DNA of 64,000 nt, from the NCBI RefSeq assembly GCF_029525575.1, contig NZ_JAPDIA010000001.1, forward strand, positions 434,001 through 498,000. Direction: 5' to 3'. Of the stretch, positions 1 through 64,000 are shown one piece after another (position 1 is the first letter of the stretch; each line of letters opens with the position of its first letter). The notes under the pieces were generated by a model. That model did no database searches. It saw only the letters and a program-made list of their open reading frames with translations, and was not told where the DNA came from. This DNA comes from Cohnella rhizosphaerae. Lineage in GTDB: Bacteria > Bacillota > Bacilli > Paenibacillales > Paenibacillaceae. A program made the position numbers and the translations under genes.

Positions 1-1354
1 ACAGATCGAGGATCAGCTGGCGGCGGCCCTGCGTCCGTCTGCGGCCTTCAACGTGAAGGCACCAGTCCGGGTGCGCGCGGTACAGGTCGCTGTCCGGCGA
101 GATCATCTCCGGCTCGAACCAGAGTCCGAACTGAAGGCCGTGCGCGTTTACCCGTTTCGCCAGATCGTCCAGCCCCTGCGGGAGCTTCTTCAGGTCGACC
201 TTCCAGTCGCCCAGCGACGTCGTATCGTCGTTGCGATAGCCGAACCAGCCGTCGTCGAGCACGAACAGCTCGATGCCGAGTCTTGCGCCCTCCTCCGCGA
301 TCGCGGCGATCTTGTCCGCGTCGAAGTCGAAGTAGGTCGCCTCCCAGTTGTTGACGAGCACGGGACGCGTACGGTCGCGGAATTCGCCGCGGGAGAGACG
401 GCTGCGATACAGCCGGTGATATGTCCTGCTCATGCCGCCGAGCCCTTCGTTCGAGTAGACGAGCACGGCTTCGGGCGCCTGGAACGATTGGCCCGGCTCG
501 AGCAGCCATTCGAAGTCGAACGGATTGATGCCGATCGATACGCGCGTCGTGCGGAATTGGTCCACCTCGGCGGAGGCGGCGAAGCTGCCGCTGTAGACGA
601 GGCTGAAGCCGTAGGCGTCGCCCTGCTCTTCGTCCGCGTTCGGCGATACCAGCGCGACGAACGGATTGTGCTGGTGGGAGCTGGAGCCGCGGCGGCTCTC
701 GATGCCCTGCTGGCCCTGCACGAGCGCTCTGCGCGAGAGGTTTCGCTCGTTCGCCCAAGCGCCGTTCAGGTGCACCAGCTCGTATTCGTCGTTGTTAAAA
801 TCGACGCTGGCGCTCAGCGCGCGGCGAATGCGAACGGAGTCGGCGCTTTCGTTGACGTAACGGACCGAGCGGGCGATCGCGTCCGAATCGCGGAACGTCG
901 TATAGCTCAGAACGGCGATCAAGCCGGAAAACGAATCATGCAGCGTCAGCTCCAGCGTTTCGGCCTCGCCGTCGGACTCCGCATAGGTGGCGGGAAGTCC
1001 TTCGAGCTTGGGCTTGCCGGCGAAAATGCGGTGTTCGCGGTAGACGAGCTCGGCGACGGTCGTGCCGTCGGAAAGGGCGAATTGATAAGCCGGACTGCGG
1101 AAATCGCCCGAGCCGTAGCCCGGATATTCCTGAAGCAGCGCGTCGAGCGACAGCGACGGCTTGTCCGGATTCGGCGTCGGGCTGAAGCTTGCGCGCTCGC
1201 GCAGCGTCAGACCGCCCGGCCACGAAGCGTTGCGAAGCCTGGGTCCCCAATACACGTGCGAGGGGTAAAGGCCTTCGACGATCGTAATGATGTAGCTCGA
1301 ATGCGGCGTCTGCAGATGAAACGTCTGACGCTCCCGGTCGAATGAAATCGCCAT
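1..1354 (-). CDS. Alpha-galactosidase, GH36 family (N-terminal 451 residues, runs off the left edge)
   Basis: This enzyme releases alpha-1,6-linked galactose from melibiose, raffinose and similar oligosaccharides. The visible part has the N-terminal beta-sandwich followed by the start of the TIM barrel. The barrel shows VLVNNWEATYFDFD, then LFVLDDGWFG (DDGWFG about residues 367-372), then WFEPEMISPDSDLYR and PDWCLHVEGR, all GH36 landmarks. The nucleophile and acid/base aspartates lie beyond the edge. The ATG at 1354 has an AGGAGG six bases upstream. No signal peptide is seen, so it probably acts in the cytoplasm. The upstream gene is divergent. The window also has a GH4 enzyme that may be an alpha-galactosidase (44749-46254). 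The family assignment is firm. Confidence 0.93.
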   Translation of the reverse strand, partial: MAISFDRERQTFHLQTPHSSYIITIVEGLYPSHVYWGPRLRNASWPGGLTLRERASFSPTPNPDKPSLSLDALLQEYPGYGSGDFRSPAYQFALSDGTTVAELVYREHRIFAGKPKLEGLPATYAESDGEAETLELTLHDSFSGLIAVLSYTTFRDSDAIARSVRYVNESADSVRIRRALSASVDFNNDEYELVHLNGAWANERNLSRRALVQGQQGIESRRGSSSHQHNPFVALVSPNADEEQGDAYGFSLVYSGSFAASAEVDQFRTTRVSIGINPFDFEWLLEPGQSFQAPEAVLVYSNEGLGGMSRTYHRLYRSRLSRGEFRDRTRPVLVNNWEATYFDFDADKIAAIAEEGARLGIELFVLDDGWFGYRNDDTTSLGDWKVDLKKLPQGLDDLAKRVNAHGLQFGLWFEPEMISPDSDLYRAHPDWCLHVEGRRRTQGRRQLILDL

Positions 1355-1581
1355 TTCGGCCTCCTAAAGTGTGTTGGTCTATCCAGATAGCATACCGGAA
1401 TCGAATATGCGGATACATGGAATAAAGACGCTTTAATATGTTTTTATGTGACGAACGTACGGTGGGAGGCTACAATTGCAGCTATGGCGTGGCGATCGCC
1501 CTTTTCGCGGACATCCTTTTCACGGGCATCCACTTCTCCTATAATGAAAGAATCGGATTCAACCCTGGGAGGGAAATCAAT

Positions 1582-2885
1582 ATGCCAACGATCGCATTTA
1601 TCGGACTCGGCACGATGGGTCTGCCTATGGCCGCGAACCTGCTCCGCAAGTCCTATCAGGTCGTCGTCTACAACCGTACGCCCGGCAAGGCCGGGCAGCT
1701 GCTCGAGCTCGGCGCGGAAGAAGCCGCTACGCCGCTGGCGGCGGCACGCGGCGCCGACGTCGTCCTGACGATGATCAGCAACGATGCGGCCGTAGAGGAA
1801 GTTTATTACGGGACCGAAGGCGTGTTCGCCGGCATTAAACCGAACACCGTGCTTATCGATAGCAGCACGATATCCCCTGCGCTCGCCCGGCGGCTCGCGC
1901 AAGATGCCGCGGACGCGTTTTGCGATTTCCTCGACGCGCCGGTGACCGGGAGCAAGCCCGCGGCCATCGACGGCACGCTTCTGTTCATGGCCGGCGGCGA
2001 CGCGCGGGTCGTCGAAGATCAGAAGCCGCTGCTGCTGTCCATGGGCCGCGAGGATTATATATGGGGCCTGGCGGCAGCGGAGCGGCGGCGAAGCTCGCCC
2101 ACAATACGATCGTAGGCATCAACGCCGCCGGCCTCGTCGAAGGCATGGCCATCGCGGCCAAGGCGGGCATCGACGCTTCCTCCTTCCTGCGCGTCGTGCA
2201 GGGCGGCGGCGCGGCGAGCAAGCAGGCCGATCTCAAGGGCGCCAAGATCATCGACCACGACTTCAGCGTTCAGTTCTCGCTGGCTTTGATGCTCAAGGAT
2301 CTGAAGCTATCCTCCGTCTTGACAGACGGCCTCGGCGTGCCGACGCCGATGCTCGAGGCGTCCAAAAGCCTGTTCCAGGCTGGTGCGGCGGCCGGCTATG
2401 GCGAAGAGGATCTCGCCGCGCTGGCCAAGCTGTACGAGCAGTGGATCGGCGGACGAATCGGCGGGCGTAACGGCGCGGATGAAGAAGTATCCGCTGCCGC
2501 ATCGGTTCTGGAAGCGGAGGCGGATTCCGAATCGGATGCGGATTCGGACTCGGATCGCCGCAAGAAAAAGCGCGTGGCCTTGAACATTCCGCTCATGATC
2601 TCCATCTACCAATGGGAGCAAGCCGGATCGTTCGCAGGCCAGAACGCCGACGCCGTGCTGAACGACGTGTCCGAGGACGGCTTGCAGGTCGCGACCACCA
2701 TCCCGCTCGAAAAGGACATGTTCGTCGTCATCCACTTCCAGCAGGATACCAGTCTGCCGCCGATGACGGCCCGCATCATTCGCATCGAGCGCAAGGAAGG
2801 GCTGTTCCACTACGGCTGCCTGTTGTCGGGACTGGCCCTGTATCAGCGCCTTCAGCTCAAGGAATATATCGAGTCGCACGCCTGA
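1582..2885 (+). CDS. NAD(P)-dependent beta-hydroxyacid dehydrogenase fused to a PilZ domain (one frameshift)
   Basis: Residues 1-288 are a 3-hydroxyisobutyrate/6-phosphogluconate dehydrogenase-type oxidoreductase. They show the Rossmann GLGTMG at 7-12, the substrate motif DAPVTGSKPAA, and GSGAAAKLAHN carrying the catalytic lysine. An acidic Ser/Asp linker follows, then a PilZ domain with the c-di-GMP-binding RxxxR (in RRKKKR) and DxSxxG (DVSEDG). Dehydrogenase and PilZ are in the same frame with no stop between them. The reading frame breaks inside the dehydrogenase around 2054-2066 (TATATATGGGG), where one base seems to be missing. With it restored the product is 434 residues. The start at 1582 has GGGAGG upstream. 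The fusion is unusual. A lost stop codon between two separate genes is the alternative. Confidence 0.75.
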
Positions 2886-3074
2886 TCCCGCGCGATCCGC
2901 GAAGAGAAGTAAAAACGGCCAGGCCGTCCTTTAATGATAGCCATACGTTGGATCGGAGACGATTCAGATGCTTTAAAGCGAAGCTTATGCTCTCTGATCC
3001 GGTCCAAAATCCGCCTTCGGCCTCCTGCTTGCACACTGAGCATTGGGATATCTCCACCTCCACATCGCTTAGCG

Positions 3075-3258
3075 AACGGACCGGGGGGGGCGTTATTTTT
3101 AATCCGAATGCGATTTGAGGTCCTTTCCCGGACCCAGGCGCCTCTATTGCGGGTTTGTCGGCGTTTTTCAGCCATGATCCGAATGAATAACGTCACTCCG
3201 GTCCGATCGATTGCAATTAGGACCGGGTTATTCAGAAATAACGTCTTTTGGGTCCGAT
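3075..3258. repeat. Cluster of GGTCC/GGACC inverted repeats in an intergenic region
   Basis: The 400 bases between the dehydrogenase-PilZ gene and ppnP hold no convincing gene. They contain four copies of AATAAC...CCGGTCC: inverted at 3075-3097, direct at 3186-3207, inverted at 3219-3232 and direct at 3237-3258. The second and third form an imperfect hairpin (AATAAC/GTTATT and CCGGTCC/GGACCGG). A further small hairpin, GGTCC-N6-GGACC, lies at 3119-3134. The two direct copies are 51 bp apart. This resembles a degraded REP-like palindromic element. Function unknown. Confidence 0.5.
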
Positions 3259-3285
3259 GCTGGCGAGTGAAGCCGCGATTTGTTC

Positions 3286-3329
3286 AAAAAAAAGCCTTCG
3301 GCGCGATGATGCGCCGAAGGCTTTTTTTT
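3286..3329. terminator. Bidirectional rho-independent terminator
   Basis: A 12-bp perfect stem (AGCCTTCGGCGC / GCGCCGAAGGCT) with loop GATGAT is flanked by eight A and eight T, so it can work on both strands. It lies between the plus-strand dehydrogenase-PilZ gene and the end of the minus-strand ppnP. Confidence 0.9.
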
Positions 3330-3359
3330 GCTGACATGCTCCTGCGTTGAAGCTTGAGC

Positions 3360-3677
3360 TTAAGCGTCCAGGTACGAGCAGACATAGTCCGCGACTTGCG
3401 TGACCTTCAGCTTGAACTTGGCGTTCGCAGGCACGGTGAACTCGCCTGTGCCGGAGATCGAGATCCACTCCTCGCTGCCCGGCAGTTGAACGGTCAGCTC
3501 GCCGGCCAGAATTTCCATGACTTCCTTCTGGTCCGTGCCGAACTCGTACTCGCCCGGCAGCATGATGCCCAGCGTCTTGCGGGTGCCGTCGGCGAACTTG
3601 ACCGTACGGCTCGTTACCTTGCCGTCGAAGTAGATGTTGGCTTGTTTGACGACGCTGACTTGATCGAATTGGGACAT
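3360..3677 (-). CDS. ppnP: Pyrimidine/purine nucleoside phosphorylase PpnP
   Basis: This 105-residue cupin-fold protein matches the PpnP (YaiE, DUF1255) family, which phosphorolyses a broad range of nucleosides to base and ribose-1-phosphate. Recognisable parts are [33 protein letters not shown], the LTVQLPG strand and the C-terminal DYVCSYL. E. coli PpnP is 94 residues. It is a cytosolic, single-gene unit with its own terminator downstream (3286-3329) and an AGGAGG before the ATG. It sits next to transketolase, which fits pentose phosphate handling, but each gene has its own terminator. Confidence 0.92.
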
Positions 3678-3820
3678 GGGTATGACAGCCTCCTGGTCGT
3701 GGTTTGAGATCGTTTTAACTTGCTTTTGAACTTGGATCTGCTACTCGAGATTAAAAGGTTGAGGTCCGAGGCGCGGGCGCGATTCTTTGCCCATGCCACG
3801 CGCTAACGCGCCTTCGCCGC

Positions 3821-3853
3821 AAAAAGCCGGCCGCCCGTAAAGGGGGGCCGGCT
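3821..3853 (-). terminator. Rho-independent terminator of tkt
   Basis: On the minus strand a GC-rich stem (AGCCGGCC arms extended by a C/G run) with a short loop is followed by TTTTT. It lies about 70 bases after the transketolase stop. Confidence 0.8.
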
Positions 3854-3921
3854 CCGCGCGCGGAGCGCGCTTCGGACCGGCGGATGGCGATCGCTGACCG
3901 CCGATTGCGCCTCGTCCGCGA

Positions 3922-5934
3922 TCAGATCAACTTGCGGAATTGCTCCACGACGTTCTCGACCGTAAAGCCGTATTCCTTGATAACACGGTCGCCGGGCGCG
4001 GATGCGCCGAAGGTGGAGATGCCAAGCACGGCGCCGCCGTCGCCGACATAGCGCTCCCAGCCGAACGGCGAAGCCATCTCGATCGCAAGACGCGCCTTGG
4101 CGCCCTTCGGCAGCACGCTTTCGCGATATTCCGCGGACTGCGCCTCGAACAGATCCCAGCTCGGCAGGCTGACGACGCGGACGTGAATACCTTGCTCGGC
4201 CAGCGCCTTTTGGGATGCGACCGCCAGCTGCACTTCAGAACCGGTAGCGATCAGGATGCCCTGCGCTTCGCCGGCCGCTTCGGACAACACGTAGCCGCCC
4301 TTCTTGATGCTCTCGCGTGCAAGCTCGGCCGTGCCTTCGAGGATCGGCAGATTCTGGCGCGTCAGGACGAGCGCGACCGGATTGCCGGTGTTCTCGAGCG
4401 CATAAGCCCAAGCCGCGGAGGTCTCGTTGCCGTCCGCGGGACGCAGTACGGTCAGTCCCGGAATAACGCGAATGGAAGCAAGCTGCTCGATCGGCTCGTG
4501 CGTCGGTCCGTCTTCGCCGACAGCGATCGAATCGTGCGTCAGAACGTAGACGACAGGCTGGCCCATGATCGACGCCAGGCGCACGGCCGGGCGCAGATAG
4601 TCGGTGAAGACGAAGAACGTGCCGCCGTACACGCGAAGACCGCCATGCAGCGAGATGCCGTTCATCGCGGCCGCCATGCCGAACTCGCGGACCCCGAAGT
4701 AAATGTTGCGGCCGCTGTAGTCGTCCGCGGTATAAACCGGCAGACCCTTCAGATGCGTCATCGTGGAGCTTTCCAGGTCGGCGGAGCCGCCCACGAGGTT
4801 CGGCACGTTTTTCGCAAGGCCGTTCAGGGCGTTGCCCGAAGCGACGCGCGTCGAGAGCGGCTTGTCCTCCGTCGTGTACTTCGGCAGCTCGGCGTCCCAG
4901 CCTTGCGGCAGCTTGCGCGCGAGCGCATCCTCGAACTGCCGGGCCAGCTCGGGATGAGCGGACTTGTACTTGCCGAACAGCGCTTCCCAAGCCGCGTAAG
5001 CCTGTTCGCCGCGGCTCTTCACTTCCGCGAAGTGGCTGCGCACTTCATCCGGCACGAAAAATTCGGGATGATCCCATTCGTAGAACGTCTTCGTCAGCTT
5101 CGCTTCTTCCGTGCCCAGCGGCGAGCCGTGCGGACCTGCGTGGCCGCCTTTGCCGCCTTTGTTCGGAGAGCCGTAGCCGATGACGGTCTTCACTTCGATC
5201 AACGTCGGCTTGCTCGTCTCGGCTTGCGCTTCGGCGATCGCCTTGGCCAGCGCGGCCAGGTCGTTGCCGTCTTCTACGCGCAGCACTTGCCAGCCATAGC
5301 CGTCGAAGCGCTTGGCCACCGACTCGGAGAAGGACAGGGAGAGCTCGCCGTCCAGCGAAATGTCGTTCGAATCGTAAAGGACGACCAGTTTGCCGAGCTT
5401 CAGGTGGCCGGCGAGCGATGCGGATTCGGAGGAGATCCCTTCGGAAAGGTCGCCGTCGCCGCAGATCGAATACGTGAAGTGGTTGATCAAATCAAACCCT
5501 TCGCGGTTGTATGTAGCGGACAATTGCGCTTCCGCCATCGCCATGCCGACGGCCATCGCGATCCCTTGGCCCAGCGGACCGGTCGTCGCGTCTACGCCGG
5601 CCGTGTGGCCGAATTCCGGATGTCCGGGCGTCTTGGAGCCCCACTGGCGGAAGTTCTTAAGCTCTTCGATCGGCAGATCGTAGCCCGAGAGGTGCAGCAG
5701 CGAGTACAGCAGCATGGAGCCGTGGCCCGCGGACAGGACGAAGCGGTCGCGGTCGATCCAGCTCGGCTGGGAAGGATTGTGCTTCATCGCCTTGGCGAAC
5801 AGCTGATAACCCATCGGCGCAGCGCCCATCGGCATGCCGGGATGTCCGGACTTCGCCTTTTCGATTGCGTCGATCGCAAGCGTGCGGATCGTCGTAACGG
5901 AAAGCTGCTCGATCGTATTTGCGTTTACTGTCAT
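3922..5934 (-). CDS. tkt: Transketolase
   Basis: Transketolase is the thiamine-diphosphate enzyme that moves two-carbon units in the non-oxidative pentose phosphate pathway. The product is 670 residues, close to B. subtilis Tkt (667). It shows [15 protein letters not shown], the ThDP motif (CGDGDLSEG ... YDSN), GFGSPNK-like [15 protein letters not shown], and the C-terminal [18 protein letters not shown]. The reading frame is open far upstream to 6696, but that part is the shadow of purU. I chose the ATG at 5934 because it begins the family N-terminus ([12 protein letters not shown]) and has GAGGAGG upstream. Single-gene unit ending in a clear terminator. Confidence 0.96.
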
Positions 5935-6140
5935 TATGGTAACGACCTCCTCTATCTGCAGTGCGTAGTTATTATGCGTTAATTCGTTAAATCGCCGTTG
6001 TTCAGCCTTGCCTATTGTAACACGGGGGGTTGCCTGTTTTCCACAGAACTTGTACGGACAAGTGAATATTTTCCGCGTCGCGCAAGTCCGCATTTCGCGC
6101 GGCGCGGACTTGCGATTATCGTTTTCATAGTCTTGAGGCA

Positions 6141-7043
6141 TTAAATGAAAGCGACCGTCTTGTTCTGGTAGACGACCAGCCTGTCTTCGATATGCCATTT
6201 CACCGCTCGGGCGAGCACGATCCGCTCGATGTGGCGTCCCATGCGCTTCAGTTCGTCTACGTTGTTGCGGTGGCTGACGCGTTGTACGTCCTGCTCGATG
6301 ATCGGACCCGCGTCGAGCTCGGCGGTCACGTAATGCGCCGTCGCGCCGATCAGCTTGACCCCGCGGTCGTAAGCCTGGTGATACGGCTTGCCGCCGACGA
6401 ACGCAGGCAGGAAGGAATGATGGATATTGATGATCCGGTTCGTGAAGTGCTCGATGAACTTCGGCGTTATAATCTGCATGTATCTGGCTAGAATAACCAG
6501 ATCGACCTTGCCTGCGGTCAGCTCCAGTTGGCGCCGCTCGGCTTCGGCTTTGGTCTCGGGCGTGACCGGAATATGGTGGAACGGAATGCCGAACGACTCG
6601 ACGAGCCCCCGCATGTCGTCGTGGTTGCTGACGACCATGCTGATCTCGGCGTCGAGATCCCCGGCCTGCCATTGCCAGAGCAGCTCGAGCAGACAATGAT
6701 CCTCGCGTGAGACGAAGATGGCGAGACGCTTGCGTCGCACCGCGCGATAGACGCTCCAGCGCATCTCGAACCGGTCGGCGATCCGGGTGAAGTCCTCCTG
6801 CAGCGCCGGCAGGTTCTGCTCGAGATCGGCAAGATCGAAGGCGATGCGCATGAAAAACATGCCGCTCGCCGGATCGGTCGTGTATTGATCCGACTGAAGA
6901 ATGTTGGCGCCCTTCTCGTAAAGAAATTGCGAAACGGCGGCGACGATTCCCGGCCGGTCGGGACAGGAGATCAGCATGCGGGCGCGATTCGCGTTCTCTT
7001 CGCGTCCTTTGCTGTCCTGGTGTTGGTAGACGTTCTGGGTCAT
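6141..7043 (-). CDS. purU: Formyltetrahydrofolate deformylase
   Basis: PurU hydrolyses 10-formyl-tetrahydrofolate to formate and tetrahydrofolate, balancing the one-carbon pool for purine synthesis. The N-terminal ACT domain reads [16 protein letters not shown]. The C-terminal formyltransferase-type domain has [11 protein letters not shown], the catalytic [10 protein letters not shown] segment and a later [17 protein letters not shown] with its conserved Asp. The ATG at 7043 (MTQNV) is preferred over an upstream start at 7079: GAGGAA lies eight bases before it, and it gives 300 residues, the usual length. Confidence 0.95.
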
Positions 7044-7106
7044 GACGGGTTCCTCTGCCTCTCTATGCGATTGCTTCATTCTTTACTGTATCTCGAAGAC
7101 GGCGGC

Positions 7107-8237
7107 TTATACCTTGGCGAGCCATTCTCGTCCGGCGAGATAGGCCGTCAGGCGCTGATTCACGGCCTCTTCGCTATAATCGCCAGACAGCGCGCGATGC
7201 TCCATCGCGAGGTCGTACAGACGCTCCAGCGGCTCGCGCGGATCCGCCTTGCGCGCCTTCGCGTCGGACTTCAGCAGTTCCCAGGTGTTCAGCACGAAGG
7301 CGCGATGGTCGATGTCCTGCTTGCCGAAGAAATGATGCAGACGCTCCACGTCCTCGAGGAACTCGCCTCCGAAGCGAACGTCGACGTCGCCGCGCAGCAG
7401 CGCGATCTCGGCTTCGTACATCGGACGCTCCTTGCCGGCGTTTTTGCCGATCCAGGGCGTTTCGAGTATAAATGGCTTGCCGGCCAGCGCGGGATGGCTT
7501 ACGACATTGTTGATCGCATCGTACCCGATCCAGCCGGAGCCGATCGGCGTATGGCGGTCCTTGCCCGCGCCGCGCGGGTTTTTGCTGTCGTTCAAGTGGA
7601 CGACGGCGATGCGATCGAGACCGATGACGCTGTCGAACGACTTCAGTACGCCGTCCAGATCGTCGACGATATCGTATCCAGCGTCGTGCACGTGGCATGT
7701 GTCGAGACAGATCGTGATGCGGCCGTTGTCGTGCACGCGTTCGATGATGGCGGCGAGTTCCTCGAAGCTGCGGCCGATCTCGGTGCCTTTGCCGGCCATC
7801 GTCTCCAAGGCGATGTTCACGTTCGTATGTTTGGTTGCTTCCAGTACTTCGTTGAGCCCTTCCGCGATGCGGGCAATGCCGTACTCCGCGTCTTTATCCG
7901 TATACGCGCCCGGGTGAAGCACGATGTTGTTCACGCCGATCGCGTCGGTCCGGCGGACTTCCTCCTGCAGGAAGTTGACGGCGAGCTCGAACGTGTCTTC
8001 CTTATAAGAACCGAGGTTCACGATGTAAGGCGCATGGACGACGATCTCGCCGATTCCCGCGGCCGTCATCGCCTCTTTTCCCTCGGGAATGTACAGGCTC
8101 TCGATGGGCTTGCGCCTCGTATTCTGCGGCGCTCCCGTATAAATCATAAATGAGCTGGAGCCGTAGGACTTGGCTTCGTCCGTCGCCGTCAGCAATCCCT
8201 TGTCCGAAAAGGACACGTGGGAACCGATCTTCAGCAT
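7107..8237 (-). CDS. nfo: Deoxyribonuclease IV (AP endonuclease IV) with C-terminal extension
   Basis: Endonuclease IV cuts DNA 5' of abasic sites in base excision repair and uses three zinc ions. The TIM-barrel signatures are all present: GSHVSF at the start, [72 protein letters not shown] in segments, and FILETPW. These supply the zinc-binding His, Glu and Asp residues. The product is 376 residues against about 297 for the B. subtilis enzyme. The extra part, roughly residues 290-376, is helical and charged and does not belong to the barrel. It is divergent from the YneK gene. Confidence 0.93.
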
Positions 8238-8464
8238 GGCTTTACTCCCCTCCGTATGCGGCGCCCGGCGCTGCCGGACCCGTCCCTTTAAATCAAAGTC
8301 TATTGTAGCGCGAACCTCGAAATAAATCTAGAAGACCGTAACCCGGGCAGCGAGCGTGCGCCCCTTGCAAAATGCCGCTCAAGAAGGCGAATCTCGGCCG
8401 GAAAGCTTGCGGTCGACGTCAGGGAGAACGTTGCGAAAATCCGATGACGGCTTTTCTCTTTTGC

Positions 8465-8493
8465 GGGACAGACTGGTAGAAATACGATATAAT
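8465..8493 (+). promoter_or_regulatory. Sigma-A-type promoter of the YneK/DUF2621 gene
   Basis: GGGACA (4/6 match to TTGACA) and a perfect TATAAT at 8488-8493 are separated by 17 bases, 24 bases upstream of the ATG at 8517. Confidence 0.55.
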
Positions 8494-8516
8494 TTCGGGA
8501 GCGAGGTGAACGCAAA

Positions 8517-8988
8517 ATGAAATCCAGTCCCGATTGGTTTATGTACTTTATCGCTTTTTGGGGCGTCGTGCTGGTCGTTTTCATGAGCATCGGCGGCTTT
8601 TTCATGTTTCGCAAATTCCTGAAGGTGCTCCCTAAGGCCGACGGCAAGTCCAAGCTCGACTGGCAGAACCATTGGGTCGAGCTCAGCCGGCCGCTTTGGA
8701 ACGACGAGTCGAAGGCGATGCTGGACAAACTGGTTTCGCCTGTTCCGAACGCCTTCCGCGACATCGCCAAGCACTCGATCGCCGCGCAGATCGGGCAGCT
8801 CGCCGTCGAGAGCGGCGAAGGAAGCGTGACCGAGGAACACTGCATTAAAGGCTATATTATGGCGACGCCCAAGCGCGACCATGCCTTCTTAATCAACTTT
8901 TTTGGACAGCAACGGGATCGATTATTCGCCGTACGCCCATCTGCTCCATACGGAAAAACCGAAACCTTTGGCACCTCCCGTCGTCTAA
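8517..8988 (+). CDS. yneK: YneK family membrane protein (DUF2621), one frameshift
   Basis: This is a small Bacillales-specific protein of unknown function. One transmembrane helix (FMYFIAFWGVVLVVFMSIGG) is followed by MFRKFLKVLPKADGKSKLDW and a cytoplasmic domain with LVSPVPNAFRDIAK and GYIMATPKRDHAFL, all closely matching B. subtilis YneK. The frame breaks at a T6 run (8898-8903). Reading five T gives the family's C-terminus (SNGIDYSPYAHLL) and a 156-residue protein ending at 8988. The uncorrected frame gives a 158-residue product with an unrelated tail. It begins with a good ribosome binding site and its own promoter. Confidence 0.85.
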
Positions 8989-9047
8989 CTTAAGGAGCGG
9001 CTCGTCCGGACAGGGCGGCCGCACGATCGTTCGGAGGTGGTCTTGGT

Positions 9048-9518
9048 ATGTTCAATCAACTGAATCGGTACGGTAAAAACTCGGCCTGGGCCGTCGCCGT
9101 TCTGGCCATGCTGCTCATGGGCACGGCCTGCAGCAACGACAAGGACGGGAGCGATGCTTCCCCTTCGCCTAGCGTATCCGCTTCTGCGTCACCCGCATCG
9201 TCGCCTGAAGCCTCTCCGTCCGCGCAGCCGGACGCCGGCGCTTCCGCCACTCCTGAATCGTCGCCTTCCGCGGCTCCTTCGGGCGCGGTCGAAGAGAAAG
9301 AATCGACTGGTACGTATAACGGTCAAATCGACAATCATTCGATCGAGATCGAAAGCGCCGATGGCGTGCGGGCGTATCAGATCGACGACGCGACTTCGGA
9401 CAAGCTGTCCGGTTGGGACGACGGCGTGAAGGTCAAATTCAAGTACAAGATCAATGAGATCAAAGGCGAGAGCGAGACGATCGAGCAGTACGTCATCACC
9501 TCGATCGACAAGCAATAA
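9048..9518 (+). CDS. Putative lipoprotein with Ser/Pro/Ala-rich linker
   Basis: A hydrophobic N-terminal helix ends in a lipobox-like MGTAC at about residues 24-28. Next comes a low-complexity Ser/Pro/Ala stretch (about residues 35-82), typical of a cell-wall-spanning linker. The last 70 residues are a small beta-rich domain (TGTYNGQIDNHSIEIES, then VKVKFKYKINE). The protein is probably anchored in the outer leaflet of the membrane. I do not recognise the C-terminal domain. GGAGG precedes the ATG, and the next gene begins 27 bases after the stop, so the two may be co-transcribed. Confidence 0.75.
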   Translation: MFNQLNRYGKNSAWAVAVLAMLLMGTACSNDKDGSDASPSPSVSASASPASSPEASPSAQPDAGASATPESSPSAAPSGAVEEKESTGTYNGQIDNHSIEIESADGVRAYQIDDATSDKLSGWDDGVKVKFKYKINEIKGESETIEQYVITSIDKQ

Positions 9519-9545
9519 TCCATGTCATTCCAATGAGGTGAGCCC

Positions 9546-10460
9546 ATGCGAGCAGTGCTGTGCGGCGGAACCGGATTTATCGGCACCCGCTTGGCCGAAT
9601 CCCTTTCGGCACGCGGAGACGAAGTATGGATCATAACCCGGAGCAAGCCTGCGGCGCCAGCCGCAGGCTTGCTTTATGCAACCTGGGATTCGTGGCTGGC
9701 CGATCCCAGCTTGACGGGTCCTGTCGATGCCATCGTCAATTTGAGCGGCGCGACGATCGGCCGCAGATGGACGTCCGAATCCAAAGCGCTTATCCTTTCC
9801 TCGCGCATCAAGGCCGCCCAACGCATCGAAGATGCCGTCTCGCGCATGACAAGCCCGCCGTCCGTGCTCGTAAACGCCTCCGCGATCTCGCTGTACGGCC
9901 ATTCGGAGTCGTCGGGCGGCCGTTATCCGATGCCCTTCGACGAGAGCTCGCCTCCGCGTCCCGAAGATTTTCTGAGCGAGACGATCGTAAAATGGGAGGC
10001 GGCCGTCGACCGCATTCCGATCGACCGCATCGTCAAGCTGCGGATCGGTCTTGCGCTGGGAAACGGCGGAGGCTCTTATCCGCTGCTCAGCCTGCCGACC
10101 AGACTGTTCGCCGGAGGAAGACTCGGCAGCGGCCGCCAGGGTATGCCCTGGATCCACATCGACGACATCGTGGGGCTTATTGCGCTCAGTCTGGACAACG
10201 AAGCGATCTCCGGTCCCCTCAACGCGGTCGCGCCGGAATCCGTCGACAACGAAGCCTTCGGCCGGACATTGGCAAAGGTGCTGGGGCGTCCCTATTGGCT
10301 TCACGCGCCGGCCTGGGCGATCCGGGCAGCGCTCGGCGAGATGTCCGCGCTGCTGCTGACCGGGCAATTCGCGATTCCCCGCAAGGCGCTGGCGAACGGA
10401 TACGTCTTTCGGCATCCGAAACTCGAAGAGGCTCTTCGGGACTTGAAGGAGCGGCGTTAG
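9546..10460 (+). CDS. TIGR01777 family NAD(P)-dependent epimerase-like protein (YfhF/YfcH type)
   Basis: A 304-residue extended short-chain dehydrogenase of the SulA/YfcH/YfhF group. Features are the Rossmann GGTGFIGTRLAE at 7-18, DAIVNLSGATIGRRWT, the LVNASAISLYG strand carrying the catalytic tyrosine region, and PWIHIDDIVGLI. The substrate of this family is not established. It is cytosolic, with GAGGTG upstream of the ATG. It is convergent with the FHA gene of the pilus cluster, with only four bases between the stops. Confidence 0.9.
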   Translation: MRAVLCGGTGFIGTRLAESLSARGDEVWIITRSKPAAPAAGLLYATWDSWLADPSLTGPVDAIVNLSGATIGRRWTSESKALILSSRIKAAQRIEDAVSRMTSPPSVLVNASAISLYGHSESSGGRYPMPFDESSPPRPEDFLSETIVKWEAAVDRIPIDRIVKLRIGLALGNGGGSYPLLSLPTRLFAGGRLGSGRQGMPWIHIDDIVGLIALSLDNEAISGPLNAVAPESVDNEAFGRTLAKVLGRPYWLHAPAWAIRAALGEMSALLLTGQFAIPRKALANGYVFRHPKLEEALRDLKERR

Positions 10461-10464
10461 CGCA

Positions 10465-12119
10465 CTATGCCCGAAGCGGCGCGCTTGGCACGCGGAACCG
10501 GTAAATCGAACCGGCCATCTGGAGGCAGTCTCCCGCTTCGAGCGGATAAGCTTCGTAAGGCGCCATCGGACTTCCGTTGAGCCAGCTTCCGTTGCGGGAA
10601 CCCAAATCTTTGGCGAGCCACTTTCCTTGCCGTCGCAGCATCTCCAAATGCGCTCTGGATATGCCCCCCCGAGTCGTCGACATGCTGAGCTGCATCCCGC
10701 GAACGACCGATGACCAAAGACTCGGCTTTTAGCGGGATTTTGCACGGCCGTTCCGCGGACTCCCATTCCAGATAGCATTCTGCGGAGACGGCCGCCTGCG
10801 GCGAAGCCAGCAGCTCCGTAGCTTCTCTCCTGGCGGACAGCCATTCCGTATGCGGACGATCGTTAATATCCGTTCCGAACGTCTCCCCGACGCTTTCGGA
10901 CTTTTCCGTAAAAGATCCGAATCTTGCAAACGGCGCGGCATCCGGCGCGCGAGGCGCCTCGTCTGCTTCGGGTTCCGACCAAGACGGATTGAACATATGC
11001 CGTTCCGGCACCGGTCCGCCGGCAGCCGGGCGGGCCTCAAGCTCCCGATACGCCTCAGCCCGCTCCCTAAGCGGCCATCCGTTCCACAGATACAAGCATA
11101 ACCCCGCGCAGGCCGTCGTTGCCCCCAAGAACAAGACGAGACCTCGCGTGCCCGGAGCTTCCGCATAAAGGGTTTTCCAGGCGATGCCCGCCGCGACGAC
11201 GGACATCGCCACGAGCCATGTCCGCCATCTGGCGGCGCTCATGCCGCCGGGCATCGCGCCATTGCCGGCCGCCGCCTCTCCTTCCGCTACGGCAGCTGTC
11301 ATGCCTTCTGCGCGCTCGGGATCAAGACGGTTCAGGTGATGCCGGGATGCATCATTCTCTCTCCAGCCGCGCAGGCGAATAAGACAACGGCAAGTCGGGC
11401 TTCTCCGGCAGCTGCGATGCACCGTTCGCCCGCGCGTCCGCCCTCCTTTCCTGTTGAACCGCACGAAACTCCAAGCCCGCCTCTATCCGTTCCAAAGCTC
11501 CTTCGTAACGATCGGCGGCCAGACTCATTCGTCCTGCGCGCTCTTCCGCGCGCTCGCACAAATAGCTGCGCGTGTATGTACGCAAAGACGAAGGCACGAA
11601 TTCTTCAGAAGCGGTCATTTCAAGCAGTTGCTGCAAGGCCGCGCCATCCGGCTTTTCGGTGCGCATGACCCATCTGACGATCAGACGCTCAAGCCCCGTT
11701 TCGTCTTCAGCCTTCCCGTCGTCGGCAAGCGGCAAATAGGCGAACCGCAAATCATGCCAGCCGCTCCCGGCAAAAATAAATTCGTCTCTCAGCAGCAACC
11801 GCTTAAAATCCAGCATATGGTCATGGCATTGTTCCGCCGTTTCGGCCAGCTTGCATAGCGCTGCCATCGCGTCGGTCATCGTCCACCGTTCGGTACGCAG
11901 CATCTGGCTCAGCATTTTGCTGCTCCCCAGGCGATAACGCAATGCGATCCGGCCGTCCGTTTCTTCGACAGCCAGCGGCAGCAGTCCGGGCACTTCGCAA
12001 GCATGCAGCATCCCCGTCTGGGCGGCGTCCAGTTCTTCCCTCCGCCATGGCGCCGACGTCCGTTCGAGAATCATCCAAAGTCCGCGCCGCTGCTCGAATC
12101 TCGTATTCAGTCCGTTCAT
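10465..12119 (-). CDS. DUF6382-FHA domain membrane protein at the end of the Tad cluster (two frame breaks)
   Basis: The N-terminal 250 residues (MNGLNTRFEQRRG ... LPLSYSPARLERE) are DUF6382. Two adjacent membrane segments follow (WLVAMSVVAAGIAWKTLYA and LVLFLGATTACAGLCLYLW), then a C-terminal FHA phosphothreonine-binding domain (VIGRSRDAAQ, GISRAHLEM, DLGSRNGSWLNG). The frame breaks at a C7 run (10664-10670, one base too many) and again at a TC repeat (11356-11363). Corrected, it is about 550 residues. The FHA domain suggests control of pilus assembly by Ser/Thr phosphorylation. It is the last gene of the tad operon, with GGGAGG before the ATG at 12119. Splitting it into two proteins at 11352 cannot be excluded. 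Confidence 0.75.
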
Positions 12120-12166
12120 GGTTTCCCTCCCTATCTCCTTCGTTCGTCGTCCGATGCGGCGCGCCG

Positions 12167-12655
12167 CTATCCGACGTTTAGAGCCAGCAAGGCATATGCC
12201 GGCGCGACGGCCAACATAAATGGAAACTTCGCGCCTTTGCCAGCGCGAACCGGGTGCGCTCCCCACGGCCAATCGAGTCGAAGCGCCCAATTCCGAAGGA
12301 CCGGCAGTTTTAACATGAGCAGGAGCGCAGCGATTCCTCCCGCGAACAGCAGCGAATAGACGGCCAGCTCCAGCGTCGCTGCCGCGCCCGCCCATACGCC
12401 GTAGGCGGCGAACCATTTGACGTCCCCTGCGCCGAGTCCCCGGACCGCATAAAGCAGAAAGAAGGGAATCGCCCCGGCCGCGAACCCGCCGATCGTCCAC
12501 CAGATGCGTCCAGGACCGTACGCGGCCAATTGAAAAAGAAAGCCCCCGGCGGCGAATGCAGCGCACAATATATTGGATATTTCCATTCGCCTGATATCGC
12601 TCCAGCAAGCGAAGAGCAACAGCACCGCAGTCGCAACCTCCGCGATCGTATTCAC
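12167..12655 (-). CDS. tadV: Prepilin peptidase, A24A family (TadV/CpaA type)
   Basis: This membrane aspartic peptidase cleaves the leader of Flp-type prepilins. It has 162 residues with multiple transmembrane helices and no methyltransferase domain, as usual for TadV. The two active-site aspartates lie in CWSDIRRMEISN near the start and in the GxGD motif (GLGAGDVKW) at about residue 75. It begins three bases after the preceding TadE-like gene stops, so the two are translationally coupled. Its substrates are presumably Flp and the TadE/TadG-like pseudopilins upstream. Confidence 0.9.
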   Translation of the reverse strand: MNTIAEVATAVLLLFACWSDIRRMEISNILCAAFAAGGFLFQLAAYGPGRIWWTIGGFAAGAIPFFLLYAVRGLGAGDVKWFAAYGVWAGAAATLELAVYSLLFAGGIAALLLMLKLPVLRNWALRLDWPWGAHPVRAGKGAKFPFMLAVAPAYALLALNVG

Positions 12656-12657
12656 GG

Positions 12658-13617
12658 TTAACCTCCTTTTCCGGCAGACTTGGCCTGCACCTCGAACGAC
12701 CGTTGAAGGCTGCCGCCGCTATATTCAGCCTCCCATGCCCACTCGCCGGGCGTCGTGTTCCCCGAGACGAGCCAGGTCCAAGAAACGCGTCCCGACGCGT
12801 CGGCCGTCGCTGCGCCCAGATATCTGGCCTGGCTTAAGCCGCTCTTGTAAACGACCTTGAGATCGACCGCGGCGCCCGGGTCCGCTCGCAAAACCAAGGT
12901 CACCCTGCGGCCGCGCTGAACGGGCGAAGGCTCGAGCGAAACGAAGGCCAGCGATCCCGCTCCCCCGTTCGGCTCCGGAGCCGTGCTGCCTAGACGCTCT
13001 CCCCCCGTCCATACGCGTTCCCTGACGGAAGCCCGAAGGATGAGCGGCCGTCCGGACCACGGAAACGAAAAGGGCAGCCTGTACGCCGCTTCGAGCGTCA
13101 GGTAAGCTTTGGCGGGATCGCGCGAATCCGGCAATTCAACGCGCGTCAGCTTCATTCGCGAAGCAGGCAGCATCGACTTGCTTAATCTCGCTGCGACGCG
13201 CGGCTCCAACGCCTCCTTTGCCAGAAGCGCATCCGGATACCACCCACCTGCCGCGAAGCGTTCGGCCCAGTCGGAGAGCGGTTCCGGCAAATACGGCGCA
13301 AGCTTGCCGACGGTCTCCTGAGGCCCTGCCAGCTTATCCTTCCAATTCGAATAGACTTCCGCAGCCGAACCCGAAGCGTCTTCCGCTGCCGTCAAGCTTT
13401 CGGATAAAGGGTACCACACCGACGCCGTCTGCCTGGCCGTTTGCGACAAAGCGCCCTGCAACGCCATGGCGACGATCGAGGCATGAATCAAGTAAATGAA
13501 GAACAGAACGCAGATCATGACCGTCGGCATCGTCAGCGCCGCTTCGAGGGTCAAGCTCCCCTCGCTGCCCGCCCGTTTGTCACTGATAAGCGGTATCCGC
13601 CGAAAAAGCCGTCTCAT
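12658..13617 (-). CDS. TadE-like pilus assembly protein with C-terminal beta domain
   Basis: The N-terminus has the pseudopilin signature GSLTLEAALTMPTVMICVLF, where a prepilin-type cleavage site precedes the hydrophobic helix. A periplasm-facing (here wall-facing) region of about 170 residues follows. The last 80-90 residues look like an Ig-like beta sandwich (PSPVQRGRRVTLVLRADPG, YKSGLSQARYLG, GEWAWEAEYSGG), which is uncommon on TadE proteins and may bind a surface partner. The product is 319 residues. The start overlaps the end of the TadG-like gene by 38 bases. Confidence 0.8.
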   Translation of the reverse strand: MRRLFRRIPLISDKRAGSEGSLTLEAALTMPTVMICVLFFIYLIHASIVAMALQGALSQTARQTASVWYPLSESLTAAEDASGSAAEVYSNWKDKLAGPQETVGKLAPYLPEPLSDWAERFAAGGWYPDALLAKEALEPRVAARLSKSMLPASRMKLTRVELPDSRDPAKAYLTLEAAYRLPFSFPWSGRPLILRASVRERVWTGGERLGSTAPEPNGGAGSLAFVSLEPSPVQRGRRVTLVLRADPGAAVDLKVVYKSGLSQARYLGAATADASGRVSWTWLVSGNTTPGEWAWEAEYSGGSLQRSFEVQAKSAGKGG

Positions 13618-15916
13618 AGCGATTCTCCTTCACCGTCCCCCGCCAGGACACGCTCTTCCCCACCAGCTTCGCGGCCCCCGGCAAAAACCATAACCTCACC
13701 GAGGCTGTTCCTCTGGCGCTTACATATGTAAAAGCCTCCTGGAGATCGACGTCGAGCCTGCTTTCGATCAGCGCGAGCCTGCGAGCCGTCTGTCCGTCCG
13801 AGCTTCCGTGCAGCAGCAAAAAAAAGCCGGATATAATCTTTATAAAATGTATCGACCTTCGCATATTTGGAAAGCGGGATAACGCCCCGTTCCAGCAAGC
13901 CCTGGATATCCTTGAGCGCTTCGGTAATGCCGTAAAGCGCGGCTGCCGCAAGGACGAGCAGCGGATGACCGTAAGAGCGGCATTCGATCAGCCCCTCCAT
14001 CGTGCGAATCGCCAGACGCAGCGCGAACAATTCGCCATATGCCGCCGCGATGTTGGCCGCGGGATTGCGCAGCCCGTATAATACGTACTCGTTCTCCTGC
14101 TCGCCGGGCATCAGCAGGCCCTCGCCGCCTCCGTCAAGAAGCGAGCGTACTTCGGACGGGTCCGCCGTCGTGAAGCGAGAATAGGAATATTCGGCGAAAT
14201 AGACGGCGTCGCGCAACCCCGTCACCCCGTCTCCCAGCGCATCCAGCCATCCGTCCGCGGCCGCGAACGCCGCCTTGCGTCCCTCGGCCGCATCCTTGGG
14301 CAGTCCCGTCGCGGCCGCTTCCTCCTGCCCTTCGTTCCAGGTTAAATTCCGTCGGTAGAGCCAATCCAGCCGTTCGAAGGCCTGCTTTTCCTCCGGAGAC
14401 GATCGCATGCCGGCGAGCATGGCGAGGAAGGCGGAAGCGCCGGACCAGGCGGTACGCGATTGCTTCTCCAGCGAACGGCGCTCTTCCTCGCCTGCCCTTT
14501 CGGACTTCAGCGCTTCGCGGCGGCCGGCCGTCGCGCTGCCCGAATCTCCGTGCTCGTTCGCGAAGCCCGACAGCAGCGTTTGAAGGCGTCCCGCCCCTTC
14601 GCGCAGCGCGCCGTCCATACCGGACGAGCCTGGTGCGGCGTTCAAAGAGACCGACATGGACGCTGCCGCGTCACGCAACCCGAGACCATCGCTGCGGATG
14701 CCCTCCAGCTCGGCCCTGTATCGGCTCCAGTAATCGTTAGTAAGAATCAGATCCGAGGCCGTGCGTCGAAGCTCTTGCAATGACACCGCCTCGGCGCCAT
14801 CGAAGCCGCCCTCCCCCCGCCTCCGCAGGCCATTCGGCCGGCGCATCGGCAGCGCGACCGGCGTCGGACGCGATTCGCTCCATTTCCTGATTCGCGCCCT
14901 CGGCTTCCTCCAACGCTTTCAATGCTTCATCCAGCGATTTTTCGAGCGTGGAAAACGCTTGTTCCGATTTGCTAGAAAGCTGTCCCGCAAGCTGGACCGT
15001 ACCGCGCTCGTAAGCTGCAATCTGCGCTGCGTACCGTGGCCCTTCAGGGGGTGCGGGCGTCGGCGAAGGGGAGGGAGAAGAACGCGGCCCCGGCAACGGC
15101 GAATCTCCGTTTTGCTTTTGTTCAGCCTCCCGGCGCAATCTCTCCGCCTCGTATTGCCGCCAAGCTTCGGCCCGTGCAGCGTCTTCCGCCCGCTTCGCCG
15201 AATAATCCGCGTACATAAGCGCCGCATCCGCAACATCCTGAACGTCGCCGGCGGATCTGCCGCCCGCCATCGGCACGGGCGGCCGCGGAACGATTCCTTT
15301 GAAAGCTGCCGACATGGCTTCCCCCCGCTTCGATCTGGCTCGCCAGCGCGCGGTCCAGGGCAGCTTCGCGTCTTTCATAGGCTAGACGCATCTCTTCGAG
15401 CAAATCGGACGTTTTCCGGGCTTCCTTCATCAAGGTTGGCAGACCCTTGAACCGCGAAGCCAGATCCAGCGTCAGGTCGATCGGCGCCTTGTACTTCATT
15501 TCCTCCAGCACCTGCCGCTTGAACACGGCATGGGAGCCGAGCGGCCGGCTCTCGACGACCTCTCCGTCGCGCCAGGCCGTATCCAACAGCCGCAACGCTT
15601 CGGCATCTTCGGGATCGCGATGCCCTTCGAGCACTTCAGACAGCAGTGTTTCGGGAGCGCCGCCTCCGACCGCGAATAAGCCGTAGCGTTCGTACAACAC
15701 CGGATCGTACGCGGACAACACGCCCCTTGCGCCGGCTTTGATCGACAGCTCCGCCTGTTGGCGGAAAGCCGCGATCCGGCCGAAATCGATCAGCGTCCCC
15801 GTGAGAAAAATCATGGCGGCCATGACCGCCGCCATATAGATCGATACGGCGCCAGAAGACGTCCGCCCGAACCGGCGCGGACGAATCGTTGCGTTTTCGC
15901 CCGCGTTACTGCGCAT
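13580..15916 (-). CDS. TadG-like pilus assembly protein, long form (three frame breaks)
   Basis: The N-terminus has GAVSIYMAAVMAAMIFLTGTL, a TadE/TadG-type hydrophobic helix, followed by DFGRIAAFRQQAELS, where TadG proteins pack against the membrane. The rest is a long helical extracellular region with charged coiled-coil stretches and a Pro/Ser-rich segment. The frame breaks at C6 (15321-15326), C6 (14813-14818) and A8 (13818-13825). Removing one base from each gives one continuous 777-residue protein, and the length arithmetic then works exactly. The start at 15916 has GGGGAGGAAGG upstream. Typical TadG proteins are shorter and carry a von Willebrand domain, which I do not see. Most likely a minor pilus or adhesin-like component. 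Confidence 0.7.
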
Positions 15917-16649
15917 CGGCCTTCCTCCCCAATAGCGAGCCTGCTTTGTCGAGATACGCGTCGGCGCCGCTCCCCTCCCGCTTCGCTCTGGCTGCGTAGT
16001 AGCGTACAAGATCGAACGTTCGCATCCATTCCGCGGGCTCCGTCACCGGTGCGGACGCTTCGGATGCAGCAACCGCAGAGCCGCGCAGCAGCGCTAACGG
16101 TCTCAGCTCGCCCGGATCCGCCGCCGATACTTCGATCTCTCGCCGCAGCCCGCCTCGCGCGTACCCAACGCTGCCCCGCCAGTTGCCTGCGAGCGCCTCG
16201 GCTGCCGGAAGCAGCTTGCGAAGCGTCAGCCGTCCTCCGGGATCCGCCGCCCCGGGAAAAGCCAGCGCCTCCCTCGTCTCGCTCCCCGATTCGCCAGCCG
16301 CCCAGCCGAACAGCCCTTGCAGCAGCGCGTCATCGGTCAGACGCCAGTACAGCCCTTCGTACCGGCCCTCCTCGTAAGCGCCTGTCGCGAAGTCGCTATC
16401 CGCGTGACTCCAGTTATAAGCCGTCCGTTCCGCCGCAACGGCGGATTTGAAATGGACAATCGCCTTCTGCGCCGTAAACAGCGCGTAGAACGCAAGCAAA
16501 AACGTGACGATCAGCAGCGCCGGCATGAGCATGCTCGCCTCTAACGAATATGACCCCGATGACTCTCGCCAAAAGGAAACGCCAGCGGACAGCCGACGCC
16601 GACGAATCGAGCGAACGGCATGCGTAAGGTTGCGGCCTGCCGTCTTCAT
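15906..16649 (-). CDS. tadE: TadE-like pseudopilin
   Basis: The product is 247 residues. After a basic N-terminus it has SGSYSLEASMLMPALLIVTF, the TadE pattern with a glutamate five residues into the mature helix, then a soluble domain of about 190 residues. The ATG at 16649 overlaps the stop of the Flp pilin gene by one base, so the two are translationally coupled. The frame is open further upstream but that part is the shadow of flp. It overlaps the following TadG-like start by 11 bases. It is probably processed by the prepilin peptidase at 12167. Confidence 0.85.
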   Translation of the reverse strand: MKTAGRNLTHAVRSIRRRRLSAGVSFWRESSGSYSLEASMLMPALLIVTFLLAFYALFTAQKAIVHFKSAVAAERTAYNWSHADSDFATGAYEEGRYEGLYWRLTDDALLQGLFGWAAGESGSETREALAFPGAADPGGRLTLRKLLPAAEALAGNWRGSVGYARGGLRREIEVSAADPGELRPLALLRGSAVAASEASAPVTEPAEWMRTFDLVRYYAARAKREGSGADAYLDKAGSLLGRKADAQ

Positions 16650-16864
16650 TAACTGAAAAACGAATCCGACTTGTCCTCGACCTTGCCGAACAGCCGATCC
16701 AGAAAATCCAATATCCAATCCCTGAACAGGACGGCGATCGCGATAATCACCGCCGCGATCAACACGATCTCGAGCGTGCCGAGCCCCTCCTCGCTTCTCC
16801 AGAATGCGTTCAGTTTGCCGCGCGCGTACGATCCGAGTTTGAAAGAAAGACGGCGAATGTTCAT
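16649..16864 (-). CDS. flp: Flp family type IVb pilin
   Basis: A 71-residue prepilin with a basic leader, then EEGLGTLEIVLIAAVIIAIAV. This is the Flp1-type hydrophobic helix with Glu at +5 of the predicted mature pilin. The short C-terminus is charged. It is the likely major pilus subunit, sitting between tadC and tadE as in many Gram-positive Tad operons. An A/G-rich ribosome binding site (GGGGGATATTTT before the ATG) is present. Only one Flp copy is seen in the window. Confidence 0.88.
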   Translation of the reverse strand: MNIRRLSFKLGSYARGKLNAFWRSEEGLGTLEIVLIAAVIIAIAVLFRDWILDFLDRLFGKVEDKSDSFFS

Positions 16865-16890
16865 AAAATATCCCCCTGTTAAAAATCAAA

Positions 16891-17757
16891 TTATTCGGTC
16901 GCCATCAGCAAGATCGAAGGCGTCCCTACCAGCACCAGAATGATGAGAAAAATGACGGCGAGCGGAAACGCCAGTCTGGAGGAGGCGCGTTCGCCGAGCG
17001 TTTTGGCTGCGGCCTTGCGCTTTTCCCACAACGTTCGGGACAGCTCCCGGAGCGCGGTCACGAACGTATCGCCGCCGCGTTTTGCGTTCATGAGCAGCGT
17101 CGTTGCGAACAACCTCGCCTCGGGCACGGCGCATCGGCGTCCGAATTCCTCCCAGACGAAAACGAATGACTCTCCGCGCCTCATCGCCGTCACCGCGGCT
17201 TCGAGCTCCGCGTAGAGCGGATGGCCCGTCTTGACCCGCGCGCTTGCCGGTCTTTCCAGGCATCGCTCGAGCGCACGGCGCACATTTTCGCCCGCGTTAA
17301 CCATCAGCAGCAGCCGGTTCAGCATCTCCGGCAGCTCCATTACGATCTCTTGCCTGCGCTGCTCCAGCTTGCCGTTCAGTTCCTTTCGCTTCATCAGCGG
17401 CAGGAGCGCCGACATCAGCGCGCCAAGACCAAGCAGAACCGGCCGATCCGCAAGCCAGCTCAGCATGGCGCCTGCCAGCAGCGCCGTATATGCGTAGGCG
17501 GCGCATTCGGCCGCATGTCGCTGCAGCGGCGCAGTTACATCTTGTCCGCCCCATAAAACCGACAACGCGGCCTGTTCGCGATGCAGCTTCGGGGCGATGC
17601 GCCCCCAAAGCCGCTTGCGCGCGATCAGCGTAAGCATCGGATCGAACAAAAAGTGCCGGGGCTTGCTCCATCCGCGGCTTCGGCTTACCTGGACGAACTG
17701 CAATCCGTATCCGGCGAGCAGCACCAAGGCAATAAAGCCAAGCGCGAACCGCATCAT
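16891..17757 (-). CDS. tadC: Type II/IV secretion membrane platform protein TadC
   Basis: A 288-residue integral membrane protein of the GspF family. An N-terminal transmembrane helix is followed by a cytoplasmic helical bundle (ELPEMLNRLLLMVNAGENVRRALERCL), and RGGDTFVTALRELS comes before the final helix pair (LAFPLAVIFLIILVLVGTPS). It anchors the TadA ATPase to the membrane with TadB. The ATG at 17757 overlaps the tadB stop (ATGA). A longer reading frame continues upstream to 18501, but that comes from the broken tadB frame. Confidence 0.88.
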   Translation of the reverse strand: MMRFALGFIALVLLAGYGLQFVQVSRSRGWSKPRHFLFDPMLTLIARKRLWGRIAPKLHREQAALSVLWGGQDVTAPLQRHAAECAAYAYTALLAGAMLSWLADRPVLLGLGALMSALLPLMKRKELNGKLEQRRQEIVMELPEMLNRLLLMVNAGENVRRALERCLERPASARVKTGHPLYAELEAAVTAMRRGESFVFVWEEFGRRCAVPEARLFATTLLMNAKRGGDTFVTALRELSRTLWEKRKAAAKTLGERASSRLAFPLAVIFLIILVLVGTPSILLMATE

Positions 17758-18497
17758 AACCTGATATCCATAATTCGCATCATCCAAGCGCACACGCCGG
17801 CCAACGCCGCCAGGCACAAGGTAAGCACGAGCAAGCCTCCGCCGCGGTATAGCGGCTGCATATAGTCGCCGGCGAAAAAGCCGAGCAGACCGACGAAGCC
17901 GAACGGCATAACCATCATGAGCCTGGACTCGAATTTTTTCTGGGCGATCAGGACGCCGACCTCCAGCTCGACCTCGAGCTTCTCCGCGATCAAGCCCGAA
18001 GTGCGCCGCACGACCTCGACGAGATCGCCCCCCCGATCGCTTGCAGATGCGGAACGCCTCGGCGAAGTTCCCGATCTCCTCCACGCCGCTGCGGACGGCC
18101 AAATCGCTTAGCGACAGCTCCAGCGGTTCGCCGTTGCGCAGCCGGTTCGTCACCGCGCGTAACTCCAGAAGCAAAGGCGCTCCCGGGTCGCCGATCAGCA
18201 TCGCCATGTCCGCTTCCAGCGCGCCGAACGCGGTCTCGACGGAGCTGCCGGCGGACAGCAGCGATGCCAGCGTCTGCAGCATGTCCTTAAAGTGAAGGCG
18301 CAGCCGCTCCTGCCTGCGCAGCCGCAAATGTCCCGCGACCAGCCTCGGTCCATACCAGCCGCACGGCGTCGCGAGCAGCGCGATCAAGGGCTGCCGATAG
18401 AGCAGCCATACGGCCGCGAAACCGACGAAAGCGGCGCCCGCCGTCGCGTACGCGCGTTGGGAACGGCTTAGCGCATATTCGCGGTAATCCGTCATGC

Positions 18498-18501
<4 letters not shown>
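17754..18501 (-). CDS. tadB: Type II/IV secretion membrane platform protein TadB (one frameshift)
   Basis: The N-terminal half (residues 1 to about 155) has two membrane segments and HFKDMLQTLASLLSAGSSVETAF, the T2SSF pattern. The C-terminal half continues in another frame as DLVEVVRRTSGLIAEKLEVE and two further helices, ending IMDIRL. The break is a C7 run at 18028-18034. With six C the product is 248 residues, normal for TadB. The start overlaps the tadA stop by four bases (ATGA), so tadA-tadB-tadC are tightly coupled. Confidence 0.87.
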
Positions 18502-19729
<1,228 letters not shown>

Positions 19730-19733
<4 letters not shown>

Positions 19734-20933
19734 GCGTAGACGCCTCCGGCCGCCGCCCGTTCCCGAAGCTCGCCCCCGCCCGGACGATGCCCCTCGGGGC
19801 GCGGCGCATAGCCTGAGCGACCCGGCTTGGAGGTTCGTTCGCCCGGTCCGGCATATCCAAGCGCGTCGAGCAGACGATCGACGCCGCCGGCGTAAGCGGC
19901 GGATCCCAGAAGCGCGCCGATGTCGGAGACGCGCCTCCACTGCGCGATATCGGGCAGCGTCAGCCACTGCCCGCCGCCCGGCAGCCGAAGCGCATCTGCG
20001 GACGGTTCGCCCAGCGCTTTGTTCCAAATAAAAGTCGACTTGCCGAACAAATCGGGCAACCGCTCTCCCCACTCCCGCAGCATCGATTCGGTCTTGCGAA
20101 GCAGTTGGACGTCGTCCGACGCGATCCAGCAAATCCTGCCGCTCAGCTCGAGCAGACGCTGCTGCCAGCCGGCGAACCCCCCGTCCGGGTCGGCGACGAT
20201 CAGATCGAAGCCGCCGTGCCGCCGCAGCGCCTCGATCAGCGCCTCCAGGCGCTCCGGCGTCATGGCGAGCAGCTCGGCAGGATGATCTGCCGGCTCGAGA
20301 TGGCCCGCACCGACCATCGACCGCCTGGAACGAAGTCCGCGGATCCGCTCCTCCGCGGAGGACGGGTTCGAAGTCAGCTCATACAAAAGCAAGGACAACC
20401 CGTTCGTCTCCCCCCCGTCCCGTTCCTCGCCGCCCAGCAGCGGCCCGACGCCGCAAAGCGCCTCCAGATTCAAATACATGACGCTGTAACCTCGCTCCGA
20501 AGCCTGGCGCGCGATATGTAGCGCCAGCGTCGTCTTGCCCGCGCCGCCGCCGGCCGAATAGACGGTCCACAGCTCCGCCCCCCTCCGACGGCTTGCTCGC
20601 TCCCGCCCCGACCAATCTTCGAATCTCGGCCGCAAGCCGCGGGAGCGACTGGTACTGCGCGATGGCAGGCAAGCCTTCGTGCATCTCCGAATCGCCGCTC
20701 TCGGTGAGCACGACGACCTTCGCGCCGCCGGACGACGCCCGGACGACCGCAGGCAGCAGCGTCTGCTGAACGATCAACAGATCCGCCCCGCGTCCGCTCC
20801 GCAAATGCAGCTCCAGCGCGTCAGCCTGCGTGAAGGCCGCAATCTCCGCCAGCGGGTCCCGCTCCTTCAAATAAAGCGCCAGCCGGCTCGCGTACCCCGG
20901 CTGCGGCGCGGCTACGACCAGCCGAATCCCCAT
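19730..20933 (-). CDS. tadZ: TadZ/CpaE-like pilus localisation ATPase (one frameshift)
   Basis: The first 130 residues resemble a receiver-like domain (MGIRLVVAAPQPGYASRLAL ... GAKVVVLTES). A MinD/ParA-type ATPase follows, with the deviant Walker A YSAGGGAGKTTLALH. TadZ/CpaE proteins place the Tad machine at a site in the cell. The frame breaks at C6 (20578-20583). With five C, KPSEG joins directly to AELWTVYSAGGGAGKTT and the protein is 400 residues. It is the first gene of the tad operon, separated from the upstream ctsZ gene by a strong terminator. Confidence 0.85.
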
Positions 20934-20966
20934 CTAATCCAGCTCCTCCCTATCGCCGGCAACGAC

Positions 20967-21013
20967 AAAAAAGCACCGCCGATTCCGATGTCATCATCGA
21001 AATCAGCGGTGCT
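20967..21013 (-). terminator. Rho-independent terminator after ctsZ
   Basis: A 19-bp stem with two G-U pairs (AGCACCGC... arms), a four-base loop and six U on the minus strand. It ends the GH31 transcription unit and insulates the tad operon. Confidence 0.9.
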
Positions 21014-21152
21014 TCCGCATGCCGTACGTTTGAATATATTTCTAAATTATCACGGCCCGGCGCCCGGCGTCAATCCTTTTTCCTTGCCGTTGCCAAAGCC
21101 GTTGCCAAAGCCGTTGCCCCATCGTTGCCGCGCGCGACCGCCCGACCGACGG

Positions 21153-24100
21153 TCACATCTTCGTCAGCCGCACGTCGTCGATATGCAGCGTCGTGCCTCC
21201 GGGCGAATCCACGTAGAACCCGACGTCCACCTGCCCGTTCGTCACGAAAATATTGCTGATGCTGATATACTTCCACACGCCGTCGTTCGAGATATTGTAG
21301 TATTGCGCCGTGCCGCCGTAATTCGAGATCTCCGCGCGGGCCGTCGTCGGCGTCGTATTTTTGAGCCGGACCCGGGCTTCGAATTTGTAGTTGGCGTTGT
21401 TGACCGGCACGCTCACGACCTGGTGAATGCTCTGCTGATAGGCGCCCGCGAGCCAGAAAAACGCGCGCTTGTCCTGCGTCCAGGGCGACTCGGGCGGATT
21501 GGTGCCCGACCCGCTGTCGATGCCGAACGCGAGCGTCTGCCCGGTCGGATGCCACTCCGACCAGTTGCTGTTGTAGGCCGTGTCCCGGTCGAAATCCCCG
21601 TTATCCAGCAGGTTCAGCTCGGACTCGGGCGTGCCCGGCGTTGCAGAAGCGACCAGCAGCCGGTCGAGGTTCACGTTCCCGCTGTTGCCCGCATCATACT
21701 TGAAGGCGATCAGGTTAACGCCCGCGCTAAGCGTGACCGTCTTCGTGACGTCCTGCCACACGTTCCAGTTGGCGCCCGGACTCGCGAAGCTTATCGAGCC
21801 TGCGCTCGCGCCGTTCACGTACGAGGTCAGCGTCTTGGTAGAACCGGTGCCGTTCGCGTACCGCAGCGCCAGCGTATAGGTGCCGGCCGCAGGCGCGTTG
21901 ACCCGGAATTCGGCCTGCCCGCCGACAGCGCTCAGGTTATCCGCGAACGCAGCGCCCGAATAAAACCAGTGGTCCTTGTTCACGCCTGCGCCGCCGGACA
22001 GCTTCGCGCTTTCCGCTTCGTATTTGGCAACGGCGGCCGCGTACGGAACTTTGACGTAGTCCAGGTTCGCATTGCCCGTGTCGCCCGCATCGCTGTCGTA
22101 CTTGTACGACAAGCTGTTGCGGCCCGCCTCGAGCGGGATCGTCTCCGTCTGCGTCGCCCAGGTGTCCCAGTTCGCCTGGTTCGCAAGCGTCGTTTGCTTG
22201 ACCCGCTTGCCGTTGACGTAAATGCTGAGCGTCTTCGCCGAACCGGTCGAATTGGCATAGCGGAGATCGACCGCATAATCGCCGCCCGTCGCCACGTTCG
22301 GATAGAAAGTGACGGCCGCGCCGACATTGCCGAGTCCGTCGACGAAGCCCGTTCCCGCATACCCGCTGTGGTTGTTGTTGACGGTCGCCTTGGTCGAGGT
22401 CGTATTGCCGGACAAAGAAGCGTCCTCGGCCTCGTACTGCGTCGCGGTGTCCGTCACCGTCGCGGATCCGCTGACGACGACGATTTTGGCCGATGCCGCG
22501 CCCGCCGCGAGCTTGACGTACGTGACGTCGCCGTAGACGTCCTTCGTCTTCGTCCAGCCCTCGCCTGAAGCCGCGCGCAGGGCGTTCAAGCTGGCATAGG
22601 AGGTCGCGCTCGAACCGCCGATCGTGACGCCCGTGCCCGCTTTGCCGTGAATGGCCGCGAGATAATAAGCGACCGGCGCCGCGTACGTGCCGCTCTTGGC
22701 GCCGACGCCGAACGAGATGCCGCTCGCGCCGTTGTCCTGCGCCGTCATCGTCTGCTTGAAGAACCCGGTGCCTTCATAGTTGTAGGTCGTGCCGTCGTCG
22801 TCGTAATACGTGAAGCTCGTCTGCGCTGTGTCCGGGAACACGTCGACGTTGATCGTGGACACCGACGTTTGTCCGGTGTAGTCCAGCACCTTTTGCGTCG
22901 GGATGATCGCCCCCCTTCTTGACGAACACGGGAATGTCGCTCCACGTGCTCGCGTTGACCGGATAGCTGATCGTCTGTCCGCCCGCGTACGCGGTGCCGC
23001 GGAAGTAGTCGATCCAGTTGCCGGTCGGCAAATAGACGGACTTGGACGTCTGCTGCTTGTCGACGACGGGCGACGCCAGCAGCCAGTCGCCGAACATCCA
23101 GGCGTCCAGGTTGTTTTTGGCGTTCGTATCCGTCGGATAATCGTACAAGAGCGGACGGACCAATCCGACGCCCGTCTCGTACGCGCTCCGCTCATAGGCG
23201 TACATATACGGCATCAGCCCGTAACGGAGCTGGATCGCCGACTTGGACGCTTCCTCCGCGGTGCTGCCGTATACCCACGGCTGGCGCTGCTGATGATTGT
23301 TGCCGTGGACGCGGAACACGGGAGTGAAGGCGCTGAACTGGATCCAGCGCGCGTACAGCTCCGGCGACGGATTGCTCGTCGTGCCGTCCTGCTGGTTGAA
23401 GCCGCCGGTATCCATGCCCCACTTGGGCTGCCCCATATTGACGGAGGACAGCATGGTCGCCCGCTGCTCCTTCATGCCCGCGGCCCAGTTGATTTTTTCT
23501 CCTTTGTACCATTGAATCCCGATATCCCCGGACCACAGCGTCGTGGCATAGCGCTGCGCGCCGGGATAGAAGGTCCGCGCCGTCTGCCAGACGCGGTTCG
23601 TCGAGGAATAGGCACGCTGTCCTTCATAGATCGCCTGCGAAAAATGGGTCGTGGTGAAATTGCCGAACCAGAGCGTGGTGCCGCCGGAGGACACCTTGTC
23701 CGTCTCGTCGTTCCACCAGCCGACGATGCCTTTGTCGAACGCGCCTTTGGAGTGATCCCAGTACCAGGCGCGTTCCGCGGAATTGTACGGGTCGATGCTG
23801 CGCACGGTCACCGGAATAAAATAATCGGTGTACGCGCCGTGACCCGGATACCAATAGCCGCCCGTATTCGCGTCGATCGCCTGCTGGGTCGTATGGCTGG
23901 ACAGGTCGGTCGTGACGATGCGCGGCTTGGTGATGCCGATCATTTTCACGCCCTTGCCGTCCATCGTCGTCTTGAACGCCGTCGTGGACGCGCTCGGGAA
24001 GTTCGTCGTATTCCACGTGAACTCCCCGTAGTTGTCCTGACCGTAATTTTTCCAGTCGTAATCAAGGCCAACGCTGTCGAGCGGAATATTTTTCGCCCGG

Positions 24101-25012
24101 TACGTGTCCACGTTCGCGAGCAGCTCCGTCTGATTCGTGTCCCACTCGAAGTTGGAGAAGCCGAGCGACCACTTGGGCATCATCGGCGATTTGCCCGCAA
24201 TGTCCGAGTAAGAGCTCATAATCTGCTTGGGCGAGCCGAGCATGATGTAGTACTCTACGTCGTTCTTCGTGTACCGTCTGCCCTCCGTCGGCGTTCCGCC
24301 GTAGTAAAACTCCATCTTGCCCGTCGCCGACTCGGTGTACGGATAGCCGCCGTCGCTGTCGACCAGCACGCCGTAGCCCGCCGTCGACCAGATGAACGGA
24401 CCGCCCGCGTCGCCCTGCTCGCCCGCATGGGCGCCGTGGCTGTTGTCGTTGCGCAGCAGGTCGCCGCCGTCCTCGAAGGCGTTGTAGCCGCGAATGCCGT
24501 ACATATTGTCCGCCGTATTGTGCAGGAACCGCACGCCGTCGTAGAAGACGCCGCCGGACGACGGCTCCCAGAACAAAGTCGTGCCGTTCGACTTTTTTGA
24601 CGGTGAGACGCGCCGGGCTCTTGGCGATCTCGATCTTCATATCGGCCGTCGTCACCGTAATCGGATCGCCGGCCGTATTGATCGTGGCGCCTGCCGCGCT
24701 CCAGGTTTTAGAGGCGTCGATCATCGGCGTGTCGGCGCTGGCGGCGACCGAATTCGGCCGGTAGTCCACCTTCGCGATGCCGGAGGCGAGCACTTTAATT
24801 TCGAGAATATCGTCGCTCGGCTCCGCGCCGTTGTCGATCGTCAGCGTAAGCGTATCGCCCGACACGCTGCTGGCGGTCACGTTGCCCAGCGCGCCGACAT
24901 AGGCGTACGCCGGACTTGCGCCAATAGGCGCAAGCAATGCGGCGCCGAGCAGAACGGCGGTGAGCAGACTCGCGCTTTTCCGGGCCAAACTTCCATAGAA
25001 ATGACGCACCAT
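21153..25012 (-). CDS. ctsZ: Secreted GH31 6-alpha-glucosyltransferase-like enzyme (CtsZ type) with CBM35 modules (two frameshifts)
   Basis: A Sec signal peptide (LLTAVLLGAALLAPIGASPAYA) precedes a GH31 catalytic domain. The nucleophile is Asp435 in WWNDETD and the acid/base is Asp496 in WSGDIG. Two CBM35-type modules follow (YEAEDASLSG... and YEAESAKLSG...), then a C-terminal carbohydrate-binding jelly roll (LLDNGDFDRD ... LHIDDVRLTKM). Frame breaks at T6 (24593-24598) and C6 (22910-22915) are repaired by removing one base each, giving 1285 residues. The 6-alpha-glucosyltransferase CtsZ, as I recall it, is about 1284 residues and is encoded just after CtsY, as here. CtsZ transfers glucosyl units to the non-reducing end of alpha-1,4-glucan as an alpha-1,6 branch. 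A plain secreted alpha-glucosidase is the alternative. Confidence 0.8.
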
Positions 25013-25048
25013 CGGCAGCCTCCCCAACCATAATAAAATAACCGTTGC

Positions 25049-28000
25049 TTACCAGCGGATCGCTACGTTGTCCAGGTTAATGCCCGATGCGTTGCCCGCG
25101 TCGTACTGCACGCGAATCGTGTTCAGACCCGCGTTCAGGGACGCCGTCGTCGTCGCGGTGCTCCACGTATCCCAGTTCGCCGTCGCCGGCAGGGAGAGAT
25201 CGGTCACCTTCGTGCCGTTCTTGTAGATCGCTCTCGACGCCGCGCCGCCGCCCGCGCTGTACCGGACGTCGATCGAATAGGTGCCCGCCGTCGGCGCATA
25301 CACCTTGAACTCGACGTAGTCGCCGGAGGTCGCGAAGCCGTCTACGAAGCCCGTGCCGAGATAGCCCGTATGGTCGGTGTTCGTGGATACGGCGTTCAGC
25401 GTGCCGAACTCGGCTTCGTATTCGTTCTTGTCGACGCCGCTCAGCACGACCGAACGCGCGGACGCGCCGGACGAGATTTTGACGTAGACGAGCTTCGCGA
25501 CCGTGTCGTAATACCAGCCCTGCGAAGCCGAGGTCAGACCGCTCAGCGTCGTTTGCTGCGTCAGCGCGGAGCCGTCCTTCGTCACCGAGGAAGGCTTCTT
25601 CGTCAGCACCTGCAGCGTGCTCGTCGTCGTCAGCGCGGGCACGGACACGGTCACTTGGTCCGAGCCGTAATTTTCGGTCGACGTGATCGTCTTCGTCGTC
25701 GAACCGTCGTACCAGCTGTAAGAGGTCGTCCCCTGCGGGAAGACGCGGAACGTCAGGTTCGTGTAGTTGGTCAGGTCGTTGCCGATCGTGCCGCCGACCG
25801 TGTACGTGCCGTTCAGGTTCATCGGCAGGATCGCGCCAGCCTTGGCGAACACCGGCAGATCGTCGACCGACGCATAGTAGCCGATCGTCTGCGAGCCCGG
25901 ACGCATCGCGCCCCACCAGAAGTCGACCCATTCGCCGGCCGGCAGATAGACGCTCTTGTTCGTCTCGCCCTGGTTCACGATCGGCGCGACGAGCAGATTG
26001 TCGCCCAGCATGTACTGCGCGGTCAGACCGTACGTATTCGTATCGCTTGGATAGTCGAGCACCATGGCGCGCATCAGCGGCACGCCCGTGTCGCTCGATT
26101 TTTTCCCTTCGCTGTACAAATACGGAATGAGGTTATAACGCGCGTTGATGAACTTCTGCGACGTCGTCAGCACGGTCGGGTCGCCCGTGCGCGAAGCCGC
26201 GTTCCATGGCGAACGTTCCTCGCTCGGCGACGGCGACGCCTTTTCCGAGTGGAACTGCATGACCGGCGAGAACGCGGCCATGGCGATCGAACGCTTGTAC
26301 AGCTCCGCGGTCGGGTACGAATCTCCCGTAAAGCCCGCCAGATCCCAGCTCGTAAACGGAACGCCCGAGATGTTGGCCGTCAGCCCGGCGAGCACCGCCT
26401 GCTGGTAGGCGCCGAACGTCGACTCCTGGTCGCCCGCCCAGAAGATCTGGTTCTTCTGCGCCCCGCTCGTGCCCGAACGGCTGAACGACACGGAATTCGC
26501 GTTTTTGGACAGCGCATACGCGTTATACGCCCCGACGTACTCGTTCGGGTACTGATTGCGCATCTCGTCGCCCTTCTTGCCGTTGCTGAACGTAAGCGAT
26601 CGGCCCCACACCATTTCGCCGCCGTCCGTCTTGAAGCCGTCGATGCCGATGCCGTCGAACAGGTAGGCGCGTTTGGACATCCACCAATTTTTCGCCGCCG
26701 CGTTCGTAAAGTCGAGCAGCAGGCTGTTCTCGAACCACGAGCCCGCGGGCAGCCGGTACTGGCCGCCGCTGCCGTCGCCGACCGCGTAGCCCTGCGACAC
26801 CATATAGGACTCGTCGTTGTCCTTTTGCGTGTACGCGTAGCTCGTATACTTCTGGATCGGCACCTGCCAGAGCACCAGCTTCATCCCGGCGTTGTGGACG
26901 TCGGTCGCCATCTGGGCCGGGTTCGGCCATTTCGTGCCGAAGGTGAAGTCGCCGTACGAGAACGCCGCGCTGCCGGTCTTCGGCGTGTAGGTCGCGTCGT
27001 TAAAAATATAAAACGTGTTCTCGTCGCTCCACTGCTCCAGCACGACCGCCGAGGCGGGAATGTTGTTCGTGCTCGCGCTGCTGAGCGCGGCGGTCACCTC
27101 CGACTGCCGGTCCCACTCGTTCGCGGACATCCACAGGCCGAACGCCCACTTGGGCAGCATCGCCGGCTTGGAGGTGATATCCGTATAGTTGGAGACGACG
27201 TCCTTCAGGTCGCTGCCGTAAATAAAATAGTAGTCCAGCAGCGAATTCGAGCCTCCGCCGGTATTGACCGTGAAGTTGTACATATCCGTGCGCTCGGTCG
27301 CCATTTTGAACTTCGAATAATACGTGGAGTTGACGTAAATGCCATAGCCGTTCGTGTTGATGAAAAAGGGGATCGCCATGTACGTCCGGTCGTTCTGGTT
27401 TTTGTACTGGTTGTAGACGTAGGTGTCCACGTCGTAGCCGCGCTTCTGGAAGTTGTTGTAGTGCTCGCCGAAGCCGTAGAACTGCTCGCTCGTCGGCGAA
27501 TACAGGTTGTCCTGCACTTTGTCGATGACGTTCGAGCCGTCGGTCAGCCACGCCATGTTCTTGTTGACCGAATTGTCGTATTCGCGCGCGATCAGCGTCG
27601 TGCCGTCCGGCTTGTACACGCTGAGTTTATACGGGTTTTTATCGATCCGTATTTTGAGCGCACTCGTGCTGATCAGATAATACGTCGTGTTGTCGGCAAA
27701 CGTATAATTGCTCAGTCCCGTCGCGAGCGTGCCCGTCCCTTTGGGAGACAGCTGCACGCGGAACACGTCTGCCGCCTGAAACGAGATGCCGATCTTGGGC
27801 GACATCGTCCCCGTATTCGGCGTGGCGCTCAGCGTCACCTTGTTGCCGCCGTCCGTATAGCCGCTCACGCTGGCGACGGATTCCCAGCCCGTCACCGTGA
27901 ACGTGAACGGACCGATCGTCTTCTCGTTCGCGCCGTCCTTGTTCGCATGGATCGTATACGTGACGACGTCGCCCTTGGCGAAAGTGCCCATGTTGATTTG

Positions 28001-28315
28001 CCAGTAGCTGTTGCTGCCGCTGTTGTACTGCCAGGTGCCGTTGATAACCGACTGCGCAGCGCCGTTTTTCGTCCAGGTGATCCAGGTCGCCTGTCCGCTC
28101 TCGATCGGCCAGGTGGTCAGCTTGAGATAGACCGTGTCGCCTGCGACCGGATCTCTTGGATAACGCTCGGTCGGCTGGACGTCGTACAGATCGTCCGTGC
28201 CGTATGGCGCGTGATAAACGCCGGAGATGGCGAACGCGCTCGCGGGAACCGCCAGCAGAACGACCAATCCGAGCAACAGCGCCGATGCCAGACGGGAATG
28301 CCATCTTGTTTTCAT
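25049..28315 (-). CDS. ctsY: Secreted GH31 3-alpha-isomaltosyltransferase-like enzyme (CtsY type) with CBM35
   Basis: The signal peptide is LASALLLGLVVLLAVPASAFA. An N-terminal beta-sandwich of about 120 residues follows, then the GH31 barrel with nucleophile Asp564 in GFKTDGGE and acid/base Asp629 in FWAGDQES. After the barrel's beta domains comes a C-terminal CBM35 (YEAEFGTLNAVST ... GINLDNVAIRW). It has 1088 residues, very close to the roughly 1093 I recall for CtsY. CtsY moves isomaltosyl units to form an alpha-1,3 bond and then closes the ring to cycloalternan. It lies 36 bases before ctsZ in the same direction. The catalytic core is intact with no frame break. Substrate specificity is inferred from length, pairing and domain layout. 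Confidence 0.82.
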   Translation of the reverse strand: MKTRWHSRLASALLLGLVVLLAVPASAFAISGVYHAPYGTDDLYDVQPTERYPRDPVAGDTVYLKLTTWPIESGQATWITWTKNGAAQSVINGTWQYNSGSNSYWQINMGTFAKGDVVTYTIHANKDGANEKTIGPFTFTVTGWESVASVSGYTDGGNKVTLSATPNTGTMSPKIGISFQAADVFRVQLSPKGTGTLATGLSNYTFADNTTYYLISTSALKIRIDKNPYKLSVYKPDGTTLIAREYDNSVNKNMAWLTDGSNVIDKVQDNLYSPTSEQFYGFGEHYNNFQKRGYDVDTYVYNQYKNQNDRTYMAIPFFINTNGYGIYVNSTYYSKFKMATERTDMYNFTVNTGGGSNSLLDYYFIYGSDLKDVVSNYTDITSKPAMLPKWAFGLWMSANEWDRQSEVTAALSSASTNNIPASAVVLEQWSDENTFYIFNDATYTPKTGSAAFSYGDFTFGTKWPNPAQMATDVHNAGMKLVLWQVPIQKYTSYAYTQKDNDESYMVSQGYAVGDGSGGQYRLPAGSWFENSLLLDFTNAAAKNWWMSKRAYLFDGIGIDGFKTDGGEMVWGRSLTFSNGKKGDEMRNQYPNEYVGAYNAYALSKNANSVSFSRSGTSGAQKNQIFWAGDQESTFGAYQQAVLAGLTANISGVPFTSWDLAGFTGDSYPTAELYKRSIAMAAFSPVMQFHSEKASPSPSEERSPWNAASRTGDPTVLTTSQKFINARYNLIPYLYSEGKKSSDTGVPLMRAMVLDYPSDTNTYGLTAQYMLGDNLLVAPIVNQGETNKSVYLPAGEWVDFWWGAMRPGSQTIGYYASVDDLPVFAKAGAILPMNLNGTYTVGGTIGNDLTNYTNLTFRVFPQGTTSYSWYDGSTTKTITSTENYGSDQVTVSVPALTTTSTLQVLTKKPSSVTKDGSALTQQTTLSGLTSASQGWYYDTVAKLVYVKISSGASARSVVLSGVDKNEYEAEFGTLNAVSTNTDHTGYLGTGFVDGFATSGDYVEFKVYAPTAGTYSIDVRYSAGGGAASRAIYKNGTKVTDLSLPATANWDTWSTATTTASLNAGLNTIRVQYDAGNASGINLDNVAIRW

Positions 28316-28443
28316 TACGTCAATGCCCCTTTCTCAAAATGAGTGTCGTATTGCGTCAGCAGTCTGCTTACCCGCCCCTCGACTTGCCGCGCTGACCGTT
28401 ACATGACGCATCCCCCCCTCTCCAGGCGCGCCGGATGGACGCT

Positions 28444-29439
28444 TCAAGGCGTACCGGCCGCGTTCGCAGCCGCGCCGTCCGTGCTTGCAGCGCCTCCCGT
28501 ACCCGCGCCGGGATTCGGATTCGGAATGCGCACCGTCACTTCGCCGCTCGCGGTGAAGCCCGCCAGCCACTGCGGCACGAGCTCGTTCAGCCGCTGCTGC
28601 CGGATCAGCTCCACGATCCGGTCCTTGGCCTGCTCGGCCGTCTCCGTCGATGCCGGCTTGCGATCCGTCAGCTTCAGCAAATGATAGCCGTACGCGGTTT
28701 TGACCGGCTTGCTATAGGCGCCTGTTTTCAGCTGCCCGGCCGCTTGCTCGAGCTCCGGCGCCGTCTGTCCCGCGGACAGATAGCCCAGGTCGCCGCCCGC
28801 TTCCCGCGTCGCGACGTCCGCCGAAAACTCGGCGGCCAGCTTGGCGAAATCGGCGCCCTTGGCGAGCTCGCCGTACAATTCCTTCGCCTGGTCCTCGGTC
28901 TTCACCAGGATGTGCGACAAGCGGACCTGCGCGGGGTGATGGAACGACGCCTCGTTCAGCGCGTAAAACTGCGCGACCTGCTCGTCCGTCACTTTCAGCT
29001 CGGACGCGAACAGCTTGCCGATCTGCAGCTGCATCTTGATCTGCGACGCGTAGCCCGCTTCGTCCAGCCCGACGGAGCTCAGATAGCTTTGAAAATCAGC
29101 CTCCGACGCGAACGAGCCGCGCATCTTGTCCATGCCGGCCTCAAGCTCCTCTCCGCCGACGGTCAACCCCTTTGCCGCAGCCTGCTCGTCCGCGAGCCGC
29201 CGGATGACCATCTCCTGCAGCGTCTGCGCGCCCACTTGCCGGAGCATCGCTTCGTACAGCTCGTCCTTCGTAATGTTCGTTTGGCCCACCGTCGCCACGA
29301 TGCTTGCCGATTGGCCGGCGTCCGCCTGTGGGGCGGCACGAGCCTTGGGCTTCGCTTCGTTCGCTACGGCGTAAATCGCAAACGAAGCGACTGCGATCAG
29401 TACAGCTAATCCCCCGGCCGTCAGCCATTTTCTCATCAT
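28444..29439 (-). CDS. PpiC-type peptidyl-prolyl isomerase, PrsA-like extracellular foldase
   Basis: A 331-residue membrane-anchored parvulin. The N-terminal helix (WLTAGGLAVLIAVASFAIYAV) is followed by a SurA/PrsA-like chaperone region. The parvulin domain comes next: VRLSHILVKTEDQAKELYGEL, FAKLAAEFSAD, GGDLGYLSAGQ and PVKTAYGYHLLKL. A Gly/Ala/Thr-rich tail ends the protein. There is no clear lipobox cysteine, so it is anchored by the helix. PrsA-type proteins fold secreted enzymes after export. Its place directly before the two very large secreted GH31 enzymes suggests they are its clients. GGGGGAG precedes the ATG. Confidence 0.88.
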   Translation of the reverse strand: MMRKWLTAGGLAVLIAVASFAIYAVANEAKPKARAAPQADAGQSASIVATVGQTNITKDELYEAMLRQVGAQTLQEMVIRRLADEQAAAKGLTVGGEELEAGMDKMRGSFASEADFQSYLSSVGLDEAGYASQIKMQLQIGKLFASELKVTDEQVAQFYALNEASFHHPAQVRLSHILVKTEDQAKELYGELAKGADFAKLAAEFSADVATREAGGDLGYLSAGQTAPELEQAAGQLKTGAYSKPVKTAYGYHLLKLTDRKPASTETAEQAKDRIVELIRQQRLNELVPQWLAGFTASGEVTVRIPNPNPGAGTGGAASTDGAAANAAGTP

Positions 29440-29475
29440 CGATCTCCCCCTGACTTATTCAGACTTAAAGAACGC

Positions 29476-29535
29476 AAAAAAAACCTCGAGCATGCGAACT
29501 TCCCGCTTCTGAGGAAACCGGATGCATTCTCGAGG
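29476..29535 (-). terminator. Terminator between thuA and the prsA-like gene
   Basis: CCTCGAGCATGC pairs with GCATTCTCGAGG (11 of 12) across a 28-base loop, followed by eight U on the minus strand. It separates the importer-thuBA operon from prsA-ctsYZ. Confidence 0.65.
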
Positions 29536-29567
29536 TCAGATCTTGTATGAATTCGAAGCTTTTAAGC

Positions 29568-30305
29568 CTAAGCTTTTAAGGCGATCGTCTCCAGCGGCTG
29601 CGCGTTCCCGAACCTGGGCGCCTCGCCCCGCTCGTCCGCGGTCCAGCGGACGGCGTTCGCGATCACGCGAAGCACGTGCGCGTTGTAATAGGTCGGATAC
29701 GTCTCGTGGCCGGGACGGAAATAAAAGATTTTGCCGTTCCCTCGGCTGTATGCGCACCCGCTGCGGAACACCTCGCCTCCCTCGAACCAGCTTACAAGCA
29801 CCAGTTCGTCAGGATCCGGCACGTCGAAAAATTCGCCGTACATTTCTTCCTTTGCCAGTTCGAAATAAGGAGGCAGCCCCGCTGCGACCGGATGCGAGGG
29901 CTTGACGACCCACAGCCGCTCCTTCTCGTCGGCCTCCCGCCACAGCAGCGCGCAGGAGGTGCCCATGAGCCGTTTGAATATTTTGGAGTAATGTCCCGAG
30001 TGCAGCACGATCAGTCCCATGCCTTCCAGCACGCGCCGCTGCACCCGGTCTACGATCTCATCGTCGACCTCGTCGTGGGCCCGGTGTCCCCACCAGATCA
30101 GCACGTCCGTGCGCGCCAGCGCTTCCACAGGCAGGCCGTGCTCCGGCTCGTCCAGCGTCGCCGTGACCAGCTCGAACCCGTAAGGCGCGAGCCCTTCGCG
30201 CAGCGCCTCGTGAATACCCGCCGGATAAATGCGCTGCACGTCGGGACTCGAGCGCTCGTGCCGATATTCGTTCCAGATCGTAACGCGCGGCGTCGTTCGA
30301 CTCAT
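29568..30305 (-). CDS. ThuA family protein
   Basis: A 245-residue protein of the ThuA family (class I glutamine amidotransferase-like fold). It shows [53 protein letters not shown] and [18 protein letters not shown]. In Sinorhizobium, ThuA works with the oxidoreductase ThuB in the breakdown of trehalose and related disaccharides through 3-keto derivatives. Its start overlaps the stop of the upstream Gfo/Idh gene by four bases (ATGA), matching that partnership. It is cytosolic, and a terminator follows. A second, divergent ThuA gene is at 60329. Confidence 0.88.
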
Positions 30306-31387
30306 CTTGCTTCCCCCTCGTCCCGGTCATCCAGCTCTTCGATCCGAACGGTACGCCGCTCGCGGCTCGACCGAACGACCGCCTCCAGAATCCTCTGGTT
30401 CATGTAGCCGTCGTAAAGCATCGGCCGCTCCTCGCGTGCGTCGCCCCGTACCAGATCGACGAAGTCCTGCATTTGCGCCAGCTTGAAGCGTGCAGGCACG
30501 GCGATCCGCTCCCGGACCTCGCTCCCCTCGGCATTGCGGTGAATCCAGTCGAGATAGTCGCCTTCCTCCCAGTTCATCCGGAGCGTGCCCACGTCGCCGT
30601 ATACGGCGATCTCGAACTGATTCTGAGAGCCGAAGGCGTTGCGCGACGTCTGAAAGACGGCGGGAATGCCCGGCGCGAGCACCGCGGTGAACGCGGCGAA
30701 GTCGTCGATATCGACGTCTACCATCGCGCCTGTCGCAGGATCTTCCCGCTGCCCGATCAAGTTGCTCATCAGCGACGCGACCTCGGCCGGTTCGCCGACC
30801 AGAAAGCGGGCTGCGTCGATCATATGCGAACCGAGATCGCCCAGCGTGCCGGTGCCCGTGATCGCGCGGTCCAGCCGCCAGTTCATCTTCGTGTCGAACG
30901 GCGTGCCGCCCCATTGCTGCAAATATTGAACGAACAGATGCCGCACCGGGCCGATCCGGCCCTCGCGGATCATCTCGCGGGCCATCCGGAACGCGGGCAC
31001 GTAGCGATAGGAAAAACCGACCATGCACGGCGTCGGATTGCCCGCGGCGAGGCGCCTCAGGCTTGCCGCTTCTTCGAAAGTCCGCGTGAACGGCTTTTCC
31101 GTCATGAGCGGCTTCCCGTATGCGAGGCAAAGACGGATAATCTCATAATGCGCGTCGTTCGGCGTGATGGACAGCACCGCGTCCACCTCCGGATCGCGGA
31201 CGAGCGACTCCGCGTCCGTATGGCGCGACGCTGCGTCGATGCCGTGACGTTCCGCCCACTCGGCGACTTTGGCGGCATCCTGGTCGCAGACGGCGGCCAG
31301 TCTTGCGCCGGCAATGCCGGCAAGCTGGCCCACATGGACGCCCGCCATGCCGCCGAGCCCGATCAGTCCCAATTTTACCGTTGTCAT
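30302..31387 (-). CDS. Gfo/Idh/MocA family oxidoreductase, ThuB-like
   Basis: A 361-residue NAD(P)-dependent sugar dehydrogenase. The N-terminal Rossmann fold reads [16 protein letters not shown]. The motif [14 protein letters not shown] carries the conserved EKP lysine, and [17 protein letters not shown] carries the active-site region. Its place between the sugar permeases and ThuA, with ATGA coupling to thuA, points to a ThuB-type role: oxidising an imported disaccharide at C3. The start at 31387 (MTTVK) is chosen over 31423 because GGAGGG lies nine bases upstream. The substrate is inferred. Confidence 0.88.
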
Positions 31388-31419
31388 GCCACTGATCCCT
31401 CCTCTATAGCGCGGACCGA

Positions 31420-32247
31420 TCACTTGATGCCGGTCATCGTAATGCCTTTAATGAAGTATCGCTGCGCGAACAGAAACACGATAAAGATCGGCACGAAGCT
31501 GACGACGTTGCCGGCCATGAGCAGGTTCCACTCCGTGGACCACTGCCCCTGCAGCTTGCTGAGACCCAGCGGCAGCGTCATCAATTCCTTGCTGTTCACC
31601 GCGATGAGCGGCCACAGGAAGTTGTTCCAGGAGCTCATGAACGCGAAGATCGACAGCGCGGACAGCGTCGGCTTGACGAGCGGGACGATCACGCTGAAAA
31701 ACACCCGGTAGTACGATGCTCCGTCGATGAAGGCCGCCTCCATCAGCTCGTTCGGGATCGTCATGATGCTCTGGCGCAGCAGGAACGTCCCATAGGCGCT
31801 GAAGATGCCCGGCAAAATGAGTCCCGCGTACGTGTCGATCAGGTCGGTGCGCGAGAACAAAATGAACAAGGGCACGAGCGTCACCTGCGCCGGAATCATC
31901 ATCGTCGTCAGAAACAGGACGAACAGGCCCTGCCGTCCCTTGAACGCGATCTTGGCGAACACGTAGGCCGCCATCGTGCAGATCGCCAGCTGCAGCAGCG
32001 TCGTCGCGACGGCCACGAGGGCGCTGTTCGCGAAAAAGCGGTAAAGCGGGAAGTAGCCTTCGATCTCCGCGAAATTATCGAAGTTCCAGCGCGAGGGCAG
32101 CAGCCGCGGCGGCATCGCCACCACCTCGAGATTGTCCTTGAAGGCGCCGAGCAGCATCCACAGGAACGGAAACGTCAGCGCGACCGCGAGCAGCGCCAGG
32201 AACAGATGCGCCGCCAGATTCGCCGCGCGCTTTTTGCTACCGGTCAT
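31420..32247 (-). CDS. Carbohydrate ABC transporter permease (MalG/CUT1 type)
   Basis: A 275-residue inner-membrane permease with six predicted helices. The EAA loop that docks the ATPase is ELMEAAFIDGASYYRVFFSV. The C-terminus (IFIVFLFAQRYFIKGITMTGIK) is typical of MalG-like subunits. It overlaps the preceding permease gene by 11 bases. No ATPase gene lies in this operon, so a shared MsmX-type ATPase encoded elsewhere is expected. It works with the substrate-binding protein at 33216-34569. Confidence 0.93.
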   Translation of the reverse strand: MTGSKKRAANLAAHLFLALLAVALTFPFLWMLLGAFKDNLEVVAMPPRLLPSRWNFDNFAEIEGYFPLYRFFANSALVAVATTLLQLAICTMAAYVFAKIAFKGRQGLFVLFLTTMMIPAQVTLVPLFILFSRTDLIDTYAGLILPGIFSAYGTFLLRQSIMTIPNELMEAAFIDGASYYRVFFSVIVPLVKPTLSALSIFAFMSSWNNFLWPLIAVNSKELMTLPLGLSKLQGQWSTEWNLLMAGNVVSFVPIFIVFLFAQRYFIKGITMTGIK

Positions 32248-33130
32248 AGACGACCCACCTCCGTTGAAGCTGCTGCAGCGCCATGGTCGTCGCGAGGATG
32301 ATGAGCAGGAGCACCCAGGATTGCGCGGAGGCGAAGCCCATCTTGTTGAACTGGAAGGCGTTGCGGTACACCTGCTCGACGATCGTGCTCGTGGCGCCCG
32401 CCGGGCCGCCGTTGGTCATGATCAGCACCTGGTCGAACAGCTGGAACGAATTGATGAGCGAGATCGTCACGACAAAATACAACGTCGGGGACAGCATCGG
32501 AACCGTAATACGCCATAGCTTGCTCCAGGGAGACGCGCCGTCCAGCTCCGCCGCTTCGTAATAGTCCTCCGAGATGTCTTGCAGACCCGCCAAGAGGATG
32601 ATAGATACGAAGCCGATGTCCTTCCAGAGCGTCACCAGGATGATCGCGACCATCGCCCAGAAGTCGTCCTGCAGCCAGATCGGCCCCTGGATGCCGACTT
32701 GCGCGAGCAGATAGTTGACGAGTCCGCTCTGACCGTTCAGCAGCCAGCGCCAGACGATCGATACGGCGACCCAGGACGTGATGACGGGCACGAACACGGC
32801 CGCCCGGTACAGCTTAACGCCGCGGATCGGCCTGTTCAGCAGCACCGCGAGCAGCGTGCCGAGCACGACGATCGACGGCAGGTAGCCGAGGAGGAATACG
32901 AAGACGTTGCGAATCGCGGTGTAGGACTTTTCCTCTCTGAACACCTGCGCGTAGTTGTCCCAGCCGATGAAGTTCATCTTCGTCCAGTGCGTCAGCAGGT
33001 CCCAATCGGTGAAGCTGATGACGACCGAGGACGCCATCGGCAGCAGCTGGAACGCCAGCAGGCACAGCAAGGCGGGCGTTAAAAAAACGATAGCAGCCGT
33101 CCGGCGGCTCCACTTGCGCTGTCCGACCAT
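32237..33130 (-). CDS. Carbohydrate ABC transporter permease (MalF/UgpA type)
   Basis: A 297-residue partner permease. It has an N-terminal helix (AAIVFLTPALLCLLAFQLLP), FTDWDLLT, and the EAA loop YYEAAELDGASPWSKLWRIT. A late segment (FDQVLIMTNGGPAGATSTI) is typical of the family. It starts 85 bases after the binding-protein gene stops and overlaps the second permease. Together they import a maltose- or trehalose-like oligosaccharide; the exact sugar is not visible from sequence. Confidence 0.93.
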   Translation of the reverse strand: MVGQRKWSRRTAAIVFLTPALLCLLAFQLLPMASSVVISFTDWDLLTHWTKMNFIGWDNYAQVFREEKSYTAIRNVFVFLLGYLPSIVVLGTLLAVLLNRPIRGVKLYRAAVFVPVITSWVAVSIVWRWLLNGQSGLVNYLLAQVGIQGPIWLQDDFWAMVAIILVTLWKDIGFVSIILLAGLQDISEDYYEAAELDGASPWSKLWRITVPMLSPTLYFVVTISLINSFQLFDQVLIMTNGGPAGATSTIVEQVYRNAFQFNKMGFASAQSWVLLLIILATTMALQQLQRRWVVYDR

Positions 33131-33215
33131 GCCACCCTTTCCTTTCTGTCAGGCGGGGAGGGAAGACCGCCGCGCGGGGGGGCGGCCTTCTCGTCTCCTG
33201 TATATTGGTTGAAGC

Positions 33216-34569
33216 CTATTTGACGAGCGCTTCGACTCTTTTTTTGCGCCGCGTCGAGCGCTTCCTGCGCGGTGGAGCGGCCGAGCTTCGCCTTGTCGAG
33301 CTCTTCGCCGACGGCGGCCGTGAACTCGCCCCACTTTTCCGGCTTCGGTCCGACGGGCGGCAGCACGAGCGAATCCAGCGCATCGGTCACGACCTGCTTC
33401 GACTCGGGCGGCTTCTGCTTGTAATATGCGTCCAGCACCGCCGGATCGGTGACCGCCGGGATGCTCCAGCCCGCCTCGATCCGCTTGGACACCGCCTCCG
33501 GCGCGCTCGTGAAAAACTTCAGGAATCGCCATGCGGCGTCGGCGTTTTTCGTCGTCTTCGCTGCCACGAGACCGTCAGCGAAGAAGTGATGCGCCTTCTG
33601 CGTCTTGCCCGGCTCCAGCGCGATGTCCCAGTTGAACTTCGCTTCGCTGAACTTGGCGAAGTTCCAGATGCCGAAGCGCGCCATCGCCAGCTTGCCGTTC
33701 ACGAAGGCGTTCAGATCCGCGTCCGGCTGGTTAAACGTATCGTCGTTTAGCGGCGGCGACACTTTGTACTTGGACGCTTTGTCGAGCATCCACTGCAGCG
33801 CCTCCACGTTGGCCGGGCTGTTCAGCGTCGGCTTGCCGTCCGCGCTCCAGACGCCGCCGCCGTTCTGGGCGATCGTCTTGTAAAACTCGTAGAATTGGAT
33901 CGGCGCGTACGTGCCCCAGATGCCCTTCTTGGCGTCGGTCAGCTTCTGTGCGGCTTCCAGCTCTTCCTTCCAGGTCCACGAAGCGTCCGGATAGGCTAGG
34001 CCTTTGGCGTCGAACAGGTCCTTGTTGTAAAAGAGCACGACGTCGGAGAAGCTCTCCGTCACGCCCATCTGCTTGCCGTTGTAGTTAAACGCGTCATAGG
34101 CAAGCTTCTTGTAGACGTCCGGCTTGAACGAGCTGTCCGCCGCGATGGATGGCGTGAGATCGAGCAGTTGGTCCTTGGAAGCGTAGGTCAAGAAGTTCTC
34201 GTAGCCGACCTCGAACAGATCCGGCGCGCTGCCGCTGGCCAGCAGCGTATTCAGCTTGGTCGTGTAATCCGCGTACGGAACGACCTCGTACTCTACCTTG
34301 ACGTCGGCGTTCGCCGCCTGAAAGGCGTCGATCATCGCCTTGAGCGTCTGCTCCTGCCCGGAGGCGGTGTACGTCATCAGCTTGAGCGTGACCGGATTCT
34401 TGGCCGAAGGCGCCGGGGAGTCGGACGGCGCGGCCGTGGCCGAAGCCGACGACGAAGCTTGCGGCGAAGCCGCGGAAGGACTTGCCGTATTATTGTCTTT
34501 GTTTGCGCCGCAGGCGCCGAGCACGATCGTCGTGCCGAGCAGCAGCAGAGCCCCGCTTGTGATCCGCAA
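33216..34569 (-). CDS. ABC transporter sugar-binding lipoprotein (one frameshift at the C-terminus)
   Basis: The lipobox is VLGAC at about residues 16-20, followed by an Ala/Ser/Pro linker and a family 1 extracellular solute-binding domain (LKLMTYTASGQEQTLKAMID, SGSAPDLFEVGYE, NKDLFDAKGLAYPD, FVNGKLAMARFG). The frame breaks at T7 (33239-33245). Six T gives the usual short end (AQKRVEALVK) at 33216 and 450 residues. Read unbroken, the frame runs 40 residues too far into the permease gene. Translation seems to start at TTG (34569), with GGAGAGGG a few bases upstream. It is the first gene of the importer operon, and operator-like sites lie just upstream. Confidence 0.88.
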
Positions 34570-34593
34570 TGATACCCTCTCCTTTTCAATATG

Positions 34594-34605
34594 GACGCTT
34601 AAAAC
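34594..34605. promoter_or_regulatory. Operator-like half site upstream of the sugar-binding protein gene
   Basis: GACGCTTAAAAC shares ACGCTTAAA with the sites upstream of the LacI gene (see 35846 and 35934). It lies 25 bases from the TTG start, where a repressor would block transcription. Assigned by similarity only. Confidence 0.35.
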
Positions 34606-34676
34606 TTACGACTACGACCCATCGATCGTGCAGATCCAGCTGTCGGCAGAAGCGCCGACGCGACCACCTCCAGGCA

Positions 34677-34687
34677 TCGTTTAACGA
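34677..34687. promoter_or_regulatory. Palindromic operator candidate
   Basis: TCGTTTAACGA is a perfect dyad (TCGTT-T-AACGA) in the 194-base gap between the LacI gene and the importer operon. It contains the GTTTAAC core seen at the other two candidate operators. Confidence 0.4.
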
Positions 34688-34763
34688 ATTGTAACCGCAT
34701 TCATTTTCTCTGAGAGAACGCGAACGACCTTGCTCTCGTTCTCCGGCCCGGACGATCCGTCGG

Positions 34764-35807
34764 TCAGCTCGGCGCAAGCCGCTGCACCGTCTGCCGAATC
34801 GCGAGCTCCAGCCGCGCGACGCTCGGATCGTCCGCAAGCGACGCCTCGCCTTCTTCGATCGCTTTGAGCAGCCGATCCGCCGCCATCGCGCCCCGGGCGA
34901 CGATGTTCTGCCGGACCGTGGTGAGCGGCGGATTGCACATCCGGGCGACGGGGATGTCGTCGAACCCGACGACCGAGACGTCCTCCGGCACCCGCTTGCC
35001 CGCGTCGGACAATCCGCGCAGCACGCCCATCGCGACCAGGTCGCTCGTCGCGAACACCGCCGTAATCTCGGGATGTCCGGCCGCGATCGCGGCAGCAGCC
35101 TCCTGCCCGTACTCGTAGCTGACCGAGTGCTCGAAGACGTGGTCCGGGTTGTAGAACAGACCGGCCTCCTTCAGCGCGCGCTTGTAGCCGAGGAACCGCT
35201 TTTCCACGACGCCGTCCTTGCGGATCAGTCCCGTCACCAGCGCGATGTTCGTATGCCCGTTGTCGATCAGCAGTTTGGTCGCCATGTAGCCCCCGGCTTC
35301 GTCGTCGATCGATACGGTCTGGAAGTAGCTGTCGTTCACGTAGCTGTCGATCAGCACGATCGGCACCTTGACCCGCTTCAAGTCGTCGTAGAAGCTCTCC
35401 TGGTAGATGCCCATGATGATCGCGCCGTCCAGATTGCGCTGCATGGACGTATCGAGATAGCCTTCGCCTTTGTCCACCCCCGAGAGGATCATGTGATAGC
35501 CGGACTGTCGAAGCCTGGCTTCGATGCCGCACACGAGCTCCGAGTAAAACGGATTTTGCAGCAGCAGCTGCTTCTGATCCTCCGTCTGGGGAATAACGAC
35601 GCCGATCAGCTTCGATCGGGTACCCGCCAGGCTTCGCGCCGAGAAATCGGGAATGTAGTTCAGCTCTTCGACCGCCCGGCGCACCTTCGACGCGGTCTCC
35701 TGCGACACCTTGCCTTCCCGGCCGTTCAATACGTAGGACACGGCCGCCGTGGATACGCCTGCGCGCTCCGACACGTCACGAATCGTAATGCGTTTCAATG
35801 GGGTCAC
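34764..35807 (-). CDS. LacI family transcriptional regulator of the sugar import/GH31 locus
   Basis: A 347-residue LacI/GalR repressor. The N-terminal helix-turn-helix (TIRDVSERAGVSTAAVSYVL) and hinge are followed by a periplasmic-binding-protein-like sugar sensor (LIGVVIPQTED, SVVGFDDIPVARMCNPPLTTV). It lies immediately upstream of the importer-thuBA operon in the same direction and is its probable regulator. Its own upstream region carries two copies of GTTAAACGCTT, suggesting autoregulation. It is complete and unbroken. Confidence 0.93.
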   Translation of the reverse strand: MTPLKRITIRDVSERAGVSTAAVSYVLNGREGKVSQETASKVRRAVEELNYIPDFSARSLAGTRSKLIGVVIPQTEDQKQLLLQNPFYSELVCGIEARLRQSGYHMILSGVDKGEGYLDTSMQRNLDGAIIMGIYQESFYDDLKRVKVPIVLIDSYVNDSYFQTVSIDDEAGGYMATKLLIDNGHTNIALVTGLIRKDGVVEKRFLGYKRALKEAGLFYNPDHVFEHSVSYEYGQEAAAAIAAGHPEITAVFATSDLVAMGVLRGLSDAGKRVPEDVSVVGFDDIPVARMCNPPLTTVRQNIVARGAMAADRLLKAIEEGEASLADDPSVARLELAIRQTVQRLAPS

Positions 35808-35845
35808 CTTCTGCGGGCTGTTGCCAATCCGTTTATTTATGTTAC

Positions 35846-35860
35846 TTTAAGCGTTTAACC
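35846..35860. promoter_or_regulatory. LacI-type operator candidate 1
   Basis: TTTAAGCGTTTAACC. It is a near-palindrome with the central CG typical of LacI-family operators, 39 bases upstream of the regulator's start. Its reverse complement shares GTTAAACGCTT with candidate 2. Confidence 0.5.
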
Positions 35861-35933
35861 TTACAATGCGATTATAAAAAAGGTTTGGAGGCGATTTCAA
35901 GCGTTATTTTTACTGATTTATCGGTTATTTTTA

Positions 35934-35949
35934 GTTAAACGCTTTAACC
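35934..35949. promoter_or_regulatory. LacI-type operator candidate 2
   Basis: GTTAAACGCTTTAACC, the inverted partner of candidate 1 about 88 bases away. A weaker related site (TTCAAGCGTTATT) lies between them near 35897. The two could allow DNA looping by a tetramer or dimer pair. Confidence 0.5.
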
Positions 35950-36053
35950 TTTTCGTCATATCGGCCTAAAAGAAGGACAAGAATACCTTCACCTCGAAAA
36001 AGCGCTGGATGGAAACTCCCTGCGAGACGATGCATCCCTGCCACGCAAAGCGC

Positions 36054-36595
36054 TCCTGGACAGGACCTCCTCAAGCGCCACACTCCCCATTTATGCCGGA
36101 GAGGTCCTGGATAGGACCTCTAAGCGTGCCCACATCGCCAACCAAGCCCATGTGGTCCTGGACAGGACCTCCTCAAGCGCCACACTCCCCACTTATGCCG
36201 GAGAGGTCCTGGATAGGACCTCTAAGCGAGTGCGCATCGCCAACCAAGCCCATGTGGTCCTGGATAGGACTTCCTCAAGCGCCACACTCCCCCCTTATGC
36301 CGGGGTGTTCCTGAATAGGACCTCTAAGCGAGTGCGCATCGCCAACCAAGCCCATGTGGTCCTGGTTAGGACTTCCTCAAGCGCCACACTCCCCACTTAT
36401 GCCGGAGAGGTCCTGGATAGGACCTCTAAGCGTGCCCACATCGCCAACCAAGCCCATGTGGTCCTGGTTAGACTTCCTCAAGCGCCATCCCCCCCCCCCC
36501 CCCCCCCCTTATGCCGGGGTGTTCCTGAATAGGACCTCTAAGCGAGTGCGCATCGCCAACCAAGCCCATGTGGTCCTGGATAGGACCTCCCCGCC
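36054..36595. repeat. Tandem array of eleven palindromes spaced 51 bp apart
   Basis: A palindrome of the form GAGGTCCT-N4-AGGACCTC (some copies imperfect) recurs at 36054, 36105, 36156, 36207, 36258, 36309, 36360, 36411, 36462, 36523 and 36574. Nine of the ten steps are exactly 51 bp; the tenth is 61 because of a 20-base C run at 36489-36508. Two different spacers of about 30 bases alternate, so the true period is about 102 bp. One spacer contains AAGCGCCACACTCCCC, the other AAGCG...CCAACCAAGCCCATG. Both begin with AAGCG, suggesting a common ancestor. All plus frames stay open because 51 is divisible by three, but no coding signal is seen. The surrounding DNA (35950-36053 and 36596-36793) shows no gene. 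Confidence 0.85.
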
Positions 36596-36793
36596 ACCGT
36601 TCTGCCATCCAGCGAAACGTTTCTAAATACAACGCTCAGCATGCTGTCACGCTCCTACCTCGCCAAAGTAACTTGTGTTACTGGAGAAAATGCGGCACTT
36701 TTGCGCGATAGGCGAAACGGCGAGCGGGGACGGAAGTCGCTTGTGTATTTTAATGCGCCAGATCGTCTTGTTGAGTGGACCGCGGGTAAAATA

Positions 36794-36836
36794 AAAACGG
36801 GATGAAGCTGATCTTACTCCCGCTTCATCCCGTTTT
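36794..36836 (-). terminator. Rho-independent terminator of the esterase gene
   Basis: A 15-bp stem (AAAACGGGATGAAGC / GCTTCATCCCGTTTT) with a 13-base loop. On the minus strand it ends in a U-rich tail, just after the esterase stop. Confidence 0.85.
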
Positions 36837-36848
36837 ACGTTAACCTCT

Positions 36849-37643
36849 TTAAACCTTGCCGCCCCGAAGCGGCAGCCATGCGAGCACGCGCTGGATGTGC
36901 GCGTCCCAGTAGCCCCAACTGTGATCGCCGGGGCCTTCCTCATAGTCGAGGGCGATGCCGAGCGACCGGACATGGTCGCGGAATCGGATGTTTTGGTCAT
37001 AGAGGAAGTCCTCCGTGCCGCAGCACTGATACAGCCTGGGCAGCGAGACGCCCCCGGCGGCGGCCCGTTCCGCGAGCGCGAACAGGTCGTCGTCGGAGCC
37101 GGCGGCCTCTTCCTTGCTGCCGAAGATCCATTTGTATTCCTTGTCGGCGAGCGGGCTCCCTTCATGATCGAAGGCCAGGATGTCCATGGCGCCCGACAGG
37201 CTCGCGACGGCCGCGAACTTCTCCGGCGCGCGGAGTCCGAGCTTCATCGCCCCGTAGCCGCCCATCGAGAGGCCCGCGGCGAAGCTGTCCTCGCGTTTCC
37301 CGGAGATCGGGAACAGGGATTGCGCGACATGCGGCAGCTCCTCGCTGACGAACGTCCAGTAATCGTGCCCGCTTTTCATGTTCGTATAGAAGCTTCTGTG
37401 AACCGCGGGCATGACGACGGCGATGCCGTATTCGGCCGCATAACGCTCGACGGACGTGCGCCGCAGCCAGATCGAATGGTCGTCGGACAGGCCGTGCAGC
37501 AGGTACAGCACCGGGAACTTGTCCCCTGTCTGCGCGCCGCCCGCTTCAACGCCGATGCCGTAGCTCCGTTCAGGAATGACGACGTTCATGCTCATGGACA
37601 AACCGAGCGTTTGCGCGAAAAAACCGCATTGAATGAGTGCCAT
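36849..37643 (-). CDS. Alpha/beta hydrolase, esterase D/tributyrin esterase family
   Basis: A 264-residue serine esterase. PVLYLLHGLSDDHSIWLRR gives the oxyanion-hole region. The nucleophile serine is in GLSMGGYGAMKLG, and GTEDFLYDQN and GDHSWGYWD supply the Asp and His of the triad. It resembles EstA/tributyrin esterase and acetyl-xylan-type family 1 esterases. No signal peptide is evident, so it is probably cytosolic and could deacylate sugars. The ATG at 37643 (MALIQ) has AGGAGG upstream and is preferred over 37670. A Gfo/Idh gene lies 87 bases upstream on the same strand. Confidence 0.88.
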   Translation of the reverse strand: MALIQCGFFAQTLGLSMSMNVVIPERSYGIGVEAGGAQTGDKFPVLYLLHGLSDDHSIWLRRTSVERYAAEYGIAVVMPAVHRSFYTNMKSGHDYWTFVSEELPHVAQSLFPISGKREDSFAAGLSMGGYGAMKLGLRAPEKFAAVASLSGAMDILAFDHEGSPLADKEYKWIFGSKEEAAGSDDDLFALAERAAAGGVSLPRLYQCCGTEDFLYDQNIRFRDHVRSLGIALDYEEGPGDHSWGYWDAHIQRVLAWLPLRGGKV

Positions 37644-37729
37644 CGAATCTCTCGCCTCCTGCGATATCAACCTCTACCCTCTACAATAGTAGAAGATCGC
37701 CGTCCGCGCCGCAAGGAGAGGCATCCCGC

Positions 37730-38761
37730 TTAGTAGTAGCCTCTCAGATTGACCTTCGCGCCAGAACGCGCGCTGTCGATGGCGCCGAGCACCATGGCCA
37801 TGCTCTTGACGTTGTCCCGGCAATCCGTCTCCGCACGCCGTCCCTCCGCGAGGGAGGCAAACATCTCATCGAGACAGCCGTGGTGTCCGGACCGTCCTTC
37901 CCACTCGAACGCAGCTTCGACCCGCTCATAGCCGCGGATGAACTTGCCCTCCTGATCTCCGCCGGCGACAACCTCCGCATAGGGAGCGCCTGCGCCATCC
38001 CAGATCGCCGTGCCGCGCTCGCCCGTGACCCGCCATTGGGATTCCCACGATGTCTGGGCGCCTTCGGCGCACCAGGAGCCCCGGTAGCAGAATACCGAGC
38101 CGTCCGACATCTCGAACACGCAGATCGCCGACGCGTTGCCCGCGTACCAGGAGCCCGGCGGATTGAACTCGTGGCAATAGACCGAGACCGGATCCGCGCC
38201 GGTGATGAGCCGGGCCTGGTCGAACGTATGGATCGCCATATCTAAAATAAGCGGGCTGTCCATCGCGTCGCGGAAGCCGCCGAAGTGCGCGCCGATAAAG
38301 AAATCCGCGCCGACGTATCCCGCTTTGCCGATCGCGCCGCCCTGGACGAGCCCGCGAAGCGCGCGGATATTCGCGTCGTAGCGACGATTCTGCATGACCG
38401 CGTAAGAACCGCCCGTCCGATCCGCGATGCCGATCAGCTCGCGCGCGGCTTCCATCGTCTCGGCCATCGGTTTTTCGCCGAAGACGTTCGCGCCGGCGTT
38501 CAGCGCCGTGCTGCACACCGAGAAGTGGCTGGCCGGGATCGTCACGTCGAACACAAGGTTCGCGCCCGTCTCCGCCAACGCCTGCGCCAGATCCGTATAG
38601 ATGCCGCAGGTCAATTCGTATTTGTCCGCCATTGCCTGCGCGAATTCCGCCTTGATGTCCACGAGCCCGACGATCTCCGCGTCGTCGCGCGCCAGCGCGT
38701 ATTCCACCCAAGTTCTTGCCATGCCGCCGCAGCCCGCGACGACGATTCGATATGCGCTCAT
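37730..38761 (-). CDS. Gfo/Idh/MocA family oxidoreductase
   Basis: A 343-residue sugar dehydrogenase-type protein. It has the Rossmann motif YRIVVAGCGGMARTWV, the lysine motif GEKPMAETMEAAREL and LDMAIHTFDQARLITGADP with the active-site His/Asp region. It lies between an esterase and a sugar isomerase/epimerase on the same strand, forming a small sugar-modification operon (isomerase, oxidoreductase, esterase). The substrate is unknown. It differs clearly from the other two Gfo/Idh proteins in the window (30302 and 61088). Confidence 0.9.
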   Translation of the reverse strand: MSAYRIVVAGCGGMARTWVEYALARDDAEIVGLVDIKAEFAQAMADKYELTCGIYTDLAQALAETGANLVFDVTIPASHFSVCSTALNAGANVFGEKPMAETMEAARELIGIADRTGGSYAVMQNRRYDANIRALRGLVQGGAIGKAGYVGADFFIGAHFGGFRDAMDSPLILDMAIHTFDQARLITGADPVSVYCHEFNPPGSWYAGNASAICVFEMSDGSVFCYRGSWCAEGAQTSWESQWRVTGERGTAIWDGAGAPYAEVVAGGDQEGKFIRGYERVEAAFEWEGRSGHHGCLDEMFASLAEGRRAETDCRDNVKSMAMVLGAIDSARSGAKVNLRGYY

Positions 38762-38778
38762 CCTCGTTCAACGCTCCC

Positions 38779-39700
38779 TTATACCGGATTCGGCACGAAG
38801 TCGCCGCCGCGGCTCCGTTTCAAATAATTTAACGCATGCACCTGCCCCGTCATCTCCAACGCGTCCTTGTACACCGGATCGTGCCAGCCTTCGATGTCGA
38901 TCGTCCCCCCGGTAGCCGGACTGGCGCAGGATCGTGATGACGTCCGACCAGTTCGTATCGCCGAAGCCCGGCGTGCGGTGCCAGACGAACGGCTTCGGAC
39001 CGTGAATCCCGTGCTCGCGCACGACGTCCCAGGCGACCGTCGCGTCTTTGCCATGGACGTGGAAAACGCGGTCCGCCCACTTCCGCAGCTGCGGGATCGG
39101 ATCGATCAGGCTGACCATCTGATGCGTCGGCTCCCATTCGAGTCCGATGTTGTCTAGCGGAATGCTGTCGAACATCATCTCCCAGGCGGTTGGATTGTGC
39201 GCAATGTTCCAGTCGCCTGTCCGCCAGTCGCCGCCCATGTCGCAGTTCTCGAACGCGAGGCGCACGCCGCGGTCCGCGGCGCGGCGCGCCAGCTCGCCGA
39301 ACACCTCGGCGAATCTCGGGATCGACGCGTCGATCGGCTCGCCCACGAGCCTGCCCGTGAAGCCCGACACGATGTCCGCGCCGAACAAATGCGCATGGTC
39401 GATGAGCCGCTCCCAGCTCGCCAGCGTGTCGGCGTTGTCGCCGTGCCCGGTCAGCGGATTCCCGAATACGCTTACAGCCGAGATGACGATGTCCCGTTCT
39501 CCGATCGCTTCGCGCACCCGCTTGGCCGTCTCCGCTAGATCGGCGTCCCCGGTCGTCTGCCAATACGTCAAGTTAAACGATTCAAAGCCGTGAGGCGCGA
39601 TCTGCGGGATGATCCTCGCCGCATCGCCGCCGCCAACCAAGGTGCCGATGCGGATGCCCGTATGCTTGCCGATCGCCGCGTCGTCCTGTCGTCCGCTCAT
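38779..39700 (-). CDS. Sugar phosphate isomerase/epimerase (AP endonuclease 2 fold), one frameshift
   Basis: A TIM-barrel isomerase. Sections read GFESFNLTYWQ, GFTGRLVGEPID, GVRLAFENCDMGGDW, IGLEWEPTHQM and FHVHGKDATVAWDVV, giving the metal-binding Glu, Asp, His and Glu. A C6 run at 38905-38910 breaks the frame; five C gives GYRGTIDIEGWHDPVYKD and a 306-residue product ending at 38779. The ATG at 39700 has GGAG eight bases upstream; an in-frame GTG at 39709 is less likely. It starts the isomerase-oxidoreductase-esterase operon and is divergent from an AraC regulator. Confidence 0.87.
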
Positions 39701-39833
39701 TGAATCCACTCCGATCCTAAGCTATATTGAATGAACTAGGTCGATTATAGCCTTATGCTTGCGCTCGTTCTCTATACAATCTTGCGATTATATAGCCCGA
39801 TCTTGGGCATCTCGGAGGGAGGCGCGGCGCTTC

Positions 39834-40724
39834 ATGCATCCGCCGGAATTAAGAGAGGATACGTACCTGAGCGACGGCGCCTATCCCGTCAACCTGTTCC
39901 GCAACATCTGCCCGCCTGGCGCCCTCGGCAGAAGCGCGCTTTATCTGCATTGGCACGACCACTTCGAGTGGATCTATACGGTGTCCGGACGCGCGATCTT
40001 CCATATCGACAGCCAGCCGTACGAGACGACGCCCGGCGATCTGCTGCTGGTGCCGTCGGGCGGCCTCCACGTCGGTTACGCGCTCACGGAAGAACCGTTC
40101 GAATACTGGTCGCTCGTCTTCAACCGCTCGCTACTTCAGGGACTTCCGGTCGATCCGCTGCATGACCGCTATTTGTCCGCGTACGCGGAAGGGAGCCAGC
40201 GGCTGCCGGTCAAGTTTGCGGCGGACGAAGCCGATTACGAACCGATACGCCGCGGCTTTCTGGAGATCGGAGAGGAGTTCGCGGGAAAAAGACGCGCCTA
40301 CGAGCTGGTCGTCAAGGCGAAGCTGTATCAGCTGTTCGCGCTGACGGCGCGCCTGTGCATGCCCGAACGCGACGGCGAGCAGGCGGACCGGACCGGCCGG
40401 CGGATGGACCGCTTCAAGTCGCTTATTTTGCATATCGAGGCGCATTATGCGGACAAGCTCACGATCGAGGATGCCGCGCGGCTCGTCAGTCTCAATCCGT
40501 ATCATTTTTGCAAAGTGTTCAAAAACGCGACCGGCCGCACCTTCGTGGAGTTCGTGAACCAGCACCGGATGAACGTGGCCGACCGGCTGCTGCGGGAAGG
40601 CGAGCTCACGGTGACCGAGATTGCCGAGCGGGTCGGCGTCGACAATCCGAACTATTTTACGAAGCTGTTCAAGCAGATCAAAGGCCTGACGCCCTCGGAG
40701 GCCAAAAAAAGAGGCGGCGGGTAG
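39834..40724 (+). CDS. AraC family transcriptional regulator
   Basis: A 296-residue regulator. The N-terminal cupin sugar-sensing domain shows WHDHFEWIYTVSGRAIFHID and TTPGDLLLVPSGGLHVGY. The C-terminal pair of helix-turn-helix motifs shows LTIEDAARLVSLNPYHFCKVFKNATG and ITEIAERV-like VTEIAERVGVDNPNYF. It is divergent from the isomerase gene at 39700 and so probably controls that operon. The start MHPPEL (39834) begins the family's N-terminus, with GGAGGGAGG upstream. A longer frame from 39759 exists. Confidence 0.9.
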   Translation: MHPPELREDTYLSDGAYPVNLFRNICPPGALGRSALYLHWHDHFEWIYTVSGRAIFHIDSQPYETTPGDLLLVPSGGLHVGYALTEEPFEYWSLVFNRSLLQGLPVDPLHDRYLSAYAEGSQRLPVKFAADEADYEPIRRGFLEIGEEFAGKRRAYELVVKAKLYQLFALTARLCMPERDGEQADRTGRRMDRFKSLILHIEAHYADKLTIEDAARLVSLNPYHFCKVFKNATGRTFVEFVNQHRMNVADRLLREGELTVTEIAERVGVDNPNYFTKLFKQIKGLTPSEAKKRGGG

Positions 40725-40734
40725 GCGGCCGCGC

Positions 40735-41271
40735 CTAGCTTCCCCCGTCCAGCAGACGCTTCAACGCCTCGATCCCCTGCTCCGCGCGCCGGTTCAAGGC
40801 CCGCTTGTCCTTCAGCCCGTGCGCCGCAAGGTCGTGCCCCGCGTCCAGGACGAGCGGCTTTTCGACGATGTCGTCCAATACGATTTTGACCGTTCGCAGC
40901 GATTCGTGCAACGTCGCAACGGGCAGGTTGCCCTGCAGCGCCTGAAGCATCGCGACGATCCGCTCGGCGTACATGAGCTTCACGAGACTGTCGGCGCTCA
41001 TCAGATGCCTGGCCGCGAACTTGATCGCGCGATCTAATGGCCGGATGTCCTTGCGTTCCTTCGCGACCTCCTCCAGACGGGCGACGGCCTCCCATTCCCG
41101 GATCGAAAGTTCGCCCGCCAAACCTTCGATCAGCGCCTCGAGCCATTGCGCCTCCTCTTCGGGGGACGCGCTCAAGGCTTTGTACGCCTCGTATCGGCCC
41201 TCCCGGTACATCCGGATCATGCTGCCTCCGTACGTCATGAACATCCGCTTCGCATCCCGCTCTTCTTCCAT
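40735..41271 (-). CDS. Hypothetical all-helical protein
   Basis: A 178-residue, highly charged, apparently all-alpha soluble protein beginning MEEERDAKRMFMTYGGSMI. It has no signal peptide, membrane helix or known catalytic motif. I do not recognise the family. The frame extends to 41370, but the ATG at 41271 follows AAAGGCGG and gives a charged N-terminus of normal composition. It is convergent with the AraC gene (11 bases apart) and divergent from the response regulator. Confidence 0.6.
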   Translation of the reverse strand: MEEERDAKRMFMTYGGSMIRMYREGRYEAYKALSASPEEEAQWLEALIEGLAGELSIREWEAVARLEEVAKERKDIRPLDRAIKFAARHLMSADSLVKLMYAERIVAMLQALQGNLPVATLHESLRTVKIVLDDIVEKPLVLDAGHDLAAHGLKDKRALNRRAEQGIEALKRLLDGGS

Positions 41272-41495
41272 CGCCAAATCCGCCTTTCTTCGCGCGCATA
41301 TGCGATTTAGCATACCATATCGTCCGCCCAAGGATCGCAACAGGCGGTTCTTTCGACTTCTTCCCGACATATTGCGGACTTAAAATCGTTCATGCGGCGC
41401 ACGTTGCCGCTCTCTTCAAACGCGCCCCGGTGTATAATTTGGAGCGAAGCTTAGCAGAGACGAAGACATGCCGAAGGTTGAACGGAGGAAGCCGC

Positions 41496-42186
41496 ATGGG
41501 ACAGATCTTAATCGTGGAGGACGAAAACGCCATTGCGCGCGTGCTGGCTGCGTATGTGCGCAAAGCCGGGTTCGAATGCTTGATTTGCAAAGACGGCTCT
41601 GAGGCGCTGGCCGCTTTCGCAGCGGCGCCGCCCGCCCTCGTATTGCTCGACATCATGCTGCCCGACAAGGATGGCTGGGAGGTGCTTCGCGGGATTCGAG
41701 AGAAAAGCGCCTGCCCGGTCATTATGCTTACCGCGCGAGGGGGAGGTCGGCGACCGTATACGCGGACTGAACGGAGGCGCGGACGACTACATCGCCAAGC
41801 CGTTCGAACCGGAGGAGGTCGTCGCCCGGATTCAAGCCGTGCTCCGGCGGCCCCGGCAATCGCTCGTCGATCCTGATCAGTTCGTCTTCGGCAGTCTGCG
41901 GATCGACAGGCGGTCGCGCAGCGTTTTTTTGAACGGCGCCGCTTTGTCCGTCACGCCCCGCGATCTGGCCCTGCTGCTTTTCCTCGCCGAACACCCCAAC
42001 CGCATCTTCGAGCGGGAGCAGTTGATCGAAAGCGTATGGGGCATCGACTACGAAGGCAGCGACCGTGCCGTCGACCTGTCTGTCAAACGGCTTCGCAGCC
42101 TGCTCCTTCATTGGCCTGCGTATGAAGGCGAGATCCGTACGCTCAGAGGAACGGGGTATCAACTGTATGCGAACGCCGGCCGCTAG
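41496..42186 (+). CDS. OmpR-family response regulator (one frameshift)
   Basis: The receiver domain has the acidic pocket VEDEN, the phospho-acceptor Asp in LVLLDIMLPDKDGWEVL, the switch Thr in IMLTARG and the conserved Lys in DDYIAKPFEPEEVV. The C-terminal winged helix has LTPRE-like SVTPRDLALLLFL and DRAVDLSVKRLRSLL. The frame breaks at G5 (41739-41743), exactly between LTARG and EVGDRIRGL. Four G gives a 229-residue protein. GGAGG precedes the ATG. The start of the sensor kinase gene overlaps its end by 20 bases. Confidence 0.9.
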
Positions 42187-43582
42187 ACGGCAAACGCTGC
42201 TCGGCAGGTGGACGTACCGTTATGCCTTCACGCTGCTCGTCGGCTTGCTCGCGATCGGCGCGGCCGCCGCATTCGCGATACGCGCGGATACGGTCCACGA
42301 ACGCAAGCAAGCGCTCAAACGCTTCGCCCTCGCGGCGGCCGAGCAGGTGTCAGGAGACGATAAAGCCATCCGCATTCCTGATGGATTGTATGAATGGATC
42401 GACGGCACGCAGCGCGAATACCGCTTGCCCGGACAATTCGAGCTTGCCGTATACGAGGCGGATGGGACGCTCGCCTTCTACAAACCCGGTCCCGTCAAGC
42501 CGGGTTACGGGACGTCGCGCCCGCCCGCCGCGCCGGCGCATGTCGATCGGCTTCAAGCTTGAAGGCAAGGCGACGCTTACTTGCTTCGTCTGCCCCTCGG
42601 CGAAAAGAACGGCGCTGCCGGTACTTTGGTCCTCTCTTACAGTTACGCCGTGCTGGCCCGCGTCGAGCAGAACTACAGGCTGATGACCGCATTGCTGCTC
42701 GCCTCGGGCTTGCTTGGATGGACGATGATCTTCCTCCTGTCCCGCCATCTGCGCAAGCCGGTTTATCGTCTGCGCGATGCCTTGCGACAAATGGAAGCCG
42801 GCGATTACCGAATCGACGTGCCGGCCGACATCAAGGAAAAGGAGCTTCACGAGCTGCTCGCCTCCTTCCGGTCGATGGCTGCCCGGCTGGGACGCCTGGA
42901 GGCGCTGCGAACGGAATTGCTCGCCGGCGTCACGCACGAGCTCAAGACACCTGTCGCATCGATCCGCGGACTGGTCAGCGCCGTGAGAGACGAGATCGTG
43001 ACCGGCGAGGAAGCCGCCGAATTCCTCGACATCTCGCTGGCGCAAACGCGCAAGCTTGAGATCATGGTCGCGGATCTGCTTGAATTCAACGCCTTCGCCT
43101 CCGGCAGTGTGGCCGTTCGGTTCGAGCCGATCGATCTCGGCAAGCTGCTCGCAGAAGTCGTATACCAGTGGGGGCTGCCGGAATGGAATGCGGGGCTGGA
43201 TTTGACGACGGCGCTGCCGGACGAGCCCGCCCTGATCGACGGCGACGCGGGACGCATTCAGCAGATTGTCGTCAATCTGCTGAACAACGCCGGTCAAGCG
43301 ATGGGCGGCCGCGGCAGCATCAAAGTGTCGCTCGCGGCGCACGCGGGGCGCATGTTCGAGGTAATTGTGGAGGATGGCGGTCCCGGTATTCCGCAAGAGG
43401 AGCAGGAACACATTTTCGAACGGTATTACAGAGGCGCCGGCAAAAAGCTGTCGGTCGGCGGACTGGGGCTTGGACTTACCTATAGCCGTATGCTGGCAGT
43501 CGCCATGGACGGCGGTCTCGCGCTGCTGCGAAGCTCGCCTAATGGCACCGCCTTCCAGCTCCTTTTGCCCGAGCGGCCGTGA
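42167..43582 (+). CDS. Sensor histidine kinase with an in-frame TGA stop
   Basis: A membrane sensor kinase in two parts of the same frame. The N-terminal part has a transmembrane helix (YAFTLLVGLLAIGAAAAFAI) and an extracellular region. TGA at 42560-42562 interrupts the frame inside this sensor region. After it comes a second helix (MTALLLASGLLGWTMIFLL), a HAMP domain, the HisKA motif GVTHELKTPVASI with the phospho-His, and the ATPase with NLLNNAGQAM and GGPGIPQEEQEHIFERYYRG. Apart from the stop all motifs are intact. It overlaps the response regulator gene. It is either a sequencing error or a truly disrupted sensor. Confidence 0.8.
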
Positions 43583-43692
43583 GCAGGGAATTTTCAGGAT
43601 CGCCTTTCGACTCATGTTGACATTCGCCTGACTTGTTAAGGGATTATATTTCCTTACAAGCCACATCAACCTGATTTGAAGGAGCGATCCCT

Positions 43693-44482
43693 ATGAAAAT
43701 GAAAACAAAAAAAGACGAAAAAAGCGGCTGCGGTCTTGATCGCCGCAGCGATCCTCAGTCTCGGCGCCGCACAAATCGCCATGGCCTGCGCAGATGCAAG
43801 CAGCGCCGCCAATCCGTCCGGCACCAAGTCGACTGCCGCCCGGCACGCCGCCGGCGGGGCACAAGCAAAGCCGGAACCGGGCAATAAGGCTTCGCCCGAC
43901 GCCTTGCCGAAGAAGCAAGCGGCAGGAAGCTCCGCCGCCGAAGCGAACGCGCAGCCTTCTCCCGCGCCGGCGGCCGCCCCCGTCGATGCCAACGGCTATT
44001 CAGTAACCATCTCGGGCGGCTATGAGACCGATCCCGCCGATCACGGCCGGCCGGTCGCGCTCATCGCGGCGGCACTGGGGGTGCCGGCCGAAACGTTTCG
44101 CCAAGCCTTCAGCGGCGTGAAACCCGCAGGCGCGGACAGCGGAGGGCCGACGACGGAGGAAGCGCGGGCCAACAAGGCCGCTCTGATGAAGGTGCTGGCG
44201 CCTTACGGGATTACGAACGACAGACTGGACGAAGTATCCGACGGCTACCGCTACAACGGGAGCAAGGGCGAAACGTGGAAAAGAACGCCGGCTGCGGCGA
44301 TCGCCATCGTCGAAAACGGCGTGCTGAAGGGCGTTAAAATAACGAACGCGGGAGCCGGGTATACTTCTGCGCCGACCGTCGTCGTGACGGGCCCCGGCGG
44401 AAAAGTCACGGCCAAGACGGAAATCGTTTTTTCAAAAGATCTCGGCATGAACGGCAGCCTTAAAGCGATCACGCTCCCGTAA
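43693..44482 (+). CDS. Secreted hypothetical protein (one frameshift)
   Basis: After a Lys-rich start the hydrophobic helix VLIAAAILSLGAAQIAMA is a signal peptide, with a possible lipobox (IAMAC). An Ala/Pro/Ser-rich linker follows. The C-terminal 165 residues (YSVTISGGYETDPADHGRPV ... AGAGYTSAPTVVVTG) are an unassigned domain. The frame breaks at A6 (43718-43723), between the Lys-rich start and the signal helix; five A gives 262 residues. It lies 110 bases after the histidine kinase gene and may be a target or accessory of that two-component system. Confidence 0.7.
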
Positions 44483-44532
44483 ACGCCAACGACTCGCAAG
44501 CAACGGGGTTGTTGAGCGGGGAGCTGGCGGGC

Positions 44533-44669
44533 GATAAGTGTTCAAAAGCAGTTAATCGGCGCGCTGAACCGGACTGGAAAGGAAATAAGTGTTCAAACGC
44601 AATTAATGAGTTCAAAGTCGTGCCAAAACGTTCGAAATCGACCATTTAACTGCGCTTCAACACTTATTC
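44533..44669. repeat. Three copies of a 25-bp repeat, two direct and one inverted
   Basis: ATAAGTGTTCAAA(A/C)GCA(G/A)TTAAT occurs at 44533-44557 and 44584-44608. A related inverted copy, ATTTAACTGCGCTTCAACAC plus TTATTC, lies at 44644-44669. The second and third copies could pair into a long hairpin. The 266-base gap between the secreted protein and the GH4 gene otherwise shows no gene. Confidence 0.6.
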
Positions 44670-44748
44670 TCCCTGGGACGTTGCGATCAAGAGAAATAAC
44701 GGCTTTTTAACAACTGTCGAGCGGGACGGCGGAAGCCGGCCCGCCTGT

Positions 44749-46254
44749 TCAGTGCGCCGATGCGCGTTCCTTGCCTTTGTCCGCTTCGCCCGCGTTTTTG
44801 TTGGCGGCTTCGCGGTCCTGCTTCATCTCCTCGACGGTCTTGACGTGCAGGCGCGCCGCGCCCCGGTAGCCTTCGCGCGTCGGCAGCAGGTCGCCCGCCG
44901 CCAGACGCGCCTTCGCCTCGGCGATGGATGCGCCGTACTGCGGCAGCCACCGCTCCTGGGCGACCAGCATCTCGTCGACCATCTGCCAGATCTCCTTCGG
45001 GTTGCAGACGGCGCCGACGAGCGGGTCCATCATGAACGCCTGGCGCAGCAGCTTGTCGTCGCCGCTCACCGCGGCTTCGACGGCAAGGCGCTGCACGGAG
45101 ATGCTGACGTTGCAGACCGCGGCAGGTCCCAGCGGCAGGTCGCCGATGCGCGGCATCGAGATGCCGTTGCGGTCGACGTAGCCCGGCGCCTCGATGACCG
45201 CATCGGCGGGCAGATTGGCGATGACGCCGTCGTTGATCACGTTGAAGTGCCCGCGATAGACGCGCCCGGTCTCCAGGCCCTCGATGATGTAGGAGCCGTG
45301 CTCGTGGCTGCGCTCGCCTGTCTCGTATTTCAGCGCCGGGTCCTTCATCCAGTTCGGGAAGTCGGTCTCGAACCAGTTGCGGCCTTCGGTGCAGACGCGC
45401 AAATAGCCGCCCGTCTCCCCGTTGATCCAGCTGCCCAGATCGATCCAATCGTTGATCTCGTCCGGACGCTTGCGATACCAGGGCACGTATTCGCTCAAGT
45501 GGCCGTTCGACTCGGTGCTGTAGTAGCCGAAGCGGCGCAGCATGTCGATGCGGACCTTCTCCGTGCGGCTGAAGTCCTCATGCGCCTCGAACGCCGCGAG
45601 CAGCTTGCCCGTCAGATCTTCCCCGTTGTGCTTGATCTGGATATACCAGGTCTGATGGTTGATGCCCGCGCAGACGATATCGACCTCTTCCGTCTCGAGA
45701 CCGAACGCCTGCGCGATTTGCCAGTGGCCGCCCTGCACGCCGTGGCACAGGCCGATCGTCCGAACGCCGCCGTACTTGTTGCACGCCCAGGTGAGCATCG
45801 CCATCGGATTGGCGTAGTTGAGCAGCATCGCGTCGGGCGCCGCAACTTCGCGGATGTCCTTGCATATGTCGAGCATCGCGGCGATGCCGCGCTGGCCGTA
45901 CATGATGCCGCCCGCGCAGAGCGTATCGCCGACGCATTGGTCGACGCCGTATTTGAGCGGGATGTCCACGTCGGTCGCGAACGCCTCGAGCCCGCCGACC
46001 CGGATCGTGCAGATCACGTACTTCGCGCCCTTCAGCGCCTCCCTGCGATCGGTCGTCGCGGAGATTTTGATGGCGAGCCCGTTTTCCTCGATATCCCGCT
46101 GGCACAGCTGCGTGACCATCTCCAGGTTATGCGGATTGATGTCCGTAAACGCAACCTCGATGTTCGCGAACTCGGGCACGCTGAGCAGATCGCGGAGCAG
46201 CCCGCGCGTGAATCCGATGCTTCCCGCACCTATAAACGTAAGCTTGAACGACAT
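44749..46254 (-). CDS. GH4 family alpha-galactosidase/alpha-glucosidase (MelA-like)
   Basis: GH4 enzymes cleave glycosides by an oxidation-elimination route needing NAD and Mn. The 501-residue product shows the NAD-binding LTFIGAGSIGFTRGL at its start, DTLCAGGIMYGQRG, LLNYANPMAMLTW and IGLCHGVQGGHWQIA with the metal-binding Cys and His, then AGINHQTWYI. It is longer than B. subtilis MelA (432 residues), mostly in a charged C-terminal tail. It is cytosolic, with AGGAGG upstream of the ATG. An AraC regulator lies 129 bases upstream in the same direction. Whether it prefers alpha-galactosides or alpha-glucosides is unclear. Confidence 0.9.
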   Translation of the reverse strand: MSFKLTFIGAGSIGFTRGLLRDLLSVPEFANIEVAFTDINPHNLEMVTQLCQRDIEENGLAIKISATTDRREALKGAKYVICTIRVGGLEAFATDVDIPLKYGVDQCVGDTLCAGGIMYGQRGIAAMLDICKDIREVAAPDAMLLNYANPMAMLTWACNKYGGVRTIGLCHGVQGGHWQIAQAFGLETEEVDIVCAGINHQTWYIQIKHNGEDLTGKLLAAFEAHEDFSRTEKVRIDMLRRFGYYSTESNGHLSEYVPWYRKRPDEINDWIDLGSWINGETGGYLRVCTEGRNWFETDFPNWMKDPALKYETGERSHEHGSYIIEGLETGRVYRGHFNVINDGVIANLPADAVIEAPGYVDRNGISMPRIGDLPLGPAAVCNVSISVQRLAVEAAVSGDDKLLRQAFMMDPLVGAVCNPKEIWQMVDEMLVAQERWLPQYGASIAEAKARLAAGDLLPTREGYRGAARLHVKTVEEMKQDREAANKNAGEADKGKERASAH

Positions 46255-46383
46255 GTAACGATCAGCCTCCTCTTGGATATTCGACTCCGATTGTTGCCAG
46301 GCATTCCTAAAGCCATTGTATCGACAGCACGCGAGGAAGCGTTATCAGAATCACAGCCGATTCGGGGTCCGCAATATCTAAAA

Positions 46384-47289
46384 TTACAGCTTTTCGTTCA
46401 TATTCCACAAATGCCGGTCTTGCGCAGAGCGATATTCGACGGGCGTCATTCCGGCATGCTTTTTGAATAGCGCGTGAAAGTAGGATCGGCTCGCCACGCC
46501 CACGTATTCGCAGATGTCGGCGATCGGAATGTCGGTATGCGACAGCAGCATCTTGGCCCGTTCCATCCGGTGAGCCGTCAGATAAGCCGTGATCGGCTGG
46601 CCGAGCTGCCGCTTGAACAAGCGCTGCAAATAACTCGGATGCAGGTTCGCCGCGTCGGCGATATCGCGGAGCCTGATGTCGCGGTCGTAGTTTTCCTGCA
46701 TGTAGGCGACCGCCTGCCTCACGTACAGATCCGTCTGCGGCAGTCCCGTCCGGCTGCTCTCCGCAAGCAGCCTCGCGATACGGAATAGCACCTGGGCCAT
46801 GAGGAGTTGCGCCAGCGCGCCGCCGTCCCCGCCCTGAAGATCGAGCTCCAGCACGAGACTTTTGAGCGCGTGGAGCACCTCGTCGGGATCGCTGAGCGTC
46901 GCGCTGGGTCCGGGCGAACGAAGGAGCGCGGCCAGCGCGGCATCTTCCTCGGCGAGCCTTCGCAGCGGCGGCACGACGCCGTCGGCCGCAGTCAGATCGA
47001 ATTCGACGTTCAGCATCCGGCAGGCGCGATCGACCTGGAGACGGTGTGGGACGTTCGCGTTCAGAATGATAAAGTCTCCCTTGCGGAGCGGCCGAACGGA
47101 TTCCCTGCCTTGTCCCCCCTCGATCCCGACCAGGCATTCGCCGGACATGACGTACATGATCTCCGTTGAATCGTGGGTGTGGGCGTCCATCCGGTAAGCC
47201 GTCCACTCCTTGAAGTAGTAGGCATGCACGCGCGGACGGCAATCGCCGCTATTCCACGTCTCATGAAACAATCCGTTATGCGCTTCCAT
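46384..47289 (-). CDS. AraC family transcriptional regulator (upstream of the GH4 gene)
   Basis: A 301-residue regulator. The N-terminal cupin reads MDAHTHDSTEIMYVMSGECLVGI and GDFIILNANVPHRLQ. The C-terminal AraC DNA-binding domain has IRLRDIADAANLHPSYLQRLFKR and PIADICEYVGVASRSYFHALFKKH. It is probably the regulator of the GH4 glycosidase encoded just downstream on the same strand. It is divergent from the gene at 47408. Confidence 0.9.
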   Translation of the reverse strand: MEAHNGLFHETWNSGDCRPRVHAYYFKEWTAYRMDAHTHDSTEIMYVMSGECLVGIEGGQGRESVRPLRKGDFIILNANVPHRLQVDRACRMLNVEFDLTAADGVVPPLRRLAEEDAALAALLRSPGPSATLSDPDEVLHALKSLVLELDLQGGDGGALAQLLMAQVLFRIARLLAESSRTGLPQTDLYVRQAVAYMQENYDRDIRLRDIADAANLHPSYLQRLFKRQLGQPITAYLTAHRMERAKMLLSHTDIPIADICEYVGVASRSYFHALFKKHAGMTPVEYRSAQDRHLWNMNEKL

Positions 47290-47407
47290 CCCGGCGCCCT
47301 CCCGTCTCCATCCATCTTATCGCATCCGGCCCGCGAAGTGGAAGCCGCGCCCGGAATCGCGTATACTGGAATTAACGCATTCATCGACAGAAGGTGACTT
47401 TCTATTC

Positions 47408-48319
47408 ATGGAAGAAAAGAATGACCTGATCAAGCTGAAGCAAGCTTACGCCGAGCTCGGATTGCCCGAGGACGCGCACCGGGAAGCGCTCGACAACCGC
47501 TACTACGTACTCATGCGACGGGCACGCACCCAGAAGATGCGCGAGCACGGCGAAGCGCCTGCCGGCGAGCGCGTCGACGAAGACAAAGTCAACGCGGCCT
47601 ACCGGTTCATCAAGGACTTCGAGGAAGCGCAGGCCAAGGACGCTTACGCCCGCGAGACTTACGGCAGCGATCCGAAGAAGGCGGCCCGCGCGGTAAAACG
47701 CGCGCACTTTTTTCATTATTACAAGCTTCATATTTTAGGCGCTATCGTGCTCCTCATCGCGATCGGCTACGGCATCAAGAGCTACGTCGATCACCGACAC
47801 GAGCAGGCGGAGCTCGCCAAGCTCCCTCCGGTCGACGTCTCTGTCATGTTTTTCGGCAATTATTTGTACGGAGACGGCATCAATCCCGACATGACGAACG
47901 TCGAAGCGGACATCCTGAAGCAGTTCCCCGACTGGAAGCGCGTCGTCGCGGGTCTCACGTACGTGCCCGCCGAGACCCGCAGCGAACAGGACATGGCGCT
48001 CCTTCAGAAGAGCATGCTCGTCCTGATGACGGACAAATCGGATCTTTATATCATGGACAAGATCAACTTCGAAAAGCTGGCGCCCCAGGAGGGACTTTTG
48101 CCGCTTGACGGAGACGGTTTTCCCGACGGCGTCCAGGTCAAGTCCAAGACGGACGAGGATACGGCCGAACGCGTCTACGGCGTGGATCTGAGCGGTTCGT
48201 CCCTCCTGAAGGCGCTCGGCATTCAAGGAACCTCCGAATTCATCGCCGGCATCCGCGGCAACGCCAAACATCCCGAACAAGCCAAAGCGATGATCCGGCA
48301 TTATCTGGGCGGCTCCTGA
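47408..48319 (+). CDS. Membrane protein with J-domain-like N-terminus
   Basis: A 303-residue protein. The first 90 residues (LIKLKQAYAELGLPEDAHRE ... AYRFIKDFEEAQAKDAY) resemble a degenerate DnaJ-type helical bundle lacking HPD. One transmembrane helix follows (LHILGAIVLLIAIGYGI). The outside domain of about 160 residues (VDVSVMFFGNYLYGDG ... EAKAMIRHYL-like end) has no recognised family. It is a single gene with a terminator downstream. Function unknown. Confidence 0.75.
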   Translation: MEEKNDLIKLKQAYAELGLPEDAHREALDNRYYVLMRRARTQKMREHGEAPAGERVDEDKVNAAYRFIKDFEEAQAKDAYARETYGSDPKKAARAVKRAHFFHYYKLHILGAIVLLIAIGYGIKSYVDHRHEQAELAKLPPVDVSVMFFGNYLYGDGINPDMTNVEADILKQFPDWKRVVAGLTYVPAETRSEQDMALLQKSMLVLMTDKSDLYIMDKINFEKLAPQEGLLPLDGDGFPDGVQVKSKTDEDTAERVYGVDLSGSSLLKALGIQGTSEFIAGIRGNAKHPEQAKAMIRHYLGGS

Positions 48320-48344
48320 CCGCCCTTGCGAATACCGGTCCCGA

Positions 48345-48377
48345 AGCCCGTCCGCGCCGTCGCGCGGGCGGGCTTTT
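48345..48377 (+). terminator. Rho-independent terminator
   Basis: A GC-rich stem (AGCCCG.CCGCGC paired with GCGCGGGCGGGCT) is followed by TTTTT, just after the gene at 47408-48319. Confidence 0.85.
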
Positions 48378-48456
48378 TCCATTCCCTGGTTTAACCTCGG
48401 ATCGGCCCGGGTAAAAAAGACGTACATTCCACTACGGAAAACGGGAGGCGATCCAT

Positions 48457-48549
48457 TTGTTCGTTCACGGCAAGTGCATCGGCCGGACGTTGTATGTGAA
48501 GACCCGCTCCGGTCGCTGGGTTCATCTCAAGACGCTAAGGCAGGTATAA
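48457..48549 (+). CDS. Possible 30-residue basic small protein
   Basis: A short frame starts at TTG (48457), six bases after GGGAGGCG, and ends at TAA. It reads FVHGKCIGRTLYVKTRSGRW and continues to LKTLRQV. It lies alone between two terminators, which is how small regulatory or sporulation peptides often occur. There is no family assignment, and it could be chance. Confidence 0.35.
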   Translation: MFVHGKCIGRTLYVKTRSGRWVHLKTLRQV

Positions 48550-48574
48550 TCGGATGGACGAGATTCGACTAGGC

Positions 48575-48608
48575 GGCCGCTTCGGCATAGACGGAAGCGG
48601 CCTTTTTT
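48575..48608 (+). terminator. Rho-independent terminator
   Basis: A perfect 9-bp stem (GGCCGCTTC / GAAGCGGCC) with a 10-base loop and six T. Confidence 0.85.
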
Positions 48609-48690
48609 GATTCGCTTTTTTGCGGAGCGGCGATTCGCGGCGCGCGCTTGAAGGGTATAAGCTATGTATCAAAGAATCCGGAGGTACGAC

Positions 48691-48907
48691 ATGTCTTCCA
48701 CCTTTCTTTTTTATGCTGTGCCTTGTCGATGTGGTCGCCGCATCCGTCCTGCTGGCTACCGGCGTGAGTCCGGGCGTCGGCGTCACGATGCTGGTGGCGG
48801 GCTGCATCGTTTCGCTCGTCGGCGTATTCACGATCGTGCAGGCCGCGGCTCCGGCGCAGCGCGTCGACAGACGCAGGGTTTATAACGGAAAAAGCTTGAC
48901 GCGCTGA
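48691..48907 (+). CDS. Small two-helix membrane protein (one frameshift)
   Basis: The ATG at 48691 follows CGGAGG. The first residues MSSTFLF are in one frame. The rest (MLCLVDVVAASVLLATG, then VTMLVAGCIVSLVGVFTIV and a basic tail RVDRRRVYNGKSLTR) is in another. A T6 run at 48707-48712 separates them; five T gives a continuous 71-residue protein with two membrane helices. A strong terminator follows. Family not recognised. Confidence 0.6.
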
Positions 48908-48929
48908 CGCTTGTCCGCTTTTTTTAACG

Positions 48930-48958
48930 CGCACCCGGACCCGGGTGCGTTTTTTTTT
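48930..48958 (+). terminator. Rho-independent terminator
   Basis: CGCACCCG / CGGGTGCG with a four-base loop, followed by nine T. Confidence 0.88.
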
Positions 48959-49022
48959 ATTGGCCGTTACCGCTCTCCTTCTCGTATAATACGATTAAAT
49001 CATGCGATAACGGAGGACCGCT

Positions 49023-49706
49023 ATGGGAAAATGGCTGATGACCCTTATCTATTTGGCGGTATCCGTCTTCCTGACGCGGCTGATCCCGTTTTCTTCTTTT
49101 TCCGCAACCTGGACACGATGATGCACGAGTTCAGCCACGCGCTTGCCGCGCTGCTGCTCTCCGGCCGGGTGCTCGGCATCGAGCTTCACTCGGATCACAG
49201 CGGCGTCACCTATACCATGCTCGCTTCGTCCTGGTCTTCGCTCCCGGTATCCATGTCCGGCTACATCGGCGCTTCGCTCTTCTCCCTGCTCCTGTTCGCG
49301 CTCTATCGTCGGCGCGCGCAGCGGCTCGGACTCGCGCTGATCGTCGCTGTCGCCGCGACGATGCTCATCCTGTTCGTACACGGCGGATTCGGGATGGCTT
49401 GGCTTGCCTCCTTCATCGCTTTGACCGGGACGATGCTGTTCCTCGGGCCCAAGATCCGCAGCTTTTATTATTTGCTGCTTGCCTTCCTGACGCTCGAGGA
49501 GTCCGCGCTCGGACCGATCACGCTTGCGCTTACGGCGCTCGGCAGTCCATCCAGGGCCGGAGACGCGACGAATCTGGCGAACGCGACGGGCGTGCCCGCC
49601 ATTTTTTTGGGCGTCGTTGTTCGTCCTCGTCTCTCTCGCGTGCGCGACGCGTTCGCTGCAGCTGTTCCTGCGCGGCAGAAAAGAAGACAAGGCATACGGA
49701 CGCTAA
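49023..49706 (+). CDS. M50 family metallopeptidase (two frame breaks)
   Basis: An integral membrane zinc protease. The N-terminal helix (LMTLIYLAVSVFLTRLIP) is followed by the zinc site HEFSH (HExxH) in MMHEFSHALAALLLSG, then several further membrane helices and the basic tail LRGRKEDKAYGR. The frame breaks near a T5 run (49097-49101, one base short) and at T7 (49602-49608, one too many). Corrected, it is 227 residues ending at 49706. The family includes site-2 type proteases, but the substrate here is unknown. GGAGG precedes the ATG. Confidence 0.78.
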
Positions 49707-49730
49707 TCGCGTCCGATGCCTTGTCCGCCC

Positions 49731-50421
49731 TCACTTGATATAAACGCTGCCGAACGGCAGCACCTCGCGCAGCAAACGCTTGAACCATCCGTCCCCGTGC
49801 AGTTGCCCGGCCAGTCCCGGATCCGGCGAGCCGACCTGGATCAAGGCCGGTCCGCGCCCCGTCAGTTGCCACTGCACGTTCATATGCTGGCTGGCGAGCG
49901 TGTTGCCGTAAACGGACAGCCGGACGTCCGCACGCTCCGGATAAGCGACGAGCGCGCCGGATTCCGCATAGAGCGGCACCTCGGGGTTCAGCTCGACCGA
50001 GGCGAGATCGCCCGAGGCGAATACGCCGACGCGGCCCGGGCCCGCGAAGCGCATGCGCACCCACTCCCTCGTGATCCAGGCCGTCTTGATCTTCTGGATG
50101 CGGCTCTGCATCCGAAGCCCTTCCGTATAGAACAGCACATGCCGAAAATTGAACAACAGATCGCTGTCTGCCGGAATATCGATCACGGTCAGACTGCAGC
50201 CCGGGGGCAGGCCGAGAATGATCTCGGCCGGTCCGGCGAGGCGCGAACGGACCCATTTGCGCTTGCGATACGCGTTGGCCAGGTCCATGAAGCGGTCCTC
50301 CCGCTGCGCGGGCTTCCCCCTGGAAGGCGACGATGGCCTTGGGATGCAGGACATGCAGCGCCTCGTCCTGTCCCAACGCGACGCGAACTTGCCCGAGCGG
50401 CGCCGGCGTCGTGATCTCCAT
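49731..50421 (-). CDS. AIM24 family protein (one frameshift)
   Basis: The AIM24 (DUF124) fold is a repeated beta-helix-like barrel. The sequence has HPKAIVAFQG, KWVRSRLAGPAEIILGLPPG, the internal repeat EWVRMRFAGPGRVGVF, and SQHMNVQWQLTGRGPALIQV. The frame breaks at C5 (50316-50320). Four C joins the N-terminal MEITTPAPLGQVRV part to KPAQREDRFMDL, giving 229 residues. In bacteria the function is unknown; in yeast AIM24 is mitochondrial. It follows a coiled-coil membrane protein gene by four bases, so they are probably one unit. Confidence 0.85.
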
Positions 50422-50424
50422 GGA

Positions 50425-50937
50425 TCAGGTCCTCCAGCTGCCGCTGCGCTGCCTGCGCCAGACCGAGTAGCGCCACAGCCGGATCGTCAGCAAATAGAGA
50501 ATGCCCGCGCCCAGCACGGCGGCGACGCTATAGACGGTTTTGCGGGTAAGCGCCGCGCGCGCCTTCTGTTTCTCGGTCATGTCGGCCAGCTGCTTGTTCA
50601 GCGCCGCGTTCTGCGCCGCCAGCGCTTCGTTGCGCGCGTTCAGCGCCTCGGTTTCCGCCTGATACTGTTCCGTCCGGTTTTGCATTTCTTCGGCGCGCCG
50701 GTTCAACTCGTCCGTCTGCTCCTGCAGCTTTTGCTGGCTTTCGATATACTGGTCTCTCAGCTCGTCCACTTTTTCGGGCGTCTGGTAGATATCCTTGAAC
50801 CGGTCGTACATCGTGGCCGCCGCGGCCTCGGACGAAGCGTAAGCGAACAGGAAAACGGCGCAAGCCGCGGTCAACAGCGAGGACCGCAAAGCCCGCCGTC
50901 GACCTTTTGCCGGTACGCGCTTACGTAAAGTGGTCAT
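50425..50937 (-). CDS. Membrane protein with coiled-coil domain
   Basis: A 170-residue protein. A signal-type hydrophobic helix (LLTAACAVFLFAYASSEAAA) comes first, then a long coiled coil from about residue 50 to 125 rich in Glu, Gln and Asn. A transmembrane helix (TVYSVAAVLGAGILYLLTI) and a basic tail end the protein. The coiled coil therefore lies outside the membrane, with the C-terminus inside. No family recognised. Its gene runs directly into the AIM24 gene. Confidence 0.75.
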   Translation of the reverse strand: MTTLRKRVPAKGRRRALRSSLLTAACAVFLFAYASSEAAAATMYDRFKDIYQTPEKVDELRDQYIESQQKLQEQTDELNRRAEEMQNRTEQYQAETEALNARNEALAAQNAALNKQLADMTEKQKARAALTRKTVYSVAAVLGAGILYLLTIRLWRYSVWRRQRSGSWRT

Positions 50938-51018
50938 GGATCCGCTCCTCTCCGCTGCCGCGCAGCCCTATGATTTTCTATTCTAGCACGATTCGCCAGC
51001 ATTCGCCCGATTGCGAGC

Positions 51019-52582
51019 CTATAGCGCCTCGATAATATCGCCGGCGATCAGGGAAGCCGCCTGCGGGCGCAAAGCCGCCGCGCGGTCTCCCGCAAGACCG
51101 TGCCAGTACACGCCGCAAGCGGCGGCCTCGAGCGCGTCCAGGCCTTGTCCGAGCAAGCTGCCGATGATGCCCGCGAGCGCATCCCCCGCGCCGCCGGTCG
51201 CCATGCCCGGATTGCCGGTCGTATTGACGAACGCCCGTCCGTCCGGCGAAGCGACGACCGTGCGGGCGCCCTTCAGCACGACGGTCACAGCGTGCGTCGC
51301 GGCGTAGTCCCGCGCCAGTCCGATCCGGTCGCGCTGCGCTTCGGGCACGGTCATGCCGGCGAGCCGCGCCATCTCGCCCGGATGCGGCGTGATGACCGTC
51401 GGCGCCCCGCGTCGCGGCCATACGCCGTGGCGCGGGCCGGCGTCCGCGATCATGTTGAGCGCGTCCGCATCGACCAGAACCGGCGCTTGCACGCGCTCCA
51501 GCACGACGCGCAGCCAAGCGCCGTCGCCGTCCCAGCGGCCCATGCCGGGACCGACGACGAGCGCATCGGCGTTCGCTGTCGCCTCCGCGAGCCGCTCGGG
51601 ATTGACCTGCCGCCATTCACCGGCTCCGTCGTCCGGCACGGCCCGCAGCATGATCTCCGGCGCGAAGCCTCGCAGGCCCGGCACGGCCGAAGCCGGCTGC
51701 GCCCAGCTGACCAGCCCGCTGCCGGCGCGCAAAGCGGCGCGGGCGCTCAGCAGTCCGGCGCCGCTCATGAGCGCGGAGCCCGCAGCGACCAGCACATGGC
51801 CATAGGTGCCCTTGTGCGAGTCTTCCTTACGAGGCAGGGGGGAACCGGAGCCCAAGCTTCGTCCGCAGCGACTCGGCGTTCAATAAATACGTGCGAACGC
51901 CGGCCCGTTCGGCCGCATCGGCGGGAATGCCGATCGGCCTCACGACGACCTCGCCTGCGTATTCGGCGCCCGGGTGCTGATGCAGTCCCCGCTTCGCATA
52001 GGCCAAAGCCACGGTTATCTTCGCGCGGATGCAAGCCTTCGCCGCCTCGCCGGTATCCGCATTTAATCCGCTCGGGATGTCGACCGCGACGACCGGCAGT
52101 CCGCTTTCGACGGCCGCGTCGATCAATGCCGCATAAGGCGCGCGCGGCTCGCCCGCGCTCCCGGTGCCGAGCAGCGCGTCGATCAAGCCGTCGAATCCCT
52201 CGAACCAGCCTTCGGCCGCGCACTGCCCGGGCGGCGCATAGACCCGAGCCGGAATGCCCAAGCGGCTTGCGATGTCCCGCTGCAGCGCCGCGGCGCCGCG
52301 CATTCGCTCCGGCGGCTCGGCGTACAGCACCGCGACGCGGTAGCCCATGTCGCGGAGATGCCGCGCGCATACAAGGCCGTCTCCCCCGTTGTTCCCTTTG
52401 CCCGCGAGGATCAGCCAGCCGAAGCCCGCGCCTTTGCCGGCCGCGTCGGCAAAGCGCTTGGCCTCCTCGGCGACGGCGCGCCCCGCGTTTTCCATGAGCG
52501 CCTCCTGCGGAATGCCGATCTCCTCGATCGCGCTCGCGTCGATCGCCCGCATTTCTCCCGAAGTTACGAGTTCCATCCGCAC
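51019..52582 (-). CDS. nnr: Bifunctional NAD(P)H-hydrate epimerase/ADP-dependent dehydratase (one frameshift)
   Basis: This enzyme repairs hydrated NAD(P)H. The N-terminal epimerase shows MENAGRAVAEEA, LAGKGNNGGDGLVCARHL and VAVDIPSGLNADTG. The C-terminal ribokinase-like dehydratase shows GTYGHVLVAAGSALMSGA, VVGPGMGRW, VITPHPGEMARL and NPGMATGGAGDALAGIIG. The two domains are in different frames. A G6 run (51837-51842) at the junction explains it, and five G gives 520 residues. A GTG at 52582 is the likely start, nine bases after GGAGG. Confidence 0.92.
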
Positions 52583-52715
52583 CGCTGCACGCCTCCTTAT
52601 ATAGAATTATTAAACAATTTTAACATTCCGAACGCTGTTAATTTTCTCCGTTGGTCGCTTTTAGCGGTATGAATTTGTTACTATTATAGAACAGGATGGG
52701 AGGGGATCGTCACCG

Positions 52716-53322
52716 ATGTCCGATATTTTGACACAGCTTAAAGAACGTACCGCGCCCCAGCACCACCGCGCGGAGCAGAACAAATATACCTCGGCGATGT
52801 TGGATCATACGATCACGCTTGAGCAATATAGGGAATACCTGGCCTTATTTTACGGCTATATCCTCCCGCTCGAACGCGCATTCGAAGCAAGACCGGAGTG
52901 GGAAGCGCTTCGGTTCGATATTGGCGCCCGGACGAAGCATCGCTTGCTCGAAGCGGACTTGCACGCGCTCGGCCTGGACGCACGCGCGGTCGATAACCTG
53001 CCGCACTGCCAATCGTTGCCCGACGTATCGTCGTTCCCCCCGCATTCTCGGATGCATGTACGTGCTCGAAGGATCCACGCTGGGCGGCCAGATGCTGACG
53101 AAGCTGCTCATGAAGGATCTGCCGGTCTCGCCGGATACGAACGCCAGCTACTTCAACAGCTACGGCGCGGATGTCCGCGAGCGCTGGACCGAGTTCCGCG
53201 AGATGCTCGCCTCTCAGGCGCGTACCGGAGAGGATGAACGCGAGATGCTGGCTTCGGCCGGCGAAACTTTCGACCGCTTGCGCGATTGGATCGAGGCGCC
53301 GAACGGGACGGTATCCCGTTAA
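52716..53322 (+). CDS. bphO: Biliverdin-producing heme oxygenase (one frameshift)
   Basis: Heme oxygenase opens heme to biliverdin, iron and CO, using a reductant. The N-terminal part has TAPQHHRAEQN with the proximal heme-ligand His at about 16 and LFYGYILPLERAFE. The C-terminal part has the distal helix GCMYVLEGSTLGGQ. A C6 run at 53036-53041 separates them; five C joins SSFP to RILGCMYVLEG and gives 201 residues. The next gene, 24 bases downstream, is a bacteriophytochrome, so this enzyme supplies its biliverdin chromophore. Confidence 0.92.
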
Positions 53323-53346
53323 ATATTCAATAAAGGCTGGTGCATA

Positions 53347-55901
53347 ATGACCGATGATTACGACAACGGCTTCGAGAACGAACTGAATCGCTCGTTGCTT
53401 ACCGAAGGCGACTTTACGGACGAACCGATCGACCTTACGAACTGCGAGAAGGAACCGATCCATATTCCCGGCATGATCCAGCCTCACGGCGCGCTGCTCG
53501 CCGCGACGAACGACGACGCGCGCACGATCTTGCACTGCAGCCGCAATGTCGATGTGCTGCTTGGAGCGTCTGCGGAAACGCTGCTCGGGCAGCCGCTGTC
53601 CGCCGTGATCGGCGCGCAGGCCCTCGCGTTTATCGAAGAGTCGCTCGTCCGTCCTGCCGCGGGAGACAAGCAGCATTCTCTGGAGATGACGATCGATCTG
53701 CCGGGCGGACCGGCGGAATTTTTCGCGATCTTTCATGTCAGCGACGATATGCTGGTCGTCGAGCTGGAGCGCCCAGCGGACGACGATGCGCCCGCCGTGA
53801 ACGACTTCGAATGGGTCCAGGCGTTTTTTACGCGGATCAAGCGCACGCATAGCCGGGCCGGCGCCAGTCAGGTGGCCGCCGAGCTCGTCAAGGACATCCT
53901 CGGCTACGATCGGGTGATGGTCTACGAATTCGACGCGGACTGGAACGGCAAAGTCATTGCCGAAGCCAAAAACAGCACCATGGAATCTTTCCTTGGCCAT
54001 CACTACCCCGCTTCGGACATTCCGAAGCAGGCCCGGGCGCTGTACGTGCGCAATTGGGTGCGTACGATCGTCGATATGGATTACGAGCCCGTGCCTGTCG
54101 TCCCTACGCTTCAACCGTCGGGCAAACCGCTGAACTTGAGCTTGTCCGTCCTGCGCAGCGTATCCCCCATTCATATCGAATATATGAAAAATATGGGCGT
54201 TGGCGCCACCATGACGATCTCGCTCATTCACGGCGGCGAGCTCTGGGGCATGATCGCCTGCCACCACGAGTCGCCCAAGTACGTGCCGCACCGGCAGCGC
54301 AATCTTTGCAATTTTCTCGGTTCGTTTTTTTCCAGCGAGCTTCACCAGCGCCAGAAGCTGGACGACTACCAGGACGAGCTGCATCTCAAATCGCTGGCGC
54401 AGCGGCTGGCTCGCATCTTCGGCGCCCCGGGTACGCCTGAACAGCTCAAGGACAAGCTCGCCGCGGACGAAGACGCGCTGTTGTCCGTCATGAACGCTTC
54501 GGGCGCGGCCGTGCAGTACAAGGGACGTCTGCTGCTGTTCGGCAGCACGCCGACCGCAGCCGAGATCGTCAAGCTGTCGGTCTGGCTCAGCCAGCAGGCA
54601 GAGGATTACGCGTATCATACGAATCGGCTCTCCTCGGTTTATCCGCAGGCCGCCGAATATCCGGACAAGGCGGCAGGCGTCATCTTCCTGTCGCTGTCCT
54701 CGGACTATCGCGATCATATTTTGTGGTTCAGGCCGGAGGTCGTACAGACGGTCACCTGGGCGGGAGACCCTGCCAAAGCCGTCGTACGCGTCGGCGAAGG
54801 CTATCGGATCTCGCCGCGCAAGTCGTTCGAAGCGTGGCAGGAGGTCGTCACGAATACGTCGCTCCCCCTGGGAGTCGAAGGAGCTTCATACGCTGTCCGA
54901 TCTGAAGTCGATCGCCCTCAAGCAGACCGAAGAAGATCTGAGACTCGCAGAGGAAAAGTCGATCTTGTACGCGCGCACGCTGAAAGAAAACGAGTCGCGG
55001 TATTTGCAGCTCATGGAATACTCGGCCGTCGCCTTCGTCACGTTGACCGAAGGCCGAATCGTGTTCGCCAACCTCGAGGCCGCCCGCCTGCTGCATGCCT
55101 CCGAAGCGTCGGATCTGATCGGCCGCGAACTCGCGGACTGGATAGACCCGTCTTCCGAGGCCGAACTGGCTCACATGCTGGGACGCATCGGAGCGGCCGC
55201 GACGCAGCTCCGGTCCTGTCGACTGCGGATGAAGGCCGCCTCGGACGCGCCGGTCGAGCTCGAAATGACGCTCGCCCATGTGTTTTACGGCGGCAAACCG
55301 TCGATCATGGCGATCGCCCGCGAAGCTTCGGGGGGATGCCGGCGAGGAAAATCTGTTCACGGAAGTGACGCGGGAGTTGTCCCGGTACATTCATACGGAC
55401 AGCTTGACCGAGCTTCCGAACCGACGCTGCTTTGACGAAAATCTGGATAAAGATTGGCTGAAAAGCGCGGAAGTCGGCAAAGCGATGGCGATCATCATGC
55501 TGGACCTCGATAATTTCCGGTCGTACAACGCCATGTTCGGGTACCAAGGCGCAGACAATTGCCTCCGCTGGGTCGCCGAATCGCTTAGCGCGGTCGGGAA
55601 TATGCGAAATGCGGTCGTCTCCCGTTACGGCGGCGCTTCGTTCGTGCTGACGCTGTCGGAGGATCGGACGCCGGAAGGCCGGGCTCGCGTCGACATGCTG
55701 GCCGATCAGCTCCGGCAGACGGTCATCTCGCTGCAGATTCCGCATCCGCAGCCGGGCATCGGCGAATATTTGACGGCAAGCGTAGGCGTCGCCGTCGAGG
55801 CCGACGTGCGCGAAGGGACGCCGTCGGACCTGGTTGCCCGTGCGGAGAAGGCGCTCGCGATCGCCAAAGCGGAAGGAAAAAACCGCGTCTCGGTCTTGTA
55901 A
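53347..55901 (+). CDS. bphP: Bacteriophytochrome with PAS and degenerate GGDEF output (two frameshifts)
   Basis: A red/far-red light sensor. The chromophore-binding Cys33 lies in TNCEKEPIHIPGMIQPHG. The PAS-GAF-PHY core has PASDIPKQAR (221-230) and the PHY-tongue motif PRKSF (490-494). A coiled linker, a PAS domain (YLQLMEYSAVAFVTL ... ARLLHAS) and a GGDEF-fold domain follow (DSLTELPNRRCFDEN, IIMLDLDNFRSYNAMFGYQGAD). The signature is GGASF (codons 55629-55643) instead of GGDEF, so cyclase activity is doubtful. Frame breaks at C5 (54864-54868) and G6 (55330-55335) are repaired by removing one base each, giving 850 residues. It is co-transcribed with bphO. It may bind GTP or c-di-GMP rather than make it. 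Confidence 0.92.
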
Positions 55902-55951
55902 AATCGAGCGCCCTAAGCGGTGAACGCCGGAATGGCAAGCGTGTTTATCGT

Positions 55952-56783
55952 TCAAGGCGCAAAGCCCGACCTGCTGATCTTCAGCTCGTCTTCCCGATAA
56001 TACGCGGCGAGCCGTTCGTACACGGTTCGCCACGCATCCGGCGAATGCCACTCGGTCGCGCCAAGCTTCGCGTACAGCGGTTCGAGACCCAATCTTTTCG
56101 TTCGGCGCCCGCCGCTGCCGTCCCCCATCTCGAAGTCGTCTATGACGATACGGTCCGCCACCGGCCGCAGCAAAGCCGGCAAGCGCTCGCTGCTTGGCAG
56201 CACGGGCGCGACCGCCGCCTGGACGGGCACGCCGGCTTCCTTAAGGCGGGCGAGCGCTTTGATCCTGGCGGCGATCGGCGGCGCTGCGGGAGCGAACGCC
56301 CGCCGCACCTCTTCAAGGTCGGTCTCGACCGTCATGCTCACCCGGACGCGACCGCCCAGCCGCCGCAGCAGGTCGATGTCTCGCGTTACGAGCGGACTGC
56401 GCGTCTGTACGAGCAGGAAGTCCGGCGGCGTTTCCGCCATCGCTTCGAGCAGCGAACGCGTGACGCGTTCGCGGTACTCCGCAGGCTGGTACGGATCCGT
56501 GCTGGAAGACATGAAGATGCGGACGGGTCCTTTGGTTGACGCTCGGGCCAGCTCCTTTTGCAGCAATTCGGCCGCGCCTTGTTTGACGTCCACCCACGCG
56601 CCCCACGCTTCCTCGCGGAACGCCGCGACGGGCATGCTCCGCACGTAGCAATAGGAGCAGCCAAAAGCGCAGCCGCCATACGGATTCAGCGTATGCGTAT
56701 AATCTTCAAGAAAGCCCAACGCCCTGTTCAGCAGCGATTTGGGCTTTTTTGTTTTTGTATTGCACTTTTGGCCGATCGCCCAT
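55952..56783 (-). CDS. SPL-family radical SAM protein (one frameshift near the start)
   Basis: The radical SAM cluster motif is CAFGCSYC (CxxxCxxC) within TLNPYGGCAFGCSYCYVRSM. SSSTDPYQPAEYR and TDFLLVQTRS-like PDFLLVQTRSPLV follow, as in the Rv2578c/SplB-like group. The family's usual lead-in (KKPKSLLNRALGFLEDY) is restored when a T6 run at 56745-56750 is read as five. That also gives a start at 56783 with GAGGTG upstream and a 276-residue protein. True spore photoproduct lyases are longer and carry a C-terminal Cys hydrogen donor that I do not see, so DNA photoproduct repair is only a possibility. Confidence 0.82.
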
Positions 56784-56985
56784 CGTTGTCGTCACCTCGC
56801 TGGAATGGATGTAAAGGCAGTGGTTCGGTCTGAACAGACGCATCGGGCATCGCCGGGCTTGCGATACGCGCATTTGGGCGCTATCTCGCCGCTTGCGGCC
56901 GGCATATCCACATTGTATAAGAGCAAGTTTACAAAATTCGTTCCCCCCCGAATTTAAGTTACAATGGCAACGGAGGATGATAACC

Positions 56986-57885
56986 ATGCCATTCGAACCG
57001 ACGGTAACCCTTGCCGTTCCGGAGGATTACAGCTTTTCGGCCAATCTCGGCTATCTGGCGCGCTCGCCAAAAGAGTGCCTTCATCGCATCCAGGGCGACC
57101 GCCTGTACAAGGCGCTTCCGCTGCCGGACGCGCCGGTCGTCGAGATCGGCGCCGCTCCCGGCGGCGGGCTGCTTGTCGCCTTTGCGGGCGATCGCGGCTT
57201 GCCGAGCGGCGACGTCCGTCAAGATGCGGCCGCCTATATCCGCGAGTGGCTCGATCTGGACACGGATCTCGCGCCATTCTACCGGCTTGCCGCCGAAGAT
57301 CCGGTCTTGGCTGCCGCGGCTTCCACGCACAGAGGCTTGCGCCTGGTCGGCATTCCCGATCTGTTCGAAGCGATGGCCTGGGGCATCCTCGGACAGCAGA
57401 TCAACCTGGCGTTCGCCTACACGTTGAAGGCACGCCTGGTGGAAGCGTATGGCGCTCAGGTCTCCGGCGCCGGCAATGTTTATTGGACGTTTCCCCAGCC
57501 CCAAGTCGTCGCCGGCCTGGAGGTCAAAGACCTGCTTCCGCTCAAGCTCACGGTCAAAAAGTGCGAGTATCTCATTCATGTCGCGGAGCTGATCGCGGCC
57601 GGCGCGGTGTCCAAAGGGATGCTCCAGGAAATGGGATGCCGCGAGGCGGAAAAAACGCTTGTCCGCATTCGCGGCATCGGGCCGTGGACCGCGAATTACG
57701 TCATGATGCGCTGCCTGCGGATGAAGGAAGCCTTTCCGATCGACGACGTCGGCCTGCATCATGCGCTGCGACATGTCATGCGCCGCGACGCCAAGCCGAC
57801 CCGCGAGGAAATCTTGCGGCTGTCGACCGGCTGGGGCGGTTGGGAGTCGTACGCGACGTTTTATTTGTGGCGACTGCTCTATTGA
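56986..57885 (+). CDS. alkA: DNA-3-methyladenine glycosylase II
   Basis: A 299-residue base-excision glycosylase that removes alkylated purines. It has the N-terminal AlkA domain, GILGQQINLAFAYTLKARLV, and the helix-hairpin-helix GIGPWTANYVMMRCLRM followed by the catalytic Asp in FPIDDVGLHHAL. The length is close to B. subtilis AlkA (303). The ATG at 56986 is chosen because CGGAGG is nine bases upstream; the earlier in-frame ATG at 56977 touches it. It is convergent with ogt-adaA, which encode the matching adaptive-response repair proteins. Confidence 0.93.
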   Translation: MPFEPTVTLAVPEDYSFSANLGYLARSPKECLHRIQGDRLYKALPLPDAPVVEIGAAPGGGLLVAFAGDRGLPSGDVRQDAAAYIREWLDLDTDLAPFYRLAAEDPVLAAAASTHRGLRLVGIPDLFEAMAWGILGQQINLAFAYTLKARLVEAYGAQVSGAGNVYWTFPQPQVVAGLEVKDLLPLKLTVKKCEYLIHVAELIAAGAVSKGMLQEMGCREAEKTLVRIRGIGPWTANYVMMRCLRMKEAFPIDDVGLHHALRHVMRRDAKPTREEILRLSTGWGGWESYATFYLWRLLY

Positions 57886-57927
57886 TGGAAACGCTGCAAG
57901 AGTCAATAAGCCGGCGGCGGCGCCAGG

Positions 57928-58455
57928 TCAGACCCGCACGCCTCGCTCGAGCTCAAGCAGCCGGGTCTTCATCTCAAGGCCGCCGCGATAGCCGGTCATG
58001 GCCCCGCTCTTGCCCACGACGCGATGGCAGGGTACGCATACGAGCACCGGATTGGCGCCGATCGCCGCCCCGACCGCGCGCATCGCGGAAGGCCTGTCTA
58101 CCAAGGCCGCGATCTCGCTGTAGGAACGCGTTTCCCCGTAGGGGATACCGAGCAGCGCCTGCCATACGGCCTGCTGAAAGGCGGTGCCCTTCATATCGAC
58201 GGGCGCTTCGAACGTACGCCGCGCTCCGTCCAGATATTCCGTTAATTCGCGCGCGTACGGCGCCAGCGCGGCGTCGTCCCGGACGAGCGCCGCTCCCGGC
58301 ATCCGGGCGCTTACCCAGGCTTCAAGCTGCTCGAAGGGCATATCCGGCGAGCCGATGTAGCAGAGCCCCCGTTCCGTCGCCGCGACGTGAAGCCGCCACG
58401 TCCCGTGCTCGATTCGCGACCAGCGGACAACTTGTCCCTTTTGCGCAATCGTCAT
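57928..58455 (-). CDS. ogt: Methylated-DNA--protein-cysteine S-methyltransferase (Ogt/AdaB)
   Basis: This suicide repair protein moves the methyl group from O6-methylguanine to its own cysteine. The 175-residue product has FQQAVWQALLGIPYGETRSY and the active-site VPCHRVVGKSGAMTGYRGG. The start at 58455 overlaps the adaA stop by four bases (ATGA), so the two are coupled as adaA-adaB. The upstream continuation of the reading frame is the shadow of adaA. Confidence 0.95.
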   Translation of the reverse strand: MTIAQKGQVVRWSRIEHGTWRLHVAATERGLCYIGSPDMPFEQLEAWVSARMPGAALVRDDAALAPYARELTEYLDGARRTFEAPVDMKGTAFQQAVWQALLGIPYGETRSYSEIAALVDRPSAMRAVGAAIGANPVLVCVPCHRVVGKSGAMTGYRGGLEMKTRLLELERGVRV

Positions 58456-59063
58456 TCCGATACCTCCCCGTAAGCCGGCCTGCGTCCCAGCCTTCTGAAC
58501 TCGCTGGGCGTCGTGCCGGTTCTCTGCTTGAATACGGTAATAAAATAGGGCATGCTGCCAAAACCCACCGCATCGGCGATCTCGGCCATCGGCATGCCCG
58601 TCGTCTCGAGCAGCTCGATCGCCCGCGCGATGCGCGTCCGCTGTACATATTCGACCGGCGTGACGCCCGCGATTCGCTTGAAAATACGATGCAGGTGATA
58701 AGGGCTTCCCCGATACAACTCGGCGAGGCGGTCCAGCGTGATCGGCTCGTAGTAACAGCGGTCGATGAAATCCGTCATCTGACCGACCCATTCCGCGTCC
58801 GGCAGCTTCCGGTCGGTCGGCCTGCACCGCTTGCAGGGACGGTAACCCGCCTCCAGCGCCGGCTCCGAATCCGCGAAAATCCGCACATTCTCGCGCTTCG
58901 GCGCCCGGGATTTGCACGAAGGACGGCAAAAGATGCCCGTCGTCATGACCGCGTACCGGAACGAATCGTTGTAAGCCGCATCGTTGCCGACAATCGCCGT
59001 CCATTGCTCCTCGTTGGGCGCGTCTCCCGCGTATGCCGTTCGATTGTTCGTTCTGACGCCCAT
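58452..59063 (-). CDS. adaA: AdaA: methylphosphotriester-DNA methyltransferase and AraC-type activator
   Basis: The N-terminal Ada zinc domain has the four Cys in GIFCRPSCKSRAP and YRPCKRCRP; the first Cys of the pair accepts methyl from phosphotriesters. The C-terminal AraC DNA-binding domain has ITLDRLAELYRGSPYHLHRIFKR and MAEIADAVGFGSMPYF. Methylated AdaA activates its own operon and alkA in B. subtilis. The ATG at 59063 has AGGGGAGG eight bases upstream; starts at 59069 or 59072 sit on top of that site. Confidence 0.93.
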   Translation of the reverse strand: MGVRTNNRTAYAGDAPNEEQWTAIVGNDAAYNDSFRYAVMTTGIFCRPSCKSRAPKRENVRIFADSEPALEAGYRPCKRCRPTDRKLPDAEWVGQMTDFIDRCYYEPITLDRLAELYRGSPYHLHRIFKRIAGVTPVEYVQRTRIARAIELLETTGMPMAEIADAVGFGSMPYFITVFKQRTGTTPSEFRRLGRRPAYGEVSE

Positions 59064-59174
59064 CCGCATCACCTCCCCTCAAGTATACCCGCAATCCCGA
59101 ACGTCCGTAAGGTTTTCGGATTACAAGCGCAAGATCCCGAAATCTTACCCGGACACTGGCACAGAAAGATCCGA

Positions 59175-59216
59175 TTGACTCCGATGCCTGCCGGTGGCAT
59201 AATGTACGCGTGTACA
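59175..59216 (+). promoter_or_regulatory. Promoter with overlapping LacI-type operator
   Basis: TTGACT (59175-59180), 17 bases, CATAAT (59198-59203), then the dyad TGTACGCGTGTACA (59203-59216, arms TGTAC/GTACA with the central CG usual for LacI operators) over the predicted transcription start. The downstream gene encodes a LacI repressor, so autoregulation is likely. Confidence 0.65.
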
Positions 59217-59285
59217 TTGTTGAACCTCTGCATCGCTTCAGACAGTAGAATCGACGCGATCGCGCCGGGAAAGGAGTCGAAACGC

Positions 59286-60298
59286 ATGGCTACGCGCAGG
59301 GAAGTCGCCGAATTGGCCGGCGTCTCCGAGGCGACGGTATCCCGCGTAATGAACGGCGTAGGACCGATCAAGGAAGAGACGCGGCGCAAGGTTGCCGCCG
59401 CCGCCGCCGAGCTCGGCTACCAATTGAACGCCCTCGCCTCCGGCTTCGCCAAAGGAAGAAGCGGCAACATCGGGGTCGTTCTGCCGCACGTGCCGAAGGT
59501 CAGGCTGTTTTCCACGTATTATTTTTCCGAGATTTTGAGCGGCATCGGGGACGCGCTGCATCTGGCCGGATACGGTCTGCTGCTGCTTTACCGCAATCCG
59601 CAAACGCAGTACGATTACGTGTCGCTTTATCGGACGCGCAGAGTAGACGCATGCCTGATTCTCGGCGCGAGCGCGCTGCCCGAGGAGCGGTCCTCCGTCT
59701 TCGCCCTCGCCGACGAAGGATTGCCCTGCTGCGTCGTGGACCAGCGCTATGCGCGGGCGGGACTGCCTTGCGTGGGCGCCGATCATCGGGCAGGCGCTTA
59801 TGCGGCGACGCGGTACATGCTGAACGCCGGCCATCGCCGAATCGGCTTTTTTGAACGGCTCGCCGCATTACTCCAACAGCGCGGACCGCTTCGAAGGCTA
59901 CCGGCAAGCGCTCGACGAGTCCGGCCTTTTCCCCGATCCTGCGCTGCTGTTCGAAGGCAACTACAGCCGCAAGAGCGGACACGAAGCCGCCGGCGCGATC
60001 TTCGAACGGCTTGCGTCGTTGGACGGCCTCCTTTGCGCGAACGACCGAATGGCGATCGGCGCGATCCAGGGGCTGCGCGAACGCGGGGTTGAGGTGCCGC
60101 AGCGGCTGCCCGTCATCGGCTACGACAATTCCGACGCCTCCAGCCTGACCGATCCGCCGCTGACGACGGTCGAGGTGCCTTTTTTACGAAATGGGTCGGT
60201 TAGCCGCCGAAACGGTGCTGGCCATGCTCGCCGGAGAGAATACGAGTACGGACGACGTGCTGCTGCCCACGCAACTTATCATAAGGCGCTCCTGCTGA
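59286..60298 (+). CDS. LacI family transcriptional regulator (two frameshifts)
   Basis: The helix-turn-helix is at the very start (ATRREVAELAGVSEATVSRV), followed by the sugar-sensing core (GNIGVVLPHVPKVRLFSTYY, AGAYAATRYMLNAGHRRIGF, GLLCANDRMAIGAI, LPVIGYDNSDASSLTDPPLT). The frame breaks at T6 (59847-59852) and T6 (60180-60185). Five T at each joins GFL to NGSPHYSNSADRFEGY and VPF to YEMGRLAAETVLAML, giving 336 residues. It probably controls the ThuA and Gfo/Idh genes directly downstream and its own promoter. Confidence 0.9.
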
Positions 60299-60328
60299 TG
60301 GCGCGCGAACGAAAAGGACGGGATATTC

Positions 60329-61054
60329 ATGACGAAAAAAGCGCTGATCGTATGGGGCGGCTGGGACGGCCATCAACCCAAGGAGGTCGCCGAGCTGTTG
60401 CGCGGCATACTCGCTGCCGAAGGATTCGACGTGGAGGTATCCGATACGCTCGAAGCGTTCGCGGACAAAGAGAAGCTGACAGGCCTCGATCTGATCGTGC
60501 CGGCTTGGACGATGGGCAAGATCGAGCAGGAATGGGTGAACAACATCTCCGCCGCGGTACAAGCAGGAACCGGGCTCGCGGGCTGCCACGGCGGCATGTG
60601 CGACGCATTCCGCGAGAACACGGACTGGCAGTTCATGACCGGCGGTCAATGGGTGGCGCATCCGGGCAACGACGGCACCGAATACGTCGTTAACGTCAAG
60701 CACAGCTCGAGTCCGCTCGTCGCGGGCATATCCGACTTTACCGTGAGTACCGAGCAGTATTATCTGCATGTCGATCCGGCCAACGAAGTGCTGGCGACGA
60801 CCCGCTTCCCCGTCGCCCCTGGACCGCATTCGCCCAACAAGGCCGTCGACATGCCGGTCGTATGGACGAAGCGTTGGGGACGGGGCCGCGTGTATTACAA
60901 CTCGCTGGGCCATCAGGCGGACATCGTCGCGCTTCCGCAAGTGTCCGAGCTGATGCGCAGAGGCTTCCTGTGGTGCGCGGACGGCAAGGCGGCAGACGAT
61001 GGCGATTATACCGCGGAAGGCGCCTATACGGGCATGCAGGACAACCAGCTTTAA
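60329..61054 (+). CDS. ThuA family protein (second copy)
   Basis: A 241-residue ThuA protein: KKALIVWGGWDGHQPKEVAE, GLDLIVPAWTMGKIEQEW, GTGLAGCHGGMCDAFREN, and GRGRVYYNSLGHQADIV. It lies 30 bases after the LacI gene and 33 bases before a Gfo/Idh oxidoreductase gene. This repeats the ThuA-oxidoreductase pairing at 29568-31387 but with clearly different sequences. It is cytosolic and probably acts on a keto-sugar made by the partner enzyme. Confidence 0.9.
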   Translation: MTKKALIVWGGWDGHQPKEVAELLRGILAAEGFDVEVSDTLEAFADKEKLTGLDLIVPAWTMGKIEQEWVNNISAAVQAGTGLAGCHGGMCDAFRENTDWQFMTGGQWVAHPGNDGTEYVVNVKHSSSPLVAGISDFTVSTEQYYLHVDPANEVLATTRFPVAPGPHSPNKAVDMPVVWTKRWGRGRVYYNSLGHQADIVALPQVSELMRRGFLWCADGKAADDGDYTAEGAYTGMQDNQL

Positions 61055-61087
61055 TTTTGTAAAAATGATCGGGAGGGGAACGGTACG

Positions 61088-62194
61088 GTGGGGAACAAAG
61101 TAAAGGTCGGCATTATCGGTACGGGCAACATTAGCGGCATCTACCTGCAGAACGGCGGTCGCTTCGGCGCGATGGAGATCGTCGCCTGCGCGGATCTTGA
61201 CGTCGCCAGAGCCAAGGCCAAGGCGGAAGAGCACGGCATCCGCGGACTGTCCGTCGAGGAGCTGCTGGCAGACCCGGAGATTCAAATGGTCATCAACCTG
61301 ACGATCCCGCAAGCGCATGCGGCCGTCTGCCTGCAGGCGCTTCAAGCCGGCAAGCATGTGTACGTGGAGAAGCCCTTCGCGGTCAAACGCGAGGAAGCCC
61401 GCGAAGTCATCCAGCTCGCCCGCGAAAAAGGACTGCTCGTCGGCAGCGCGCCGGATACGTTCCTGGGCGGCGGCATCCAGACTTGCGTCAAGCTGATCGA
61501 GGACGGCTGGATCGGCACGCCGATCGGCGCGACCGCGTTCATGGTCTGCGGCGGGCATGAGAGCTGGCATCCAGATCCCGCGTTTTACTACAAGACGGGC
61601 GGCGGGCCGATGTTCGACATGGGGCCGTACTACCTGACCGCGCTCGTGGCGCTGCTCGGACCGATCGCCGCCGTGACTGGCGCGGCGCGCATCTCGTATC
61701 CCGAGCGGACGATCACGAGCAAGCCGAAGAAAGGCCAGAAGATCGAAGTCGAGGTACCGACCCACGTCGCGGGCATCATGGAATTCGCGGCCGGTCCGAT
61801 CGGCACCATCCTGACGAGCTTCGACGCCCCCGGCGGGGCGCTGCTGCCCTTCATCGAGATCTACGGCAGCGGCGGCACGCTGCAGGTCCCCGATCCGAAC
61901 AACTTCGGCGGCCCGATCCGTATCCGCCGCGCCGGAGCCGGCGACTGGTCCGAGCTGCCGCTGACCCACGGCTATGCGGAGAATGCCCGCGGCCTCGGCG
62001 CAGCCGACATGGCGCAGGCGATTCTGACCGGCCGCCCGCACCGCGCGAACGGCGAGCTGGCCTATCACGTGCTCGAGGCGATGCACGGCTTCCATGACGC
62101 GGCGGAGCAAGGCGTACGCTACCGCATGCACAGCACGTGCGAGCGTCCGGAGCCGCTGCCGCTGGGCCTGCGCGAAGGCGAGCTCGACGCCTGA
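61088..62194 (+). CDS. Gfo/Idh/MocA family oxidoreductase (second ThuB-like partner)
   Basis: A 368-residue protein starting at GTG (61088), with GGGAGGGG upstream. It has the Rossmann motif [32 protein letters not shown] with the conserved lysine, and [16 protein letters not shown] in the active-site region. It is coupled with ThuA and LacI in one operon ending at a strong terminator. The substrate is unknown, but a C3-oxidation of a glucoside is plausible by analogy with ThuB. Confidence 0.9.
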
Positions 62195-62202
62195 CCAAGA
62201 AC

Positions 62203-62245
62203 ACGACCCCGATGCCTCCTTTGCGGAAGCTTCGGGGTCGTTTTT
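62203..62245 (+). terminator. Rho-independent terminator of the second LacI-ThuA-Gfo/Idh operon
   Basis: ACGACCCCGA / TCGGGGTCGT with a 19-base loop and a T run, nine bases after the stop. Confidence 0.87.
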
Positions 62246-62365
62246 AGTTCGTAATCTGGATGAAGTCGACTTTGATCTTGCCGGCCGCCTTCATTTATCC
62301 TTCTCCGCTCTCGTGGGAAACAAGTAAAAACGTATCGGAGATTCAGAAAAGAAAAGCGCCGCCCG

Positions 62366-63712
62366 TTACTTCCCGTTCTTGTCGATCAGCGCCTGAACCT
62401 CGCCGAGCGCCTTGTCGATCGTTTTGTTGCCGAGCAGAATCTTGGGCAGCGCGTCCTGGAACAGCTTGATGCCCGCTTCGTCGCCCGGCGTATGCTCGAC
62501 GATAAAGCCGTTCTCGGCCGCCTCCGCGTAGGCGCCCATAATCTTGTCGCCCTCGGGCGGCGTGTATCCCTTCGTGCTCGGCACGACGTCGCTGTCGGCC
62601 AGCTGCTGGAACGTCGTCTCCGATGTCAGGAACTTGGCCAGCTGGATCGCCGCTTCCTGATGCTTCGTCTTCGCCGATACCGCGACGATGTTCGAGGCGC
62701 CGCCGAGCGTGCGGCTCGGTTCGATGCCCTTCCAGGCCGGAAGCGCGTAAGCGCCGAGCTCGACGCCCTTCGGCATGTTTTCCTGCAAATATTGAACGAA
62801 ATTTTCCGGCACGACCATGTACTGCGCCATCTTCTGCTGAACGAACAGCGCCTGCGTCTCGTCGATTCCGTTCGTCATGCCCGCCGGGTCGAAGGTGCCG
62901 TCGTCCCACAGCTGCTTCAGCTTCTGAACCGCTTCCACGAATCCCGGATCCGTCACCTTCGCCTTGCCCGTCAGGAAGTCGTCGGTCGTGACGTCTCTCG
63001 TCGACTGATCGAGCAGGAAGCGCAGCCACCAGTCTCCCCAACCGACTTTGTTGGCGTAGGACATTGGGATGAGGCCCGCTTCCTTGAGCTTTTTGTTGTT
63101 GGACTCGAACGCGTCCAATGTCTGCGGAGCCGTCAGTCCAAGCCCGTCGAACAGCGTCTTGTTGTAGACGACGACGACGCTGACCGCACCGAACGGAACG
63201 CCCCATACGTGATTCGCCGCATCGACTTCCGAGGTCAGACCTGAGTTCATATTGGTTACGAGCACGGGATTGATCGTATCCCCCCACTTGTCGGCCTTAT
63301 CGTAGGCGGGCGTCTGGAACGCGTCCTTGAGGTCCAGTATGTCGTTCGTCTTGATCAGAGACTCGAACGTAACCCCTTGGGTGCCGAATACGTCCGGCAG
63401 CTCGTTGGACGCGGTCAGCGTCTTGATTTTGTTGTTGTAGGCATCGCCTGCGGCCACATATTCGTAATCGACCTTAATGCCGGGATTCTCGTCCTCGAAT
63501 TTCTTGAGCAGCTCCGGCTTCAAGTAAGACCACCAGGAAATGAATTTTAACGTTACGTCCTCTTCGGCCGCCGCGCTCCCGCTTGCCTTCCCGCTCGGCG
63601 CGGCTCCGGACGCGGCGGCGTCCTCGCCGTTCTTGCCGCTTCCGCAGCCCGTCAGCGCGCCCGTCATTCCCAAGAGCAGCGAGAGCGCGAGCAGCGTTCC
63701 CCTCTTCTTCAT
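62366..63712 (-). CDS. ABC transporter sugar-binding lipoprotein
   Basis: A 448-residue family 1 solute-binding protein. The lipobox is ALTGC at about residues 19-23, then a Gly/Ala/Ser linker, then VTLKFISWWSYLKPELLKKF, ASNELPDVFGTQG, VVVYNKTLFDGLGL and AKFLTSETTFQQL. No permease or ATPase is visible in the window; they would lie elsewhere. The AraC-type gene fragment upstream on the same strand is its probable regulator. Complete and unbroken. Confidence 0.93.
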   Translation of the reverse strand: MKKRGTLLALSLLLGMTGALTGCGSGKNGEDAAASGAAPSGKASGSAAAEEDVTLKFISWWSYLKPELLKKFEDENPGIKVDYEYVAAGDAYNNKIKTLTASNELPDVFGTQGVTFESLIKTNDILDLKDAFQTPAYDKADKWGDTINPVLVTNMNSGLTSEVDAANHVWGVPFGAVSVVVVYNKTLFDGLGLTAPQTLDAFESNNKKLKEAGLIPMSYANKVGWGDWWLRFLLDQSTRDVTTDDFLTGKAKVTDPGFVEAVQKLKQLWDDGTFDPAGMTNGIDETQALFVQQKMAQYMVVPENFVQYLQENMPKGVELGAYALPAWKGIEPSRTLGGASNIVAVSAKTKHQEAAIQLAKFLTSETTFQQLADSDVVPSTKGYTPPEGDKIMGAYAEAAENGFIVEHTPGDEAGIKLFQDALPKILLGNKTIDKALGEVQALIDKNGK

Positions 63713-63847
63713 GCAATCTCCTCCATAGGTCGTTTGAACACGAGCCTATCGTAGCATCGCCCCCGGCGGCTGAGAACTCGACAGCCTTCGGAATGATTGC
63801 TCTTTTTTCGGATAACTCGCCCGCTTCCCGACATCTTCCCGTCTCCG

Positions 63848-64000
63848 TCAAATCTTGCGTATCCCTCTCCAGCTCTCCCGGTATTCAAGCGGCGTGCAGC
63901 CGACCTTGCTCTTGAACACCTTCGTGAAATGCGCCGGCGTCGCGTATCCGACCTTCTCGCAGATTTCGAACGAAGGCTTGTTCGTCTCGCGCAGCAGCTT
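63848..64000 (-). CDS. AraC-type DNA-binding domain protein (C-terminal 50 residues, runs off the right edge)
   Basis: The fragment has the second helix-turn-helix of an AraC domain: FEICEKVGYATPAHFTKVFK followed by SKVGCTPLEYRESWR. The rest of the protein lies beyond the window, so it could be a plain AraC regulator or a YesN-type response regulator. It is on the same strand as and upstream of the sugar-binding protein gene. Confidence 0.8.
   Translation of the reverse strand, partial: KLLRETNKPSFEICEKVGYATPAHFTKVFKSKVGCTPLEYRESWRGIRKI

Follow-up and report, generated by a model that had tools for sequence, protein, structure and literature searches.

The 51-bp unit of a palindrome array in Cohnella rhizosphaerae is five helical turns of DNA with its A/T in phase, and the array is a member of the constant-length (51-53 nt) class of Firmicutes satellites. 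New here are the phasing and the rotational register of the palindrome dyad in this class, both of which are seen in two genera, Cohnella and Bacillus. We consider it probable that the arrays are five-turn bendable satellites, likely serving a twofold-symmetric protein as docking or wrapping sites. The first-pass annotation of the window (the whole 64,000-nucleotide stretch that was analysed) had proposed eleven palindromes on almost one DNA face upstream of two sugar loci, an interpretation that, taken as a whole, is partly supported.

The eleven palindromes at 51 bp, with nine steps of 51 bp, one of 61 bp and two alternating spacer types, were confirmed by the sequence, TRF, a repeat search and a pattern scan (Table 1). 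Sites start at about 36050, 36101, 36152, 36203, 36254, 36305, 36356, 36407, 36458, 36519 and 36570. TRF reported a period of 51 and also 5.2 copies of 102 bp at 36054-36590, and the alternation of the two spacer types makes 102 bp a higher-order repeat. The pattern scan gave 25 matches over the window, of which 20 fell in the array (both strands counted), compared to a mean of 3.6 and a maximum of 9 in shuffles. The hairpin quoted in the annotation, GAGGTCCT-N4-AGGACCTC, does recur at 11 sites, but its exact form is found in just three of them and the arms differ in the others. A scan with TCCTN4AGGA (at most one mismatch) lists 10 array sites and one step of 112, overlooking the site at 36458. 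As single-stranded DNA, the palindrome at 36101..36120 is predicted to form a hairpin of -7.3 kcal/mol (z -3.7). The 61-bp step was considered as an extra helical turn, a reading that was dropped because a run of 20 C, possibly a homopolymer artefact as opposed to a true expansion, sits inside it; the step is therefore not to be taken as a deliberate added turn.

Table 1. Features of the array and its surroundings, in window positions.
Feature	Position	Strand	Details	Basis
LacI-family regulator gene adjoining the array	34764..35807	-		PF00356, PF13377
Promoter-like TTGAAA-18-TATAAT of the lacI-type gene	35871..35900	-	about 150 bp from the array	11/12 matches; consensus match only
Palindrome array	36053..36589	.	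11 sites, period 51 bp, higher-order unit 102 bp	sequence, TRF, repeat search, pattern scan
Exact palindrome GAGGTCCTGGATAGGACCTC	36101..36120, also 36203-36222 and 36407-36426	.		sequence, pattern scan
Palindrome of the alternate 51-bp unit	36152..36171	.	outer arms imperfect	sequence, pattern scan
Ninth palindrome, damaged	36458..36476	.	1 base lost	sequence; pattern scans skip the site
Run of 20 C in one spacer	36489..36508	+	within the sole 61-bp step	
Inverted repeat with T-rich ends, probable terminator	36785..36845	.	past the esterase gene	repeat search
Putative esterase gene	36849..37670	-	3' end toward the array	PF00756

The window array is one among many noncoding Cohnella arrays of 51 (50-52) bp, mostly unrelated in sequence, and its spacing is thus the length of a satellite unit. 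A census of tandem arrays with units of at least 15 bp covered 1,664 kb in seven Cohnella genomes, sampled without regard to arrays apart from the 64-kb window, and gave 82 arrays. Their periods were 51 bp in 33 cases, 52 in six and 50 and 49 in one each (41 of 82 within 49-52), plus dimers of 101 and 102 bp, the window array being entered as 102; tying the element to two sugar loci was thus too narrow. By the census rule, the samples of G003, G010 and G012 (100 kb each) held no 49-52 bp array, and the G010 sample carries 51-bp rows within a 287-bp repeat. In 20 other Cohnella genomes, sampled for breadth as 18 stretches of 20 kb plus single stretches of 15 and 1.5 kb, seven arrays of 51-53 bp were found in five genomes. 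Ten outgroup genomes (364 kb) gave four arrays, with periods of 103, 107, 53 and 40 bp, the 103-bp array being a dimer of 51 and 52 that matches itself at 60% when shifted by 51 or 52. Neighbouring 107- and 103-bp arrays lie at L162 11188-13024 in outgroup genome G040, of the same family, the 103-bp one with the hairpin AAGTAACTTTTGTTACTT.

The 49 array units that were compared fall into 34 families at less than 62% mutual identity. A DNA similarity search found more arrays, one with 33 copies, and had matches in three of 37 genus genomes, while a longer-pattern search of 100 genomes matched three (the window's genome, G005 and a lone site without an array in G098). The annotation had proposed searching for the palindrome in the full genome and in relatives, and the outcome is that it is no one-off: pairs of TCCTN4AGGA separated by a gap of 28-58 bp are present at several loci and in 8 of the 37 genus genomes, with 66 pairs in the window's genome, 38 in G005, 18 in G012, 10 in G013, 8 in G036 and 1 in each of three genomes. 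The reversed control pattern gave one match per strand in each of two genomes. Steps within this family (15 arrays, n=125) are 51 bp in 100 cases, 50 in 15 and 52 in seven, the others being 53, 56 and 112. Only 2 of 42 array rows of the class fall inside a called gene that reaches beyond the array (home-made gene caller), which marks the class as noncoding; among 23 arrays mostly inside called ORFs, six have a period of 51, and just two of these lie in a gene extending past the array.

The annotation knew of no named element of this kind, but constant-length satellites of 52 nt have been published, unexplained, for the Firmicutes (PMC8161180). As described in the main text of that paper, these repeats have a fixed length and varied sequence, form several families per genome and are abundant in Paenibacillus; short signals are often paired with their reverse inside one repeat, and conservation between strains is partial. 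Subirana and Messeguer, who reported the length as having no obvious explanation, proposed a polymerising protein or RNA (PMC8161180). Searched by term, the main text of PMC8161180 contains no mention of palindromes, hairpins, Cohnella, curvature, bending, periodicity or phasing, and it mentions the helix once, for 20-21 nt as two turns. The follow-up literature found on constant-length repeats consists of the same authors' own work and an editorial. The Cohnella arrays resemble the satellites described there in being noncoding and tandem, in a length of 51-53 nt irrespective of sequence and in their species-specific families. A large share of the arrays (39 of 82) is at 51 or 52 nt, the families are several per genome and unconserved (34 in all), and arrays of at least four repeats show partial conservation (11 sites in the window; 33, 15 and 10 at a shared locus). 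The mode in Cohnella is 51, as compared to 52 in the satellites treated in the main text of PMC8161180.

To measure phasing, A/T versus G/C was subjected to Fourier analysis on the circularised unit. The 49 units comprised 38 from sampled stretches and 11 from arrays met otherwise; five of the seven breadth-sample units were taken (the 53-bp unit of G008 and the second unit of G022 were omitted), the two L138 units, one coding and one not, were left out, and the 102-bp unit of the window was tested separately. In a first pass over 48 units and k=1-8, the fifth harmonic stood at z 15.6. Across the 34 Cohnella families, A/T power at k=5 (period 10.2 bp) was 0.130 compared to 0.047-0.048 in dinucleotide shuffles (z 10.5-11.7), and the remaining harmonics of k=1-25 lay between z -2.6 and +1.9; a repeat run over k=1-12 likewise put no other harmonic above z 2. 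Ordinary sequence gave lower values, with a mean of 0.050 for 3,814 non-array intergenic 51-mers and 0.044 for 3,000 of 17,689 coding 51-mers, and none of 20,000 bootstrap sets drawn from intergenic or coding 51-mers attained the Cohnella value. The signal is a tendency of the class: k=5 is the largest harmonic in only 13 of the 34 Cohnella and 9 of the 27 Bacillus families, and its share is low in some, such as L016 (0.004) and L097 (0.005). AA/TT (z 6.2) and GC (z 4.3) make up the bulk of it, and the purine signal at k=5 is z 0.2. Exact-base similarity at lag 10 is weak (0.30 versus 0.27), so the unit is not merely a 10-mer five times over.

The same phasing was found in Bacillus, where 27 consensus sequences from PMC8161180 gave 0.115 versus 0.042 at k=5 (z 9.5), or z 8.3 for the 23 left after removal of near-duplicates; k=9 also reached z 2.6-2.9 in this set. 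Families lacking a perfect palindrome were phased as well (z 6.0). In the window array itself, the A/T spectrum peaks at 10.20 bp inside the 8-14 bp band, and the 102-bp consensus has a k=10 share of 0.11 (p 0.003 versus shuffles), but k=38 is its strongest harmonic when every period is considered. Among 30 units of other lengths, some of which are coding repeats, 8 had p at or below 0.04 at a helical harmonic (54, 72, 91, 107, 114 twice, 204 and the window's 102 bp) and 22 did not, including those of 25, 31, 32, 61, 93, 101, 103, 111, 166 and 189 bp. Helical phasing is thus firm for the 51-52 bp class and tentative at other lengths. Longer units were also noted individually: fifteen copies of a 72-bp unit at L110 16392-17501 (G012), with the hairpin GGAATAGCGCAACTTTGCGCTATTCC and seven helical turns phased at p 0.037; two G024 arrays of a 114-bp unit (L098 16752-17178 and L099 12418-12897), with two hairpins per unit and a top A/T harmonic of 10.36 bp; and a unit of about 204 bp at L131 14574-15116 (G000:C5:474574-475116), with a top A/T harmonic of 10.2 bp (20 turns).

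Palindromes are over-represented in the class yet dispensable to it. A perfect inverted repeat with arms of at least 6 is present in 16 of the 34 Cohnella and 11 of the 27 Bacillus families, compared to 12% of shuffles (3,005/24,400), and is lacking in the other 18 Cohnella families, so that the palindrome is not required. These counts are systematic; in an earlier set of 17 typed palindromes, one fit no unit. Where a palindrome is present, its dyad keeps to one side of the helix. In Cohnella, 15 of 16 dyads lie within 60 degrees of the A/T peak, the exception being L016, which has almost no fifth harmonic, while 10 of 11 Bacillus dyads lie at the G/C peak, a register half a turn away. Shuffles with chance palindromes split evenly (1,110 versus 1,078 of 3,005), and palindrome and phasing therefore belong to one design. 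The earlier proposal that a spacing of five turns puts the palindromes on one DNA face is in this way supported well beyond the spacing, by the internal 10.2-bp A/T phasing and by the dyad register. Hairpin strength was set aside as a class-wide feature, being weak: p at or below 0.05 was reached by 7 of 43 units of the 51-bp class and likewise by 5 of 23 other units, and another score gave 11 of 50, with a combined p of 5e-7 over families that are non-independent.

The array lies between the esterase gene and the promoter-like sequence of the lacI-type gene, at about equal distances from the esterase end and the lacI start, and the regulator gene precedes sugar ABC transporter genes. Pfam was applied to the regulator, the esterase, the binding protein and two array ORFs. 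The inverted repeat past the esterase gene was seen by eye at the matching place in C. ginsengisoli, OV330 and GbtcB17; its loop is longer than the limit of 8 used in a terminator scan of the window, which found none. Among the best 11 of 28 loci that carry a relative of the LacI protein (7 Cohnella, 4 others), four have a 51-bp-period array upstream, with the period kept and the sequence differing. GbtcB17 has the same palindrome as the window with diverged spacers and a dimeric period of 101, C. ginsengisoli has a degraded TCCTATCTGGCA version, OV330 has a 51-bp array of a different palindrome around TGTACA, and the array palindrome in WQ 127256 is TGCAGTT-11-AACTGCA. The loci of C. silvisoli, C. 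endophytica and C. luojiensis contain only collagen-like repeats, taken for coding (one such row in C. silvisoli reads 51 bp x 1.9), and the four non-Cohnella loci compared have no array of this type. Long collagen-like repeats of 21- and 45-bp units, probably coding, adjoin the lacI orthologue in C. silvisoli and WQ 127256 (L014 4355-5344 and L016 4299-4988).

Gene context was examined with a simple dicodon gene caller over 1,264 kb from three genomes, including the window. Arrays shun divergent gene pairs: the 35 array-bearing intergenic regions are 15 convergent, 18 tandem and 2 divergent, compared to 56, 184 and 68 among array-free gaps of at least 200 bp (convergent versus divergent, p 0.0012). 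In tandem regions, the array is closer to the 3' end of the upstream gene in just 11 of 18 cases, no clear preference. At one locus with a common flank in three species, judged by eye, the arrays have 33, 15 and 10 hairpin sites. Two units from one species are 0.86 identical there and two from different species 0.84-0.86, a pair of units differing by 7-8 substitutions and 0.14-0.59 indels, so that the arrays look old and without recent homogenisation. Within 43 arrays, mutations lean toward keeping the phase: at k=5, S>W changes gave z +3.3 and W>S changes z -2.2, while changes that leave the class unaltered stayed under 1 in absolute value. This sign that the phase is maintained is suggestive, because harmonics other than the fifth are also large, with W>S at -3.7 for k=1 and S>W at -3.2 for k=4. 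Cumulative +1/-1 steps along arrays were compensated no more than in shuffles.

These observations suggest a mechanism. Since A/T-rich and G/C-rich stretches tend to follow each other along the five-turn unit in a cycle of one B-DNA turn, such units in tandem are expected to be readily bent toward one face, and the palindrome dyad, where present, would sit in fixed rotational register with that face. From this we infer bending in vivo and a twofold-symmetric protein that would bend or wrap the DNA in steps of about five turns. The arrays also sit where transcription should accumulate positive supercoils. Their usual position at gene ends, and their rarity between divergent promoters, favours gyrase, alone or with SMC, or else HU; gyrase agrees with the arrays in length, phase and location and is thus the one to consider first. 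We regard DNA gyrase as the leading candidate for the wrapping protein, with HU and SMC as alternatives.

The comparison with gyrase draws on the main points of PMC6379681. The E. coli gyrase motif described there spans 130 bp with phased 10-bp G/C variation, its A/T minor grooves thought to face the protein; it has a central 36-bp cleavage part, and fragments of 35-52 bp are thought to be wrapped on the GyrA C-terminal domains. Cleavage is reported for DNA downstream of transcription units and also for BIME-2 arrays, which are palindromic and contain gyrase sites (PMC6379681). The Cohnella arrays share the helically phased A/T and G/C variation with this motif and with strong gyrase sites of the Mu SGS type, whereas the E. 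coli motif is a single 130-bp site as described in that source and the arrays are tandem. Helical-period A/T phasing tied to curvature is also familiar from A-tract periodicity in prokaryotes, a genome- or segment-wide bias as presented in PMC3431218 and PMC3940949, but in Cohnella it is concentrated in discrete whole-turn tandem units. Against gyrase, the downstream enrichment in E. coli is said in PMC6379681 not to be hard-wired in sequence, and any single universal protein would have to accommodate the opposite registers of Bacillus and Cohnella. A more specific version of the docking model is tentative: the 52-nt satellites may be topological devices, multi-site docks (most likely for wrapping by the GyrA C-terminal domain) that would absorb positive supercoils past gene ends, their sequence drifting while selection acts only on length, phase and dyad register, half a turn apart in the two genera.

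The main rival is a functionless satellite amplified in whole helical turns. Under this neutral or selfish reading, length and phase would come from amplification, for instance by strand exchange or topoisomerase duplication on wrapped DNA cutting in whole turns, and arrays would persist where no promoter is disturbed. Their shunning of divergent regions, which hold two promoters, fits purifying selection against insertion; copy number varies at what is apparently one locus in three species (33, 15 and 10 hairpin sites), conservation between strains is partial in the satellites of Subirana and Messeguer (PMC8161180, main text), and the within-array mutation test is suggestive only. However, Bacillus and Cohnella hold the length to about 1 bp and are both phased with apparently unrelated sequences, coding tandem repeats in the same genomes have no clear preference for 51 (6 of 23), and arrays at the shared locus look old as opposed to freshly amplified. 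We think this reading unlikely, though it keeps an appreciable chance. A transcribed array whose hairpins work as RNA (small RNAs, a sponge or mRNA 3' ends) is considerably less probable. Repeats of 52 nt in B. coagulans are reported to be transcribed (PMC8625621), and the excess of palindromes over shuffles would suit it. Against it, 18 of the 34 families lack a perfect inverted repeat, helix-phased A/T is a property of the duplex, and arm covariation is weak, with 9 double changes in the TCCTN4AGGA family (permutation mean 4.2; reached by 6 in 1,000) versus 97 single-sided, and 4 (mean 2.4; 161 in 1,000) versus 77 in 13 other arrays, which argues against folded RNA as the main target of selection. 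A known RNA family was also sought, and the window has no Rfam match at the gathering threshold.

A regulator of the adjoining sugar genes bound cooperatively to the eleven palindromes is very improbable. While the array lies about 150 bp upstream of the promoter-like sequence of the lacI-type gene with its palindromes on one face, the palindrome pairs recur at several loci in the window's genome and are found in 8 of the 37 genomes of the genus, OV330 has a 51-bp array of another palindrome in the corresponding intergenic region, and the LacI gene has operator-like repeats of its own at 35842-35951. Those repeats, of the AAGCGTTTAACC type, lie at 35842-35862 and 35931-35951 on either side of the lacI promoter-like sequence and are likely autoregulation sites of the LacI regulator. 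Least credible of all are a REP/BIME element moved by a Y1 (RAYT) transposase, a CRISPR, a coding repeat or an assembly artefact. Like the BIME-2 and REP elements of enterobacteria, the arrays are palindromic, lie outside genes and are rare at divergent promoters, and Y1_Tnp occurs in 12 of the 37 genomes of the genus, of which two, G013 and G022, also have arrays. The Cohnella arrays differ in their fixed 51-bp unit and lack of a common sequence, and Y1_Tnp (PF01797) is absent from array-bearing G000, G005, G006, G012 and G024. The annotation had rightly judged the array unlike a CRISPR, as its two alternating spacer types recur and its repeats vary. It had likewise called the array noncoding, which holds: the ORFs of 101 and 126 aa over parts of it have no Pfam match, and its G005 counterpart at this locus repeats every 101 bp. 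An assembly artefact, named in the annotation as a possible refutation, is unlikely given related arrays at the same locus in other species and in independent assemblies. A close plasmid or phage source was rejected as well, there being no match in the plasmid and phage collections that were searched.

On the docking model with gyrase, the arrays would be a Firmicute counterpart of BIME-2. Five-turn phasing appears to explain the constant length of the class, and the published puzzle of a shared length of about 52 nt thereby gains a concrete answer: five turns, with A/T tending to be in phase, in two genera. Selection on the shape of the duplex over its sequence would explain why homology searches overlook such elements.
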